Shown here: one piece after another, positions 1 to 50,064 of the stretch
How the letters are laid out: every line of letters begins with the position of its first letter
Position numbering within the stretch: position 1 is the stretch's first letter
Source of the DNA: Deltaproteobacteria bacterium
Lineage (GTDB): Bacteria; Desulfobacterota; Binatia; UBA9968
Length of the DNA stretch: 50,064 bases
Direction of reading: 5' to 3'
Assembly (NCBI GenBank): GCA_016874755.1
Contig: VGTH01000039.1
Location: 1 to 50,064, forward strand
Notes under the pieces: generated by a model
What the model saw: the letters and a program-made list of their open reading frames with translations, nothing else
Databases searched by the model: none
Told to the model about the DNA's origin: nothing
Made by a program: the position numbers and the translations under genes

Positions 1-291
1 ATCGGCGTATCCTTTCCTGCCTGCGCCAACAGGCAGCCTTTCGTTTTTAGATTCGCGAAAGGGTACGCCTACCTATTTCCTATTTCCACACGCTTTGATC
101 ATAGCTCGGCAACCTGTCATTCACTAAGGCATTCCTTCGCCACGCATCTTCTCGAAGATGGATACGACATTCGAACAGTCCAAGAATTACTCGGTCACCG
201 CGACGTCAGCACCACCATGATTTACACTCATGTTTTAAACCGCGGTGGCCGCGGTGTTCAAAGCCCCGCCGATCGGCTTCTGAAGCCTTGA
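1..291 (+). pseudogene. intI: Integron integrase IntI, C-terminal remnant
   Basis: The frame is open from the window edge to a TGA at 289-291. From codon 109 (Ala-Thr-Cys-His) onward it matches the C-terminal catalytic part of integron integrases: the HxxR box (HSLR, 118-129), LGH after [14 protein letters not shown], the nucleophile Tyr in MIYTHV, and the IntI-typical tail [14 protein letters not shown]. Codons before 109 do not resemble integrase, so the gene seems to have lost its front part by rearrangement before it reaches the window edge; only about 60 residues are recognisable. It would not be active. The cassettes follow on the same strand, so the 3' end of intI faces the array, opposite to the usual divergent layout. 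XerC/D is unlikely because the GGRGV-SPAD tail is specific to IntI. Confidence 0.85.
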
Positions 292-376
292 CTCGTACTG
301 TAATCGCCCGGAATAGGCTGCGGGCCAATAGTGGAATAGGCGGCCAAATTGGCCGTGTTTACTGCCATGGAAAATG

Positions 377-405
377 TTGACTTTCAAACTCGAAGCGAGC
401 GATAT
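377..405 (+). promoter_or_regulatory. Possible cassette promoter
   Basis: TTGACT at 377-382 and CGATAT at 400-405 are separated by 17 bp, about 100 bp before the first cassette gene. The -10 match is poor. The spacer 292-504 otherwise holds only a palindrome (GGCCAAATTGGCC near 343) and no gene. Confidence 0.25.
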
Positions 406-491
406 TACATCACAATGTTACTATTTGTGTTTTGTAATTTCGTCGGAGATAGACGGCGAAAGCGGGAGCGGTCTAAATCGCTCACTTAATA

Positions 492-498
492 GTTAGGC
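492..498 (+). other. attI-like recombination point GTTAGGC
   Basis: GTTAGGC fits the core site GTTRRRY and lies 6 bp before the first cassette's start codon. Its complement GCCTAAC is the R'' box at the end of that same cassette, so 492/493 is the left cassette boundary. Whether the flank to the left is a functional attI or the end of a lost attC cannot be decided from sequence alone. Confidence 0.65.
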
Positions 499-504
499 CT
501 CCGA

Positions 505-1497
505 ATGAACGGACTCTGCCAGTCTTGCCGAAGGGAAACCGCTGAAGTTTCCGAACCCTGCGACAACAAGGATGCGCCGTACCTTGTTTGCCGAGGTTGT
601 CATGCGAGACTGCTATCAAGATCGTTGAGGCCTGGAGAGTGGTTCAACTTGGCCGCAACGTATGGCTGGTGGCAGTACCTTCTGCACGATGACTTCTATG
701 ATGATGACGGCACCGCATCCCAGCCCGAGGATGTCGTCGAGGCTGCAGAACTACTTCCATGCCCGACCCTGTCGCAGGTCTCGAACGACTGCGAACGTCT
801 ACTTGACTACACAACTACGCGTTGGCGCATTGAAGACGAGCTCGCCGCCGCTTGGTGCCAGCTCCCACCTGCGGACGTCCAGCGCGTAGTTGTCCAGAGA
901 TTCGTCGGTGCACCCAACTCCGGTGTTCGGTCCGCCTGCCTGGATGTCCTGGCAATTGCACTCAAGTCGTCCGCTGGTGACTTCGTGGCGGAGGTATGGC
1001 AGAGGCACAAGGACCTCGTGGACATCAGTTCGCTGTTTCGAGCCACCGCTGCCTGCATGCCGGTGGATCAAGGTTTTCCGCTTGCAACCACGATGGTCGA
1101 ATCACTTGACGGGCGTGAACGGCGGAACGCTATGGTGGCGCTCAGCTACTTTCAGTCCCCACGAGCTTTGCAGTGGATTGAGCAGCACGCGGCCGAGCCG
1201 ACGACAGAAGATTGGGGCAACTTGGCAGCGGCCTCCTGCCTGAGTTGGTCTGAGGTGCGGTCGTGGCTCGCGCACGGTCGTCCCCTCAGTCTGATTGCGA
1301 TTGATGCTTTACGCGCGATAGCGGACCCCAGGACGCCCCTACTTCGCGCAACGTCTCCAGCGCTACTGACACCGCCCCCGCAGGATGACTTCTTACGCGC
1401 ACTTGCGGCTTACGAAGAGCAAGATCCGGTTCCCCGCGTCCGGCAGCGGATCGAATTCCTTCGGGCAGCAGGGCACAAGCTGTGCGCGGAGGCCTAA
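505..1497 (+). CDS. Cassette 1: zinc-ribbon/HEAT-like hypothetical protein
   Basis: The product is 330 residues with no family I can name securely. Its N-terminus has two CxxC pairs (CQSC near residue 5 and CRGC near 29), a probable zinc knuckle. From about residue 115 to the end it is helical with repeating units that look like HEAT/ARM hairpins, such as the stretch around QRFVGAPNSGVRSACLDVL. There is no signal peptide or membrane segment, so it should be cytosolic and act through protein contacts. The start ATG lies 7 bp after the recombination core and the stop TAA is embedded in the attC R'' box (1492-1498), so the gene fills the cassette completely. Expression probably depends on a promoter to the left. 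Confidence 0.7.
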   Translation: MNGLCQSCRRETAEVSEPCDNKDAPYLVCRGCHARLLSRSLRPGEWFNLAATYGWWQYLLHDDFYDDDGTASQPEDVVEAAELLPCPTLSQVSNDCERLLDYTTTRWRIEDELAAAWCQLPPADVQRVVVQRFVGAPNSGVRSACLDVLAIALKSSAGDFVAEVWQRHKDLVDISSLFRATAACMPVDQGFPLATTMVESLDGRERRNAMVALSYFQSPRALQWIEQHAAEPTTEDWGNLAAASCLSWSEVRSWLAHGRPLSLIAIDALRAIADPRTPLLRATSPALLTPPPQDDFLRALAAYEEQDPVPRVRQRIEFLRAAGHKLCAEA

Positions 1498-1620
1498 CCC
1501 CTCGCTCAAGCTGACCCGCTACGGCAGGCTTTGTAAGCCCGGCCTGAGGTACTCTGTACATTTTCTCAGTCCGGGCTTACAAAGCCTGCCTCCGCGGGCA
1601 GCTTAGCTCGAACGTTAGCC
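1492..1620 (+). other. attC: attC site of cassette 1
   Basis: R'' is GCCTAAC (1492-1498) and R' is GTTAGCC (1614-1620). Left and right inner boxes pair through AAGCTG. The centre is an extended hairpin whose 20-bp arms are perfect inverted copies, starting GGCAGGCTTT on the left and ending AAAGCCTGCC on the right. At 129 bp it is at the long end for attC sites. Confidence 0.85.
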
Positions 1621-1829
1621 CGCACACATGAGGGCTCTTGCTGCGTTCCCGAACTGCCTTGAACGCATGTCGGTGGTAGAGCGCGGTTTCGACGGATTGT
1701 GGTCCTGTATTTATTGCGAAGGCATTGGGCTCCCCCCGCTACGACGCGTCAGCGGTTGTGCGAACGCGTCCTTGTTGCTATGACACTCTCTTCGGTTCAT
1801 TTGCGCGCCAGTTACACCCGGAGTATGAC

Positions 1830-3110
1830 ATGTCGTCGATATGGCTGATCGTATCCATGCTGCTTGGGTGCCAAGTTTGTTCGATACCGCTGACCAAAGC
1901 GGTCGCGACGCTCATCGCGCCCGCCGCGCACGCTGCGTCAACCGTTCCGGTCGTCCGTCAGTCGGGCTCTTCCTCGCCCAGGCTCACCTTCATCCCGGGC
2001 TCCACGCAGAAAGTGGAGCAGCTCATCGGGGATGTTGACCGCGAGACGAAGCGCCCCACCCTGAGCCGCACCGAGGAGCGCTTCGGCATCATCGGCACCG
2101 ACCTCGGCTACTCCTTCGAGCACGAGGGCAAGCTGTTCTTCCTGTTCGGCGACACGATCGCCCGGGGCGGCACCGGCGATTCCATCGCGACCACCACCGC
2201 CCAGTCCGGCGAGGGCGGCGTGCGCCTCGACTTCGTCACCGGGGCCGACGGGCAGTGGCTTAAGGTGCGCCCGCCCGGCGTGAGCATGGAGACGAATGAG
2301 GTCCCGCTTGCTGGCCTGTCGATCGGCGGCCGGATCTATATGATGGTCAGGACGAATCGCACGGCGGGAGCATCCACGGGATCGGACATATCGAAGCTCG
2401 TCAGGTTCGACGAGCAGGCCCGCCGATTCGAGTTGCTCCGCGATGTCTCGCGCCTACCGCTCGGCCGCTTCATCCAGGTCAGCCTCTACCACGCGACCAC
2501 CCCGGTCGCCGGACTCCCGAGTCAGGGCCCCGCGGTGCTGATGTGGGGGAACGGGGCCTATCGCAAAAGCAACGCGTACCTCGCGGTCACCCCCACGCAG
2601 AACTGGGTGACCGGCGAGGGGACGCGCTACTTCGCTGGCCTCGACGCGGCCGGCGAGCCGACTTGGGCCGCCGACGAGTCGCACGCGGCCCCGTTGTTCG
2701 AGCAACCGGTGATTGGCGACCACTCGGTGACGTATGTGCCGCAGGTGGGCCTATGGCTCATGCTCTATGACGCATGGCCCGGAAGACCCGACAGGCCGGA
2801 CGCCGGCGTGCAGCTCCGGACTTCGATGACTCCCTGGGGACCGTGGAGCGCGCCCGAGCAGGTCCTGAGACCGGTCGACGCGGCGAAGGGCAGGCTCATG
2901 CACATGGCGAACACCGACGATGGGCTTGAATGGCCGCTGAAGAAGTTCAATGGCATGAGCCGAAGGTCGGAGCAGGGCGCCATCTACGCCCCGTACGTGA
3001 TCGAGCGCTTCACTCGGGTCGAGGGCGACAGGCTGAAGCTGTACTACACCCTGTCGACCTGGAACCCTTACGTCGTCTTGCTGATGCGCTCCGAGTTCAA
3101 GGTGCAATGA
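1830..3110 (+). CDS. Cassette 2: DUF4185-family exported beta-propeller protein
   Basis: The product is 426 residues from the ATG at 1830, preferred over an upstream in-frame start at 1725 because GGAG lies 8-11 bp before it and the protein then opens with a hydrophobic stretch and a lipobox-like LLGC at residues 10-13. The body carries DUF4185 hallmarks: GIIGTDLGYSFEHEGKLFFL followed by FGDT near residue 105, repeated W/G blades, and a C-terminal YYTLSTWNPY. DUF4185 proteins are predicted five-bladed propellers of unknown, possibly glycan-related, function. The lipobox lacks the usual basic N-terminus, so lipidation is uncertain. The 209 bp between the cassette's left end and the start hold no gene. 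Codon use is more GC-rich than in the cassettes on either side. Confidence 0.75.
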   Translation: MSSIWLIVSMLLGCQVCSIPLTKAVATLIAPAAHAASTVPVVRQSGSSSPRLTFIPGSTQKVEQLIGDVDRETKRPTLSRTEERFGIIGTDLGYSFEHEGKLFFLFGDTIARGGTGDSIATTTAQSGEGGVRLDFVTGADGQWLKVRPPGVSMETNEVPLAGLSIGGRIYMMVRTNRTAGASTGSDISKLVRFDEQARRFELLRDVSRLPLGRFIQVSLYHATTPVAGLPSQGPAVLMWGNGAYRKSNAYLAVTPTQNWVTGEGTRYFAGLDAAGEPTWAADESHAAPLFEQPVIGDHSVTYVPQVGLWLMLYDAWPGRPDRPDAGVQLRTSMTPWGPWSAPEQVLRPVDAAKGRLMHMANTDDGLEWPLKKFNGMSRRSEQGAIYAPYVIERFTRVEGDRLKLYYTLSTWNPYVVLLMRSEFKVQ

Positions 3111-3197
3111 GCGTTCCGAACATCGTTGAGCTCATCACTGACAGTAGTATGTCTCGCCGATGTCACTTGGTATCCGCCACATTAGCGGAGAAATGCG

Positions 3198-3313
3198 TTC
3201 TAACTTCAGTTCGAGCGGACGCGCCCGCAAGCGGCATCGTGCTTGCGCACATCAGTGGGACCATCGCTTTTGCGAACAGCGTCGCGGCGCGCCGCTCACC
3301 CTGAGCGTTCTGC
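3198..3313 (+). other. attC: attC site of cassette 2
   Basis: R'' is TTCTAAC (3198-3204) and R' is GTTCTGC (3307-3313). The inner arms GAGCGGACGCGCC and GGCGCGCCGCTC pair with one extra A on the left arm, the extrahelical base typical of attC. R'' matches the complement of the cassette's left end (GTTAGCC) at only 5 of 7 positions, so one of the two ends has mutated or been exchanged. Confidence 0.7.
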
Positions 3314-3326
3314 TCAAAGGAGAAAG

Positions 3327-3794
3327 ATGATCACGATCCGTTCAAGTTTGCCGGAGGACGCGGAGGGCATACGGCGGGTTTCTGAATCTGCGACCGCTAC
3401 GCTCCGAAAGACCTACCGGCCCAATCAGAAGGCGCTGGAGAACCGGAAAAGCTTCTCCTCACAACTCAACCGCCTCGTTGCACTTGTTGACGGAGAGATT
3501 GCTGGAACGACCCAATTCTACCGTGACGGGGAAGCCCTCCGTATTATCGGTCTATTTGTCCACCCGGACTACCGGCGTCGAGGGGTCGCAAGGGCAATTG
3601 TTGATGAAGTGGTCGAAATCGCCCTGAAGCAAGGAATCGATCTGCTCGTAACTCGAACAGTCAAAGAGACGGGGAACGTTCCGATTTTCGAGAAGATGGG
3701 ATTTGACGTGATGTCTGTCCACGCGGATGAGTACTCGGAGAGCGATGAATTCCGGCAATTGTCAGAGGTTGATTTGCAGAAGAAGATAACATGA
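3327..3794 (+). CDS. Cassette 3: GNAT-family N-acetyltransferase
   Basis: The product is 155 residues. The ATG at 3327 follows AAAGGAG (3316-3322) with ideal spacing. The GNAT fold is clear: beta-4 IIGLFVHPDYRRRGVARAIV carries the acetyl-CoA pyrophosphate loop (R-R-x-G-V/A motif A), followed by a helix and the NVPIFEKMGF motif B end. It would transfer an acetyl group from acetyl-CoA to an amine; the substrate cannot be read from sequence. GNATs are among the commonest integron cassette genes and some give antibiotic resistance, but nothing here links it to an aminoglycoside enzyme. The TGA stop is 4 bp before the attC R'' box. Confidence 0.85.
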   Translation: MITIRSSLPEDAEGIRRVSESATATLRKTYRPNQKALENRKSFSSQLNRLVALVDGEIAGTTQFYRDGEALRIIGLFVHPDYRRRGVARAIVDEVVEIALKQGIDLLVTRTVKETGNVPIFEKMGFDVMSVHADEYSESDEFRQLSEVDLQKKIT

Positions 3795-3798
3795 GAAA

Positions 3799-3862
3799 GC
3801 AGAACCAGCACCTGCACTTTACCGGCGTTGACCGCGCCGGAAAGTGAGGTGCGCCGTTAGGC
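3799..3862 (+). other. attC: attC site of cassette 3
   Basis: This is a compact 64-bp site. R'' is GCAGAAC (3799-3805), the exact complement of the cassette's left end GTTCTGC (3307-3313), and R' is GTTAGGC (3856-3862). The arms GCACCTGCACTTT and AAAGTGAGGTGC pair with a single unpaired G on the left arm, the extrahelical base that guides strand choice. Confidence 0.9.
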
Positions 3863-3934
3863 GACGCGACCGTGTTTCCCGACAACGTGCTTTTGCCCCC
3901 TATCTTGTGAGATAGTCCCTCAGTGGCATTTTAA

Positions 3935-4075
3935 TATCAGTTTGAGTGGGACCTGGTGAAAGCCCGGCAAAATGCGCGAAAACATCGCGTCACCTTTGAA
4001 CGTGGCGCCACGGTGTTTAAGGATCCAAACGCGTTGTCCTTGTTTGATGACGAGAAGCAATATCAGAGGAAGTAA
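3935..4075 (+). pseudogene. Cassette 4: BrnT-type toxin remnant
   Basis: The frame between a TAA at 3932 and a TAA at 4073 reads QFEWDLVKARQNARKHRVTF and continues with ATVFKDPNALSLFDDE, which is the N-terminal half of BrnT-family ribonuclease toxins (FEWD, ARKH, VF-DP motifs). The ATG expected before QFEWD is replaced by TAT, and the frame stops about 46 codons in, whereas BrnT is near 90 residues. It is therefore start-less and truncated and should not make active toxin. A GTG at 3956 could only give a fragment. Confidence 0.65.
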
Positions 4076-4077
4076 CT

Positions 4078-4222
4078 ATGAGACGGGGGTACGATTTTTC
4101 GAAAGCCGTTCCGGGAAGAGTTTTACCCCAAAGGCGCAGAACTGCGGCTGTCCATTTATTCGAACAAGATCGGTAGAGCGATAAGCGTTGGGATGCGTGG
4201 TTTTGGAAATATCGTTTCCTAA
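4078..4222 (+). pseudogene. Cassette 4: frameshifted antitoxin remnant
   Basis: It starts at the ATG two bases after the toxin remnant's stop, the usual toxin-antitoxin order for BrnT systems. The opening MRRGYDFSKAVPGR matches antitoxins that begin YDFSK. One extra base near 4120 throws the frame; reading on in the +1 frame gives FYPKGAELRLSIYS and runs to a TAA at 4220-4222. Without the shift the frame ends after 32 codons. The DNA-binding C-terminal part is also lost. Confidence 0.55.
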
Positions 4223-4244
4223 CCGCGCTGTTGGCACCGATGAC

Positions 4245-4300
4245 GCCTAACCGCTTCAGCGAACGGCGCTCCGTGCCGGCGCTGGGCTTTGTCGTTCTCA
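4245..4300 (+). other. attC: attC site of cassette 4
   Basis: R'' is GCCTAAC (4245-4251), complementary to the cassette's left end GTTAGGC (3856-3862). R' is GTTCTCA (4294-4300), degenerate because it belongs to the next cassette. A short hairpin links CAGCGAACGGC with GCCGGCGCTGG. Confidence 0.65.
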
Positions 4301-4321
4301 TTAAAAATAAGTGAGTGTTCA

Positions 4322-4771
4322 ATGACACCGCTATTTAAGAAGCTCAACCTCGGTGACAACAAGACTATTCTCGTCCTCAATGCACCGGACTCATTTGAAA
4401 TAGAACTATCGCAGATTTCCGGAGTGACCATTCAACGGAAAGTGTCGTCAACGTCGGCCTTCGCGCTCGGTTTCGCCATGACTCGGGAGCAGCTCGACCG
4501 AGTTTCGGCAACGCTTGTGAAGGTGTCTAAGGGCGACGCTATCGTGTGGGTCGCATACCTGAAAGCAACGTCGAAGCGCTACGCCGGCGAATTCAATCGG
4601 GACAACGGCTGGACCGTTCTCGGCAACGCTGGTTTTGAACCCGTGCGCCAGGTGTCGATTGACGCGGATTGGACGGCGCTTCGCTTCCGCAGGACGGCGC
4701 ACATCAAGTCCTTCACTCGCAGCAATGCGATGGCCATATCGGCCGAAGGAAAACGCCGAACCAGGCGGTGA
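4322..4771 (+). CDS. Cassette 5: DUF3052-like hypothetical protein
   Basis: The product is 149 residues from the ATG at 4322. The pattern of a half-hidden Rossmann-like fold, with DAIVWVAYLKATSKRY, then GWTVLGNAGFEPVRQVSIDA and DWTALRFRR, resembles DUF3052-type proteins of unknown function, but the match rests on pattern memory only. There is no signal peptide or membrane segment. The gene begins 28 bp after the attC4 boundary, as a cassette gene should, but no attC can be recognised after it: the expected R'' TGAGAAC is absent between 4772 and 4974. It is probably the terminal, now fixed, cassette. Confidence 0.6.
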   Translation: MTPLFKKLNLGDNKTILVLNAPDSFEIELSQISGVTIQRKVSSTSAFALGFAMTREQLDRVSATLVKVSKGDAIVWVAYLKATSKRYAGEFNRDNGWTVLGNAGFEPVRQVSIDADWTALRFRRTAHIKSFTRSNAMAISAEGKRRTRR

Positions 4772-4974
4772 ACTGGAGCCGCCTATTTGAAGTCCCTGAA
4801 GACGGACAGATGAAATTCACAAAGGCAATGTAGGATTCTGAACTAAACACCCCAAGTAGAATACCGCATGATCGGGATGTTCACATGAACAAACAAAGTC
4901 GACATAGAAGAATGCGCGCCAATGGAACCCAACAAAATCGCCACCGCTCTGCGCCGCTACGCGATGAACGGCTT

Positions 4975-5883
4975 TCAGAGCGCTTCGACGTGGCGGGCGA
5001 TGTGCGCGCGCATGGCCTGATCGGGCAGCGCTCCGAAACCAGCCTGCATATTGTCGCGCAGATGCGCCACTTTGCTGGTTGCCGGAATCGCGCAGGTCAC
5101 CGCGGGATGAGAAATCGCAAACTTAAGCAGCAATTGCGCCCAGCTTGAGCAATCGACTTGCGCGGCAAAACTCGGCAGCGGATAAGGCAACACCCGCTTG
5201 ATCAAACCGCCGCCGCCAAAGGGACGATTGACCAGCACGGCGATTTTTCGCTCTGCCGCCAAGGCGAGCAGTCTTTTCTCCGCGCTGCGCTCGGCGATCG
5301 AATAGTTCAGCTGGACGAAATCGAGTGGCTCCGCTTTCATCACGCGTTCCAAGTCACCGTAGCCGCTCTCGGTGTAATGGGTCACGCCGATGTAGCGAAG
5401 CTTTCCTGGCTCTTTCCAACTGCGCAGCGTCGCAAGATGGGTGCGCCAATCGACGAGGTTGTGCACCTGCAATAAATCCATCCGCGGGGTGCGCAAACGG
5501 CGAAACGATTCTTCCATTTGGCGGATGCCGGGCTCACGCCCCTGCGTCCACACCTTGGTGGCGAAAAATATCTTGGCCGTAAGCGTAGCCTCGGCAATCA
5601 GGTCGCCGGCAACGCTTTCGGACCGACCATACATGGGCGACGAGTCGATGACGCTGCCGCCGTAGGCCGCGAATTCGCGCAGCACCGCACGCAGCGGCGC
5701 GCGCTCCGACTCCCCGCCAACGTCGAAGGTCTGCCAAGTGCCCAGACCGATCACCGGCAGAGTCTCGCCGCTCTGCGGTATGACTCGACGAATCATCGGC
5801 GTTGTGGTGGCAGCCATGGCGCTAGCGCATTTCATATAAAGCCCACTCGCCAAAAACGCGCGCAGCAGTTGACGTCGCGTCAT
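4975..5883 (-). CDS. Aldo/keto reductase with export-like N-terminus
   Basis: The product is 302 residues with an AKR barrel. Visible active-site elements are Asp and Tyr in VIDSSPMYGRS, Lys in FFATKVW and His in LLQVHNL, the full Asp-Tyr-Lys-His tetrad; a C-terminal NADPH-binding segment (CAIPATSK) is also present. The reaction is NADPH-dependent reduction of a carbonyl, substrate unknown. The N-terminus MTRRQLLRAFLASG plus a following Ala-rich stretch resembles a twin-arginine signal, so a periplasmic location is possible. It is the last gene of a minus-strand set after DoxX (10-bp gap) and a TPR lipoprotein. Confidence 0.88.
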   Translation of the reverse strand: MTRRQLLRAFLASGLYMKCASAMAATTTPMIRRVIPQSGETLPVIGLGTWQTFDVGGESERAPLRAVLREFAAYGGSVIDSSPMYGRSESVAGDLIAEATLTAKIFFATKVWTQGREPGIRQMEESFRRLRTPRMDLLQVHNLVDWRTHLATLRSWKEPGKLRYIGVTHYTESGYGDLERVMKAEPLDFVQLNYSIAERSAEKRLLALAAERKIAVLVNRPFGGGGLIKRVLPYPLPSFAAQVDCSSWAQLLLKFAISHPAVTCAIPATSKVAHLRDNMQAGFGALPDQAMRAHIARHVEAL

Positions 5884-5892
5884 AGCGTCTGT

Positions 5893-6288
5893 TCAGTTAA
5901 GCGCTTCGTCAATGCTCCAAACCCCGGCGCCGCGCGTCGCGATGTACAAAAACACAATACAATAGAGCACCGCCGCGACGCCTTTATTTTCCAGCGGCCA
6001 AAAACCTGCGGGGAAATGACCGATGAAGTAGGCCGCCGCCATCAGGCCGCTAGCGACGAAAGCTGCGTAGCCGGCCCAGAGCCCTAACGTAAGCAGCACA
6101 CCAGCCACCAGCTCGATGGCACCGGCGACGCCAATCAGAGACGCCAACGCCGTCGCGCTGCCCTTGCCATCGATGCCGCCGAACCAGCCGAAGATTTTCT
6201 GCGCGCCATGGCAGAAGAACAACGCGCCGAGCACGATGCGCATGAGCGCATAGGCGTAGTCGCTATAAACGCCGAGAATTTTTTCCAC
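5893..6288 (-). CDS. DoxX family membrane protein
   Basis: The product is 131 residues with four hydrophobic segments and the DoxX signature near the start (RIVLGALFFCHGAQKIFGWF). DoxX proteins are small inner-membrane proteins, some linked to thiosulfate:quinone oxidation or to redox defence; the exact role here is unknown. It sits between an exported TPR protein and an aldo/keto reductase with short gaps, so the three are likely co-transcribed. Confidence 0.88.
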   Translation of the reverse strand: MEKILGVYSDYAYALMRIVLGALFFCHGAQKIFGWFGGIDGKGSATALASLIGVAGAIELVAGVLLTLGLWAGYAAFVASGLMAAAYFIGHFPAGFWPLENKGVAAVLYCIVFLYIATRGAGVWSIDEALN

Positions 6289-6315
6289 GATCCCCTCCGC
6301 TCGCTGCTGGTTGAC

Positions 6316-6975
6316 CTAGAAGCCGATGCCGACACCGACGGAGACGCCGCGCCGCAGCCGGCGGTCCCGGTCGTTCAGAAAGCGCTGTTCCTCGCGCCGT
6401 ACCCGCTCGATCTCTTCTTCGATTTCTTTGCCGACCCATTCACCGTTGGTGAAGAGCGTCGGCAGATCGAAATCTCTGCCTTCGATCAACTGCAAGGTTT
6501 TCGCGATTTCGTTGCGAATCTGGCCTGTCGGGTCCCAGTAGCCCAGCGTCAAACGATGTGCAGCGGTGTATTCGATCCAATCGTAAAGGCCGCGCAAACC
6601 CACGGCCATCTCTTTGGCGCCGCGGTCCCGCTCAGCTGCGCGCGCCAATGTTAACCCGAGATAGAGACGCGCCATGGGATCTTGCGCATCGAGGACGAGC
6701 GCTCGCTCCAGCGATTGCCGCGCTTCCGCAAATCTGCCGGTGAGATATTGGCTGCGCCCCAAATAGGTCAGAACCCCTTGGCGAAACAGCGAATAGGTCG
6801 CAACGTAGCTCGGGTCTTGCGCTGCGGCTTGGGCGAAATAACCGAGCGCCGCTTCGGGATGATGGGTGAGCAAAGCTTGTCTGCCCGACTGGACTTGACC
6901 GGCGAGTCGGTAGGCTGCGCAGCCGGTCACCCAACCTGCGAGCAACAAGAGCGCCCCCGAGCGCGAGACTCTCAT
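6316..6975 (-). CDS. TPR-repeat lipoprotein
   Basis: The product is 219 residues. A basic N-terminus and hydrophobic run end in the lipobox VTGC with the lipid-acceptor Cys at 19. Residues about 35-130 form tetratricopeptide repeats (A-x-G-Y-F-A-Q-A units around 45, LTGRFAEARQSLERALVLDA near 80 and LYLGLTLARA near 105). The tail is highly charged. It is presumably an outer- or inner-membrane-anchored scaffold in the periplasm. It is the first gene of the minus-strand lipoprotein-DoxX-AKR set. Partner and pathway are not visible. Confidence 0.75.
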   Translation of the reverse strand: MRVSRSGALLLLAGWVTGCAAYRLAGQVQSGRQALLTHHPEAALGYFAQAAAQDPSYVATYSLFRQGVLTYLGRSQYLTGRFAEARQSLERALVLDAQDPMARLYLGLTLARAAERDRGAKEMAVGLRGLYDWIEYTAAHRLTLGYWDPTGQIRNEIAKTLQLIEGRDFDLPTLFTNGEWVGKEIEEEIERVRREEQRFLNDRDRRLRRGVSVGVGIGF

Positions 6976-7260
6976 GTCAAAAGGCTAGAATTCACAACCG
7001 CCACTGTCAAGCATGGCAGCGTCGATGGCTACGATGGCCGACCCCCACGACAATCTGAACAAATGGCTTTGCCGATCGCGGCAGGAGACGCGCCAAAACC
7101 CATCCGCAAAAATATTGCGCGTCAACCTTGTGCGCCGTTCCATTGGTAAAAATATTTCGCTTGCGGCCCACGAGAAAGCGTCAAGATTTTGACCGTTTTT
7201 TTCCTTGCATCGACGGAACCGATCAAGTAGCCTGCCCGGACTCCAATCAAATGGTGCTCT

Positions 7261-8682
7261 ATGTTTTTCAACGCAGCTATTGTTCTGCTGGGAATTCTTT
7301 TGTCTCTTGTGACCGGTTGCGTGCCGGCGCCCTTCCAGGCGCCGCCGCGCCCGGTTGCCGTCGTGCAACCTTTGCCCGCCGCCCCCGCGCCACCACCGCC
7401 GTTTACGCTCTCCGCAGAATTTCAAGCACTGGCGGAAGTTCAAGACGAACTGGACGATGAAGCCGCCAATGGCCTGGTTTGGCCCGCTGGCATGTTCGCT
7501 GCCGCGGTAAAGAAAGAACCGGAGAAGCCGGCCCAAGCCGCCAAACCCATCGACGATTCACCCACGGCTTTGCAAAGGGTTTCCGGACCGCTCGCCGACG
7601 ACCGGCTGTTGGACCTGCTGGAGAAAGATCTTGACAAAGCGGTCAGCCAAGCGCCCGAGCGGCGCCGCTTGCAGCTCTCCAAAGCGGTGACCGACGACCC
7701 AAAGGTGCGCCACTACGTTACGCTGTTTTCAAAAACCACTCGTCCCTACTTTGCTCAGCTTTTGGCGCGCTCCGGGAAATATATGCCGATGATCGTGAAA
7801 ACTTTGCGCGAAGCGGGACTGCCAGACGAGATGGGTTATCTGGCCCTGATCGAAAGCGCGTTTATCCCGCACGCGAAATCGCCGGCAGGCGCCGCGGGTT
7901 TGTGGCAGTTCGTGCCCGACACGGCGCGGATCTATGGGCTGCGCATCGACTCATGGGTCGACGAGCGTTTCGACCCGGCCAAATCGACACGCGCCGCAGC
8001 CTCCTACTTGAAAGATCTACACGAACGTTACGGCCGTTGGTTCTTCGCCACGGCGGCGTACAATTCCGGCCCCTCCATTCTCGACAACGCTCTGCAAAGA
8101 ACCAAGAATCAAGATTTCCAGAGTCTCGGCGTCAATCGCCGGCTGAGCGCTGAGACGCGCAACTTCGTCCCGAAATTCGTCGCCGCGGCGCTCATCGCCA
8201 CCGATCCGCGCAAATATGGCTTCGAGCAGCTGCGCTATGAAACGCCGTTGGAGTACGATGAGGTCGAAGTACGCGAGCCGATGAAATTGGAAACCATCGC
8301 GGCCATGACTGGCAGTGACCTCCGTTTGTTGACAGAGCTCAATCCCGCCTTGCTGCGCGGCCAGACGCCGCCGGGCGAACGCAACTACCGCGTCAAGATA
8401 CCCGAAGGACGCAGCCTGATGTTAGCCAAAGCGATGGCGCCCAAGAAAGAAATCAGAGAAACCGTCGAACCGCCCAAAGAACCTAAGGAGACTAAGGATC
8501 AGCCTGAAACTGAAGTGATCACCTACGAGGTCAAACGCGGCGAGACACTCTATTCCATAGCACGCCGTTACGGTCAAACTGTGCGGAGCCTGATGGCGCT
8601 CAACGGCCTAACCAGCGCTAAAGTGCGCGCTGGCCAGCAGCTGAGAATCTTAGTCGACACGCTACGCGGCGCGCTGCGTTAG
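7261..8682 (+). CDS. mltD: MltD-type membrane-bound lytic murein transglycosylase
   Basis: The product is 473 residues. The signal ends in the lipobox VTGC with Cys20. A Pro-rich linker leads to a Slt/GEWL domain (about 165-310) with the catalytic Glu in LIESAF, the AGAAGLWQF motif and AYNSGP. A first, weak LysM-like segment follows near 345-385, then a clear LysM at about 423-468 (YEVKRGETLYSIARRYGQT). It cleaves peptidoglycan glycan strands with formation of 1,6-anhydromuramic ends, from the outer membrane side of the periplasm. E. coli MltD has the same order with two LysM repeats. It stands alone between divergent and convergent neighbours. Confidence 0.92.
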   Translation: MFFNAAIVLLGILLSLVTGCVPAPFQAPPRPVAVVQPLPAAPAPPPPFTLSAEFQALAEVQDELDDEAANGLVWPAGMFAAAVKKEPEKPAQAAKPIDDSPTALQRVSGPLADDRLLDLLEKDLDKAVSQAPERRRLQLSKAVTDDPKVRHYVTLFSKTTRPYFAQLLARSGKYMPMIVKTLREAGLPDEMGYLALIESAFIPHAKSPAGAAGLWQFVPDTARIYGLRIDSWVDERFDPAKSTRAAASYLKDLHERYGRWFFATAAYNSGPSILDNALQRTKNQDFQSLGVNRRLSAETRNFVPKFVAAALIATDPRKYGFEQLRYETPLEYDEVEVREPMKLETIAAMTGSDLRLLTELNPALLRGQTPPGERNYRVKIPEGRSLMLAKAMAPKKEIRETVEPPKEPKETKDQPETEVITYEVKRGETLYSIARRYGQTVRSLMALNGLTSAKVRAGQQLRILVDTLRGALR

Positions 8683-8693
8683 CTTGGGCGACG

Positions 8694-9980
8694 CTATTTT
8701 CGCTTGCTCATCGGCACGAAGTCACGCGGCGCAGCGCCAAGGTAGAGTTGTTTCGGCCTAGCAAGTTTTTGTTCAGGATCGGTGAGCATCTCTTCCCACT
8801 GGGCAATCCAACCGGAGGTGCGCGGAATCGCAAACAGCACCGGGAACATATCCATCGGCAGGCCCATCGATTGGTAGATCAAGCCGGAATAGAAGTCGAC
8901 GTTCGGATAGAGTTTGCGCTTGATGAAATAGTCATCGGACAGCGCGATTCGTTCCAACTCGAGGGCGATGTCGAGTAACGGGTTGCGCCCGGTGACTTCA
9001 AAAACTTCGTCGGCGGTCTTTTTGATGATTTTCGCGCGCGGGTCGTAGTTCTTATACACCCGGTGGCCAAAGCCCATCAGCCGCCCATCGCCGCCTTTCA
9101 CTTTCTTGATGAAATCGGGGACCTTATCCTTCGAGCCGATCTCCATCAGCATGCGCAGCACGGCTTCGTTGGCACCGCCATGCAGCGGGCCGTAAAGTGC
9201 GGCGGCGGCGCCCGCCACTGCTGAATAGGGATCGGGCTGGGAGCTGCCGATGCCGCGCATCGCATTGGTGCTGCAGTTTTGCTCGTGATCGGCGTGCAAA
9301 ATAAACAGCAGGTCCAGTGCTTTTTCCAAGACCGCATTGGGTTTGTACTTTAACTCAGTCATCTTGAACAACATGTTCAAGAAGTTGCCGGTATAGCTCA
9401 GGTCGTTGTCCGGGTATGCGTACGGCTGCCCAAGGCTGTGCCGATAGGCGAACGCCGCCAAAGTCGGCATCTTGCTGATCAAGCGATAGGTCTGCATGCG
9501 CCGATTACCGGCATCGAAAATTTTCTTGGCGTCGGGATAAAACGTCGACAGCGCGCCCACGGTGCTGACGAGAATGCCCATGGGATGAGCGTCGTGATGG
9601 AAGCCGTCGATGAGTTTCTTGATATTCTCATGGATAATCGAGTGAAAAGTCACGTTGTGACTGAAGTCTGCCAGCTGTTTTTCGTTGGGCAACTCACCAT
9701 TGAGAATCAAATACGCGGTCTCTAAATAGGTGCTTTGTTCGGCGATCTGCTCGATCGGATAGCCTCGGTAGCGCAGGATTCCCTTATCGCCATCTATATA
9801 AGTAATGCGGCTCTGGCACGAAGCAGTGTTCATGAACCCCGGGTCGTACACCACCAGCCCATCGTCCTCAGTGACCTTGATTTGGAACAAATCCGTCGCC
9901 TTCACGGCGCCATGTTTGATCGGAACTTCGTATGTCTTACCGGTCCGGTTGTCCGTAATGGTCAATGTCTCTGAGGCCAT
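8694..9980 (-). CDS. gltA: Citrate synthase
   Basis: The product is 428 residues, the length of type II hexameric bacterial citrate synthases. It condenses acetyl-CoA with oxaloacetate at the entry to the TCA cycle. Catalytic regions are visible: HADHEQNCSTNAMR, YGPLHGGANEAVLRML, GFGHRVYKNYDPRAKI and VDFYSGLIY with the active-site Asp. The N-terminal small domain (TITDNRTGKTYEVPI) is the one typical of the NADH-sensitive Gram-negative type. It is convergent with mltD (11-bp gap) and appears monocistronic. Confidence 0.97.
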   Translation of the reverse strand: MASETLTITDNRTGKTYEVPIKHGAVKATDLFQIKVTEDDGLVVYDPGFMNTASCQSRITYIDGDKGILRYRGYPIEQIAEQSTYLETAYLILNGELPNEKQLADFSHNVTFHSIIHENIKKLIDGFHHDAHPMGILVSTVGALSTFYPDAKKIFDAGNRRMQTYRLISKMPTLAAFAYRHSLGQPYAYPDNDLSYTGNFLNMLFKMTELKYKPNAVLEKALDLLFILHADHEQNCSTNAMRGIGSSQPDPYSAVAGAAAALYGPLHGGANEAVLRMLMEIGSKDKVPDFIKKVKGGDGRLMGFGHRVYKNYDPRAKIIKKTADEVFEVTGRNPLLDIALELERIALSDDYFIKRKLYPNVDFYSGLIYQSMGLPMDMFPVLFAIPRTSGWIAQWEEMLTDPEQKLARPKQLYLGAAPRDFVPMSKRK

Positions 9981-10049
9981 TTGTGGTTACCTTTCGGGTT
10001 TCGTCAGATTCTATTTAGACCATCCCTATCCGCCGGTCAACCGAGTGCT

Positions 10050-10502
10050 TTACGGCGCCAAAGACCATTGGACACCCCAACGCGGCGCTTGTTTGGCCAG
10101 ACAAACCAAAGTAGCCGGTGCGAAGTCGACCACGATGCGTTCGGCGTTGCCCTTGACGAGCAACCCCACGATCCGGTTCATGAAGGGCAGATGGCCCACC
10201 AACATGATCGAGTCCGTGGCGAGCTCCAACATGGCAGCGGTTCCCGCCGGATCGGCCATCGGCTGGAGACCGTCCATTGGTGCCATGCCCCGGGCTGGGC
10301 GCAGCTGTTCGCTCATGATCTCGGCGGTTTGGCGGGCGCGCAGTATGCCGGAATGGTAAATGACCGCCGGCTGCACACCCTTTGCCGCGGCCTGCTGCGC
10401 CAGCCGTGCCACCTGAACCCGACCCATTTCGCTGAGCGGTCGCTCAACATCGACCAGCTCGGAAACCGCATCCCCATGCCTGACAAGATAGAAATCTACC
10501 AC
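10050..10502 (-). CDS. sixA: SixA-type phosphohistidine phosphatase
   Basis: The product is 150 residues from the GTG at 10502, chosen over a longer frame (to 10619) because AAGGA lies 7 bp before it and the protein then begins directly with the family's VDFYLVRHGDA. The RHG catalytic motif, SGILRARQTA and VGHLPFMNRIV (second catalytic His) define the histidine phosphatase superfamily, SixA branch. SixA removes phosphate from histidine phosphocarriers such as ArcB or PtsN-system proteins; here the target is unknown. It is divergent from the amino-acid ABC operon. Confidence 0.85.
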   Translation of the reverse strand: MVDFYLVRHGDAVSELVDVERPLSEMGRVQVARLAQQAAAKGVQPAVIYHSGILRARQTAEIMSEQLRPARGMAPMDGLQPMADPAGTAAMLELATDSIMLVGHLPFMNRIVGLLVKGNAERIVVDFAPATLVCLAKQAPRWGVQWSLAP

Positions 10503-10613
10503 CGTAGCATCCTTGCTGTGGTATCCCGAAACCTGCCGGCCGATGGCCAACGCAGCGGGACGTTGCTCTTGAAAGTGGCCCGGCCGCACACACTGCTGCA
10601 CGCGAAAAATCGG

Positions 10614-10641
10614 TTGCAAAATGTTTTTGTTGATATAGTAT
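10614..10641 (+). promoter_or_regulatory. Candidate promoter of the amino-acid ABC operon
   Basis: TTGCAA (10614-10619) and TAGTAT (10636-10641) are 16 bp apart and end 34 bp before the GTG of the ATPase gene, in an AT-rich gap between divergent genes. Confidence 0.4.
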
Positions 10642-10675
10642 GCGACCGTCTTAGTTTCAATCCGATTTTCCCAAC

Positions 10676-11404
10676 GTGATCGAATTTCGCAACCTCAACA
10701 AATGGTTTGGCGCGCTTCAGGTGTTGAAAAACGTCAACCTAACCATCGCCGGCGGCGAAGTCGTCGTGGTTTGCGGCCCCAGCGGCAGCGGCAAGAGTAC
10801 GCTGATCCGCTGCATCAACCGTCTTGAGCCTTTCCAGTCCGGCGAGTTGATCGTCGACGGCATGTCGCTCACCGATGCCAATCTCGACGCTGCCAAGCTG
10901 CGCACCAACGTCGGCATGGTGTTTCAATCGTTCAATCTCTATCCGCACATGACCGTGCTGCGCAACATCACCCTGGCACCGGTCAAGGTCAAAAAAATCG
11001 CCGATGGCGAAGCCGAAAAAATCGCCCGCCAGCTGCTCGAACGGGTGGGCATTCCCGACAAAGCCGACGTCTATCCGGCCAATCTCTCCGGCGGCCAACA
11101 GCAGCGCGTCGCCATCGCCCGCGCCCTGGCGATGAAGCCTAAAGTCATGCTTTTCGACGAGCCGACCTCGGCGCTCGATCCGGAAATGATCAACGAAGTG
11201 CTCGAAGTGATGACCGACCTGGCGCGCGACGGCATGACGATGATCGTCGTCACCCACGAGATGGGCTTTGCCCGCCGGGTTTCTCACCGGGTGGTTTTCA
11301 TGGATGGTGGACAGGTGATCGAAGAAGCCGCGCCGGAGCAGTTTTTCGCGGCGCCGGAGTCGGAGCGAGCCAAACAGTTTCTCAGCAAAATACTTTCACA
11401 CTAA
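10676..11404 (+). CDS. glnQ: Polar amino-acid ABC transporter, ATP-binding subunit
   Basis: The product is 242 residues, standard for GlnQ/GltL. It contains Walker A GPSGSGKS (34-41), Q-loop [10 protein letters not shown], signature LSGGQQQR, Walker [13 protein letters not shown] and the H-loop VTHEM. It powers import of an amino acid through the two permeases encoded downstream. The start is a GTG at 10676 without a strong Shine-Dalgarno. It is the first gene of a four-gene operon; 11 bp separate it from the binding protein. Confidence 0.95.
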
Positions 11405-11415
11405 GGAGATCGCGG

Positions 11416-12273
11416 ATGAAAAATTTTATCTGGCTCTGTGCCGTCATCGTAGCGCTGGCTGCCGGCGCGACTAGTGCGCGCGGTCAATCGACCTTGGAGA
11501 AAATCGACAAGAGCGGCGTCCTCGTCATCGGCACGCGCACCGGTTCGCCGCCGTTTGCCTACGTCAACAAGAATAACGAATGGGTCGGCTTCTCCATCGA
11601 CTTGGTCGAACAGGCGATCATTCCGGTGTTGAACAAGAAGCTCAACAAGACCATAAAAGTCGAAAAGAAAGAATCGGCGCCGGCGACGCGCATTCCGCTG
11701 CTAACCTCGAACGCCGTCGATTTGATCGCTGAAACCATGACCGATACACAGGCGCGCCGCGACAGCGTCGATTTCAGCATCACCTTCTTCGCCACCGGCG
11801 CGCAGTTTCTGGTGCGAAAAGGCAGCCCGATCAAAGGCATTCAAACCATCGCCAACCGGCGCATCGCGGCACAGCAGGGCTCGACCAACGCCAAGATCGT
11901 CCGCGAGCGCGTGCCCAACGCCAAGCTCGTCGAATTCCCCGATCAGCCCGCTGCGTTTCAAGCGCTGGCACAAAAGCAAGTCGATGCTTATACCAACGAC
12001 GGCATTCAGCTCGCCGGCCTGAGAGCCAAAGCGCCCAAGCCCGACGAGTGGGCCGTGGTCGGTGAATTTTTTTCCTATGAACCCTATGGCATGGCGATGC
12101 GCAGGAACGACTCGGACTTTCGCCAGGTCGTCAACGTCGGTCTGATGGACGCCATCTCTTCCGGTTTATACTTGACCATCTACGACAAATGGTTCGGCAT
12201 CAAGGGCGAAGTGCCCTATTTGCTGGCACCGGAAACTAAACGGTTCCTAGAGATGCAGGTGGTGCCGAAATAG
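11416..12273 (+). CDS. Amino-acid ABC transporter, periplasmic binding protein
   Basis: The product is 285 residues, family 3 solute-binding protein (SBP_bac_3). A Sec signal peptide (about 1-24, ending ARGQ) precedes the conserved start STLEKIDKSGVLVIGTRTGSPPF and the region VGFSIDLVEQAI. The ligand is an amino acid, probably acidic or polar given the GltI/GltJK-like partners, but specificity cannot be read. The start follows AAGGAG with good spacing. The order ATPase, binding protein, permease, permease is a complete importer. Confidence 0.92.
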   Translation: MKNFIWLCAVIVALAAGATSARGQSTLEKIDKSGVLVIGTRTGSPPFAYVNKNNEWVGFSIDLVEQAIIPVLNKKLNKTIKVEKKESAPATRIPLLTSNAVDLIAETMTDTQARRDSVDFSITFFATGAQFLVRKGSPIKGIQTIANRRIAAQQGSTNAKIVRERVPNAKLVEFPDQPAAFQALAQKQVDAYTNDGIQLAGLRAKAPKPDEWAVVGEFFSYEPYGMAMRRNDSDFRQVVNVGLMDAISSGLYLTIYDKWFGIKGEVPYLLAPETKRFLEMQVVPK

Positions 12274-12280
12274 AACGAGG

Positions 12281-12357
12281 CAAGAGGCAACAGGCATTAG
12301 GCAATAGTTTCGGATTCCGAACTGTGTCTATTGCCTCTTGCCTAATGCCGATTGCCT
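12281..12357. repeat. Dispersed 'GGCAAGAGGCAATAG' inverted repeat, copy 1
   Basis: Short runs of GAGGCAAGAGGCAA and GGCATTAGGCAATAG are followed about 20 bp later by their inverted forms CTATTGCCTCTTGCC and TAATGCC. It fills the gap between the binding protein and first permease. A related copy lies at 31162-31217. Confidence 0.6.
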
Positions 12358-13077
12358 GTGAACTACCAATTCAACTGGAGCGTGCTGTGGAGCGGCCAGA
12401 CCGGCGGCTGGCTGCTCCAGGGGCTCCTTACCACTTTACAGATATCGCTGCTCGGTTGGCTCCTCGCGGTCGCGCTCGGCATCGTCTCTGGTGCGCTGCG
12501 CACGGTGCCCTTTCCTCCACTGCGCTGGTTGGCCACCTTCTACGTTGAGTTTTTCCGCAATGTGCCGCTCTTGGTCTGGATGTTTTTTTGGTACTTCGGC
12601 GTGCCGCCGCTGCTGCCTGAAGCGGTGCGCAATTGGCTCTTCGATCATGGCGTCGAGTTTTGGGCCGGCCTTTGCGCTCTCGGCGTCTATCACGGCGCGC
12701 GTTTCTCCGAGGTGATCCGCAGCGGTATCCAGTCGATTCCGAAGACCCAATTCGAAGCCGCCATCTCCACCGGACTGACGGTGGCGCAGTCCTATCGCTT
12801 GATCATCATTCCGATCGCGCTGCGCTTGATCGTGCCGCCGGCGACCAATGAATCGCTGAATCTCCTCAAGAACTCTTCGGTGGCACTGACCATCGGCGTT
12901 GCCGAACTGACTTTTCAAACACGTCAAATCGAAACCTACACCGCCAAAGCCTTTGAAGCGCTGGCGGCCGGCACGATTGTTTATCTCATTCTATGTCTGA
13001 GCATCGCGGCGCTGATGGCGCGCGTCGAAAAACGCTTCGCGATTCCCGGCATGATCGCCCAGGGCACGGGCGACTGA
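12358..13077 (+). CDS. Amino-acid ABC transporter permease 1 (GltJ-like)
   Basis: The product is 239 residues from the GTG at 12358 (MNYQFNWSVLW, the usual GltJ-type start); a TTG two codons earlier is less likely. It has five to six membrane segments and the EAA loop region (EAAISTGLTVAQSYRLIIIP) that contacts the ATPase. HisM/GltJ family. It ends 1 bp before the ATG of the second permease, so the two are translationally coupled. The dispersed repeat just upstream separates it from the binding-protein gene and may have inserted into the operon. Confidence 0.93.
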   Translation: MNYQFNWSVLWSGQTGGWLLQGLLTTLQISLLGWLLAVALGIVSGALRTVPFPPLRWLATFYVEFFRNVPLLVWMFFWYFGVPPLLPEAVRNWLFDHGVEFWAGLCALGVYHGARFSEVIRSGIQSIPKTQFEAAISTGLTVAQSYRLIIIPIALRLIVPPATNESLNLLKNSSVALTIGVAELTFQTRQIETYTAKAFEALAAGTIVYLILCLSIAALMARVEKRFAIPGMIAQGTGD

Positions 13078-13078
13078 C

Positions 13079-13753
13079 ATGGACCTGCAGGTCATCACCA
13101 ACAATTTTGCCTTCTTGATGCAGCAGGGCTTTTTCGGCATTGGCAACTTCGTCGGCGGCACGCTGCGCTTGGCCGTGCCGGCGATGGTCCTCGGCTTTTT
13201 GTTGGGCATCTTGATCGGCCTGGCGCGTTTATCGCGCTTGCGTTGGCTGCGTTGGTCGGCAACCGTTTACGTCGAATTTTTCCGCGGCGTGCCGTTGGTG
13301 ATGGTGATCTTTTGGTTCTGGTTCATCATTCCGAACCTGCTCGGCAAATCGCTGCCGGAGTACAGCGTCGCGCTCACTGCGTTTGTTATCTTTGAAGCTG
13401 CTTATCTGGGCGAGATTATTCGCGCCGGTATTCAGTCCGTGCCCAAGGGCCAGGTCGAAGCCGCGACCGCGACGGGTTTGGCGCGCGCGCAGATGATGCG
13501 CTGGGTGATTTTGCCGCAGGCGTTGCGCAACATGCTGCCGGCGCTGGTGACGCAATTTATTGTCCTATTGAAAGATACCTCCCTCGCCTCGATCATCGGC
13601 TACGTCGACTTGACCAAAGCCGCGCAGATCGTCAACAACCGCGAAATCCGCCCCTTCGAGCTTTACCTCTTCATAGCGGTCATCTACTGGCTCTGCAGCT
13701 ACGCGATGTCGAGCTACGCGCGCCATTTGGAAAAAAACCTGGCGCGAAGCTGA
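13079..13753 (+). CDS. Amino-acid ABC transporter permease 2 (GltK-like)
   Basis: The product is 224 residues with a HisM/GltK-type permease fold. The EAA loop is EAATATGLARAQMMRWVILP and the family pattern FIVLLKDTSLASIIGYVDL follows. With the first permease it forms the heterodimeric channel. It is the last gene of the importer operon. Confidence 0.94.
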   Translation: MDLQVITNNFAFLMQQGFFGIGNFVGGTLRLAVPAMVLGFLLGILIGLARLSRLRWLRWSATVYVEFFRGVPLVMVIFWFWFIIPNLLGKSLPEYSVALTAFVIFEAAYLGEIIRAGIQSVPKGQVEAATATGLARAQMMRWVILPQALRNMLPALVTQFIVLLKDTSLASIIGYVDLTKAAQIVNNREIRPFELYLFIAVIYWLCSYAMSSYARHLEKNLARS

Positions 13754-13807
13754 GATACTTCCGCCTCCGGGTTCCTAACCCGAACTATTCACGCCACGCG
13801 ACACTGT

Positions 13808-13895
13808 GTAGGAGCGAAGGCCAAGCCGCCTTGTAGGGGCGACCGGCTGGTCGCCCTGTTCTGCCTTCGCTCCGGAATGGTTGCACCTCGATCGA
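13808..13895. repeat. MITE/REP-like element, copy A (partial)
   Basis: GTAGGAGCGAAGGC at the left and a 33-bp arm at the right (13863-13895, starting GCCTTCGCTCC and ending CACCTCGATCGA) flank the palindrome GGGCGACCGGC/TGGTCGCCC. The same parts occur in the fuller copy at 24449-24638. The left outer arm is missing here. The gap 13754-14070 holds nothing else recognisable. Confidence 0.65.
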
Positions 13896-14070
13896 CTTTG
13901 TCACCGTCGACATTTTGACGCCCGGCGAATTCACGAAAAAAAAGCACGCTTTGAAGCGATCCTTGCAACCGTTGCTGAAGAAGCGACAGCGGTTGCCGAT
14001 AGCGTCACTATGACGACCAACCGAGTCTGTGCGTCGGCTGGCACTGGATAACGAAGGAGACAAAACGACA

Positions 14071-15513
14071 ATGGCCCACTATGACATGCTGGTGATCGGC
14101 TCCGGCCCCGCCGGCCAGAAAGCGGCGATTCAAGCCGCCAAGGTTGGCAAGAAAGTGGGTATCATCGAGAAAAAGAAAGTCGCCGGCGGCATCTGCATCA
14201 ACATCGGCACCATCCCGAGCAAATCGCTGCGAGAAGCGGTGCTCTATCTCTCAGGCTATCGCCAACGCAACCTCTACGGCGCCAGCTACCGCGTCAAAAA
14301 AGACATCACCTTCGAAGATCTGGCTCAGCGCTGCGATCACGTCGTCAAAGCCGAACAGGAAGTCATCCAACACCAATTGATCCGCAACTACGTCGACTTC
14401 ATCGTTGGCTCGGCTAACTTTGTCGATCCGCATCGAATTTCGATCACGCAAGGAAGCGAGAGCAACGAGCACACCGCCGACCACATCGTCCTCGCCGTCG
14501 GCACGGAAACCGCCCGCCCCGAGGGCATCCCGTTCGACGGGACTTCGGTCATCGACAGCGACGGCCTGCTGTATCTCAAAGAGCTGCCCAAAGCATTGAC
14601 CATCGTCGGCGGCGGCGTCATCGGCTGCGAGTACGCTTCGATCTTGGCGACGCTCGGAATTCCAGTAACGCTTGTCGAGCGCCGGCCGCGATTATTGGAA
14701 TTCGTCGATAGCGAAATCATTGAGTCGCTGCAGTATCAAATGCGCAGCATCGGCGTGACGCTTCGCTTCAACGAAGAAGTCGTCGGCGTCGAAAAATCGG
14801 CTGACAACTCCGTGTCGATCTTCCTTAAAAGCGGCAAGAAAATTGGCGCGCCGCTTTTGATGTACTCGGTCGGCCGTATCGGCGCGACGCGCACTCTCGG
14901 ATTGGACAAAGTCGGCATTCAGCCTGACGAGCGCGGCCGCATCAAAGTCAACGAAAACTTTCAGACTGCCGTTCCGCATATTTATGCCGTCGGCGACGTC
15001 GTCGGCTTCCCGGCGCTGGCATCGACCTCGATGCAGCAAGGCCGCCACGCCGCCTGCCACGCTCTCGGTTTACGCTGCGAGACCACCACCCATTTGCTCC
15101 CTTACGGCATCTACACGATTCCCGAAATCTCCATGGTCGGTCGCAACGAAGATGAGCTCACCCGCGAAGGCATCCCCTACGAAATCGGCGTCGCCCGCTA
15201 CCGAGAGATCGCCCGCGGCCAATTGATCGGCGATACCGTCGGCATGCTCAAACTGCTGTTCCATAGCGAGACGCGCCACCTCCTAGGCGTGCACGCCATC
15301 GGCGAAGGCGCGACGGAGCTCGTCCACATCGGCCAAGCCGTCATGGCGCTCGGCGGCAAGCTCGAATACTTCGTCGACACCGTCTTCAACTACCCAACAT
15401 TGGCGGAATGCTATAAAGTCGCCGCCCTCGCGGCCCTCAACAAATTCGCCAGCAACGGCAGCTACGTCAGCGGCACGGCAAGCGCGGATGCGAACCATTT
15501 GGATGCACGCTAG
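14071..15513 (+). CDS. sthA: Soluble pyridine nucleotide (Si-specific) transhydrogenase
   Basis: The product is 480 residues from the ATG at 14071, which follows AAGGAGAC. It is a flavoprotein disulfide reductase fold: FAD motif GSGPAG (10-15), GGICINIGTIPSK, NAD(P) motif VGGGVIGCEYA, second FAD motif HIYAVGDVVG, and a C-terminal dimerisation domain. The position of the second redox Cys in lipoamide dehydrogenases is not Cys, which marks SthA rather than Lpd or mercuric reductase. It balances NADPH and NADH in the cytosol. It is monocistronic. Confidence 0.92.
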   Translation: MAHYDMLVIGSGPAGQKAAIQAAKVGKKVGIIEKKKVAGGICINIGTIPSKSLREAVLYLSGYRQRNLYGASYRVKKDITFEDLAQRCDHVVKAEQEVIQHQLIRNYVDFIVGSANFVDPHRISITQGSESNEHTADHIVLAVGTETARPEGIPFDGTSVIDSDGLLYLKELPKALTIVGGGVIGCEYASILATLGIPVTLVERRPRLLEFVDSEIIESLQYQMRSIGVTLRFNEEVVGVEKSADNSVSIFLKSGKKIGAPLLMYSVGRIGATRTLGLDKVGIQPDERGRIKVNENFQTAVPHIYAVGDVVGFPALASTSMQQGRHAACHALGLRCETTTHLLPYGIYTIPEISMVGRNEDELTREGIPYEIGVARYREIARGQLIGDTVGMLKLLFHSETRHLLGVHAIGEGATELVHIGQAVMALGGKLEYFVDTVFNYPTLAECYKVAALAALNKFASNGSYVSGTASADANHLDAR

Positions 15514-15568
15514 CGGTAGTCCGAACCTGCGCCATACTGTTCATTCCACCGAACTTAGGCTAAAAGAA

Positions 15569-15594
15569 AGCCTGTCACGCAAATGGCAGGCTTC
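15569..15594 (+). terminator. Hairpin after sthA
   Basis: AAGCCTGTC (15569-15577) pairs with GGCAGGCTT (15586-15594) around an 8-base loop, 56 bp after sthA. No clear U-run follows, so termination is only a suggestion. Confidence 0.35.
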
Positions 15595-15798
15595 AACAAT
15601 CTTCATAGCTCCAGCCCTCCTCTCCTAAACCGCACGCTGGCCTCGCCCAGTGAGAGAGGCGCGCAATATTATCATCGGAACGAAAGCAAAATGGGGTCAG
15701 GTCTCCGCTAAGCTCATAAGGAAGTTGATTCCGCGTCTCACGCGCTAGCGCGATTCTTAAAGAGCCGCCAACTCACGATGCAAGAGGAGAACGAAACC

Positions 15799-15990
15799 AT
15801 GCAACAAGAAAACTGGAAGCTCAGAGCGAGAGAATACCGGCGCATCATGTACGGCGTTATGGCCGGTGCGCTGTTGTTCGCTCCGGCGCTGGTCGATCAC
15901 GGTCGCAGGACACCCTCGATATCTGAGCTGCCTTCCGGAAGCAGTCGATGGAAACAGATGCTTTTGTCAGTCAGCGGCGGCCTGCTGTAG
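15799..15990 (+). CDS. Small hypothetical protein, one membrane segment
   Basis: The product is 63 residues. AAGAGGAG lies 9 bp before the ATG at 15799, better than an ATG at 15778. A basic N-terminus leads to one hydrophobic stretch (YGVMAGALLFAPALV, about 17-32). No family is recognised and composition is not strongly coding. The surrounding 15595-16465 shows no other convincing gene: it contains a fragment AAATGGGGTCAGGTCTC (near 15690), which I associate with IS200/RAYT-type flanks, and otherwise looks like degraded sequence. Confidence 0.3.
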   Translation: MQQENWKLRAREYRRIMYGVMAGALLFAPALVDHGRRTPSISELPSGSSRWKQMLLSVSGGLL

Positions 15991-16465
15991 AGACGGACTG
16001 AAAAGTTTTGCCATTACCTGCTCTCCGCGCACGGTGACAACGAGAAACTGATTGATCGGTGTCGCGGTAGGAGAAATATCTTTACATTGTCTTCAACATC
16101 GAGCCCCGTCAAGGGGATCTCGCTGCCGGCGGACGCATAATGGTAATAATTGAAGATCGTCAAGCCAGGAGCTTTCTGCGTTTTGAAACTCGGAGCAGCA
16201 CTTGATCGAACAGTTGATAGCCCGTCGATGGCGAGGGTCGGCCGAAGATTGCCGCATTTCGTGCTCGTACTCCGCCAGTGCAGTAAGTTCTTCGCAAACG
16301 CGTTCCCGACACTCATCAGTCAGATAAATTCCATGGCCAAGCTGACCTGTAACAGTTCAGACCGCCCATAGTCTTCGATCCATTGAATTTTATTTTCGGT
16401 CTTGTTTGTTGAGCGATTTTCGATATGTAAAGAACTCACAGAGATAAGACCCGGGCGCATGCATC

Positions 16466-17926
16466 ATGGTTTTCAGCTCTCATATTTTTATTTTCTATTT
16501 TTTGCCTCTCACGCTGCTGCTTTACTATACGATGACGCAGCGTTATCGGAACCTGCTCCTGACTCTGCTCAGTTACGTCTTCTACGGTTGGACTAATCCG
16601 CTATTTGGTCTGTTGATGTTGGGCTCTACGGCCATCGACTACGTCTGCGGCCTAATCATCTCGAACCAGCTAGGGTTCCGCACCTCAAAAGGACCGCCGC
16701 CGCTGTTGCCCCGAGGCGAGGCCCGCACGCGGACACAGCGAATCGCACTGATCGTCAGCATCGCCTCAAATCTGAGCCTGCTAGGCTTTTTCAAATATTT
16801 CAATTTTGCCGTTGAGAGCTGGACGGCGCTTGCGGCGGCGCTCGGACTGTCTCACTTGGGACTCGATCTTGCCTTCCAAATCGCGTTGCCGCTGGGTATT
16901 AGCTTCTACACGTTTCAATCCATGAGCTATGCCATCGACGTCTACCGCGGCGATGCCCGCGCCATTCGCAACGTCATCGATTTTGCCTGTTTCGTGGCAA
17001 TGTTTCCGCAACTTGTCGCCGGCCCGATCATTCGCTTCGCCGATATTGCCGAACAACTGCAACAGCGTTCACACACGTTGACCAAGTTTGCCCGCGGCGT
17101 GGCCTTTTTCAGCGTTGGTCTGGCCAAAAAGGTGCTGTTCGCCAATCCCTGCGGCAAAGTCGCCGACACGGTTTTCGACGCGGCATCGGTCACGTTTCTC
17201 GATGCGTGGTATGGTGCCATCGCCTACGCGTTTCAGATTTACTTCGATTTTAGCGCCTATTCCGATATGGCGATTGGCCTCGGCTTGATGCTCGGATTTG
17301 TTTTCGCCAAGAATTTCGATTCGCCCTACGAGGCCCAGTCGATCACCGACTTCTGGCGCCGTTGGCACATTTCGCTGTCGACCTGGCTGCGCGATTACCT
17401 CTACATTCCCCTCGGGGGAAATCGCCTGGGGGCGCGGCGCACATACCTGAACCTGAGTATCGTTATGGTGCTCGGCGGACTCTGGCACGGCGCGTCATGG
17501 AACTTTGTCATCTGGGGCGCGCTCCACGGCGGGCTGCTCGCCTGTGAGCGCGCCTGCGGCAAACGGCCGATCTACTACGCGCTGCCCAAACCGCTCCGCG
17601 TTGGATGCACTTTCGTGATCGTCTTGTTCACCTGGGTTTTCTTTCGCGCCAAGGACTTGCCAACGGCGCTCAACTATTGCGCCACGATGCTCGGCTTGGG
17701 CTCGCCCGAGGCCTCAGCCTTACTGCTGTCCGGCATCATCGCCAAGCCGTACTATCTAGCCACCGTGGCCTTGTGCGCTTTGATTGTTTGGACATGCCCC
17801 CAGACCTGGGACTGGTCAAAGCAACTGAACACCGGCAAGGCCGCCACCGCTTTGATGCTGTTTGTCATCGCGGTGGCTGTGCTCTCCGCCCAAGCGTACA
17901 ACCCATTTATCTATTTTATCTTCTGA
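16466..17926 (+). CDS. MBOAT O-acyltransferase, AlgI-like
   Basis: The product is 486 residues with about ten membrane segments. MBOAT hallmarks are present: SFYTFQSMSYAIDVYRG, FPQLVAGPIIR, FWRRWHISLSTWLRDYLYIP and the second catalytic-region His in GGLWHGASWNF. It is nearest to AlgI/PatA-type enzymes that pass an acetyl group across the inner membrane for O-acetylation of a polysaccharide. The next gene (17 bp on) encodes an AlgX/AlgJ-like SGNH protein, the usual periplasmic partner, so the pair probably acetylates an exopolysaccharide or cell-wall glycan. No alginate polymerase genes are in the window, so alginate itself is not supported. Confidence 0.93.
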   Translation: MVFSSHIFIFYFLPLTLLLYYTMTQRYRNLLLTLLSYVFYGWTNPLFGLLMLGSTAIDYVCGLIISNQLGFRTSKGPPPLLPRGEARTRTQRIALIVSIASNLSLLGFFKYFNFAVESWTALAAALGLSHLGLDLAFQIALPLGISFYTFQSMSYAIDVYRGDARAIRNVIDFACFVAMFPQLVAGPIIRFADIAEQLQQRSHTLTKFARGVAFFSVGLAKKVLFANPCGKVADTVFDAASVTFLDAWYGAIAYAFQIYFDFSAYSDMAIGLGLMLGFVFAKNFDSPYEAQSITDFWRRWHISLSTWLRDYLYIPLGGNRLGARRTYLNLSIVMVLGGLWHGASWNFVIWGALHGGLLACERACGKRPIYYALPKPLRVGCTFVIVLFTWVFFRAKDLPTALNYCATMLGLGSPEASALLLSGIIAKPYYLATVALCALIVWTCPQTWDWSKQLNTGKAATALMLFVIAVAVLSAQAYNPFIYFIF

Positions 17927-17942
17927 TCGTTTGAGCGCCGCC

Positions 17943-20638
17943 ATGGGCACAGATAACTTGCCACCGAAAATGCTTGAACCGCACCGGCGCTCGCGCGAAG
18001 AAGCCGCCAAGGCCGAAATCGGCCACACCGATACTCGCCCTGGCGTTGCCCTGGTCTTAACTGTCTGCTTCCTCGTAATGATTTTCGCTCTGCCGGTCGG
18101 CCAACAGCTAGTCGAATTTTTCCACGGTCAGCTGGGAAATCGTCCCTCCAGCATGCCGCAAGCGTGGCATGTCGCTACGATCGTGGGCGATGCCGTCAGC
18201 GAACTCCGAAAAAACCGGCAAGCCCTGCGTCAAGTCCTCGCAGTCAATCGCGATGTGATGCGCAAGATTAAGCTCTATACCGACCGACTGGAGGAGGAAT
18301 CTTGGTTCAACCAAAGGGCGTTGCCGCTAACCCAGGCCATGTTGTCCAACGTCTTGGGCGTAGGCAACGAGAAAGTCTATCTCGGGCGCGGCGACTGGTT
18401 ATTTTATCGTCCGACCATCGACTATCTCATCGGCGATGGCTTCCTCGAACCGACCCAATATACCCGGCAGGCAAACTCGCAAGATGCCGATAAGCGTTCA
18501 CGCCAGTCCGATCCAGTGAAAGCGATTGTCCAGTTCAAAAACCAGCTTGCAGCCCACGGGGTAGAGTTGGTGGTCATGCCGGTGCCGGTTAAGGCATCGT
18601 TGCATGGCGACAGGTTTGTCAAGGCACTGGCGCAGGACCGGCAGGTGCTCCACAACGCTTCCTACGAAGAGTTGCTGCAGGCGCTAAGCGCCACGGCGTT
18701 CGCTATTTCGATCCCACTGAGAATTTGGCGGCGTTCACGCGGCAGCACGCGGCGTCGGCGTACCTTGCTACCGACACCCATTGGGTGCCTGCAGCAATGG
18801 AGAGCGTCGCCCGCGCTCTGGCCACCGAACTGCAACCATTCTTGCCGCCTCCTCCGAACACCCCAGCGTTTCGCGGCGAAGCCGCGACGGTGCAAAACCG
18901 CGGCGATCTCGCCAGAATGCTCAAGCTGCCTGATGGCGCCCGCTGGCCCGCGCCGGAGAGTGTGGAGATTCATCCGGTTCGGTCCACGGCCAGCGGCGCG
19001 GCGGCAGTCATCGATCCGCGTGGCGAGGTGCTATTGCTCGGTGACAGCTTCGCAAACATCTACTCACTGGCATCCATGGGTTGGGGCACGTCAGCGGGTC
19101 TGGGCGAGCATTTGGCGCTGGCACTTAATCGGCCGGTGGATGCGTTGCGCCGCAATGACGCTGGGGCCTATGCCACGCGGGAGATGCTGGCGCACGAAGT
19201 GGCGCGCGGCTGCGGCCGACTGGCGGGCAAGAAGGTGGTCGTCTGGCAGTTTGCCGCGCGTGAGCTGGCTTACGGCGACTGGAAGATGCTCAACCTCAAC
19301 CCAGGTGCGTTGATCGGCTCTCCGCTCTGCGGCGCAGACGGGCTGCGCACGCTCGTCGGTGCGCGCGCTCGCATGGTCTGGGTACGCGCGGTCGATCCGG
19401 CTTCCAAAGACGCTGGAGCTCGCCATGCCGGGTTCCATCTGATGGGCATCGATACGGAGGACGGCCGCGGCGTGCGCGAGATCCTGCGCGGCCCGATCTC
19501 GAGCCGCAAGCCACTGCTGACCCCCGACGGGCGCCGTGTTGTGTTCACCGACGTGCCCCTCGGTCGCATCGGCGTGGTCGATTGGGACGGAACCAATCTG
19601 CGTTATTTAGCCCACGGATTTGCCGCGAACGTATGGGCCGATCCTGAAACCGGACGCACCTGGGTCTACGCGGTCGAAGGGCCGATCAATCCGATACCCT
19701 TTAGCGGCAAGCCCCTGATCCGTTTTGACCTCGATCGCCCTAAGGTGCGCGAGGTGTTGTGGGATCGCACCGAGATCAGCCTTGACAACTTGCACATCTC
19801 TGCTGATAGCAGGCATATTTTTGGGCAATTTCCCTGGCCAAACGTTGGCATCGCCGACTTAACCAATGGCACATTGGAAGCGACGGGCGGCGGTTGCTGG
19901 ACTTCCTGGTCCCCCGACAAAAGCAACGTTACCTGGATTTTTGACGGCCTGCATCGCAACCTGATCTTCGAGGACCCCGCCACCCGCCTCGCTTGGACTG
20001 TGCCGATTAATCAAGCCCCAGGAGTTGACGGCTTCGAAGTGTATCATCCGCGCTGGGCCAATCACCGCCAATTTTTTACCATGACCGGTCCATACAAAGA
20101 GGGCAAAGGAACCAACCGCATCGGCCAAGCGGGGCGAGAGGTAGAAATCTACGCGGGCCGGTTTAGCAAGGACCTGCGGCGAGTGGAGCGCTGGGTAAAA
20201 ATAACCACCGATGCGGGACCGGATTTTTTCCCCGACCTCTGGATCGATCCCGCACAGCCGCCAGCGTTCGATCCCAACGATGTCGAGGCGCCGAGCGCCG
20301 CCACAGTGCGGGCGACTGGACCCGTTGTCGTCGATGCGCGGCTTTCTGCAGTCACATTGCCGCCGACTCTAGAATCCATCGCTCCCTACCGGCAGGCGCT
20401 CGTCGTCTACGCCTACGACGTCATGAAAGTCCACACCGGAGGCGATCCGGGCAAGCGTATCTTGGTGCAGCACTGGGCGCTCCGCAACGGCCGCACGGTG
20501 GCGCCGCTTACCCGCGTGGGCGATACGGTTCGTCTCACTCTGAATCCGTCGGATTCCCATCCCGAATTACAAGGGGAACGAGTCATCAAAGATATGACCG
20601 ATACCGGGCGGCCGATGTACTACGCGCCGCCTGGCTAA
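17943..20638 (+). CDS. AlgX/AlgJ-like acetyltransferase fused to a beta-propeller (frameshifted)
   Basis: Two frames together encode about 898 residues. Frame one (from 17943) gives a membrane segment (near 37-57), then the AlgX/AlgJ N-terminal part up to ELLQALSA. Near 18690-18695 one base seems missing; the second frame continues with GVRYFDPTENLAAFTRQHAA, then the SGNH-hydrolase motifs TDTHW (Asp-x-His) and LLLGDSFANIY (nucleophile Ser). From about residue 460 on, the protein changes to TolB/PD40-like blades (LTPDGRRVVFTDVPLGRIGV, LHISADSRHIFGQFPWPN, WTSWSPDKSNVTWIFDGLH). The first part should be the periplasmic O-acetyl transferase partner of the MBOAT protein. No slippery heptamer is seen at the shift, so it is a mutation or a sequence error. 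Confidence 0.75.
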
Positions 20639-20800
20639 CCCACACAGTTCGACACCCTTGGCTGAAATAGTCAGCGTCTTTCGCAATTTTCACGCGCGCG
20701 GTGGATAGGATTGGCACAGACGACGGATTTTAAGAACCCCCGCGTATTGATCTCGCCCACCGAAACGGCTAACTCTTGCGAGATTCCTTGGAGACTCGTT

Positions 20801-21670
20801 ATGCGTAAACTATTTTATTTCTTGGTTTTTCTTTGCGCCCTTTCCAGCACCGGCAGCGCCGGAGCCCAGGAACGTTTTTCGTTCTTCCAGGCGAGCACCC
20901 CGGAGGCGGTCGAGCGCTTGCTCAAGCTGGCCAATTTGCGCGACGACGACGTGGTCGTCGACCTGGGTTCGGGGAACGGGCTGATCGTGTTGATGGCGGC
21001 AAAACTGAATTCTAAGCTGCGTGGCTGGGGCGTCGACATCGATGCCAAGTTGGTCGCCGAATCGAACGGCGTCGCTGCGGCGCAAAAGGTTGACCAGCGC
21101 GTCAAGTTCTTTCACAAAAACGCCTTCGATGCCGACTTGCAGGACGCCACAGTAATCACCATGTGGCTGTTTCCCGAGCTAATGCGGCTGCTGCGGCCGA
21201 TCATTCTCGAGCGCGCCCGCCCAGGAACGCGTGTGCTCACCAGCACCTGGGACCTTGGCAGTTGGCAGCCCGATGCAAAGGAAAGCGGCAATCCCGACGT
21301 CTTTCTCTGGGTTGTGCCGGCGCGCGTCGGCGGTTACTGGAATTGGGATCTCACGGTAGCCGGCCAGAAAGTCTCCTACGCCGCGGTGCTCGAGCAGCAG
21401 TTTCAGAACGCCGAAGGCGTCGTGCGCGCGGGCAGCAATCGCGAAGTGTTGAACGACGTCAAGCTCAACGGCGAGAACCTTTCGTTCAGCGTGGCTATAA
21501 CGATCGAAGGCATCGGCCTGACGCGCCACGAGTTCACCGGCAAAGTGCGCGGTGAGCGCATCGAAGGCACGGTGCGCGTCGACTCGCCGGCCGGCACCCC
21601 GGTCACACTCCCCTGGCACGCGACGCGCACGACCAGGTCGGCGTACTTCGCGCCGACAGGAATGCCTTAA
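20801..21670 (+). CDS. Exported class I methyltransferase-fold protein
   Basis: The product is 289 residues from the ATG at 20801. It opens with a clear Sec signal (MRKLFYFLVFLCALSSTGSA, cleavage near GAQ). Residues about 35-165 follow the Rossmann methyltransferase order: motif I VVDLGSGNGLIVLMAAK, the acidic end of strand 2 (GWGVDIDAKLV), motif IV-like DATVITMWLFPELM. The last ~120 residues form a beta-rich domain of unknown function. An S-adenosylmethionine-binding fold outside the cytosol is unusual, since the cofactor is not known to be supplied there. It may bind another ligand or be retained inside. It stands alone after the acetylation genes. Confidence 0.7.
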   Translation: MRKLFYFLVFLCALSSTGSAGAQERFSFFQASTPEAVERLLKLANLRDDDVVVDLGSGNGLIVLMAAKLNSKLRGWGVDIDAKLVAESNGVAAAQKVDQRVKFFHKNAFDADLQDATVITMWLFPELMRLLRPIILERARPGTRVLTSTWDLGSWQPDAKESGNPDVFLWVVPARVGGYWNWDLTVAGQKVSYAAVLEQQFQNAEGVVRAGSNREVLNDVKLNGENLSFSVAITIEGIGLTRHEFTGKVRGERIEGTVRVDSPAGTPVTLPWHATRTTRSAYFAPTGMP

Positions 21671-21690
21671 GCGACTCTCGCGTAACCCGA

Positions 21691-22089
21691 TTAGCCCATG
21701 GTCGAAATCCTGTCGGGGCGGATTTTGTAGATCACCCGCACTTCGCCTGGTCCGCGAAACGGGTATTTGTCCTTGCCGAGATACTTTTTTGCCAACGCAT
21801 CGATGTGCGCGTCGGCGCCATCTTCGGTGATCTCGACGATCTCCCCCTGCACCGCCAAATAGCGATAAGCATTGTCGGGATCTTGGATCGATAGCGCAAC
21901 CTCTTTGTTGCGCCGCATGTTCTTGTCTTTGACTCGGCCCTTGGCTGAATTCACCCGAAAATACTCGCCGGCGAGGTCAAACCACACTGGCGTCACCTGC
22001 GGCCGGCCGTCGGCCATCAGCGTCGCCAGATGCGCATAGGATACTTTGTTGGTGATGTCTTTGAACTGATCCGGAATTTTTGCCGCCAT
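21691..22089 (-). CDS. PPOX-class flavin/F420-dependent enzyme
   Basis: The product is 132 residues of the pyridoxamine 5'-phosphate oxidase-like split-barrel. The start IPDQFKDITNKVSYAHLATL followed by DGRPQVTPVWFDL is typical of the PPOX class F420-dependent proteins (TIGR03618 type). It would bind FMN or F420 as a dimer in the cytosol and reduce or oxidise an unknown substrate. It lies 30 bp before a HAD phosphatase gene on the same strand, which is transcribed first. Confidence 0.8.
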   Translation of the reverse strand: MAAKIPDQFKDITNKVSYAHLATLMADGRPQVTPVWFDLAGEYFRVNSAKGRVKDKNMRRNKEVALSIQDPDNAYRYLAVQGEIVEITEDGADAHIDALAKKYLGKDKYPFRGPGEVRVIYKIRPDRISTMG

Positions 22090-22119
22090 AGAACCCTCCT
22101 CTCAGCTCTTACTATGAGG

Positions 22120-22767
22120 CTAGCAGAAATATTCGTAGAGTGTAGACAAATCATCAATCAAGAAATCCGGCTGGGCCGCGGCGACCGCTTCTCTTGCGCA
22201 TAAGCCGTAGGTGACGCCGCAAGTAATGACGCCGGCGCGCCGGCCGGCCTCGACGTCGATCTCACCATCGCCGATCATGACGGCCCTTTGCGGCGCAATA
22301 TGAAATCGCTCGACGGCGTGATTGATTAGCGCCGGATGGGGTTTCTTTTCGGCAACGCTGTCGCCGCCGAGAATCAAGTCGAATTCCTCGGCAATGCCCA
22401 AGCCGCGCACCACTTCGATGGTCAGGCGGTACATTTTGTTGCTCACCACGGCGCGTTTTTTATCGCGAAAATAATCGAGCACTTCGCGGGCATGCGGATA
22501 CAGCGCCGTCGCGTCGAGCAGGTGATTCTGGTAGCGCTCGAGAAAAACGTCCATCACCTCCTTGAAATGCAGCGAGCGCTCCTCGGGCACCGCTTGCTGG
22601 AGCAGATGCTCGACGCCGCGGCCGACGTGGGAAATAACAACGGCATCCGGCAGCGCCGGCAGCTGAAAATGCGCGCGCGTGAAATTGACCGCGTCGGCCA
22701 GATCGCGCCCGGTGTTCGCCAGTGTGCCGTCGAGATCGAACATGACCAGATCCACCGAAGTTTTCAT
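22120..22767 (-). CDS. gph: HAD-family phosphatase, phosphoglycolate phosphatase-like
   Basis: The product is 215 residues. HAD motif I FDLDGTLANT (nucleophile and acid Asp), motif II Ser/Thr in VVSNKMYRLT, motif III Lys in AEKKPHP and motif IV MIGDGEIDVEAGRRAG are all present, with an inserted helical cap after motif I as in Gph. The likely reaction is dephosphorylation of 2-phosphoglycolate or a similar small phosphate ester. The exact substrate is uncertain because this subfamily is broad. It is divergent from the NMT1 binding protein. Confidence 0.85.
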   Translation of the reverse strand: MKTSVDLVMFDLDGTLANTGRDLADAVNFTRAHFQLPALPDAVVISHVGRGVEHLLQQAVPEERSLHFKEVMDVFLERYQNHLLDATALYPHAREVLDYFRDKKRAVVSNKMYRLTIEVVRGLGIAEEFDLILGGDSVAEKKPHPALINHAVERFHIAPQRAVMIGDGEIDVEAGRRAGVITCGVTYGLCAREAVAAAQPDFLIDDLSTLYEYFC

Positions 22768-22842
22768 CGCTGTTAGACTTAAACTTGAAGTCCGGCGGTG
22801 TCAATGCGACAACGTAAACAGCCCGTCTATTGGAGGTGAATC

Positions 22843-23841
22843 ATGAGTCGTCTGATCGCCGTAGGCCTGAGCGCCGTGATCAACTTTGCGCTCACTCTGG
22901 CCACGCTGTCCGCCAACGCTGCCGACAGAATCAACACAGCCTACATCTCCACCACGCCCGGCACCTCGACGGTCATTCAAGTCGCCAAAGACACCAAGAT
23001 CTTCGACAAGCACGGCATCGACGCCACCGTGATTTTCATCTCAGGCAGCGTGCGCGGCATCCAAGCCATTCTCGCCGGCGAGATCCCCATCGGCGAAGGC
23101 GGTGGTCCAGGGTTAGCCAGCGCCAGGTTAGCGGGCGGCGACGTGGTCGCCATCGCCGGCAACGTCAATGTCCTGCCCTACTATCTAGTCTCCCATCCGA
23201 GCATCAAGCGCCACGAAGATTTGCGCGGCAAAATCGGCGGCAATCACATCGCCGGCACCACCGCCGAGTTCGCCATGAAAGTCGGCCTGAAAAGAATTGG
23301 CATCGATCCGGTGAAGGACGTCAGCATGCGCGTCATCGGCGGCGCCATCGAGCGCATGATCGCGCTGCAGAAGGGCATCGTGCAATTCACGGTCGTCACC
23401 GAAGCCGGCAAGGTGCAGGCGGAACAGCTTGGCTATCCGACCGTGCTCGACATGGTGGCACTGCAGATCCCGTTTCCGCAAAACGGCATCTACACGTCGA
23501 CCAAGCTAATCCGCGAGAATCCCGACCTGGTGCGCCGTTACATGCGCGCCTACACGGAAGCGATCTGGTTCTACAAGCGCAACAAAGAGGAAACCCAGCG
23601 AATTATGCGCAAGTACTCGCGGGTCGAAGACCGCAGAATCTTGGACGAAGCATGGGAATGGCACGCCAAGTTCATGCCCGACCATCCCTACCCGCCGACC
23701 GAAGGTTATCAGTTAGTCCTGCAAGACATGGCGGAGAAAAATCCCAAAGCGGCGCAAGCCAACGTGCGGGACTATATCGATGTGCGGTTTGTCAAGGAAC
23801 TCGAGGATGCTGGTTTTGTGAGAGGACTCCAACGACGATAA
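22843..23841 (+). CDS. NMT1/THI5-type ABC solute-binding protein
   Basis: The product is 332 residues, with GGAGGTGAATC before the ATG. A signal peptide (about 1-26, ending NAADR) precedes an NMT1/SsuA-like two-lobed domain (AYISTTPGTSTVIQVAKDTK, then GEIPIGEGGGPGLASARL). Such proteins feed a nitrate/sulfonate/thiamine-precursor type importer. No permease or ATPase gene accompanies it. It is convergent with grdA. Ligand unknown. Confidence 0.88.
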   Translation: MSRLIAVGLSAVINFALTLATLSANAADRINTAYISTTPGTSTVIQVAKDTKIFDKHGIDATVIFISGSVRGIQAILAGEIPIGEGGGPGLASARLAGGDVVAIAGNVNVLPYYLVSHPSIKRHEDLRGKIGGNHIAGTTAEFAMKVGLKRIGIDPVKDVSMRVIGGAIERMIALQKGIVQFTVVTEAGKVQAEQLGYPTVLDMVALQIPFPQNGIYTSTKLIRENPDLVRRYMRAYTEAIWFYKRNKEETQRIMRKYSRVEDRRILDEAWEWHAKFMPDHPYPPTEGYQLVLQDMAEKNPKAAQANVRDYIDVRFVKELEDAGFVRGLQRR

Positions 23842-23945
23842 ACCGGAGTCCCCTCGATACGGCCCTACGGGCTTACTCGGGGAGTCGGACATCAAAAAAC
23901 CCGGTTATCCTGAGTCGCGCGCAGCGCGTATCGAAGGGGGGTTAA
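23836..23945. repeat. Degenerate dispersed repeat (GGAGTC / TATCGAAGGGG type)
   Basis: The stretch after the binding-protein gene contains CGGAGTCCCCTCGATAC, TCCTGAGT and GTATCGAAGGGGG, the same word set as the repeats at 26180-26247 and 45447-45606. Confidence 0.45.
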
Positions 23946-23949
23946 ACCA

Positions 23950-23977
23950 CGCGAAAAACTCTTCAGAGTTTTTCGCG
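23950..23977 (-). terminator. Palindrome over the grdA stop codon
   Basis: CGCGAAAAACTC and GAGTTTTTCGCG form a perfect 12-bp stem around a 4-base loop; the grdA stop codon (23963-23965) is in the loop. It could end or protect transcripts from either side of this convergent junction. Confidence 0.45.
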
Positions 23978-24418
23978 CGCCACCTGCAGTACTTGCTTCA
24001 TCGGCTCGACGTCGATGACCATCGACGACAGTTCCAACTTTTCCTGGCGCAAATTTTCCGGCACCACGTCGACCACTTCCGGTTCGAGCACGTGATAGAC
24101 GGGAATCTTGAGCGCCACACCGGCCAACGGACCAGCGAAACTCGGATCGCCCTGGGTTACCGTCTCAGCGAACACTTCGACACCGTTGGCTTCGCCGTTG
24201 CCCAACACCACCGCTAAATTTTCCGGACCATACTGGTCCGCCAGGCGCTTGATGACTCCTTGGTTCTCGAAGTTCATCGCGCCTGCGGCGGTTCAAACAA
24301 AGCACTCGGTGGCCTGAAAGACGACTTCCATGCCGGCGCCTTCGAGGCACTCGGCGATCACCGGGCCCGGGACGCCGTCGCGCTCGCCTATTGCTATGAC
24401 TTTTTTGCCTTTGATCAT
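23963..24418 (-). CDS. grdA: Glycine/sarcosine/betaine reductase selenoprotein A (UGA-encoded Sec42)
   Basis: Reading from the ATG at 24418 through an in-frame TGA at 24295-24293 gives 151 residues that match GrdA along its whole length: [19 protein letters not shown] at the start, then [15 protein letters not shown] and [20 protein letters not shown]. The TGA sits exactly at the selenocysteine of the family CxxU motif (Cys39, Sec42). GrdA carries the carboxymethyl-selenoether from a GrdB protein to protein C, which releases acetyl phosphate, in the cytosol. GGAGGAAAG lies just before the start. grdC is upstream on the same strand, but grdB, grdE, grdD and thioredoxin genes are absent. A plain nonsense mutation is unlikely because both sides of the TGA are well conserved. 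Confidence 0.93.
24251..24278 (-). promoter_or_regulatory. Candidate SECIS hairpin in grdA
   Basis: Starting 15 nt after the UGA, GATGA and CTTC pair with GGAG and TCATC (one bulged A, one G-U) around the nine-base loop GAGAACCAA. The loop opens with G about 25 nt from the UGA, within the range reported for bacterial SECIS elements recognised by SelB. Confidence 0.55.
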
Positions 24419-24448
24419 TCTTTCCTCCGTTAACGTTTAGCGAAAGCC

Positions 24449-24638
24449 TCGATCGAGGTGGAACCCTGTAGGAGCGAAGGCATCAGCGCAAATCTTTTGG
24501 TTTGTTGGTCGATGCTAGCATGAGGTTCGCTACCCTACCGCCCGTCGCATGGCAGGGCGACCGGCCGGTCGCCCCTACACGCCGGCTTTGACACCGTGCC
24601 CTGTTGCCTTCGCTCCAGAAGGGTTTCACCTCGATCGA
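24449..24638. mobile_element. MITE-like element with 33-bp inverted ends, copy B
   Basis: Arms 24449-24481 and 24606-24638 are inverted copies at 29 of 33 positions (outer end TCGATCGAGGTG, inner end GGAGCGAAGGC). The ~190-bp element has an inner palindrome GGGCGACCGGCCGGTCGCCC and no coding capacity. It fills nearly all of the gap between grdC and grdA. A shorter copy is at 13808-13895. No target duplication is obvious. Confidence 0.65.
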
Positions 24639-24654
24639 CCACCCCGACCGGACA

Positions 24655-26076
24655 CTATCCTTGATTGCGCTCGACCAAAAACGAGCAGCCGTCGGAAAGC
24701 TGCGTCATGCGGCCGAGAAACAAACTGCCCTTGGCAATAAACAAAGTATTGCGAATTTCACCGGCGCGCAACGCATCCAGAGCGTGGCCAAGATACGAAA
24801 CCGCCGACGGGATATGCCCCTGCGTCGGCGCGTAGCCGACCATGCCGCGCGTGCGGGCGAAATCTTCCATCTGTTCCTTCTTTATATGGCCACGCATCAC
24901 CGCCAATGCCGCCAACGTCCGGTAATTGGTGCGCGGCACATCGCCGCTGCCCGACGGCACGGTGATCTCGGGATTGTGCAGCTCCACCGCGTAGCGATCG
25001 ACATCGGTAAATTTCATTCCCAACTTTGCCAGCGGCTTTTCGGCGAGGAACTCCGCCATCGCCTGCGGCGAGCCGCCGGCGCGCACCGGATGAAACGCCG
25101 CCGAATCGAGGCGAATGCTCGGCGCGTCTTTTTTCGCCGCGCTGAGCATAACGGCAAAGCTGCCAAGCATATCTTCAAGAATCGGCATGTTGCCTTTCAC
25201 GTGGGACTCGAACTTCATACCGAGCTTGGCGAGCGAGCCGCCGGCAACCACCGCGACGTTGCGGACCACGCCCGATTGAATCAAGCTCGCGCCGTGCACC
25301 ATGGCGTACATCGGCCCGGCGCAAAACGCTTTAGTGTCGGAGCCCGAAGCGTTCTCGCAGCCGACTTTTTCCGCGATTGCTTTCGCAAGATTGCCGCCGC
25401 CGCGATTGTAGCGATCGCCGATCGCTTCTTCGGAGCAGCTGATCACATAGTCGACTGCACTGGGCTTCATGTTCAAAGAATCTAACAGGCCGCGCAGCGA
25501 ATGCGCCGCCGTCGCCTTCGCCGCAAGATTCTCCAGCAAGACATCCGGCGCAAGATTAGCGTCTTCGGCAAAGTCGGTATCAAAAGCGCCGACCAGCCGC
25601 TCGCCGGCATAGAGCGGTATCGCGGTTTTCTCGCACAGCGCTTTGATTTCAGCGAGGGTTTTTGCTTGGACCGTCGCGCCGTTCGCATATTTAGCGCCGA
25701 CTTCCTGAAACCACTGGTCCTCCAGTGTGACAAGCTTAAAATCGTCCGCGGCCGCCAGCAGCGCATAGAGTCGATCTTGGCTGACGATATCGCCAAATTT
25801 CCCCTGCGCCCGCGCCCCTTCAATCAATTTGCCGTACCAAGGTGTCGGCAGATCGGCCAACTGTTGCGGCGTGATGGCGCCGATGAAAACCTGATGCGGC
25901 GCATAGCACACCGCATCGGTAAACTTTCGCAACTGTTTGTTGATTTCACCCAGCCGCGCGCCGCTGGCGGCAATCTCACGCGACGGCTTAGAGCCGTAGC
26001 GCACCAAATCCGGCGCATGGGTCAGCGAGTAATAAACGCCGTCGATACTTATGTAAACCGGTGTTGCCGTAGTCAC
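24655..26076 (-). CDS. grdC: Glycine/sarcosine/betaine reductase complex component C, beta subunit
   Basis: The product is 473 residues from the GTG at 26076, with GGAGGA 10 bp before it. The protein matches GrdC in order: APHQVFIGAITPQQLADLPTPWY, ISCSEEAIGDRYNRGGGNLAKAI, GSDTKAFCAGPMYAMVHGA, VAVVAGGSLAKLGMKF, VELHNPEITVPSGSGDVPRTNY, GYAPTQGHIPSAV and GSLFLGRMTQLSDG. The fold is thiolase/KAS III-like. In known systems GrdC and GrdD form protein C, which converts the carboxymethyl-Se-GrdA intermediate to an acetyl thioester and acetyl phosphate. Here grdD is missing; grdA follows after a MITE-like insertion. An acyltransferase role outside glycine reduction is an alternative. Confidence 0.9.
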   Translation of the reverse strand: MTTATPVYISIDGVYYSLTHAPDLVRYGSKPSREIAASGARLGEINKQLRKFTDAVCYAPHQVFIGAITPQQLADLPTPWYGKLIEGARAQGKFGDIVSQDRLYALLAAADDFKLVTLEDQWFQEVGAKYANGATVQAKTLAEIKALCEKTAIPLYAGERLVGAFDTDFAEDANLAPDVLLENLAAKATAAHSLRGLLDSLNMKPSAVDYVISCSEEAIGDRYNRGGGNLAKAIAEKVGCENASGSDTKAFCAGPMYAMVHGASLIQSGVVRNVAVVAGGSLAKLGMKFESHVKGNMPILEDMLGSFAVMLSAAKKDAPSIRLDSAAFHPVRAGGSPQAMAEFLAEKPLAKLGMKFTDVDRYAVELHNPEITVPSGSGDVPRTNYRTLAALAVMRGHIKKEQMEDFARTRGMVGYAPTQGHIPSAVSYLGHALDALRAGEIRNTLFIAKGSLFLGRMTQLSDGCSFLVERNQG

Positions 26077-26179
26077 TTCGCTCAGGTCCTCCGCTCAACT
26101 TGCTCTAGCAGCGTGCGAAAAAAAGTGGCGCGTGCTTCGACGCACTCGGCACGAACGATCCTTTTCCTAACGATCTTCT

Positions 26180-26247
26180 TCCTTCCGTTCGTCCTGAGCC
26201 TGCCGAAGGACTCCGGGGGGTTTCGCAACGCCCGCTACGCTACCCTT
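26180..26247. repeat. Dispersed 'GTTCGTCCTGAGCCTGCCGAAGG' repeat
   Basis: The word set TTCGTCCTGAGC, CGAAGGACTCC and GGGGTTTCGCAACGCCCG appears between grdC and the macro-domain gene and overlaps the last codons and the TAG stop of the latter. The inverted word set recurs at 45447-45606. Confidence 0.55.
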
Positions 26248-26798
26248 TCTGAAAACGCGTGATGCTGCAAGAAGGCCTCGGCGTCGGCGGGCGCGAAAAA
26301 CACCAAGCGGATTTCTTTGACTGAGGCATCGCTATCTATAAATTGTTCAATGGTGTGCGATGACACCTTGGCGGCCTCATGCTGGGGATAGCTATAGATG
26401 CCGGTTGATATAGCTGGAAATGCGACCGTGGCAAGCTTGTTCTCCACTGCCAAGCGCAGCGAATTGAAGTAGCACGCCGCCAAGAGATCGGCTTTATCCT
26501 GACCACCGTTGCCATAGACCGGCCCTACCGTATGAATCACATACTTCGCTGCCATCTTGCCGGCGGTCGTAATCACCGCCTGGCCGGTGGGCAAGCCGCC
26601 GGGATACTGCGTGCGGCGAATCTCCTTGCAGGCATCCAGAATCGCCGTTCCGCCGGCGCGATGAATCGCGCCGGCGACGCCGCCGCCGCCCATGAGCGAT
26701 CCGTTGGCGGCGTTGACGATGGCGTCGGTGTTTTCCTGGGTGATGTCGCCGACCTTCACTAACACACGGCCCTGAAGAAAACTCTTGGCGGTACTCAT
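26235..26798 (-). CDS. Macro domain protein (ADP-ribose processing)
   Basis: The product is 187 residues from the ATG at 26798 (MSTAKSFLQGRVLV); an upstream frame start at 26855 adds non-family residues. Macro-domain motifs are present: GDITQENTDAIVNAANGSLM, GGGGVAGAIHRAGG, and GPVYGNGG with FPAISTGIYSYP. Family members remove O-acetyl groups from ADP-ribose or hydrolyse ADP-ribosyl esters on proteins, in the cytosol. The extreme C-terminus is set by a dispersed repeat. A GST gene lies 8 bp upstream on the same strand and is probably co-transcribed. Confidence 0.92.
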   Translation of the reverse strand: MSTAKSFLQGRVLVKVGDITQENTDAIVNAANGSLMGGGGVAGAIHRAGGTAILDACKEIRRTQYPGGLPTGQAVITTAGKMAAKYVIHTVGPVYGNGGQDKADLLAACYFNSLRLAVENKLATVAFPAISTGIYSYPQHEAAKVSSHTIEQFIDSDASVKEIRLVFFAPADAEAFLQHHAFSERVA

Positions 26799-26806
26799 AG
26801 AACGTC

Positions 26807-27397
26807 CTAGCCCATCGGCACGAAGTGGTCTTGCGCCCTTACACGCTCGATCCATGCTCGGATCTTTGGAAAGTCATCCAGCGCAAACCCGCCCTCGTCG
26901 GCCAAATGCGTGTAGGCGAACAACGCGATATCGGCGATCGAATAATCACCAACCAAAAAATCGTTCTTAGTGAGCTGCTCTTCCATCACCTTCAACGCCG
27001 CCCAACCGCCGTCGCGCTTGGAAGCGAGCAATGCAGTCTTCTCCGGCGAGTCCGGTTTATGCTGCAGCCAGAACCGCGACGTCGCAATGAATGGCTCGTG
27101 GCTATACTGCTCGAAGAACATCCATTGAAAGACCAAGCCAAACTTCTGCCGATCGTCGGGAAGATATTTCGTGCCGCGCGCAAGATAGGCAAGGATCGCG
27201 TTGGACTCGGCAAGCACGAAGCCGTTGTCGTCGAGCACCGGCGTGCGGCCATTGGGATTGATCTGGAGAAATTCCGCCGTGCGGCTCTCGCCTTTCAAGA
27301 TGTCGACTTCGACGATCTCGCAGGGGATTTTGAGGTGCGACAACAACAAGCGGGCTTTGTAAGAGTTGCCCGAATACGCGACGTTGTAGAGTTTCAT
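26807..27397 (-). CDS. Glutathione S-transferase family protein
   Basis: The product is 196 residues from the ATG at 27397 (MKLYNVAYSGNSYKARLLL); four codons upstream another ATG exists but adds nothing conserved. The N-terminal thioredoxin-like domain has the Ser/Tyr-containing active-site loop and NPNGRTPVLDDNGFVLAESNAIL, which binds the gamma-glutamyl part of glutathione. The C-terminal helical domain carries DYSIADIALFAYTH (N-capping box). It is cytosolic; substrate unknown. Confidence 0.9.
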   Translation of the reverse strand: MKLYNVAYSGNSYKARLLLSHLKIPCEIVEVDILKGESRTAEFLQINPNGRTPVLDDNGFVLAESNAILAYLARGTKYLPDDRQKFGLVFQWMFFEQYSHEPFIATSRFWLQHKPDSPEKTALLASKRDGGWAALKVMEEQLTKNDFLVGDYSIADIALFAYTHLADEGGFALDDFPKIRAWIERVRAQDHFVPMG

Positions 27398-27416
27398 GAT
27401 CGAAAACAATCCGTCT

Positions 27417-28553
27417 TTAGACCTGCGGTTCCAAAATCTCCAGCCCGTCGTAACGGTCCATCAAATAAAGCTTGCCGTCTTTGTCGTGGAACACGTCATT
27501 GCTCATGACCACGCTCTGGTCTTTGCCAGGGTTGGGCACATAGTAACCAACCTCTTTGGGTTGGTAGGGATTGGAAAAATCCACGGCGCGCAGGCCGCCG
27601 GCGAACCAGGTGACGTACAACGTGTTGCCGTAGACTTGTTCAGCCGGCTGGTGTGCGCCGAAGCGCTCCGTGTGCGTCGACTTGCCGTCGAACGGGACGA
27701 TAAAAGTTGCCACTGGCAGCGGCAGGTCTTCCTTCGTAATATCGACCACCCAGAGAAAAGCATTGTGGGTTTCGTTGAGCTTCTCGCCGACCTCTTCGTC
27801 GGTGACGATCAGCCAGTCGCGCTCCATGATTTTGTTCAGCATCGGCAAAGTCGTGTGTGTTGGACAAGGATACGGCGGGCTCCAATCGAGCATGCTTACC
27901 GTTCTTGGTTTTGACATGTTCGAGATATCAACGATCGCAAAGCCGCCGTGCCAGTAGCTAATATAGAGCCGGTCGCCCCTGCGGATCGGATGATGACAGC
28001 GCGTCGCTGTGCCGTGCCAGGTCGGCGTTTCGCCGCCGGCGACCCATTGACCGGGCATCCACCAACGCATCGCCTCTTCCGGCTTTTCCGGATTCTTCAA
28101 ATCGAGCATCATCGCGATGTTGCCTTGGTAACCTTCCACCGTCGGCGAAATGTAAGCGTAGCGGCCGTCGAAGGTGAAACGGTGCACGCCTTTTCCCGGT
28201 GTTTTGTGAAAGTGAATCTCGCGCGGCTTCGACTTGTTCGAGATATCAAAAATTTTTAGCCCTGCCTCAGGCGGATTCTTCGACTTATACTGCTCATAGT
28301 TGATCAACATGATGTCGCCGTGCACACGCACTTTGTGCGAGTGGACGCCTTCGGAAATCGGGATGTGCGCCACGAGTTTGGGATTTTTCGGGTCTCTGAC
28401 ATCGATGATCGACGTGCCATGCGGCGGGTCCATGTGGCCGACGTAGGCGTAGCCGTTTTCGACGACCACCGAGCCGCCGCCCGGCAGGTCCATTCGGCCG
28501 ATCATTTTGATGTTCTTGCTGATGCCCACCGGGGCAGTGCCATTGGTTGCCAT
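27417..28553 (-). CDS. LVIVD-repeat beta-propeller protein
   Basis: The product is 378 residues. It shows repeated blades of the LVIVD type: TSIIDVRDPKNPKLVAHIP, LKIFDISNKSKPREI, FAIVDISNMSKPRTV, LRAVDFSNPYQPKEVGYYV and LEILEPQV. No signal peptide is evident, although many LVIVD proteins are exported. Function unknown; such propellers are usually binding scaffolds. It is followed on the same strand by the GST and macro-domain genes. Confidence 0.82.
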   Translation of the reverse strand: MATNGTAPVGISKNIKMIGRMDLPGGGSVVVENGYAYVGHMDPPHGTSIIDVRDPKNPKLVAHIPISEGVHSHKVRVHGDIMLINYEQYKSKNPPEAGLKIFDISNKSKPREIHFHKTPGKGVHRFTFDGRYAYISPTVEGYQGNIAMMLDLKNPEKPEEAMRWWMPGQWVAGGETPTWHGTATRCHHPIRRGDRLYISYWHGGFAIVDISNMSKPRTVSMLDWSPPYPCPTHTTLPMLNKIMERDWLIVTDEEVGEKLNETHNAFLWVVDITKEDLPLPVATFIVPFDGKSTHTERFGAHQPAEQVYGNTLYVTWFAGGLRAVDFSNPYQPKEVGYYVPNPGKDQSVVMSNDVFHDKDGKLYLMDRYDGLEILEPQV

Positions 28554-28580
28554 GGTCTTCTCCTAGAGTGTTCAACACCG

Positions 28581-28660
28581 CGCCACGAAGTAACGAAGGG
28601 CACGAAGATTCTAGGCTAACCGCTTCTCCGAACTTCGTGCTCTTGGTGTCTTCGTGGTGA
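28581..28660. repeat. Dispersed 'CTTCGTGGTG' inverted repeat
   Basis: The left arm has CGCCACGAAG and GGGCACGAAG and the right arm has AACTTCGTGCTCTTGG and GTCTTCGTGGTG. A similar unit is at 36501-36530. Confidence 0.5.
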
Positions 28661-28672
28661 ATAATTTCTTTG

Positions 28673-29311
28673 TTATTTTTGCGCCTTTTCGATCAGCTCA
28701 ATCACCTGTTCCGTCGTGCGCACGCGCGACATGCGCGGAAACACCAACTCCATCAATGTGTCGTGCGCCCGCTGATCGTGCGATGTGCCGCAGGCGTCGC
28801 TAACAACGATCGTGTGATAGTCCAGATCGCGCGCCGAGTACAACGTCGACGTGACCCCGACGTCGGTCGAACCGCCGGAGACGACTAACGTGTCGATGCC
28901 GCGCGTGCGCAGGGCTAGGTCGAGATAGGTCTGAAAAAAAGCGCTCCAGCGGTACTTGACGATATAATAATCGTCGGGCTTCGGCCCCAAATCGGCGAGC
29001 ACGTCCGAGCTCTTGTCGCCGGCGATCACATGCATTTTGGTCTTGGTCACTTCGCCATTGGGCCAGGGCGTCAGTGAATTATTCGTGTCGGTGAGCAGCA
29101 AAGCCGTCGTCGCGTTATCCGGGCGATGATTTCCCTTGGCGAAAAATACCGGCAGACCCGCGGCCCTGCCCGCCTTGCTGAGCCGCACGGCGTTCTGAAT
29201 CCACGGCTTTAATACTCTTGGCTTGCCCGGCTCAGGCTCGGGCACATAGCCATTGAGAATATCGAAAAACAACAAGCAGCTTTTCTTCAACTCGAAATCT
29301 TTGACGTTCAT
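28673..29311 (-). CDS. Isochorismatase-fold hydrolase lacking the catalytic Cys
   Basis: The product is 212 residues from the ATG at 29311 (MNVKDFELKKSCLLFFDILNGY). The cysteine-hydrolase fold is evident: Asp in FFDILNG, Lys in YYIVKYRWSAFFQT, and the loop VVSGGSTDVGVTSTLYSARD, which in active members reads TdvCV with the nucleophile Cys. Here that position is Gly (codon GGG). The other two triad residues remain. It is thus either a hydrolase that uses another mechanism, a non-catalytic binding protein, or a decaying gene. Two broken or orphan genes flank it. Confidence 0.8.
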   Translation of the reverse strand: MNVKDFELKKSCLLFFDILNGYVPEPEPGKPRVLKPWIQNAVRLSKAGRAAGLPVFFAKGNHRPDNATTALLLTDTNNSLTPWPNGEVTKTKMHVIAGDKSSDVLADLGPKPDDYYIVKYRWSAFFQTYLDLALRTRGIDTLVVSGGSTDVGVTSTLYSARDLDYHTIVVSDACGTSHDQRAHDTLMELVFPRMSRVRTTEQVIELIEKAQK

Positions 29312-29351
29312 GGGCGCTCCGTGCCTCGTAGGCAAATTAGATCGCCGCACT

Positions 29352-30359
29352 CTAGCGCGGCTTGAGCATACGTTCCAGCTCCGTGTAGAGACCGCGCTGG
29401 TCTAAAATCTGCGCATAGCGGTTGTCGATGAAATCATTCGGATTGGCATTGAGCGCGGCTGGTGTCGTGTCGCCCATCTGGCGCAGTACGGTCTGGATCA
29501 TCGGCGCGGTGGTGTAGAGCTTTTTCTGCAAGAATTGAGTCGCATGCAGCTCATAGCCGGCGTCGACGATCGCTTTGTCTTCCAGGCGCGACACTTTCTG
29601 GATCACTCTGGTGCTGAACGGCTTGTCGCTCATCATGCGATAAACCGCTTTCGACATGGCGCCTAGAAAACTCAGCGTTTCTTTTTCGTGGTTTTTGAGA
29701 AAGGATTTCTTGGCGGCAAATCCCGCGTGGGAAAACGGCACACCGTAGTCTTTGATCGCCACCAGTTCTCGCAGGCCGAGCTTCTTGCCTTCGAGCATGC
29801 CCACATCGGTGGTGATACCGGCGTGGACCTTGTTGCCGTTCACCGCCAACACGGTCGCCATGCCGCCGACAGTCTGAATCATCGCCACGTCTTTATTGGG
29901 AACAAGCTTGTGCCGCTCGAGCACCAAGCGCGCCGCGAAATCCGTGTTCGAGCCGAAGCGGCCGAAGCCGATGGACTTGCCCTTTAGGTCGTCGACCTTG
30001 TGAATTTCCGGCCGCGAAATCAGATAGAAAATCAACGTCGGTATCGTCGTCGCGATCATCATGACGTCGGCGCCGCGCAGGTCGGCCGCCACCACCGGTG
30101 CCGGCCCGATCATGGCGTAGTCGATTTCATCGGACAAAAGCTATTGAATCGCAACGGAACTGTTTTGAATGAACAAGGTCTCAACGCGCAGACCGGCTTC
30201 GGTGAAATAGTTGGCTTCGTTGGCGATCCACAGCGGCGCCTGGGGCAGACCGAGGCTTACGTAGGCGACGCGCAGAGACCGACCGTGCGAGGCCAAAACT
30301 GAAAATGGCAAGTTAAAAATTAAAAAACTCAGAATGGTAGCAACGAGAAGGTTTTTCAT
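29352..30359 (-). pseudogene. NMT1-type solute-binding protein interrupted by TAG
   Basis: The two parts share one frame. From the ATG at 30359 come a signal peptide and the NMT1-like start LRVAYVSLGLPQAPLWIANE; an amber TAG at 30143-30141 interrupts after SSVAIQ, and the frame continues with LLSDEIDYAMIGPAPVVAAD through the rest of the domain to 29352. Full length would be about 335 residues, normal for the family. TAG ends other genes here (mltD, grdC), so readthrough is not expected. A TTG at 30137 could start a signal-less fragment. Single nonsense mutation, or sequence error. Confidence 0.8.
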
Positions 30360-30390
30360 GCAGACCTCCCGGTGAACGATATAGATGGGT

Positions 30391-31149
30391 TTATTTAATC
30401 TTTATGCCCTTTCGCTCCTTTTCTTCAACCACCTTCCAGCCACCGTTAACGTACCATTCGATCTGGCGAAACATACCGGCGAGGATTTTCACGTCCCGTT
30501 CCTCCAGGCCGCCGCGGCCGAAAATGCGCCGCAGCGCCAATAGCATATGCTCGGGATTGTCCGGGTTGAGAAAACCGATCTTCAACAGCGACGGCCGCAG
30601 AATATCAAACAGCCGCTCCACCGATTCGGCTTTGGCGAGTTTTAGCTGCGCGGAGGGCGCCGGCTCGGAAGCCGCCAAGAAAATTTCGTACATGCAGACG
30701 ACCACCGCCTGGGCAACGTTAAGCGACTGGTAGTCGGGATGGGACGGAATGGTCAACAACAATTGGCAATGCTCGATGTCTTTATTGCTGAGTCCGTGAT
30801 CTTCCGGACCGAAGACAACGGCAACTTTGCCGGTTTGCGCCGCCGCGGCGATCTTCGGCGCCACTTCGCGTGCCGTTTGGCTGTGGCTGCGATAGAGCCC
30901 AGGACGACAAGTCGTACCAACCACCAAGGTACAATCGGCGATCGCTTCGCGAATCGACGCATAGCTCTGGACTTCGCTCAGTATGTCGCGCCCGTGCACC
31001 GCCATGGCCCGCGCCCAGAAACTCTTAGTGCGCGCCGGCCCGACAACCGCGAGCTCGCGCGCGCCAAAGTTTTTCATCGCGCGCGCCACCGAGCCGATGT
31101 TGCCCGAGCCGCGCGGACGTACCATCACGATCTTGACGTTGCCTAACAT
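30391..31149 (-). CDS. trmJ: tRNA (cytidine/uridine-2'-O-)-methyltransferase TrmJ-like
   Basis: The product is 252 residues from the ATG at 31149; upstream in-frame codons encode repeat sequence. SPOUT/TrmH-family motifs: VRPRGSGNIGSVARAMKNFG (motif 1), VVFGPEDHGLSN (motif 2) and IPSHPDYQSLNVAQAVVVCMYE (motif 3, trefoil knot). The C-terminal extension (residues about 165-250) is typical of TrmJ, which 2'-O-methylates position 32 of tRNA using SAM. The upstream spacer is a dispersed repeat, separating it from the metzincin gene. Confidence 0.9.
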   Translation of the reverse strand: MLGNVKIVMVRPRGSGNIGSVARAMKNFGARELAVVGPARTKSFWARAMAVHGRDILSEVQSYASIREAIADCTLVVGTTCRPGLYRSHSQTAREVAPKIAAAAQTGKVAVVFGPEDHGLSNKDIEHCQLLLTIPSHPDYQSLNVAQAVVVCMYEIFLAASEPAPSAQLKLAKAESVERLFDILRPSLLKIGFLNPDNPEHMLLALRRIFGRGGLEERDVKILAGMFRQIEWYVNGGWKVVEEKERKGIKIK

Positions 31150-31161
31150 ATTCGAGAAGTA

Positions 31162-31217
31162 GAGAGGCAAGAGGCAATAGTAAGAACGCTGCCGAACTGC
31201 TGCGTGCTTATTGCCTG
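31162..31217. repeat. Dispersed 'GGCAAGAGGCAATAG' inverted repeat, copy 2
   Basis: GAGGCAAGAGGCAATAG is followed 25 bp later by TTATTGCCTGCG. Same words as at 12281-12357. Confidence 0.55.
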
Positions 31218-31222
31218 CGAAA

Positions 31223-31876
31223 TCATTTGGCAAACGCACAGATGCGATTCTTTTGAATCACGCTGCGATTCTTCATATCGAATTCGGTCCGGTAGCCAAA
31301 GTCCTCATGCATGATCGACGACGGGTTGGTCACGTGCTCCGCGCCGAAGACATGGCCCAGCTCATGAATCAAAGCTAGTAGATCATGGGTCGGCTCGCCG
31401 CTAACACCCTGGTAACGAAAAACTTCGTGGGCCGTGGTTACCACATAGTTGCTGAGACCTTGTTGGCAGTTGCCGATGCGGTCGACTCGCGGTCGACCGC
31501 TTGGTAGATAACGGCTCACCCCTTCCGCTGTAAACGCTACGAGAAGATCATAGCTGCCGTCGTTTCTTGCGGCGGGAAACTCCTGACGCAGTTTCACCAG
31601 CAGATTGGCAGTCGAGGGAATGCGCTCGTCCGCAGGCCACGCCGTCGTGCTTTGTGTCACTAAGCGGATGTCGAACTCACGCTCGTAGTAGTCCGAGGCG
31701 GCTTCGATGATGCCGCGCACCTCGACGTCCCACCTCGGGTTGCGCGCGCGAAAACTGGGATCGGCAAGAGCTTTGACGCGAACCGTGCGTTGGGACGAAA
31801 CGCTATCGACCAGTTGGCACGACGCGATAAACAGCGCGCTAAGGATGCAGCAAATTATCCGTCGGCGCATAGTCAT
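31223..31876 (-). CDS. Metzincin (matrixin-like) zinc metalloprotease lipoprotein
   Basis: The product is 217 residues. A basic start and hydrophobic run end in the lipobox IASC with Cys20. The zinc site HELGHVFGAEH (HExxHxxGxxH, about 166-176) and the Met-turn SSIMHEDFG downstream place it in the metzincin clan, near matrixins or archaemetzincins. It should act in the periplasm or outer membrane on proteins or peptides; no propeptide Cys switch is seen. Its start overlaps the end of the spermidine-synthase-like gene by 38 bp, so it is translated from the same message. Confidence 0.82.
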   Translation of the reverse strand: MTMRRRIICCILSALFIASCQLVDSVSSQRTVRVKALADPSFRARNPRWDVEVRGIIEAASDYYEREFDIRLVTQSTTAWPADERIPSTANLLVKLRQEFPAARNDGSYDLLVAFTAEGVSRYLPSGRPRVDRIGNCQQGLSNYVVTTAHEVFRYQGVSGEPTHDLLALIHELGHVFGAEHVTNPSSIMHEDFGYRTEFDMKNRSVIQKNRICAFAK

Positions 31877-33353
31877 CGGTCAGCATAGGCACGTCCCCCT
31901 CGTTGAGCGGACCATCGTAATAGGCAACCGCAAGATCTTGGATCGTCGCCGGGAAAAGGCCCCGATCGAGCGCCGCGGCGCGTTTGACAATCTCTCGGAT
32001 ATCGACGCGCTGCTTGTCTTTGGTCGCGACCAAGATCACGTTCTGCACGGTCTCCAAACTCACGTTGTCCGGACGACGCGCGGCAAAGACATAGACCTGC
32101 GGAAAGATCGGCCGCTTGGTTTTGATGATCGAGCGCGCGATCTTGCCCGAGCGGCCCGTGACGGCGCTAATCAAGTTCGCAACGATAATGCCGTTGGGCG
32201 CTAGCTTCTTGTGCGCCAGCTGGAAAAATTCCTTGGTCGCCAGATGAAAAGGCATCGCATCGGAGTAGTAGGCGTCCATCAGGATGATGTCGTATTGGTG
32301 CGGCGAGCGAGCCAAGAAGAGCCGGCCATCTTGGGCGTGGAGACGGAGATTTTTCGATTCCTTTACATTGAAATGTTCCTTGGCGATCTTGATCACTTCC
32401 GGGTCGATCTCGACCACATCCATTTCCAGATTGGGAAACTCCTTCTCCAGCTTTTTCGGGATCGAGCCGCCGCCCAGACCGATGATCAGCATCTTCTTGG
32501 CGTCGGGCCGAAAAGTGAAGCCCAGCGAAGTATAACGTGAGTAGACCAACCGCAACGCGGTCGGGTCTTTTAAGTTCATCGAGCTTTGCAGCGTCCGATC
32601 GAAATAGATATGGCGCGCGTCGCCGTCTTCTTCGACCCGGATGCGATGGTAGAAAGTATCTTTTTCCAAAATCGTTCTCAGTCTGGCCCACGCCGCCGTC
32701 GGCCACGACGCAGCGATCGAGCCGATCAACGACAGCGCCGTTACCGCCCGCCCCACAGCCATCGGCCGCAGCCGCGCCAACGGTAGCACAAGCAGCGACA
32801 AACAAACCAGGGTGATACCCAGGCCGTGAATGATATTGGTAACACCCGCCACCGGGATCAGATAAAAGGACGTCAACAAGGTGCCGCAAATGCTGCCAAA
32901 GGTCGACACCGCGTAGAGTGTACCCGCCGTGCTACCCACAGAGTTTAACGTCGTCGCCGCGAGCCGTATGACGTAGGGCGATATGGTACCGATGAATACC
33001 CCGGGCGGCAAGAAATAAATCGAGCAGGCGATCAGCGGGTTGAGTCGTATGCCGAAATCTTTGGCGGCGATCCATTCATTGACCGGCGTGTAGACGTAGG
33101 GCAGAAAATAAATCATGATGCCGGGTATCATCAGCAGCATCAGCAATCTGCCATACGAAGGCTCCCGCGCCGACAGCCAACCGCCCCAGTAATAACCGGC
33201 GCTGAGCGCCATCATCACCACGGAGATCAGGCTGCCCCAGACAAAAATCGAGCTGCCGAAATAGGGCGCGAGTACGCGGCTGCCGACGATTTCCAGCCCC
33301 ATGAGCACCCCGCCGCTGATAAAAACGACCGTGTAGAGCAATAACGACACCAT
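31839..33353 (-). CDS. Membrane-embedded spermidine synthase-like protein
   Basis: The product is 504 residues. Residues about 1-215 carry six or more membrane segments (YTVVFISGGVLMGLEIVGSR opens the first). The C-terminal domain is a polyamine aminopropyltransferase-like Rossmann fold: LIIGLGGGSIPKKLEKEFPN, EIDPEVIKIAKEHF, HAQDGRLFL and IILMDAYYSDAMPFHL. The fused form is common in environmental bacteria and its substrate is not established. It is cotranslated with the metzincin (38-bp overlap) and starts 3 bp after the helicase stop. Confidence 0.85.
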   Translation of the reverse strand: MVSLLLYTVVFISGGVLMGLEIVGSRVLAPYFGSSIFVWGSLISVVMMALSAGYYWGGWLSAREPSYGRLLMLLMIPGIMIYFLPYVYTPVNEWIAAKDFGIRLNPLIACSIYFLPPGVFIGTISPYVIRLAATTLNSVGSTAGTLYAVSTFGSICGTLLTSFYLIPVAGVTNIIHGLGITLVCLSLLVLPLARLRPMAVGRAVTALSLIGSIAASWPTAAWARLRTILEKDTFYHRIRVEEDGDARHIYFDRTLQSSMNLKDPTALRLVYSRYTSLGFTFRPDAKKMLIIGLGGGSIPKKLEKEFPNLEMDVVEIDPEVIKIAKEHFNVKESKNLRLHAQDGRLFLARSPHQYDIILMDAYYSDAMPFHLATKEFFQLAHKKLAPNGIIVANLISAVTGRSGKIARSIIKTKRPIFPQVYVFAARRPDNVSLETVQNVILVATKDKQRVDIREIVKRAAALDRGLFPATIQDLAVAYYDGPLNEGDVPMLTDDYAPTDNLLHP

Positions 33354-33356
33354 AGT

Positions 33357-35357
33357 TTATCTCTCCCAACCCCAGTTACTTTCTTCGTCGACGAGCGACG
33401 CCGGCTCGAGCAGCTCCTCCGAAATGCCTTCGATAAACTGCGAAGGCCGCGAAAGGATCATGCGCGAGCTGCGGTCGAAAACCCGCGTCGGATAACTGAT
33501 GTATAAATTTTCCTTGGCCCGAGTGGCGGCCACGTAAAGCAGCCGCCTTTCTTCTTCGAGATCATCGGTGGAACTGATGTTGTACAGCGACGGGAAGCGC
33601 CCTTCGAGCGCCCAAATAATAAACACCGAGTGCCATTCCAACCCTTTGGCCGAGTGAATCGTCGAGAGAATCAACGGCCCTTCGTCGGGATCCACCGCCA
33701 GCACACCGGCAACGCTGTCGTTGGGCGGCTCCAACGCCATGTCGCTCAACAGGCGGTCTAGGTTGCGGTAGCGTTCGATGATGCCCTGAAAATGTTCCAG
33801 GTCCTTCATCCGCTTGGGGTGATCTTCGGGATGGTTGTGTTTGAGAATCGGCAAATAGTACTGCAAAAGATACTGCGCCTGCTCCACCGGCTGCTCCGCC
33901 TCGGCGGCCGCTTGAAATACTTGCGCGAGGGTTTTTAGTCCGTGCGCGACTTTGCCCTTGGCATCATAGGAGCGCAGCCGCTCGACGGGATGGCTGCCGC
34001 CCAACAGGTACTTGATAATCTTTTGGCTCGCCTGCGCGCCAACGCCTTCGATCAGCATCAGTACTCGGTTCCACGAAATCGAATCCTGCGGGTTGGCGAG
34101 AATGCGCAGGTGCGCGAGCAGGTCTTTGATATGCGTGGTTTCCATGAATTGAAACCCGCCGCGCTTGACGAACGGAATATTATTGCGCGTCAACTCGATT
34201 TCTAAATCGAAGGAATGAAAGCTCGACCGGAACAGCACCGCCATGTCCCATAGCGGCACGCCCTCTTCATGCAGCTCGAGAATTTTCTGGCAGACAAAAC
34301 GCGACTGCATCTGCTCACTGTCGGCCTGCACGAGCAACGGCGTCTCGCCTGCACCCTTGCTGGTGAAAAGCTTTTTCTCGTATCGGTCCGCCGCGCGCGC
34401 GATGATTTCGTTGGTGAGATTGAGAATCGGCTGGGTGCTGCGATAGTTCTCTTCGAGCTTGATGATGCGCGTGCCGGGGAACGCCGTCGGAAAGTCCATG
34501 ATATTGCGGAAGTCGGCGCCGCGGAAAGAATAGATGCTCTGGGCGTCGTCGCCGACCACCGCGACGTTATCGTGATCGGTGGCGAGCAAGCGCACGATGC
34601 GCGACTGCAGCGGATTGGTGTCCTGGTACTCATCGACCATGATGTAGCGGTAGATCTGCGACAAGCGGTGGCGCGCTTCTTCGTGGTTGGCGAGCAAATC
34701 TTTCAGCTTGGTCAAAAGATCGTCGTAGTCGACCAGGGTCTGCGCGGCTTTGTATTTGATGTACTGGCCGTGCAAACGAACCAGGTCGTCCAGCGACTCG
34801 TAAAGATGCGGATATTCTTCATCGACCAACTCTTCCACGGTGGTCTGCTTGTTGACCGCCATGCTGAAGATCTCCGATACGGTCTGCTTGCGCGGGAAAC
34901 GTTTGTCCTTGGTGTTTAATCCCATTTGGTTACGCAACAGCGCAATGGCGTCCTCGCTATCGGCGCGGTCCATGATCGTAAACGACGGCAGCAAGTCAAT
35001 GCGCCGGCCAAACTCGCGCAGCACCAGATTGGCAAACGAGTGAAACGTGCCGCCGGCCACCTGGCTGCAGCGATTGTCGATCAACAAACTGGCGCGCCGC
35101 AGCATTTCTTCCGCCGCCCGCCGCGTAAAGGTCAAAAGCAAAATCGCCCGCGGCTCGATGCCATGGTCGATCATGTAAGCGACCCGATGCACCAGCGTGC
35201 GGGTCTTGCCGGTGCCCGCGCCCGCAACGATCAAGAGCGGCCCGTCGAGGGTCGTCGCCGCTCGGTACTGGGCGTCGTTGAGTTCGGCTCGGTAATCGAG
35301 AGTGCTGGGTCGGACAGGGCTCGGCGCACTGTTTTTGAGTACGTATTGCTTGGCCAA
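33357..35357 (-). CDS. UvrD/Rep-family ATP-dependent DNA helicase
   Basis: The product is 666 residues with a superfamily 1A helicase. Q motif LNDAQYRAA, Walker A VAGAGTGKT, Ia LTFTRRAAEEM, DEXX box VDEYQDTN, motif III VGDDAQSIYSFRGAD, IV LEENYRSTQ, V STIHSAKGLEW and VI YVAATRAKENLYIS are all present. It is shorter than E. coli UvrD (720) because the C-terminal tail is missing. It unwinds DNA 3' to 5' in repair or replication restart; UvrD, PcrA and Rep cannot be told apart here. It is first gene of the helicase, spermidine-synthase-like, metzincin operon. Confidence 0.95.
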   Translation of the reverse strand: MAKQYVLKNSAPSPVRPSTLDYRAELNDAQYRAATTLDGPLLIVAGAGTGKTRTLVHRVAYMIDHGIEPRAILLLTFTRRAAEEMLRRASLLIDNRCSQVAGGTFHSFANLVLREFGRRIDLLPSFTIMDRADSEDAIALLRNQMGLNTKDKRFPRKQTVSEIFSMAVNKQTTVEELVDEEYPHLYESLDDLVRLHGQYIKYKAAQTLVDYDDLLTKLKDLLANHEEARHRLSQIYRYIMVDEYQDTNPLQSRIVRLLATDHDNVAVVGDDAQSIYSFRGADFRNIMDFPTAFPGTRIIKLEENYRSTQPILNLTNEIIARAADRYEKKLFTSKGAGETPLLVQADSEQMQSRFVCQKILELHEEGVPLWDMAVLFRSSFHSFDLEIELTRNNIPFVKRGGFQFMETTHIKDLLAHLRILANPQDSISWNRVLMLIEGVGAQASQKIIKYLLGGSHPVERLRSYDAKGKVAHGLKTLAQVFQAAAEAEQPVEQAQYLLQYYLPILKHNHPEDHPKRMKDLEHFQGIIERYRNLDRLLSDMALEPPNDSVAGVLAVDPDEGPLILSTIHSAKGLEWHSVFIIWALEGRFPSLYNISSTDDLEEERRLLYVAATRAKENLYISYPTRVFDRSSRMILSRPSQFIEGISEELLEPASLVDEESNWGWER

Positions 35358-35483
35358 AAGGAACTCCGTGTGCCGGTAAATTACCTATTTTCCCGTACCT
35401 GAGCAAGGGAATCGCGGCCAGCTCAATGGCGTGGCCGCAGGCGCAGTGGCATCGATGACCGCGCTCGCAGCGGCCGATTCACC

Positions 35484-35512
35484 TTGACTCTCCAAACCAA
35501 TTCTTTTAGTTT
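35484..35512 (+). promoter_or_regulatory. Candidate promoter of the tRNA pair
   Basis: TTGACT (35484-35489), a 17-bp spacer and TAGTTT (35507-35512) end 18 bp before tRNA-Gln. Confidence 0.5.
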
Positions 35513-35530
35513 AACAACTCTACCAAACAC

Positions 35531-35606
35531 TGAGGAGTCGGCTAATTGGTAAGCCACCTGACTCTGGATCAGGCGATTGAAGGTTCGAGTCCTTCCTCCT
35601 CAGCCA
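35531..35606 (+). tRNA. tRNA-Gln (anticodon CUG)
   Basis: The cloverleaf closes fully: acceptor TGAGGAG/CTCCTCA, D stem GGCT/AGCC, anticodon arm CCTGA-CTCTGGA-TCAGG with CTG, T arm GAAGG-TTCGAGT-CCTTC, discriminator G and an encoded CCA. One base separates it from tRNA-Glu. Confidence 0.95.
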
Positions 35607-35607
35607 C

Positions 35608-35679
35608 GGTCCCATCGTCTAGCGGTTAGGACACCGGCCTCTCACGTCGGGAACACGGGTTCGAGTCCCGTTGGGACCA
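35608..35679 (+). tRNA. tRNA-Glu (anticodon CUC)
   Basis: Acceptor GGTCCCA/TGGGACC, anticodon arm CCGGC-CTCTCAC-GTCGG with CTC, T arm with TTCGAGT, discriminator A. CCA is not encoded. A decayed recombinase gene abuts its 3' end. Confidence 0.94.
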
Positions 35680-35680
35680 T

Positions 35681-35910
35681 ACAGAAATACCTTTTGCATT
35701 AGCTACTTTGCGCAATCGGGCGCTTTCTGCCTGACTATCTGCCTCACTTTTGGTGGCCACGCTTTCGATGTAGATGCCGTAGTGGCGTTCCAAAGTGGTG
35801 AGCGAAATGCCTGCTTCTTAAGCGACTTTCTTGATGTTCACGCCAGCCATTATGTCGAGGCTGATCGCCGTGTCCTTGCACGCATAGAAGCCGCGCGGTC
35901 GGATCGCGAC
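35681..35910 (-). pseudogene. Tyrosine recombinase (integrase) C-terminal remnant at tRNA-Glu
   Basis: On the minus strand one frame reads IRPRGFYACKDTAISLDIMA, then GVNIKKVA, a TAA (35820-35818), and EAGISLTTLERHYGIYIES. This follows the last ~70 residues of phage/island integrases: the R-H-T box (here KDT, His lost), a helix pair, and the nucleophile Tyr in HYGIY. The frame runs on into the tRNA-Glu 3' end. With a stop and a lost His it is inactive. It suggests an island once inserted at this tRNA. On the other strand, 35911-36051 encodes a short helical stretch that I cannot assign. Confidence 0.5.
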
Positions 35911-36074
35911 ATGACGATCTTCCGCGAATTGCTGCGCGAACAAATCGAAGCGGCGGCGCGCGGCGGTGAACTGCTTGCCATGGTGCGCGACCGGGCAGAG
36001 AATCAAGTGATCAACTTCGTCACCACCGAGTGGAAAGGCAGCGAGGATTGATCGACCGAGTGTTAGGTGTGCAC

Positions 36075-36427
36075 ATGATCGTCGATTGCGATAGTCACTT
36101 TATGCCGCTGGATGCTTTTCAGCATGTGCCGAAGAAGTTTTGCGACTTGGTGCCGCAGCTCAGGTTCGACAGCGAAGGTACTCTCACCGGCATCGACTTT
36201 CCCCGCGCGCCGCCACCCGTGCCAGGAACGACGCCGCTGCGGGCTCCGACGCGCACTGCACTGGCAATTGCGATATGGCGGCGCGGCTGGCGCAGTATCG
36301 GGAGATGGGGATTGACGCGCAGTTGACCCTACCGCAGTTCACTGGCTGGTGGTCGCCGCAACCAGAAAATGACGGATTATTCACCACAGAGTGGTTCAGG
36401 TTCTGGCGCACGCCTCCAGACGATTAA
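36075..36427 (+). pseudogene. Amidohydrolase (amidohydrolase_2) N-terminal fragment
   Basis: It begins MIVDCDSHFMPLDAFQHVPK, the metal-binding D-x-H start of amidohydrolase_2 proteins. Near 36240 the frame shifts (from the frame of 36075 to that of 36140) and continues HCTGNCDMAARLAQYREMGI, DAQLTLPQFTGWWS, before ending after about 115 codons where such enzymes have 300 or more. It is frameshifted and truncated, hence a pseudogene. Confidence 0.65.
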
Positions 36428-36533
36428 ATCGCCCTCACCCCAACCCTCCCAGGGGACTGGGCGAGGGAGTTCTCCTCCCTAATTTGATTTTCTTCTCTTA
36501 CCTTCGTGGACTTCGTGCCTTCGTGGTGAGTCC
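36428..36533. repeat. Dispersed repeats between amidohydrolase fragment and carboxyltransferase
   Basis: CCCTCACCCCAACCCTCCC with GGGCGAGGGAG (36432-36471), then ACCTTCGTGGACTTCGTGC and CTTCGTGGTGAG (36500-36530), the latter shared with 28581-28660. Confidence 0.5.
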
Positions 36534-37991
36534 CTAATTCGCCGCCCTCTCGATCCGCAGGGCGAAGCCGTTTTTCTCCAAAAACACCTGACTGCAATCC
36601 TTGCGCTTCGACAGCTCGCCAATCAATCTAACCAAAGGCTGCGTCACCGTCAGATATTCTTTGGGACGGCCGGCGGCGAGCATGGCGTCGACGGCATCGC
36701 TGCCGGCGATGACGCGCAAGACCAATTCTTCATCGGATACATTCGCGCCAAATTTCTTCCGCACTTCGGCCAGTGTCAGTTCCGGCGGCGACCATTTCTC
36801 CCAGTCCTTCGCCCGCGGGCGGTTGAGAATCTTGTCTTTCACATTCGGGTCCATCACCTGGGGCCCCTCTTTGCCCCATTGACCCAGCGCGTATTGGATC
36901 GCTTGATCGGTCACTTCTTTGTAGCGCTCGCCCGTGATCACGTTGACCGCCGCTTGGCTGCCGACAAACTGCGCCAGTGGCGTCACCATGATCGGATAAC
37001 CGAACTCAGCGCGCACCCGGGCGCACTCTTCCAAGGTTTCTTGAATCTTGTGCCCCATGCCCAACTTCGTGAGCTGATAATGCAGGTTGGAAATCATGCC
37101 GCCGGGCACTTGGTGCAGATACTGCGCGGCATCGTATTCCCGTTGAGCACCGAACGGGTGGCCTTCCCGCTTGGCGATGAAACGAAAGTGATCGCTCACC
37201 GGCTTCACGGCATCGAGGTTGATCAGCGGTTTGTAACCCAAGGCTTTGGCATTGGCGGCGACGTTGAAAATCGACGGCTGCCCGGAGCCGTTGGCCAACG
37301 GTGGAATGCCGGTGTGGACTTTCGTAACGCCCAGCTTCATCGCTTCCAGGTAATTAAACGGCGCCATGCCGTTGTTGCAGTGGGCGTGAAATTCCAAAGG
37401 AACGTTGCCGATATTTTTCTGAATCAGCGGAATCAAAGTCTGCGTCCGCTCGGGCGTCAACAAGCCCGCAACGTCTTTAAAGCAAATCCCCGCCGGCTTG
37501 ATCGCCGCCGCCTGGCGTGCCCTTGAGGCGAAGTATTCGTCGGTGTGGCGCGGTGAAACCGAATAGATGATATTGACGATCACTTCCATGCCGAGGTTCT
37601 GCAGCGAAGCAATCTCCACCGCCGCGGCATCGTAGTCGTTCCACGGATCGGACGAGCGCGTCAGCGTGATGCCGTGACTGACAACCCGCTCGATCATCAA
37701 CAAGCGCACTGAACGCGGGATTTTCTCAAAGCCCGAGGCAAGCCCGCCATGATAACGCAGCCGAGTTTTGCGAAATTTCTTGGCTCCCTCGCCCATCCAG
37801 GTCCAAGGGTTTTCTTTGTGCTCCTTGACGTACTTGATGTAGCCGGCAAAGCCGAAGAACTCCATGGATTCAAAACCGCACTGGTCCATCTGCTCGGCGA
37901 TCGCCAGCATCGCGCCCGTGCGCATGCCCAACGCCCACAGACTCAGCGAACCGTCGCGCACGGTCGTATCGACAAATTTGATTTCGTTCAT
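36534..37991 (-). CDS. Oxaloacetate decarboxylase/pyruvate carboxylase-type carboxyltransferase without biotin domain
   Basis: The product is 485 residues from the ATG at 37991, with AGGAGAG 7 bp before it; an upstream GTG-type frame start at 38024 is less likely. The HMGL-like TIM barrel has DTTVRDGSLSLWALGM, the carbamylated-Lys motif ICFKDVAGLL, metal ligands EFHAHCNNGMAP and the conserved PYC/OADA C-terminal half (GQPSIFNVAANA to VPGGMISNL). It transfers carboxyl between biotin and pyruvate or a similar acceptor. OadA and PycB usually end in a biotinyl domain with AMKM; here the protein stops before it, so a separate carrier is needed or the activity differs. Confidence 0.85.
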   Translation of the reverse strand: MNEIKFVDTTVRDGSLSLWALGMRTGAMLAIAEQMDQCGFESMEFFGFAGYIKYVKEHKENPWTWMGEGAKKFRKTRLRYHGGLASGFEKIPRSVRLLMIERVVSHGITLTRSSDPWNDYDAAAVEIASLQNLGMEVIVNIIYSVSPRHTDEYFASRARQAAAIKPAGICFKDVAGLLTPERTQTLIPLIQKNIGNVPLEFHAHCNNGMAPFNYLEAMKLGVTKVHTGIPPLANGSGQPSIFNVAANAKALGYKPLINLDAVKPVSDHFRFIAKREGHPFGAQREYDAAQYLHQVPGGMISNLHYQLTKLGMGHKIQETLEECARVRAEFGYPIMVTPLAQFVGSQAAVNVITGERYKEVTDQAIQYALGQWGKEGPQVMDPNVKDKILNRPRAKDWEKWSPPELTLAEVRKKFGANVSDEELVLRVIAGSDAVDAMLAAGRPKEYLTVTQPLVRLIGELSKRKDCSQVFLEKNGFALRIERAAN

Positions 37992-38069
37992 GCTGTGACT
38001 CTCCTGTTCTCGGATGGTTACCATAGGTCGAGCTTGCTAGTCGAGAGCGCAGACGCATCGGATTCGGAT

Positions 38070-38150
38070 TTGCCTCGCGCAGAGGCGCAGAGCACGCAGA
38101 GGAAAAGTTTTTCCGAAACGTTGCGCCCTTTGCGCCTTTGCGCGAGATAA
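38070..38150. repeat. Dispersed 'GCAGAGGCGCAGAG ... CTTTGCGCCTTTGCGC' repeat
   Basis: CGCGCAGAGGCGCAGAG and ACGCAGAGG are followed by TTGCGCCCTTTGCGCCTTTGCGCGAGA. Weaker versions lie near 40258-40283 and 43213-43245. Confidence 0.5.
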
Positions 38151-38165
38151 TTTACTTGTAAATCT

Positions 38166-38927
38166 ATGGCTCAACTGAAATTCGCCACCTGGAACGTCAA
38201 CGGCATCCGTGCCCGCGAAAAAGATGTCGCCGCGTGGCTCGAACAGGAACAACCCGACGTCATCTGCTTGCAGGAACTAAAGTCGACCACCGCTCAGATT
38301 CCCGAAGCGCTCTGCAATTTACAGGGATATGACTGTTACTGGCATGGCGAGCGCGCCTACTCCGGCGTCGGGTTGCACATTCGCCGCGAGGCCTTCTCAC
38401 AACCGGCGCGCTTTTATCACCCCGACTTTGATTTCGAAACGCGCATTGTCGTCGCGCAGATCACCGACCTGCATTGCATTTCGGTCTATGTTCCCAACGG
38501 AGGTAAAGAATTTGCCGCGAAGATGGATTTTCTCCATGCGCTGAAAGGCTTCATTGCCGGGGTGCATAGTGCTGGTTCTCGGGTGATTCTCGGCGGCGAC
38601 CTAAATATTGCACGCACGCCGATGGATGTGCACCCCAAAGAGCGCAACGAAAAGAAAGTCGGCCAACTTCCCGAAGAACGAGAATTGTTCGAAGACATTC
38701 TAAAGCAAGGCTTGGTCGACGTCGGCCGGGCCCTCGATCCTAATAACGAAAATCTCTTCACCTGGTGGGCGCCGTGGCGGCAACTGCGCCAGCGTAACAT
38801 CGGCTGGCGAATAGACTACGTGCTTGCCAGCGAATCGTTGGCCGCCAACGCCGTGCAATGCGCGGCCCACCGGGAGATCGGCACCAGCGATCATGGTCCA
38901 GTAGTAGCGACTTTCACCCTCGACTGA
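38166..38927 (+). CDS. xth: Exodeoxyribonuclease III
   Basis: The product is 253 residues. ExoIII/AP endonuclease motifs: KFATWNVNGIRAR at the start, CLQELKST (metal-binding Glu), HGERAYSGVGL, GGDLNIARTPMDVH (Asp-x-Asn), and the final SDHGPVVATF catalytic Asp-His. It cleaves DNA 5' to abasic sites and acts as 3'-5' exonuclease in base-excision repair. Its last 37 bp overlap the end of the convergent aminotransferase gene. Confidence 0.96.
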   Translation: MAQLKFATWNVNGIRAREKDVAAWLEQEQPDVICLQELKSTTAQIPEALCNLQGYDCYWHGERAYSGVGLHIRREAFSQPARFYHPDFDFETRIVVAQITDLHCISVYVPNGGKEFAAKMDFLHALKGFIAGVHSAGSRVILGGDLNIARTPMDVHPKERNEKKVGQLPEERELFEDILKQGLVDVGRALDPNNENLFTWWAPWRQLRQRNIGWRIDYVLASESLAANAVQCAAHREIGTSDHGPVVATFTLD

Positions 38928-40147
38928 TCGCTTCTGGTTGCCGCAACCCGGCGGCAGATCTCCGCGATCCGCTCGATATCGACCAGGTCCACTTCGGGGC
39001 CACAGGGCAATTCCACGAGATCGGACCACAGTCGCTCGGTGTTGGGCAGCCAGTCCCAAACGCATTGCGGAAAAGCTTCGAGCAGGTGTATCGGCACGAA
39101 ACTGCCTTGCACTTCGTAGCCCGCGGCCTTGAGCTCGGCAATCACTCTTGCCGCCGCGTCGTCCTTAAAATGCGCCGGCACAATGCGCACAACTTGCGTC
39201 AAACACGCTGAGCCCGCAGCGTGCGGGATCAGCTCGATGCTGTTGGCTTTACTTAAAAGCAGCCGGTAGAGCTCAACCCGCTCGCGCCGCGCCGCGATAT
39301 TTTCTTCCAGTGTGCGCAGCAAACTGAGGGCCACGGCAGCGTTCAGATTCGTGAACTTTTCTTGGCGATAGGGTGCCGGCGCTTCATCCGGATTCGCTAC
39401 CCGCCGCAAGTGAGGTTCGGCGCGCAACGTCCAGCGCCGCCAACGGCGCCAGACAAGGACCTGCGCAAGCTGTGAAACGATTGCCGACCATCGCGGTGTC
39501 GCAAGGTCGATCCCAGATTTTTCCCGGGAGCTGGTGTCGCGCGCCAGCAAGACGCCGCCGCCCAGCCCAGCGCAAACTTTCTCTGGGCCAAAGCTCACAA
39601 TGCCGCAATCGCCCAAACTGCCGACCGGCTTGCCATCGACGACGGCGCCCAATGCTTGCGCCGCATCGTCGACTACACGCACACCCTTCGCTCGCGCAAG
39701 TTCGACAATCGCGCCGATCGCCGCCGCCGGGTTGCCGAAGAGGTGCGGTACAACGATGGCTCTAGTCTTGCCGGTCAGCGCCGCGTTGACGGCATGAGCG
39801 GTTAGATTTAGCTCATTGCCAACATCGGCCAACACCGGCACCGCACCGACTGCCAGAATGGGCGGCACGACCGCACTGCAACAGAACGATGGAATAACGA
39901 CTTCATCGCCCGCGTGTATGTCGCATTGGCGCAGCGCCAACTCCAACGCAAGACTGCCCGAACCACAGAGCAACGCTCGGCCAACGCTAAAAAATTCACC
40001 AATTCTCGTCGCCAATAGCGCGAGATCGGGTCCATTGCGCACCCGCAGCAACAACAAACAGCGCACGATGCTGCGAAAGGTCGCGCGGTTCCAAAATGGC
40101 ACGCCGAGAGGAACAATCGGAAAGAAGTAGCGAGGGCGATCGTTCAA
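38891..40147 (-). CDS. DegT/DnrJ/EryC1/StrS-family sugar aminotransferase
   Basis: The product is 418 residues of a PLP-dependent aminotransferase fold. GSGSLALELALRQCDI, GDEVVIPSFCCSAVVPPIL, VVDDAAQALGAVVDG (PLP-binding Asp) and VSFGPEKVCAGLGGG, where Lys forms the internal aldimine, fit the family. Such enzymes aminate keto-sugars of nucleotide sugars for polysaccharide or secondary metabolite synthesis. No other nucleotide-sugar gene is adjacent, so substrate is open. An Arg-rich insert (VWRRWRRWTLRAEP) near the middle is unusual. Confidence 0.88.
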   Translation of the reverse strand: MNDRPRYFFPIVPLGVPFWNRATFRSIVRCLLLLRVRNGPDLALLATRIGEFFSVGRALLCGSGSLALELALRQCDIHAGDEVVIPSFCCSAVVPPILAVGAVPVLADVGNELNLTAHAVNAALTGKTRAIVVPHLFGNPAAAIGAIVELARAKGVRVVDDAAQALGAVVDGKPVGSLGDCGIVSFGPEKVCAGLGGGVLLARDTSSREKSGIDLATPRWSAIVSQLAQVLVWRRWRRWTLRAEPHLRRVANPDEAPAPYRQEKFTNLNAAVALSLLRTLEENIAARRERVELYRLLLSKANSIELIPHAAGSACLTQVVRIVPAHFKDDAAARVIAELKAAGYEVQGSFVPIHLLEAFPQCVWDWLPNTERLWSDLVELPCGPEVDLVDIERIAEICRRVAATRSDQSRVKVATTGP

Positions 40148-40289
40148 GAGAGGGAGGCTCGATCGTTATTGTGATTAAACGGGGCGCTCCATCGCGCCCC
40201 GACAGTTCCAAGTTCTGCGCGCTCAGCGCCGCTGCGCGAGACATTCCGACAGTTTTGATTTTGCGTCTCTTGCTTTTTTGCGGCCATTC

Positions 40290-41441
40290 CTATTTGGCAC
40301 CGTTGTGCAGTGCGAGATTACTATATGACGCGCTCGTCTCAGCAAATCCACCGTTGGCGTTAGCCGCCTGAATGCGCCGCCACTCGTCGTGATAGCCCGC
40401 GGTATGGCCGCGGAAATGTGGAATGACGTAGCGGGCAAACAGTTCGTAGGACCGGCGCATCTTGTCGGTGCCGACCCACTCGTGCGTGGTCAGCATCAAG
40501 CCGCCGAAGCCGCCGACTTCTGCCTGCATCCGTTCGATATGCGCAATCGCATCGTCGGGCGTGCCGATGATCCAATCGCGCCGGTCGGCCCCGGAGCGCG
40601 CGGTGATTTCGCTCATAGGTTGGCCAGGATACGATTCGTACGGCGCCTTAAGTCCGATCGCCGCGAAATATTGCATGTCGCGCGCGATCGCCGCCTCGAC
40701 ATCGCGCCAGGCCTCCTCCTTGCTGTCGGCAAGATACACGCAAGTGGCGATGCGCCAGTTGTCGCGCGAGGTCGGCCGGCCATGCTTGGCGGCGATCGCT
40801 TCGACCTTGTTCCACTGCTCGGCTTTGGTTTGGTTGTTGCGGACGTTTTTTCCGGCGGGCGAGAGAAAGAGCATGCCGTGCTTGCCGGCCAATTCCAGGC
40901 TGACTGGATTCCCCGACGACGCAATCGCCAGTGGCAGCCGCGGCTGCTGGTACGAAGGGAGCTGCAGGCGCATCTGTTTGATCTTCCAGAATTCACCGTC
41001 GTAGTCGATGGGACTGTCGGATTCCAGCAGCTTCACGATAATTTCCACCGACTCGGCCATCATCGGATAGAGTTTAGAAGTCGGTAGACCGAAAAGAACT
41101 TTGTCGGTCACGAGCGCGCACGGCCCCACCCCCAAAATCGCCCGCCCGCGCGTCAAGTGATCGAGAAACGCCATGCGTTCGGCGACCTGAAACGGATGAT
41201 GAAACGGCACACTGATCACCGAAGTCCCAAGCCGAATCCGGTGCGCCCGGGCCGAGGCTTTGGCTAGCGCCATCTCCGGCGCCGGCATGGTCTCCCAGCC
41301 ACCCGAGTGATGCTCACCGATAAAAAATTCATCGAAGCCCAACTCATCGGCATACTCAATTAGGCCGATATCCCGGTCAAACGCCAAGGATGGATTCTCC
41401 GTAGGGTGGTGCAAAGGCATCATGAAAACCGAAAATTTCAT
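40290..41441 (-). CDS. LLM-class flavin-dependent oxidoreductase (luciferase-like)
   Basis: The product is 383 residues from the ATG at 41441, which follows AGGAGG; a start seven codons up is less likely. Bacterial-luciferase-like TIM barrel: MKFSVFMMPLHHPTENPSLAF, LGFDEFFIGEHHSGGW, IRLGTSVISVPFHHPFQVAE, RAILGVGPCALVTD, and VGGFGGLMLTTHEW near the end. It would use FMNH2 with O2 to oxidise a small organic molecule. It is the last gene of a minus-strand cluster with a reductive-dehalogenase-like protein and an AhpD-type selenoprotein, which suggests a catabolic job. Confidence 0.92.
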   Translation of the reverse strand: MKFSVFMMPLHHPTENPSLAFDRDIGLIEYADELGFDEFFIGEHHSGGWETMPAPEMALAKASARAHRIRLGTSVISVPFHHPFQVAERMAFLDHLTRGRAILGVGPCALVTDKVLFGLPTSKLYPMMAESVEIIVKLLESDSPIDYDGEFWKIKQMRLQLPSYQQPRLPLAIASSGNPVSLELAGKHGMLFLSPAGKNVRNNQTKAEQWNKVEAIAAKHGRPTSRDNWRIATCVYLADSKEEAWRDVEAAIARDMQYFAAIGLKAPYESYPGQPMSEITARSGADRRDWIIGTPDDAIAHIERMQAEVGGFGGLMLTTHEWVGTDKMRRSYELFARYVIPHFRGHTAGYHDEWRRIQAANANGGFAETSASYSNLALHNGAK

Positions 41442-41520
41442 AAGACCTCCTGGATTCATCATTCTCTACTGCGGAAGCGGGATCGGGAGCAAGAGGAAAC
41501 TGCGACGCGCGTGTATAAAG

Positions 41521-42405
41521 TTAGCGCATTGGCACAACGAAAGACTGCGCTGAAAGATTCCCCGCCCGGGCATCCTGCAGCGTCACTTCCCGTAGTGCCG
41601 CGTCAATCGACGACACCGAGGCCGTCAACGAAGGCTCGAACCCCGCGGCGAAAACGTCGTAACATTTGGCCAGAACCGCGGGATGTTTTTGCATGACCGG
41701 AAGCTGGCGGGAGATTTCTTCACAAGCCTTCCCCCTCTCACGCCGGTAGTAGGCAATGCTCTCCACGTACACAGCCGCGACTTTCTTTACCAACTCACCG
41801 TGCTGCGCGAGAAATCTCCGCGTGGTCACCAGTGGCACCCAGTGACAATCGAGATCGTGGCTATCAGCCACGATCTTGAAACCCTGCGCTTCGGCGAAAA
41901 AGGCCTTTTCAGGCGGCAGCAGCGCGGCGACGATGTCGCTCTTTTGCAGCGCTTCGAAGGTACGATCGTTAACACCTCCGTCAACCAGCGTGAGATCGCG
42001 CTGCCCATCGATCCCCCAGCGGCGCAGGAGCGCCAACATGACCATGCCCGCCATGCGGCGCGGCTGGTTAATGCCGATCTTTTTGCCTTTCAGATCGGCG
42101 ATGGTTCGTATGCTTGAAGTGGCCGCGAGAAAAAATGCCGGCCGATTGAGCACGCCGCCAACGATGACGAGATCGTTGTCTTCGAGCAGAGAAAAAATCA
42201 GCGACGGCGCGTTGGGCGTGCCGATCGGCGTTTCACCGGAAACAATATCAGTGACAACTTTTTCTTCATCGAGTTGATTGACGATCTCGACGGCCAGGCC
42301 GGCTTGTTCGAAGAGGCCGGCGGCCTGGCCGATGTAAGGCAAGAAGCGCCCGATGCTGGAGGTGCCGATGCCAATCTTGATCTTATCCATGTTCAAATAC
42401 GTCAC
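41521..42405 (-). CDS. Solute-binding-fold protein without signal peptide
   Basis: The product is 294 residues, NMT1/SsuA-like: IGIGTSSIGRFLPYIGQAAG, GETPIGTPNAPSLIFSLLE, IADLKGKKIGINQPRRMAG and VNDRTFEALQKSDIVAALLP follow the family order. A GTG start at 42405 overlaps the stop of the AhpD-type gene as GTGA; an ATG at 42390 is possible. In both cases the protein begins with the first beta strand and has no export signal, so it would stay in the cytosol, where it may bind a substrate of the neighbouring enzymes or act like a THI5-type enzyme. No transporter genes are next to it. Confidence 0.82.
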   Translation of the reverse strand: MTYLNMDKIKIGIGTSSIGRFLPYIGQAAGLFEQAGLAVEIVNQLDEEKVVTDIVSGETPIGTPNAPSLIFSLLEDNDLVIVGGVLNRPAFFLAATSSIRTIADLKGKKIGINQPRRMAGMVMLALLRRWGIDGQRDLTLVDGGVNDRTFEALQKSDIVAALLPPEKAFFAEAQGFKIVADSHDLDCHWVPLVTTRRFLAQHGELVKKVAAVYVESIAYYRRERGKACEEISRQLPVMQKHPAVLAKCYDVFAAGFEPSLTASVSSIDAALREVTLQDARAGNLSAQSFVVPMR

Positions 42406-42953
42406 GCGAAAAAATCGTGCGCCTTGATCCCGGTGGCGTCCGCCAGCCGGTCGTTAAAGTTGTAGAGGCAAATCACATAGACAATGTCGAGGATATCGCG
42501 GTCGGTGAAGCCATGGGAACGCAGCTTCACAACATCCGCTTCACCGACGCTCGATGGTGCATTGGTTAGCTTTACCGCATAGTCGAGCATCGCCCGCTCC
42601 GCCGCAGGCAAATCGACCTTGGTGTAGTCCTGCTTCAGTGCTTCGACAAACGGATCGTCGTGGGTTTCGGTACGGAGAGCCTCTCCGTGCGCCGCGGTTC
42701 AATAGCTGCAATGATTCGTCGTCGAGACGACCGTGGCGATCATCTCGCGCTGGCGCCGCGTCAAGCCCGATGGTCCGTGCATGATCGCCGCGCCAAGGTC
42801 GCTCCAAGCCGCCAGCGCGTCGGGATGGAGGCTCTGCACCTGGCGCACCATGGCGACTTTTCCCTTGGCGGCCGAAGGGCCGCCGGCCACACTGTAGACT
42901 TCTGTGAGCTTGCCAGCGGCCTCGGCGGGCGGGATCGTTTTGATGTAAGGCAT
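42402..42953 (-). CDS. AhpD/CMD-family peroxidase-related selenoprotein (UGA-encoded Sec85)
   Basis: The frame from the ATG at 42953 meets an in-frame TGA at 42701-42699 and continues to a TGA at 42404-42402, 183 residues with the TGA read as Sec. The sequence matches peroxidase-related CMD proteins on both sides: IKTIPPAEAAGKL, MHGPSGLTRRQREMIATVVS, then NHCSY-U-TAAHGEALR where homologues have CxxC before a His-rich turn, then LDYAVKLTNAPSSVGEADV and YNFNDRLADATG. Sec thus replaces the second, peroxidatic Cys (equivalent to AhpD Cys133). A hairpin at SECIS distance follows. Expected function is thiol/selenol reduction of a peroxide or related electrophile. It overlaps the next gene by 4 bp and follows a 67-residue gene by 3 bp. 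Confidence 0.87.
42672..42688 (-). promoter_or_regulatory. Candidate SECIS hairpin in the AhpD-type gene
   Basis: ACGGAGA and TCTCCGT form a perfect 7-bp stem with loop GGC, beginning 11 nt after the UGA; the loop opens with G at about +18, inside the bacterial SECIS window. Confidence 0.6.
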
Positions 42954-42956
42954 CGT

Positions 42957-43160
42957 CTACTCCTTGGCAAAGGATCTCGTGGATTGTTTTTCGGCCAAAA
43001 CATGACGCACGGCTTCGACGATCTCGTATCGATAAGCCGTTCGCTCCGGATTAGCTCGCAACTTGTCGGCCGCCCTTTCTGCCTCTGGCTGAGAATAGAA
43101 CAGTCCGAGCGTGCTCACCGTGCCGTCCGGCGCGATTTCGTTGACGTAGAGTTTTTCCAT
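42957..43160 (-). CDS. Small hypothetical protein
   Basis: The product is 67 residues: a short beta start (MEKLYVNEIAPDGTVSTLG) then a helix with basic and acidic residues (SQPEAERAADKLRANPERTAY). No family recognised, no Cys, no signal peptide. It ends 3 bp before the AhpD-type selenoprotein start, so it is probably translated with it. The 94 bp upstream contain a TTTTGCG-rich dispersed repeat. Confidence 0.6.
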   Translation of the reverse strand: MEKLYVNEIAPDGTVSTLGLFYSQPEAERAADKLRANPERTAYRYEIVEAVRHVLAEKQSTRSFAKE

Positions 43161-43254
43161 ACTGTTCTTAGGTATCCAAATTCCCGGTGCGCACGGCGCA
43201 CCCTGCGATTAGGATTCGGTTTTGCGCTTTTTGCGTCTTTTGCTGCTATTCTTG

Positions 43255-44160
43255 CTAATAGGTCTTCGGCGTCTTATAGCCGACTTTTCTGCGCTCTTTC
43301 ATGAATGACCGATACGTCTCGGGATTCGATTTCACGTTATACGGACAGACGTCGACGCACAGATGGCAGTACTCGTCGCGCAGGCGCGAGTAGGGATAAC
43401 ATTTCTCCAAATCAATCAACCAGCGCTTGATCCCGTGGGTCATGACGTAATCTTGCGGGATCGCATCGCCCGGGCAGTTGCGCTGGCAGACGTTGCAGTT
43501 CATGCAGAAGTCTTGCACGCCAAACGCGCGTGGCTGGTCTTCGACCATGGGCAAATCCGTCGTGACGAAGCCCGGACGAAAGCTGGCACCATATTTTTCG
43601 TTGATCAAGCTACCATGGCGGCCCAGCTCGCCGAAGCCAACCTGGTAAAAAATTGGAATCGCTTGCACCTCGCTGGCGCCATTGTGATGGGCGATGGCGG
43701 GATAACCGAGGTCGCGTATGTGCGCAGCCAGCGCGGTAGCGATCTCCGTGCATTTCGCATAGGTCCGCATCGCTTCCTCTTCCACCGCGTCCGGTCCCTG
43801 CATGACTTTCTCATAGTCTTCCGCAACGCAGCAGGCGATCACGAACTCGTGCGACAGTTCAGCGCCAAGATCGATCATCTGCGGCTGCAAGCGGCAGACG
43901 CCCACCAAGTTGGCGCCCAACTCCGTTGCTTTAGCCTTAATCTGCGCAGTTATTGCCGCAGGATCGTCGACTGGCGCGCGCTTCGCATTGACCAAACCGT
44001 CGCGAAAAGGCGCAAGCTCCACCCACCTTCGGCGATAAGCTTGAATCACCGGCTTTACCGCCGCGTAGTGGCGTGACTCCGTTGCACCGGTGGCGTGCAC
44101 CATTTCCGCCAAGACCGGATCAGCCATGCCCTGTTCGCGTCTTGGGGTTATACCACGCAT
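43255..44160 (-). CDS. Reductive-dehalogenase-like protein with two [4Fe-4S] motifs
   Basis: The product is 301 residues from the ATG at 44160, with AAAGGAT 7 bp upstream. It resembles the corrinoid-binding core of reductive dehalogenases and QueG: VGVCRLQPQMIDLG, GELGRHGSLINEKYGASFRP, FVTTDLPM, then cluster one CMNCNVCQRNCP and cluster two CHLCVDVCP preceded by the Cys of EKCYPYSRLR. There is no twin-arginine signal, so it is cytosolic, like self-sufficient or catabolic RdhA forms. It is much shorter than RdhA (450 or more residues) and lacks the QueG C-terminal HEAT part. It should transfer electrons to a B12 cofactor; substrate unknown. Confidence 0.78.
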   Translation of the reverse strand: MRGITPRREQGMADPVLAEMVHATGATESRHYAAVKPVIQAYRRRWVELAPFRDGLVNAKRAPVDDPAAITAQIKAKATELGANLVGVCRLQPQMIDLGAELSHEFVIACCVAEDYEKVMQGPDAVEEEAMRTYAKCTEIATALAAHIRDLGYPAIAHHNGASEVQAIPIFYQVGFGELGRHGSLINEKYGASFRPGFVTTDLPMVEDQPRAFGVQDFCMNCNVCQRNCPGDAIPQDYVMTHGIKRWLIDLEKCYPYSRLRDEYCHLCVDVCPYNVKSNPETYRSFMKERRKVGYKTPKTY

Positions 44161-44296
44161 GTACTTATCCTTTCAGAGACGCCCAGGCCGTTGAGAAAAA
44201 ATCTCCCCATGTCCTCTCTCACACGGTTCGTACTTTAAGCCAGATTCTTTACTTGAGAGTTAAAACGGGTACCGGTTTTCCGCTTTCATAATTGTT

Positions 44297-44671
44297 TCAG
44301 TGTTTCGACGTGCTGCCGGGCGTCGTCACGGTGATATGCGACAGCTGCGTCGTTTCCGATGCGCCGTGCCAGTGGCGCTCGCCGGCTTTGATATGGACGA
44401 TGTCACCGACAGCGATCTCGCGCCGTTCCGTTTCCGTCGCGGCGAACCCTTTGCCCGCCGTCACGACGAGAATCTGATCACAGTCGTGCACATGCCAGCC
44501 GGTGGTGCAGCCGACACCGAAATTGACCACGTTGCAGCGAAAATCATTGGACTGGCCGTCGCCAATGACCGCCTGCCGGCTACGGCTCACCGGCCCGCCC
44601 TTCCAACCGTCGATCGGCGTCGCGGTATCCATCGGTTTTTGTTGTAGCTCGCTGATTCTTAGCACACGCAT
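44297..44671 (-). CDS. Cupin-domain protein
   Basis: The product is 124 residues with a single cupin barrel. Motif 1 is GWHVHDCDQILVVTAGKGFA (His-x-His, Asp/Gln-Glu position partly changed) and motif 2 is GDIVHIKAGERHWHGAS with the metal His. It may bind a metal and act as a small dioxygenase, isomerase or sensor. It is first of the minus-strand run that continues with the reductive-dehalogenase-like gene 136 bp on. Confidence 0.85.
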   Translation of the reverse strand: MRVLRISELQQKPMDTATPIDGWKGGPVSRSRQAVIGDGQSNDFRCNVVNFGVGCTTGWHVHDCDQILVVTAGKGFAATETERREIAVGDIVHIKAGERHWHGASETTQLSHITVTTPGSTSKH

Positions 44672-44948
44672 GTTCGCCTCCTATTTCGGCCACAACTACA
44701 CCCGGCGCAGCCAAAGGGTCAAGCGCGTTTTGCCGATCGGCCCGATACGCGGCCCGCGGACGAGCCTTCTTGCTACACCCCTGAGCAAGAAGTTTACAGT
44801 TGGCTGCCGGCTGCCCGTCGTGCAACTGGCTTTCGGGCTCTTTGTTTGGCTATTGCCAGCTCGGACCAGCCATACAGGCTGGCACTTCGGTTGCCTATCC
44901 AATTGTTAGGGTCTGGGAGCGTCCGCAGCCAAACGAAAGGAGCGCGTG

Positions 44949-45410
44949 ATGTACAAGTATTGGGCTTCCCTTCTTCCTGTCGGTTTTTTCGTCATGAACC
45001 TGAGCTTCGCCGCCAGCGCCCTCGCGGAGGAATACGCCGAAACCCAACGCAGCGAAACCGCGATTTGCCGAGCGCGCTCGCGCAGCCAGATTTTCGCTCG
45101 CACCGAGTTGTTTTTTGGTCGCGCCAAGCCGGACGGAACGACGATATCCGATGGCGAGTTTTACCAATTTCTCGACGAAGTGATCACCCCGCGCTTCCCG
45201 CACGGACTTACCGCAGTGGCTGCCAGCGGGCAGTTTCGCGGCGCCAACGGCAGCGTCACGCGCGAGGGCGCGGTGTTCGTAATCCTGCTCTACCCGGTTG
45301 CCGAGACCGACAGCGACGCGCGCATCGAAGAGATCCGCACTACTTACCGTTCCCGGTTTAAGCAAGAATCGGTGCTGCGCATCGACGACCAGTCCTGCGT
45401 GTCGTTTTAG
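44949..45410 (+). CDS. DUF3574 exported protein
   Basis: The product is 153 residues. The ATG at 44949 follows AAAGGAGCG; a GTG one codon earlier is possible. A Sec signal peptide (about 1-26, ending ALAEEY) precedes a DUF3574 domain: ARTELFFGRAKPDGTTISDG, FYQFLDEVITPRFPHGLTAV and a beta strand AVFVILLYPV. The function is unknown; the fold is ferredoxin-like in this family and location is periplasmic. Confidence 0.85.
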   Translation: MYKYWASLLPVGFFVMNLSFAASALAEEYAETQRSETAICRARSRSQIFARTELFFGRAKPDGTTISDGEFYQFLDEVITPRFPHGLTAVAASGQFRGANGSVTREGAVFVILLYPVAETDSDARIEEIRTTYRSRFKQESVLRIDDQSCVSF

Positions 45411-45446
45411 GGTGACAGTTGGTGAATCCGTCGAGACGGCCGAAAA

Positions 45447-45606
45447 ATCCTCTCGGAGTCCTTCGACAGGCTCAGGACGAACGGAATCGGAGTTAGAATC
45501 TTGCGGAAGATCTCCGTTTAGCCGAAGAGCCTCGCATGACGAGTTCTTGCACCGGATGTCTATCCTCGATCCGTTCGCCCTCAGCCCAGTCGAAGGGCTC
45601 CGATGA
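45447..45606. repeat. Dispersed 'GGAGTCCTTCGACAGGCTCAGGACGAAC' repeat
   Basis: GGAGTCCTTCGACAGG with CTCAGGACGAACGG and, about 100 bp on, CGTTCGCCCTCAGC with CAGTCGAAGGGCTCC. These are inverted relatives of the unit at 26180-26247. The gap 45411-45675 holds no gene. Confidence 0.55.
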
Positions 45607-45675
45607 ACCCAGCAGCCGGCTATCGCGCGGGAATCATTGACACCTGGACCTCGAGACGGCTATTAGGTGTCTGCG

Positions 45676-46641
45676 ATGTTTAAAATCACAAATCTTTGCG
45701 TAGCCTTCATCGTTGCCGCGTTCGCGCTCGCGCCCGCCGATGCCGTTGCGGAAAGAATCCGCATGTCGGTCTCGGGCAGCTACAACATGATTTTCCTCGC
45801 CGCTGGTGTGGCACATCACAAGGGGTTCTTCAAAGACGAAGGGCTCGAAGCCGATATCGTCGTGATGACCGCTCCTGCGTCACTCGCGGCGCTCAGCAAT
45901 GGCGACATCGATTACACGCTGATCACCGGCTCGGTCATCCGCGGCGCCATCCGCGGCTTGCCGATGCGCATCGCCGCCGGCTTGATGACCAGCTCGGCGC
46001 ATGTTTTTCTGGCGCGTCCTGAAATCAAGACGATCAAGGATCTCACCGGGAAACGCGTCGGGCTCGCCGGTTTCGGCGATGCAACCCATGTGCTGGCCCG
46101 CATGATTCTCGCAAAACAGGGAATCGATGCCGACAAAGACGTGCAGTTCATCGGCCTCGGCTCGGACTCGGGCCGCTTCAACGCGCTGCAACAAAATCTC
46201 GCCGACATGGTCGTCACCTCGCCGCCCTGGGACTTTGAAGGCAAGAAGCTCGGCTATAACATCCTGGCGCGCGCCTATGAGCATGTGAACTATCCGCTCG
46301 CGGGTCTCGGCGTCAATCTCAAAGCGCTGCAAAACAACCGCGCCCAGGTAAAGCGCGTGATCAAATCGCTGGTGCGCGCCAACCGCTTCATGCGCGACAA
46401 TCGTGAAGAGTCGGTGAAAATTCTCGTCGCCTGGGGCAAGGGCAAGCCCGAACACGCCTACGCGTCCTACGACTCCACTGTGAAAGTCATCAGCCCCGAC
46501 GGCGCCATCCCGGACGACGGGCTCAAATTGCTCATAGATCAGGCCAAGCGCGACTTGAAAGTGACGAAAGACATTCCGCTAAATGAAATCGTCGACTTCG
46601 GGCCGCTTAGAGAAGTGCAAAGAGAGCTCGGCTTGCGGTAG
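45676..46641 (+). CDS. NMT1/SsuA-type ABC solute-binding protein
   Basis: The product is 321 residues from the ATG at 45676; a GTG at 45667 is an alternative. A signal peptide (about 1-24, ending AVAER) precedes IRMSVSGSYNMIFLAAGVAH, LSNGDIDYTLITGSVIRGAI and LTGKRVGLAGFGDATHVLAR. It binds a small organic ligand in the periplasm for import. No permease or ATPase gene is near; the next gene is a radical SAM enzyme. Confidence 0.88.
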   Translation: MFKITNLCVAFIVAAFALAPADAVAERIRMSVSGSYNMIFLAAGVAHHKGFFKDEGLEADIVVMTAPASLAALSNGDIDYTLITGSVIRGAIRGLPMRIAAGLMTSSAHVFLARPEIKTIKDLTGKRVGLAGFGDATHVLARMILAKQGIDADKDVQFIGLGSDSGRFNALQQNLADMVVTSPPWDFEGKKLGYNILARAYEHVNYPLAGLGVNLKALQNNRAQVKRVIKSLVRANRFMRDNREESVKILVAWGKGKPEHAYASYDSTVKVISPDGAIPDDGLKLLIDQAKRDLKVTKDIPLNEIVDFGPLREVQRELGLR

Positions 46642-46725
46642 TTTTCCGCACGAAGGCGTCTAGCGTGTCACAACAACAATCACGTTTATTACTGAGACAC
46701 TACACTAGTAGTTTGTAGACCCCAA

Positions 46726-48639
46726 ATGCTGTCTCCGCTCCGCGTTCTCTCGCTCATCCCGCCGATGACGCAGCTCAATACGCCCTATCCGTCGACGGCG
46801 TATCTTACGGGGTTTCTACGGTCGCGGGGGATCAATGCCGTACAAGACGATCTGGCCCTCAAGCTGGTGTTGAGACTTTTCTCGATGGACGGACTATCCT
46901 CAATCCGCCACTGCATCGAAGCCATCGCCAAATCTAAGCGCTCTCCGATTGCAACCCGATTTTTGCGCGAGTTCGATCGCTACGTCACGACTATCGCGCC
47001 CACAATTGCATTCTTACAAAACCGCGATCCAACGCTTGCCTTTCGCATCTGCGGCCGGCAGTTCTTGCCGGAAGGACAACGCTTCACACCGCTCGACACC
47101 GATGGCGACTCGCGCGAAGACGACCCGTTGGCGTGGGCTTTTGGCAGCCTCGGCGCGCAGGATCGCGCGCGCCATTTGGCGACGCTCTATCTCGATGACA
47201 TTGCCGACGTATTGCGTGATGCCATCGACCCGCGCTTTGAGTTTGTCCGCTACGCGGAATCGCTCGCCCAAAGCCAACCGACGTTTGAGCCGCTGGCGCA
47301 GGCCCTTGCAGCGCCACTTAACCTGGTCGACCAAACGCTGCGCGATCTGACTCTAAAGTCGCTGCAAAGGCACACACCCAAGGTCGTTTTGCTCTCTGTT
47401 CCTTTCCCCGGCTCGGTTTACGGCGCCTTCCGTATCGCGCAAGCAATCAAGGCGCACGCTGCGACGATCACAACCGTGCTCGGCGGCGGCTTTGTCAACA
47501 CCGAGTTGCGCGAGTTGGGCGAGCCTCGGGTGTTTGATTATTTCGATTATGTCACTTTGGATGATGGCGAACGGCCGTTGCTCGCATTGCTGGAGCACTT
47601 AAACCGGCAGCGCCCCGAAGAGAAACTCGTGCGAACCTTTCTGCGTTCCGTCAATGACAAAGTTTGTTACATCGACCATAGTGAACCGGAAGTCCCTCTC
47701 GCCAAAACCGGCACACCGACGTGGGACGGGCTCCCGCTAGACAGCTACTTGTCGCTGCTCGACATGCTCAACCCGATGCACCGGCTATGGTCGGATGGGC
47801 GCTGGAACAAGCTTACGATCGCCCATGGCTGCTACTGGAAAAAGTGCAGCTTCTGCGATGTCGGTCTCGACTACATCTCGCGCTTCGACGCGGCTAATGC
47901 TTCGGTTCTTGTCGACCGCATCGAAGCGATCATCGGCGAGACCCAACAGACGGGGTTTCATTTTGTCGACGAGGCGGCGCCGCCGAAGTCTCTGAAGGCG
48001 CTGGCCGCAGAGATCAAGAAGCGCAAAGTGGCGATCTCCTGGTGGGGCAACATTCGCTTCGAAAAATCTTTTACGCCAGAGCTGTGCCAAGAGCTCGCCG
48101 ATAGCGGCTGCATCGCCGTATCCGGAGGGCTCGAAGTCGCCTCCGATCGTTTGCTCAAGTTAATGAAGAAGGGCGTAACTGTAGAGCAAGTCGCGCGTGT
48201 GACGCACGCTTTTTCCGACGCCGGGATTTTGGTGCACGCTTACTTGATGTATGGGTTTCCGACCCAGACCGTCCAAGACACAGTCGATGCGCTGGAGTAT
48301 GTGCGGCAGCTCTTCGCGGTGGGTTGTATCCAATCCGGCTTCTTTCACCGCTTTGTCTGCACCGTGCATTCGCCGGTGGGACAGAACCCTGGAGCCTATG
48401 GCGTCGAGCTCATGCCCCTACCGAAAGTGACTTTCGCGCAAAACGACGTGGGTTTCATCGATCCCACCGGCGTCGATCACGACGAGCTTGGTAGCTCTTT
48501 AAACAAAGCGCTCTACAATTACATGCATGGCATCGGCATCGACACCGACGCGCGCGAATGGTTCGCCGGACGTGTCCCAAAAACAAAAGTGCCCGGCGAT
48601 TTCATCGCCCGGGCACTTTCCAAAACGCCTTACCCCTAA
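46726..48639 (+). CDS. B12-binding-type radical SAM protein
   Basis: The product is 637 residues. Residues about 215-290 look like a cobalamin-binding Rossmann domain (PKVVLLSVPFPGSVYGAFR, TTVLGGGFVNTEL, YVTLDDGERPL). The radical SAM core begins near 365 with GCYWKKCSFCD, a Cys-x4-Cys-x2-Cys cluster rather than the common x3/x2 spacing, then WWGNIRFEKSFTPELCQELA, SGGLEVASDRLLKLMKKGV and YLMYGFPTQTVQDTVDALEY. The first 150 residues are helical and unassigned. B12-radical SAM enzymes methylate or rearrange unreactive carbons; the product is unknown. It is monocistronic. Confidence 0.85.
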   Translation: MLSPLRVLSLIPPMTQLNTPYPSTAYLTGFLRSRGINAVQDDLALKLVLRLFSMDGLSSIRHCIEAIAKSKRSPIATRFLREFDRYVTTIAPTIAFLQNRDPTLAFRICGRQFLPEGQRFTPLDTDGDSREDDPLAWAFGSLGAQDRARHLATLYLDDIADVLRDAIDPRFEFVRYAESLAQSQPTFEPLAQALAAPLNLVDQTLRDLTLKSLQRHTPKVVLLSVPFPGSVYGAFRIAQAIKAHAATITTVLGGGFVNTELRELGEPRVFDYFDYVTLDDGERPLLALLEHLNRQRPEEKLVRTFLRSVNDKVCYIDHSEPEVPLAKTGTPTWDGLPLDSYLSLLDMLNPMHRLWSDGRWNKLTIAHGCYWKKCSFCDVGLDYISRFDAANASVLVDRIEAIIGETQQTGFHFVDEAAPPKSLKALAAEIKKRKVAISWWGNIRFEKSFTPELCQELADSGCIAVSGGLEVASDRLLKLMKKGVTVEQVARVTHAFSDAGILVHAYLMYGFPTQTVQDTVDALEYVRQLFAVGCIQSGFFHRFVCTVHSPVGQNPGAYGVELMPLPKVTFAQNDVGFIDPTGVDHDELGSSLNKALYNYMHGIGIDTDAREWFAGRVPKTKVPGDFIARALSKTPYP

Positions 48640-48662
48640 CGTCTCACGCCATACGAGGCTTC

Positions 48663-49430
48663 TTAGTTGACCCAGCCTCGCTCCGACACTTCGACGCGAT
48701 TGCCCTCTGGGTCGGTGAACTGAAGCTGTCCCGCACCGGCTTCGCTCACGGCGACGCCGCCTTCCTGCAAGCGTTTCTTCAATCCAGCAAGGTCGCCGAC
48801 TTGGATGCCGAAATATTGCACACCGTTTTTCGGCCGCACTTGAGACTTGGTTAGCACGATTGCGCAGATCCCATCGCTTAGCCGAATATCGCCGTCCTTG
48901 CGGTCGACAACTTTGAGGTCGAACTGTTTTTGGTAAAACTCGCAGGTTTCGTCAGGGTTAGGCACTTGCACGACCAGCAAGCGCACGCCGGGGAGTTTGG
49001 TCTCTTCGCGGCCGAGATAGCCGCGCGCCGACAGATCGAAATTGTTGCCCCACGGATCGATCACTCGCATCTCCGCCGGCCGCGCCCCTTCCGGGCCGCC
49101 GACACCGGCCGAGGTTTGCGGACTGGCGCCGCGATTGAGACTAGCGGGCAACTTGGCAACCGCTTGGTTCAAATCATCGACCAGAAAACCGTAATGGTGG
49201 ATCCCCGACTCGCGGACAATTTCCGCGCCGTCGGCTCGGTGCGTGCCGACCACCGCGCCGGCTTCATCGCCGCGGCTCTGGAGAAAAGCCAGATTGAAAC
49301 GCGGGTCGATCACCATGCGCGAGCCGCTGGGGAAGACCTTGCATTCTTCGAAGCCAAAATATTTTTGGTAGAAGTCACTGAGGATTTTGGGCTGCTTCGA
49401 GATAAACGCGATATGTCTCAACTGGGCCAT
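48663..49430 (-). CDS. Two-domain VOC (glyoxalase/dioxygenase-like) protein
   Basis: The product is 255 residues with two vicinal-oxygen-chelate modules, about 1-125 (LRHIAFISKQPKILSDFYQK, HHYGFLVDDLNQAV, VIDPWGNNFDL) and 140-250 (PGVRLLVVQVPNPDETCEFY, VQYFGIQVGDL, FTDPEGNRVEV). His and Glu metal ligands are present in part. It may be an extradiol-type dioxygenase, glyoxalase or resistance-type binder. AGGTG lies before the ATG at 49430. Confidence 0.88.
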   Translation of the reverse strand: MAQLRHIAFISKQPKILSDFYQKYFGFEECKVFPSGSRMVIDPRFNLAFLQSRGDEAGAVVGTHRADGAEIVRESGIHHYGFLVDDLNQAVAKLPASLNRGASPQTSAGVGGPEGARPAEMRVIDPWGNNFDLSARGYLGREETKLPGVRLLVVQVPNPDETCEFYQKQFDLKVVDRKDGDIRLSDGICAIVLTKSQVRPKNGVQYFGIQVGDLAGLKKRLQEGGVAVSEAGAGQLQFTDPEGNRVEVSERGWVN

Positions 49431-49576
49431 GATTCACCTCCGTTTAGTATCGGGTTCTTTATAATGCGGCGGCACATAAAGCGCAAAGGCCAGCGATCGA
49501 GCGAGCGCTACCACTCAGGCGCCGAAAAGCGCTATAGAAGAGAAAAACAATCATTCCATTTAGAAGGGAACCGACC

Positions 49577-50064
49577 ATGAGAATCATGTTTTTGAACAAA
49601 GCGCCGAAAGCAGTTTACGACGTGACCGCGATCGAAACGCAGCTCAACAGCTACGCCTCGCCTGGCACTCGGGTCGAAGTCTGCTTTCCCGACAACTTCG
49701 AAGGCTCGCGCGTCGAAGACGTCCTGGGCGACCAGAAGATGCTCAACGGCCTCGATCACCTGATGGAGACTCCGGCTATCATTCGCAAGATCGTCTGGGC
49801 ATCGGAGAACGGCTACGATGCCGTGATCCAGAGCAACACCTTCGACCCCGGCGTCGATGGCGGCCGACTTTGCGTTTCGATGCCTGTCATCGGTCCGTTT
49901 CGCACGACCATTCACATGGTCGCCAACCTGGTCGATCGCATCGGCATCACCGTGCCGCTGCCGTCGCACATCCCTTACACCTGGCGGCTCCTCCGCACCA
50001 TGGGCATGGACGGTTTTGTCACGGGCATCAAGACGCTCTCCACCTATGGTTCCGACCTGAAACA
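49577..50064 (+). CDS. Asp/Glu/hydantoin racemase-family protein, cut by window end
   Basis: From the ATG at 49577 (AGAAGGGAA just upstream) 162 codons stay open to the window edge. MRIMFLNKAPKAVYDVTAIE, YDAVIQSNTFDPGVDGGRL, VSMPVIGPFRTTIHMV and IGITVP follow the Asp/Glu/hydantoin racemase fold. The first catalytic Cys, in homologues within GCfgDPg, is replaced here: SNTFDPG has Asn-Thr. The second Cys would lie beyond the window. If also absent, this is not a racemase but a related decarboxylase-like or binding protein. Confidence 0.75.
   Translation, partial: MRIMFLNKAPKAVYDVTAIETQLNSYASPGTRVEVCFPDNFEGSRVEDVLGDQKMLNGLDHLMETPAIIRKIVWASENGYDAVIQSNTFDPGVDGGRLCVSMPVIGPFRTTIHMVANLVDRIGITVPLPSHIPYTWRLLRTMGMDGFVTGIKTLSTYGSDLK

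Follow-up and report, generated by a model that had tools for sequence, protein, structure and literature searches.

A probable AhpD-like selenoprotein gene with a CxxU motif and a SECIS-like hairpin in a member of the Binatia

The window analysed here, a DNA stretch of 50,064 nucleotides, carries on its minus strand at 42402-42953 what we regard, with a probability of roughly 0.9, as one gene for a selenocysteine-containing redox enzyme of the AhpD/CMD fold. Taken on its own, the insertion of selenocysteine (Sec) at the in-frame UGA of codon 85 is close to certain. The elements on which this reading rests are as follows.

42402-42953, minus strand: AhpD-like (TIGR01926) selenoprotein gene, from ATG to a terminal TGA, 183 residues with U85
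42699-42701, minus strand: UGA codon assigned to selenocysteine, residue 85 in the motif CSYU, from the frame and from conservation in homologues
42672-42688, minus strand: SECIS-like hairpin ACGGAGA(GGC)TCTCCGT, 7 bp, with a 3-nt loop starting GG and 17 nt from UGA to loop
42402-42404, minus strand: terminal UGA, taken as the stop from the ends of orthologues and the lack of a comparable hairpin downstream

The frame opens with the ATG at 42953, closes with the TGA at 42404-42402 and gives a product of 183 residues if the internal UGA is Sec. It is one of the 98 TGA-spanning frames listed for the window and, together with grdA, one of the two that were scanned as selenoprotein candidates. The first-pass annotation had placed the in-frame TGA (42701-42699) on the second Cys of a CxxC motif, with conserved sequence continuing for about 100 residues beyond it. 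Both points hold: the TGA is codon 85, the last of CSYU (residues 82-85), and the 98 residues that follow are under selection like that acting upstream. The protein scores 148.4 bits on the NCBIfam profile TIGR01926 (cut-off 81.8) over a stretch, residues 30-177, that spans the UGA. Pfam CMD is matched at 58 bits (cut-off 23), with the best stretch at 44-122. All 33 aligned homologues match TIGR01926 at E 1e-5.

Conservation of the codon is extensive. In the 35 genomes of the order we found 25 matches at E 1e-20, spread over 16 genomes, and since all 25 keep one TGA and no further stop, TGA-85 is more than chance. Relatives had been expected to show Cys or UGA at this position and not random stops. 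None of the latter occurs in the 25 matches, and across 112 aligned rows, where some genomes are present twice (the same contigs in two collections), the codon is TGA in 82, TGC in 22, TGT in 7 and GCC in 1, that is TGA or Cys in 111. The GCC row is a second AhpD-like stretch in one locus (L034). The genome-wide peptide search had six patterns, one of them with Cys, and kept the best 80 of 121 loci, so that any bias would be toward Cys homologues. Among these best 80 of 121 loci, the named relatives closest in rank are metagenome assemblies of Deltaproteobacteria and Candidatus Binatia. The window's own genome has, on contig C67, another AhpD-like gene (47% identity) that likewise contains one TGA, and two weaker, stop-free relatives (E 9e-6 and 1e-4).

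Purifying selection is of similar strength on both sides of UGA-85. For six orthologues, dN/dS is 0.142, 0.071, 0.162, 0.099, 0.133 and 0.075 before the codon and, in the same order, 0.084, 0.101, 0.119, 0.091, 0.109 and 0.065 after it, with dS saturated in several of the six pairs.

The genome has what is needed to insert Sec, as the first-pass annotation presumed from a second UGA-containing gene in the same window. A tRNA-Sec on contig C40 scores 75.9 bits, above cut-off, and ARAGORN agrees, with anticodon tca. The genes selA (600.3 bits), selB (411.4 bits) and selD (381.7 bits), each above its cut-off, lie side by side on another contig (G000:C16:6375-10684; loci L116, L117 and L119). The selD match there has one in-frame TGA of its own. 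In 14 control genomes, tRNA-Sec passed the cut-off in 5, selB in 2, selD in 2 and selA in 1, and we take the genomes that passed to be true carriers or near relatives. The second gene is also what it was said to be:

23963-24418, minus strand: grdA, glycine/sarcosine/betaine reductase selenoprotein A, with its UGA at 24295-24293 and 190.5 bits on Pfam GRDA

It is independent support for the use of Sec in this genome. Its neighbour at 24655-26076 on the minus strand is a gene for glycine/sarcosine/betaine reductase component C beta.

The first-pass annotation had also noticed, 11-27 nt past the UGA, a hairpin of 7 bp whose loop starts with G, and the predicted element indeed occupies +11 to +27 relative to UGA-85. 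The bacterial SECIS model, as stated in PMC13188914, has a loop of 3-9 nt placed 16-37 nt from the UGA, a G in the first two positions of this loop, a stem of 4-16 bp and a minimum free energy of at most -7.5. With its GGC loop of 3 nt, 7 bp, spacing of 17 nt and -8.4 kcal/mol for the hairpin alone, the element lies within these published constraints. Folding the region, the check that had been proposed, gives nothing remarkable in energy: the 42 nt downstream of the UGA fold at -12.9 kcal/mol, an ordinary value by comparison with dinucleotide shuffles (z -0.90; 33 of 200 are equally stable). Of 200 synonymous shuffles, 0 reached the score that the hairpin has in the window gene, and here the energy z-score is -1.06. 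The argument from energy was set aside, since the 42-nt energy is not significant, in favour of a test of pairing and conservation, and it is on conservation that the case for the hairpin rests.

For this test, with the register taken from tblastn, we kept 96 distinct rows that match at E 1e-20, 69 of them with Sec and 27 with Cys; repeated rows, shorter ones and weaker matches, including the GCC row, were left out. The order contributes 25 distinct Sec rows, in which the 7-bp helix at its fixed position has 173 of 175 cells paired, and sliding it by -2, -1, +1 and +2 leaves 116, 77, 43 and 82 cells paired. One helix pair is G-C in 17 of these rows and C-G in the other 8, a compensatory change. 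For the 44 Sec rows from outside the order, this register has 235 of 308 cells paired, against 116 of 189 for the Cys rows, and the exact register is therefore special to the order. When any near register is allowed, 56 of 69 Sec rows show a hairpin of 6 bp or more with a G in the first two loop positions, leaving 13 without one under this strict scan, versus 2 of 27 among the Cys rows; lowering the limit to 5 bp gives 61 of 69 and 6 of 27. The residues encoded beneath the hairpin, HGEALR, are also conserved at the protein level, and conservation of the hairpin may for this reason reflect coding constraint in part. SelB would bind the hairpin right after UGA-85 and deliver Sec-tRNA-Sec there; the terminal UGA lacks a hairpin of this kind, and translation would stop at it. 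Codon 85 is very probably read as Sec.

What the protein does is less firmly indicated. An AlphaFold model of the 183 residues (pLDDT 95, pTM 0.91) is predicted to adopt the all-helical AhpD fold, and the best matches of a fold search with it are the peroxidase-related structures 2pfx, 6k40 and 3c1l (TM 0.80-0.87); over the peroxidase-related structures as a whole, TM is 0.80-0.88 and the best E 1.5e-10. The debrominase Bmp8 (6ohi) is also among the matches (E 1.7e-5, TM 0.76, 20% identity). The site E-x(11)-C-x-x-C-x(3)-H is present as E70, C82, U85 and H89, with the spacing of the AhpD residues that we take to be E118, C130, C133 and H137. In AhpD, the E-CxxC-H set serves peroxide reduction, in which the second Cys attacks and the first resolves. 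C82 and the Cys or Sec at 85 are invariant in every row of two alignments (A1, 33 rows; A3, 30 rows). The pair E70 and H89 is retained in 30 of the 33 A1 rows and in 30 of the 30 A3 rows. The acid-base pair of AhpD is not universal among Sec relatives, because in three TGA-containing ones (L024, L026 and L027) E70 is replaced by K and H89 by N.

By alignment with the AhpD family, we infer that U85 is the peroxidatic residue. It would attack a hydroperoxide or similar electrophile, with C82 as resolving thiol and H89 and E70 as a putative acid-base pair; reduction of the substrate would leave a U85-C82 selenenylsulfide, which a thiol reductant would recycle. On this analogy, we consider peroxidase the probable main activity, with modest confidence. 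The protein could also be a Sec thiol oxidoreductase that handles disulfides, with neither a peroxide nor a halide as physiological substrate. The motif CxxU is of general redox use, and the profile and most solved relatives are named 'peroxidase-related' or 'uncharacterized', which fits such a role; we nevertheless hold it to be unlikely, about a one-in-four matter, given that an AhpD fold and the E-CxxU-H set, which reduces peroxide in AhpD, are combined in this protein and that 6k40 is named alkyl hydroperoxide reductase AhpD.

The gene neighbourhood brings in a different substrate class. Three genes on the same strand precede the peroxidase-like gene.

42957-43160, minus strand: small ORF directly upstream (67 aa when read from its first start codon), whose place next to the RdhA-like gene is conserved
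43255-44160, minus strand: reductive-dehalogenase-like Fe-S protein (RdhA-like), 301 aa, a cluster partner in some relatives
44297-44671, minus strand: cupin-domain protein, a cluster partner in some relatives

The small ORF had no Pfam match for the stretch tested, and its counterparts in three other loci (L122, L124 and L126) are 69 aa long. The RdhA-like protein matches 4ras, presumably the soluble reductive dehalogenase NpRdhA, and 6zxu at E 3.8e-55 (phmmer) and the tetrachloroethene reductive dehalogenase 8q4h at E 3.8e-24; on TIGR02486 it scores 112 against a cut-off of 160. In what we take to be the NpRdhA numbering, catalytic Tyr426 aligns with its Tyr134 and Lys488 with its Arg195. 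A structure model of this protein was poor (pLDDT 46.5) and was discarded. Elsewhere in the window there are four genes for SsuA/NMT1-like ABC substrate-binding proteins (22843-23841, 29352-30137, 41521-42405 and 45667-46641), all of which score below the SsuA family cut-off.

Orthologues of the window selenoprotein (at least 65% identity) occur in 8 of the 35 genomes of the order. Those of 4 genomes, namely the window's own, G023, G024 and G034, adjoin the small ORF and the RdhA-like gene. A search of the other 4 at E 1e-30 gave no match to the RdhA-like protein; 3 of these have a contig end a short way upstream of the selenoprotein gene. Close RdhA-like genes (at least 71% identity) are found in 16 of the 35 genomes, 12 of which have no orthologue. 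The link between the two genes is thus real in part of the order and not obligate. The cluster of G023 also includes an AhpD paralogue with the motif CRFU, and G023 and G024 have an OsmC-like gene with one in-frame TGA, the G024 protein scoring 148.8 bits on NF041052 OsmC_like_Se (cut-off 95). Two loci, L122:3833-8402 and L124:434-4496, encode an MBL-rhodanese protein, a cupin, the RdhA-like protein, the small protein, CSYU-AhpD and OsmC-like proteins, with CRFU-AhpD also in L122, and have two or three UGA-containing genes each. Another locus (L128:1008-2256) has two adjacent AhpD-like genes with one in-frame TGA each, directly after a cupin gene. An OsmC-like match with one in-frame TGA is also found in the window's own genome (L153; G000:C13:3621-4052).

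Because the linkage exists in part of the order, a role related to dehalogenation is conceivable: the Sec protein might act in reductive dehalogenation, as an AhpD-fold debrominase type, or service the RdhA-like neighbour, and not remove peroxide. We judge this improbable. The adjacent RdhA-like gene in 4 genomes, with the cupin and in some cases the CRFU-AhpD and OsmC-like UGA genes, speaks for it, and the weak match of the model to Bmp8 hints in the same direction. That match is much weaker than the peroxidase-related ones, however, and the genomic association is loose, with the RdhA-like gene missing from half of the orthologue-bearing genomes and the orthologue from three quarters of the genomes with a close RdhA-like gene, several genomes being incomplete. 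The alignment of Lys488, which we take to be an active-site residue of NpRdhA, with an Arg in the RdhA-like protein also counts against it. More doubtful still is a fuller version, in which the CSYU protein, its CRFU paralogue and the OsmC-like selenoprotein would form a multi-selenoprotein redox module around an RdhA-like cobalamin/Fe-S enzyme, with the AhpD-fold selenol itself performing or completing reductive dehalogenation. If that were true, bacteria would have a counterpart of the Sec-dependent thyroid deiodinases, whose fold is unrelated to that of AhpD.

The remaining explanations concern codon 85 itself, and here the ends of the genes are informative. The terminal codon is at position 184 or 185 in all 8 orthologues (window gene included) and is TGA in 7, and the hairpin scan used for codon 85 found no hairpin of more than 1 bp 3' of the terminal UGA of the window gene. 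A genome-wide reassignment of UGA (a code such as 4 or 25, with Trp or Gly at residue 85) would produce an identical open frame, yet TGA terminates 4 of the 13 genes examined in the window, including this gene and grdA, as well as those 7 orthologues; the genome has selA, selB and tRNA-Sec; and the residue that homologues carry at the position is Cys and not Trp or Gly. A true stop, through a pseudogene or a sequencing error that splits an ordinary Cys-type AhpD gene, agrees with the standard table and with an ORF listing that shows short frames only, and is at odds with the identical codon in every match of the order and with the similar selection before and after it. We reject pseudogene, sequencing error and code change alike, as exceedingly improbable, because the TGA is conserved, selection is even and genes end in TGA.

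The Sec-containing AhpD-like protein has known relatives. AhpD-like CxxU selenoproteins were listed with 27 sequences from the Sargasso Sea set in 2005 (PMC1088965), and 299 of AhpD-like 1 CxxU were counted in 2008 (PMC2398784). They are placed under COG2128 in a 2022 review (PMC9312934) and tabled under TIGR01926 in a 2026 review (PMC13188914). In the parts of these publications that describe them, they share profile family and Sec position with the window protein, and we found no difference of kind. Such selenoproteins are thus known since 2005, and the window gene adds a member. No word beginning 'Binat' or 'Desulfobacterota' occurs in the review PMC13188914, and our literature search found no paper that pairs Binatota with a selenoprotein or with a reductive dehalogenase, and one that pairs it with selenocysteine.

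Two named families were considered and rejected as assignments. NF041238 AhpD_rel_CFYUT, whose name and whose table entry in PMC13188914 both mark it as a CxxU family, has a homologous C-terminal part, but its profile has 357 positions versus 183 residues here and the score is 58.1 bits against a cut-off of 175. NF053654 GroundWater_YciW, also named as a (seleno)protein family (YciW-related), shows weak homology (21 bits against 310). The peroxidase-related Cys proteins 3c1l, 2pfx, 2prr and 6k40 have fold and sequence family in common with the window protein; in the two alignments examined, 3c1l and 2pfx have Cys at the second CxxC position, where it has Sec. Bmp8 (6ohi, 6ohj) would have the AhpD fold in common with the model, with no recognisable sequence relation: it is absent from the 12 sequence matches and its fold match is at 20% identity only.

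The Sec assignment is ordinary in kind, and the RdhA-like setting of the gene is the less expected part. The gene is clearly supported as a selenoprotein gene, comes from a lineage about which little is known and is of a sort that gene callers tend to split. Its neighbourhood, conserved in some relatives with an RdhA-like gene, a cupin, a small protein and further UGA-containing genes, is a testable lead on the substrate of the family.
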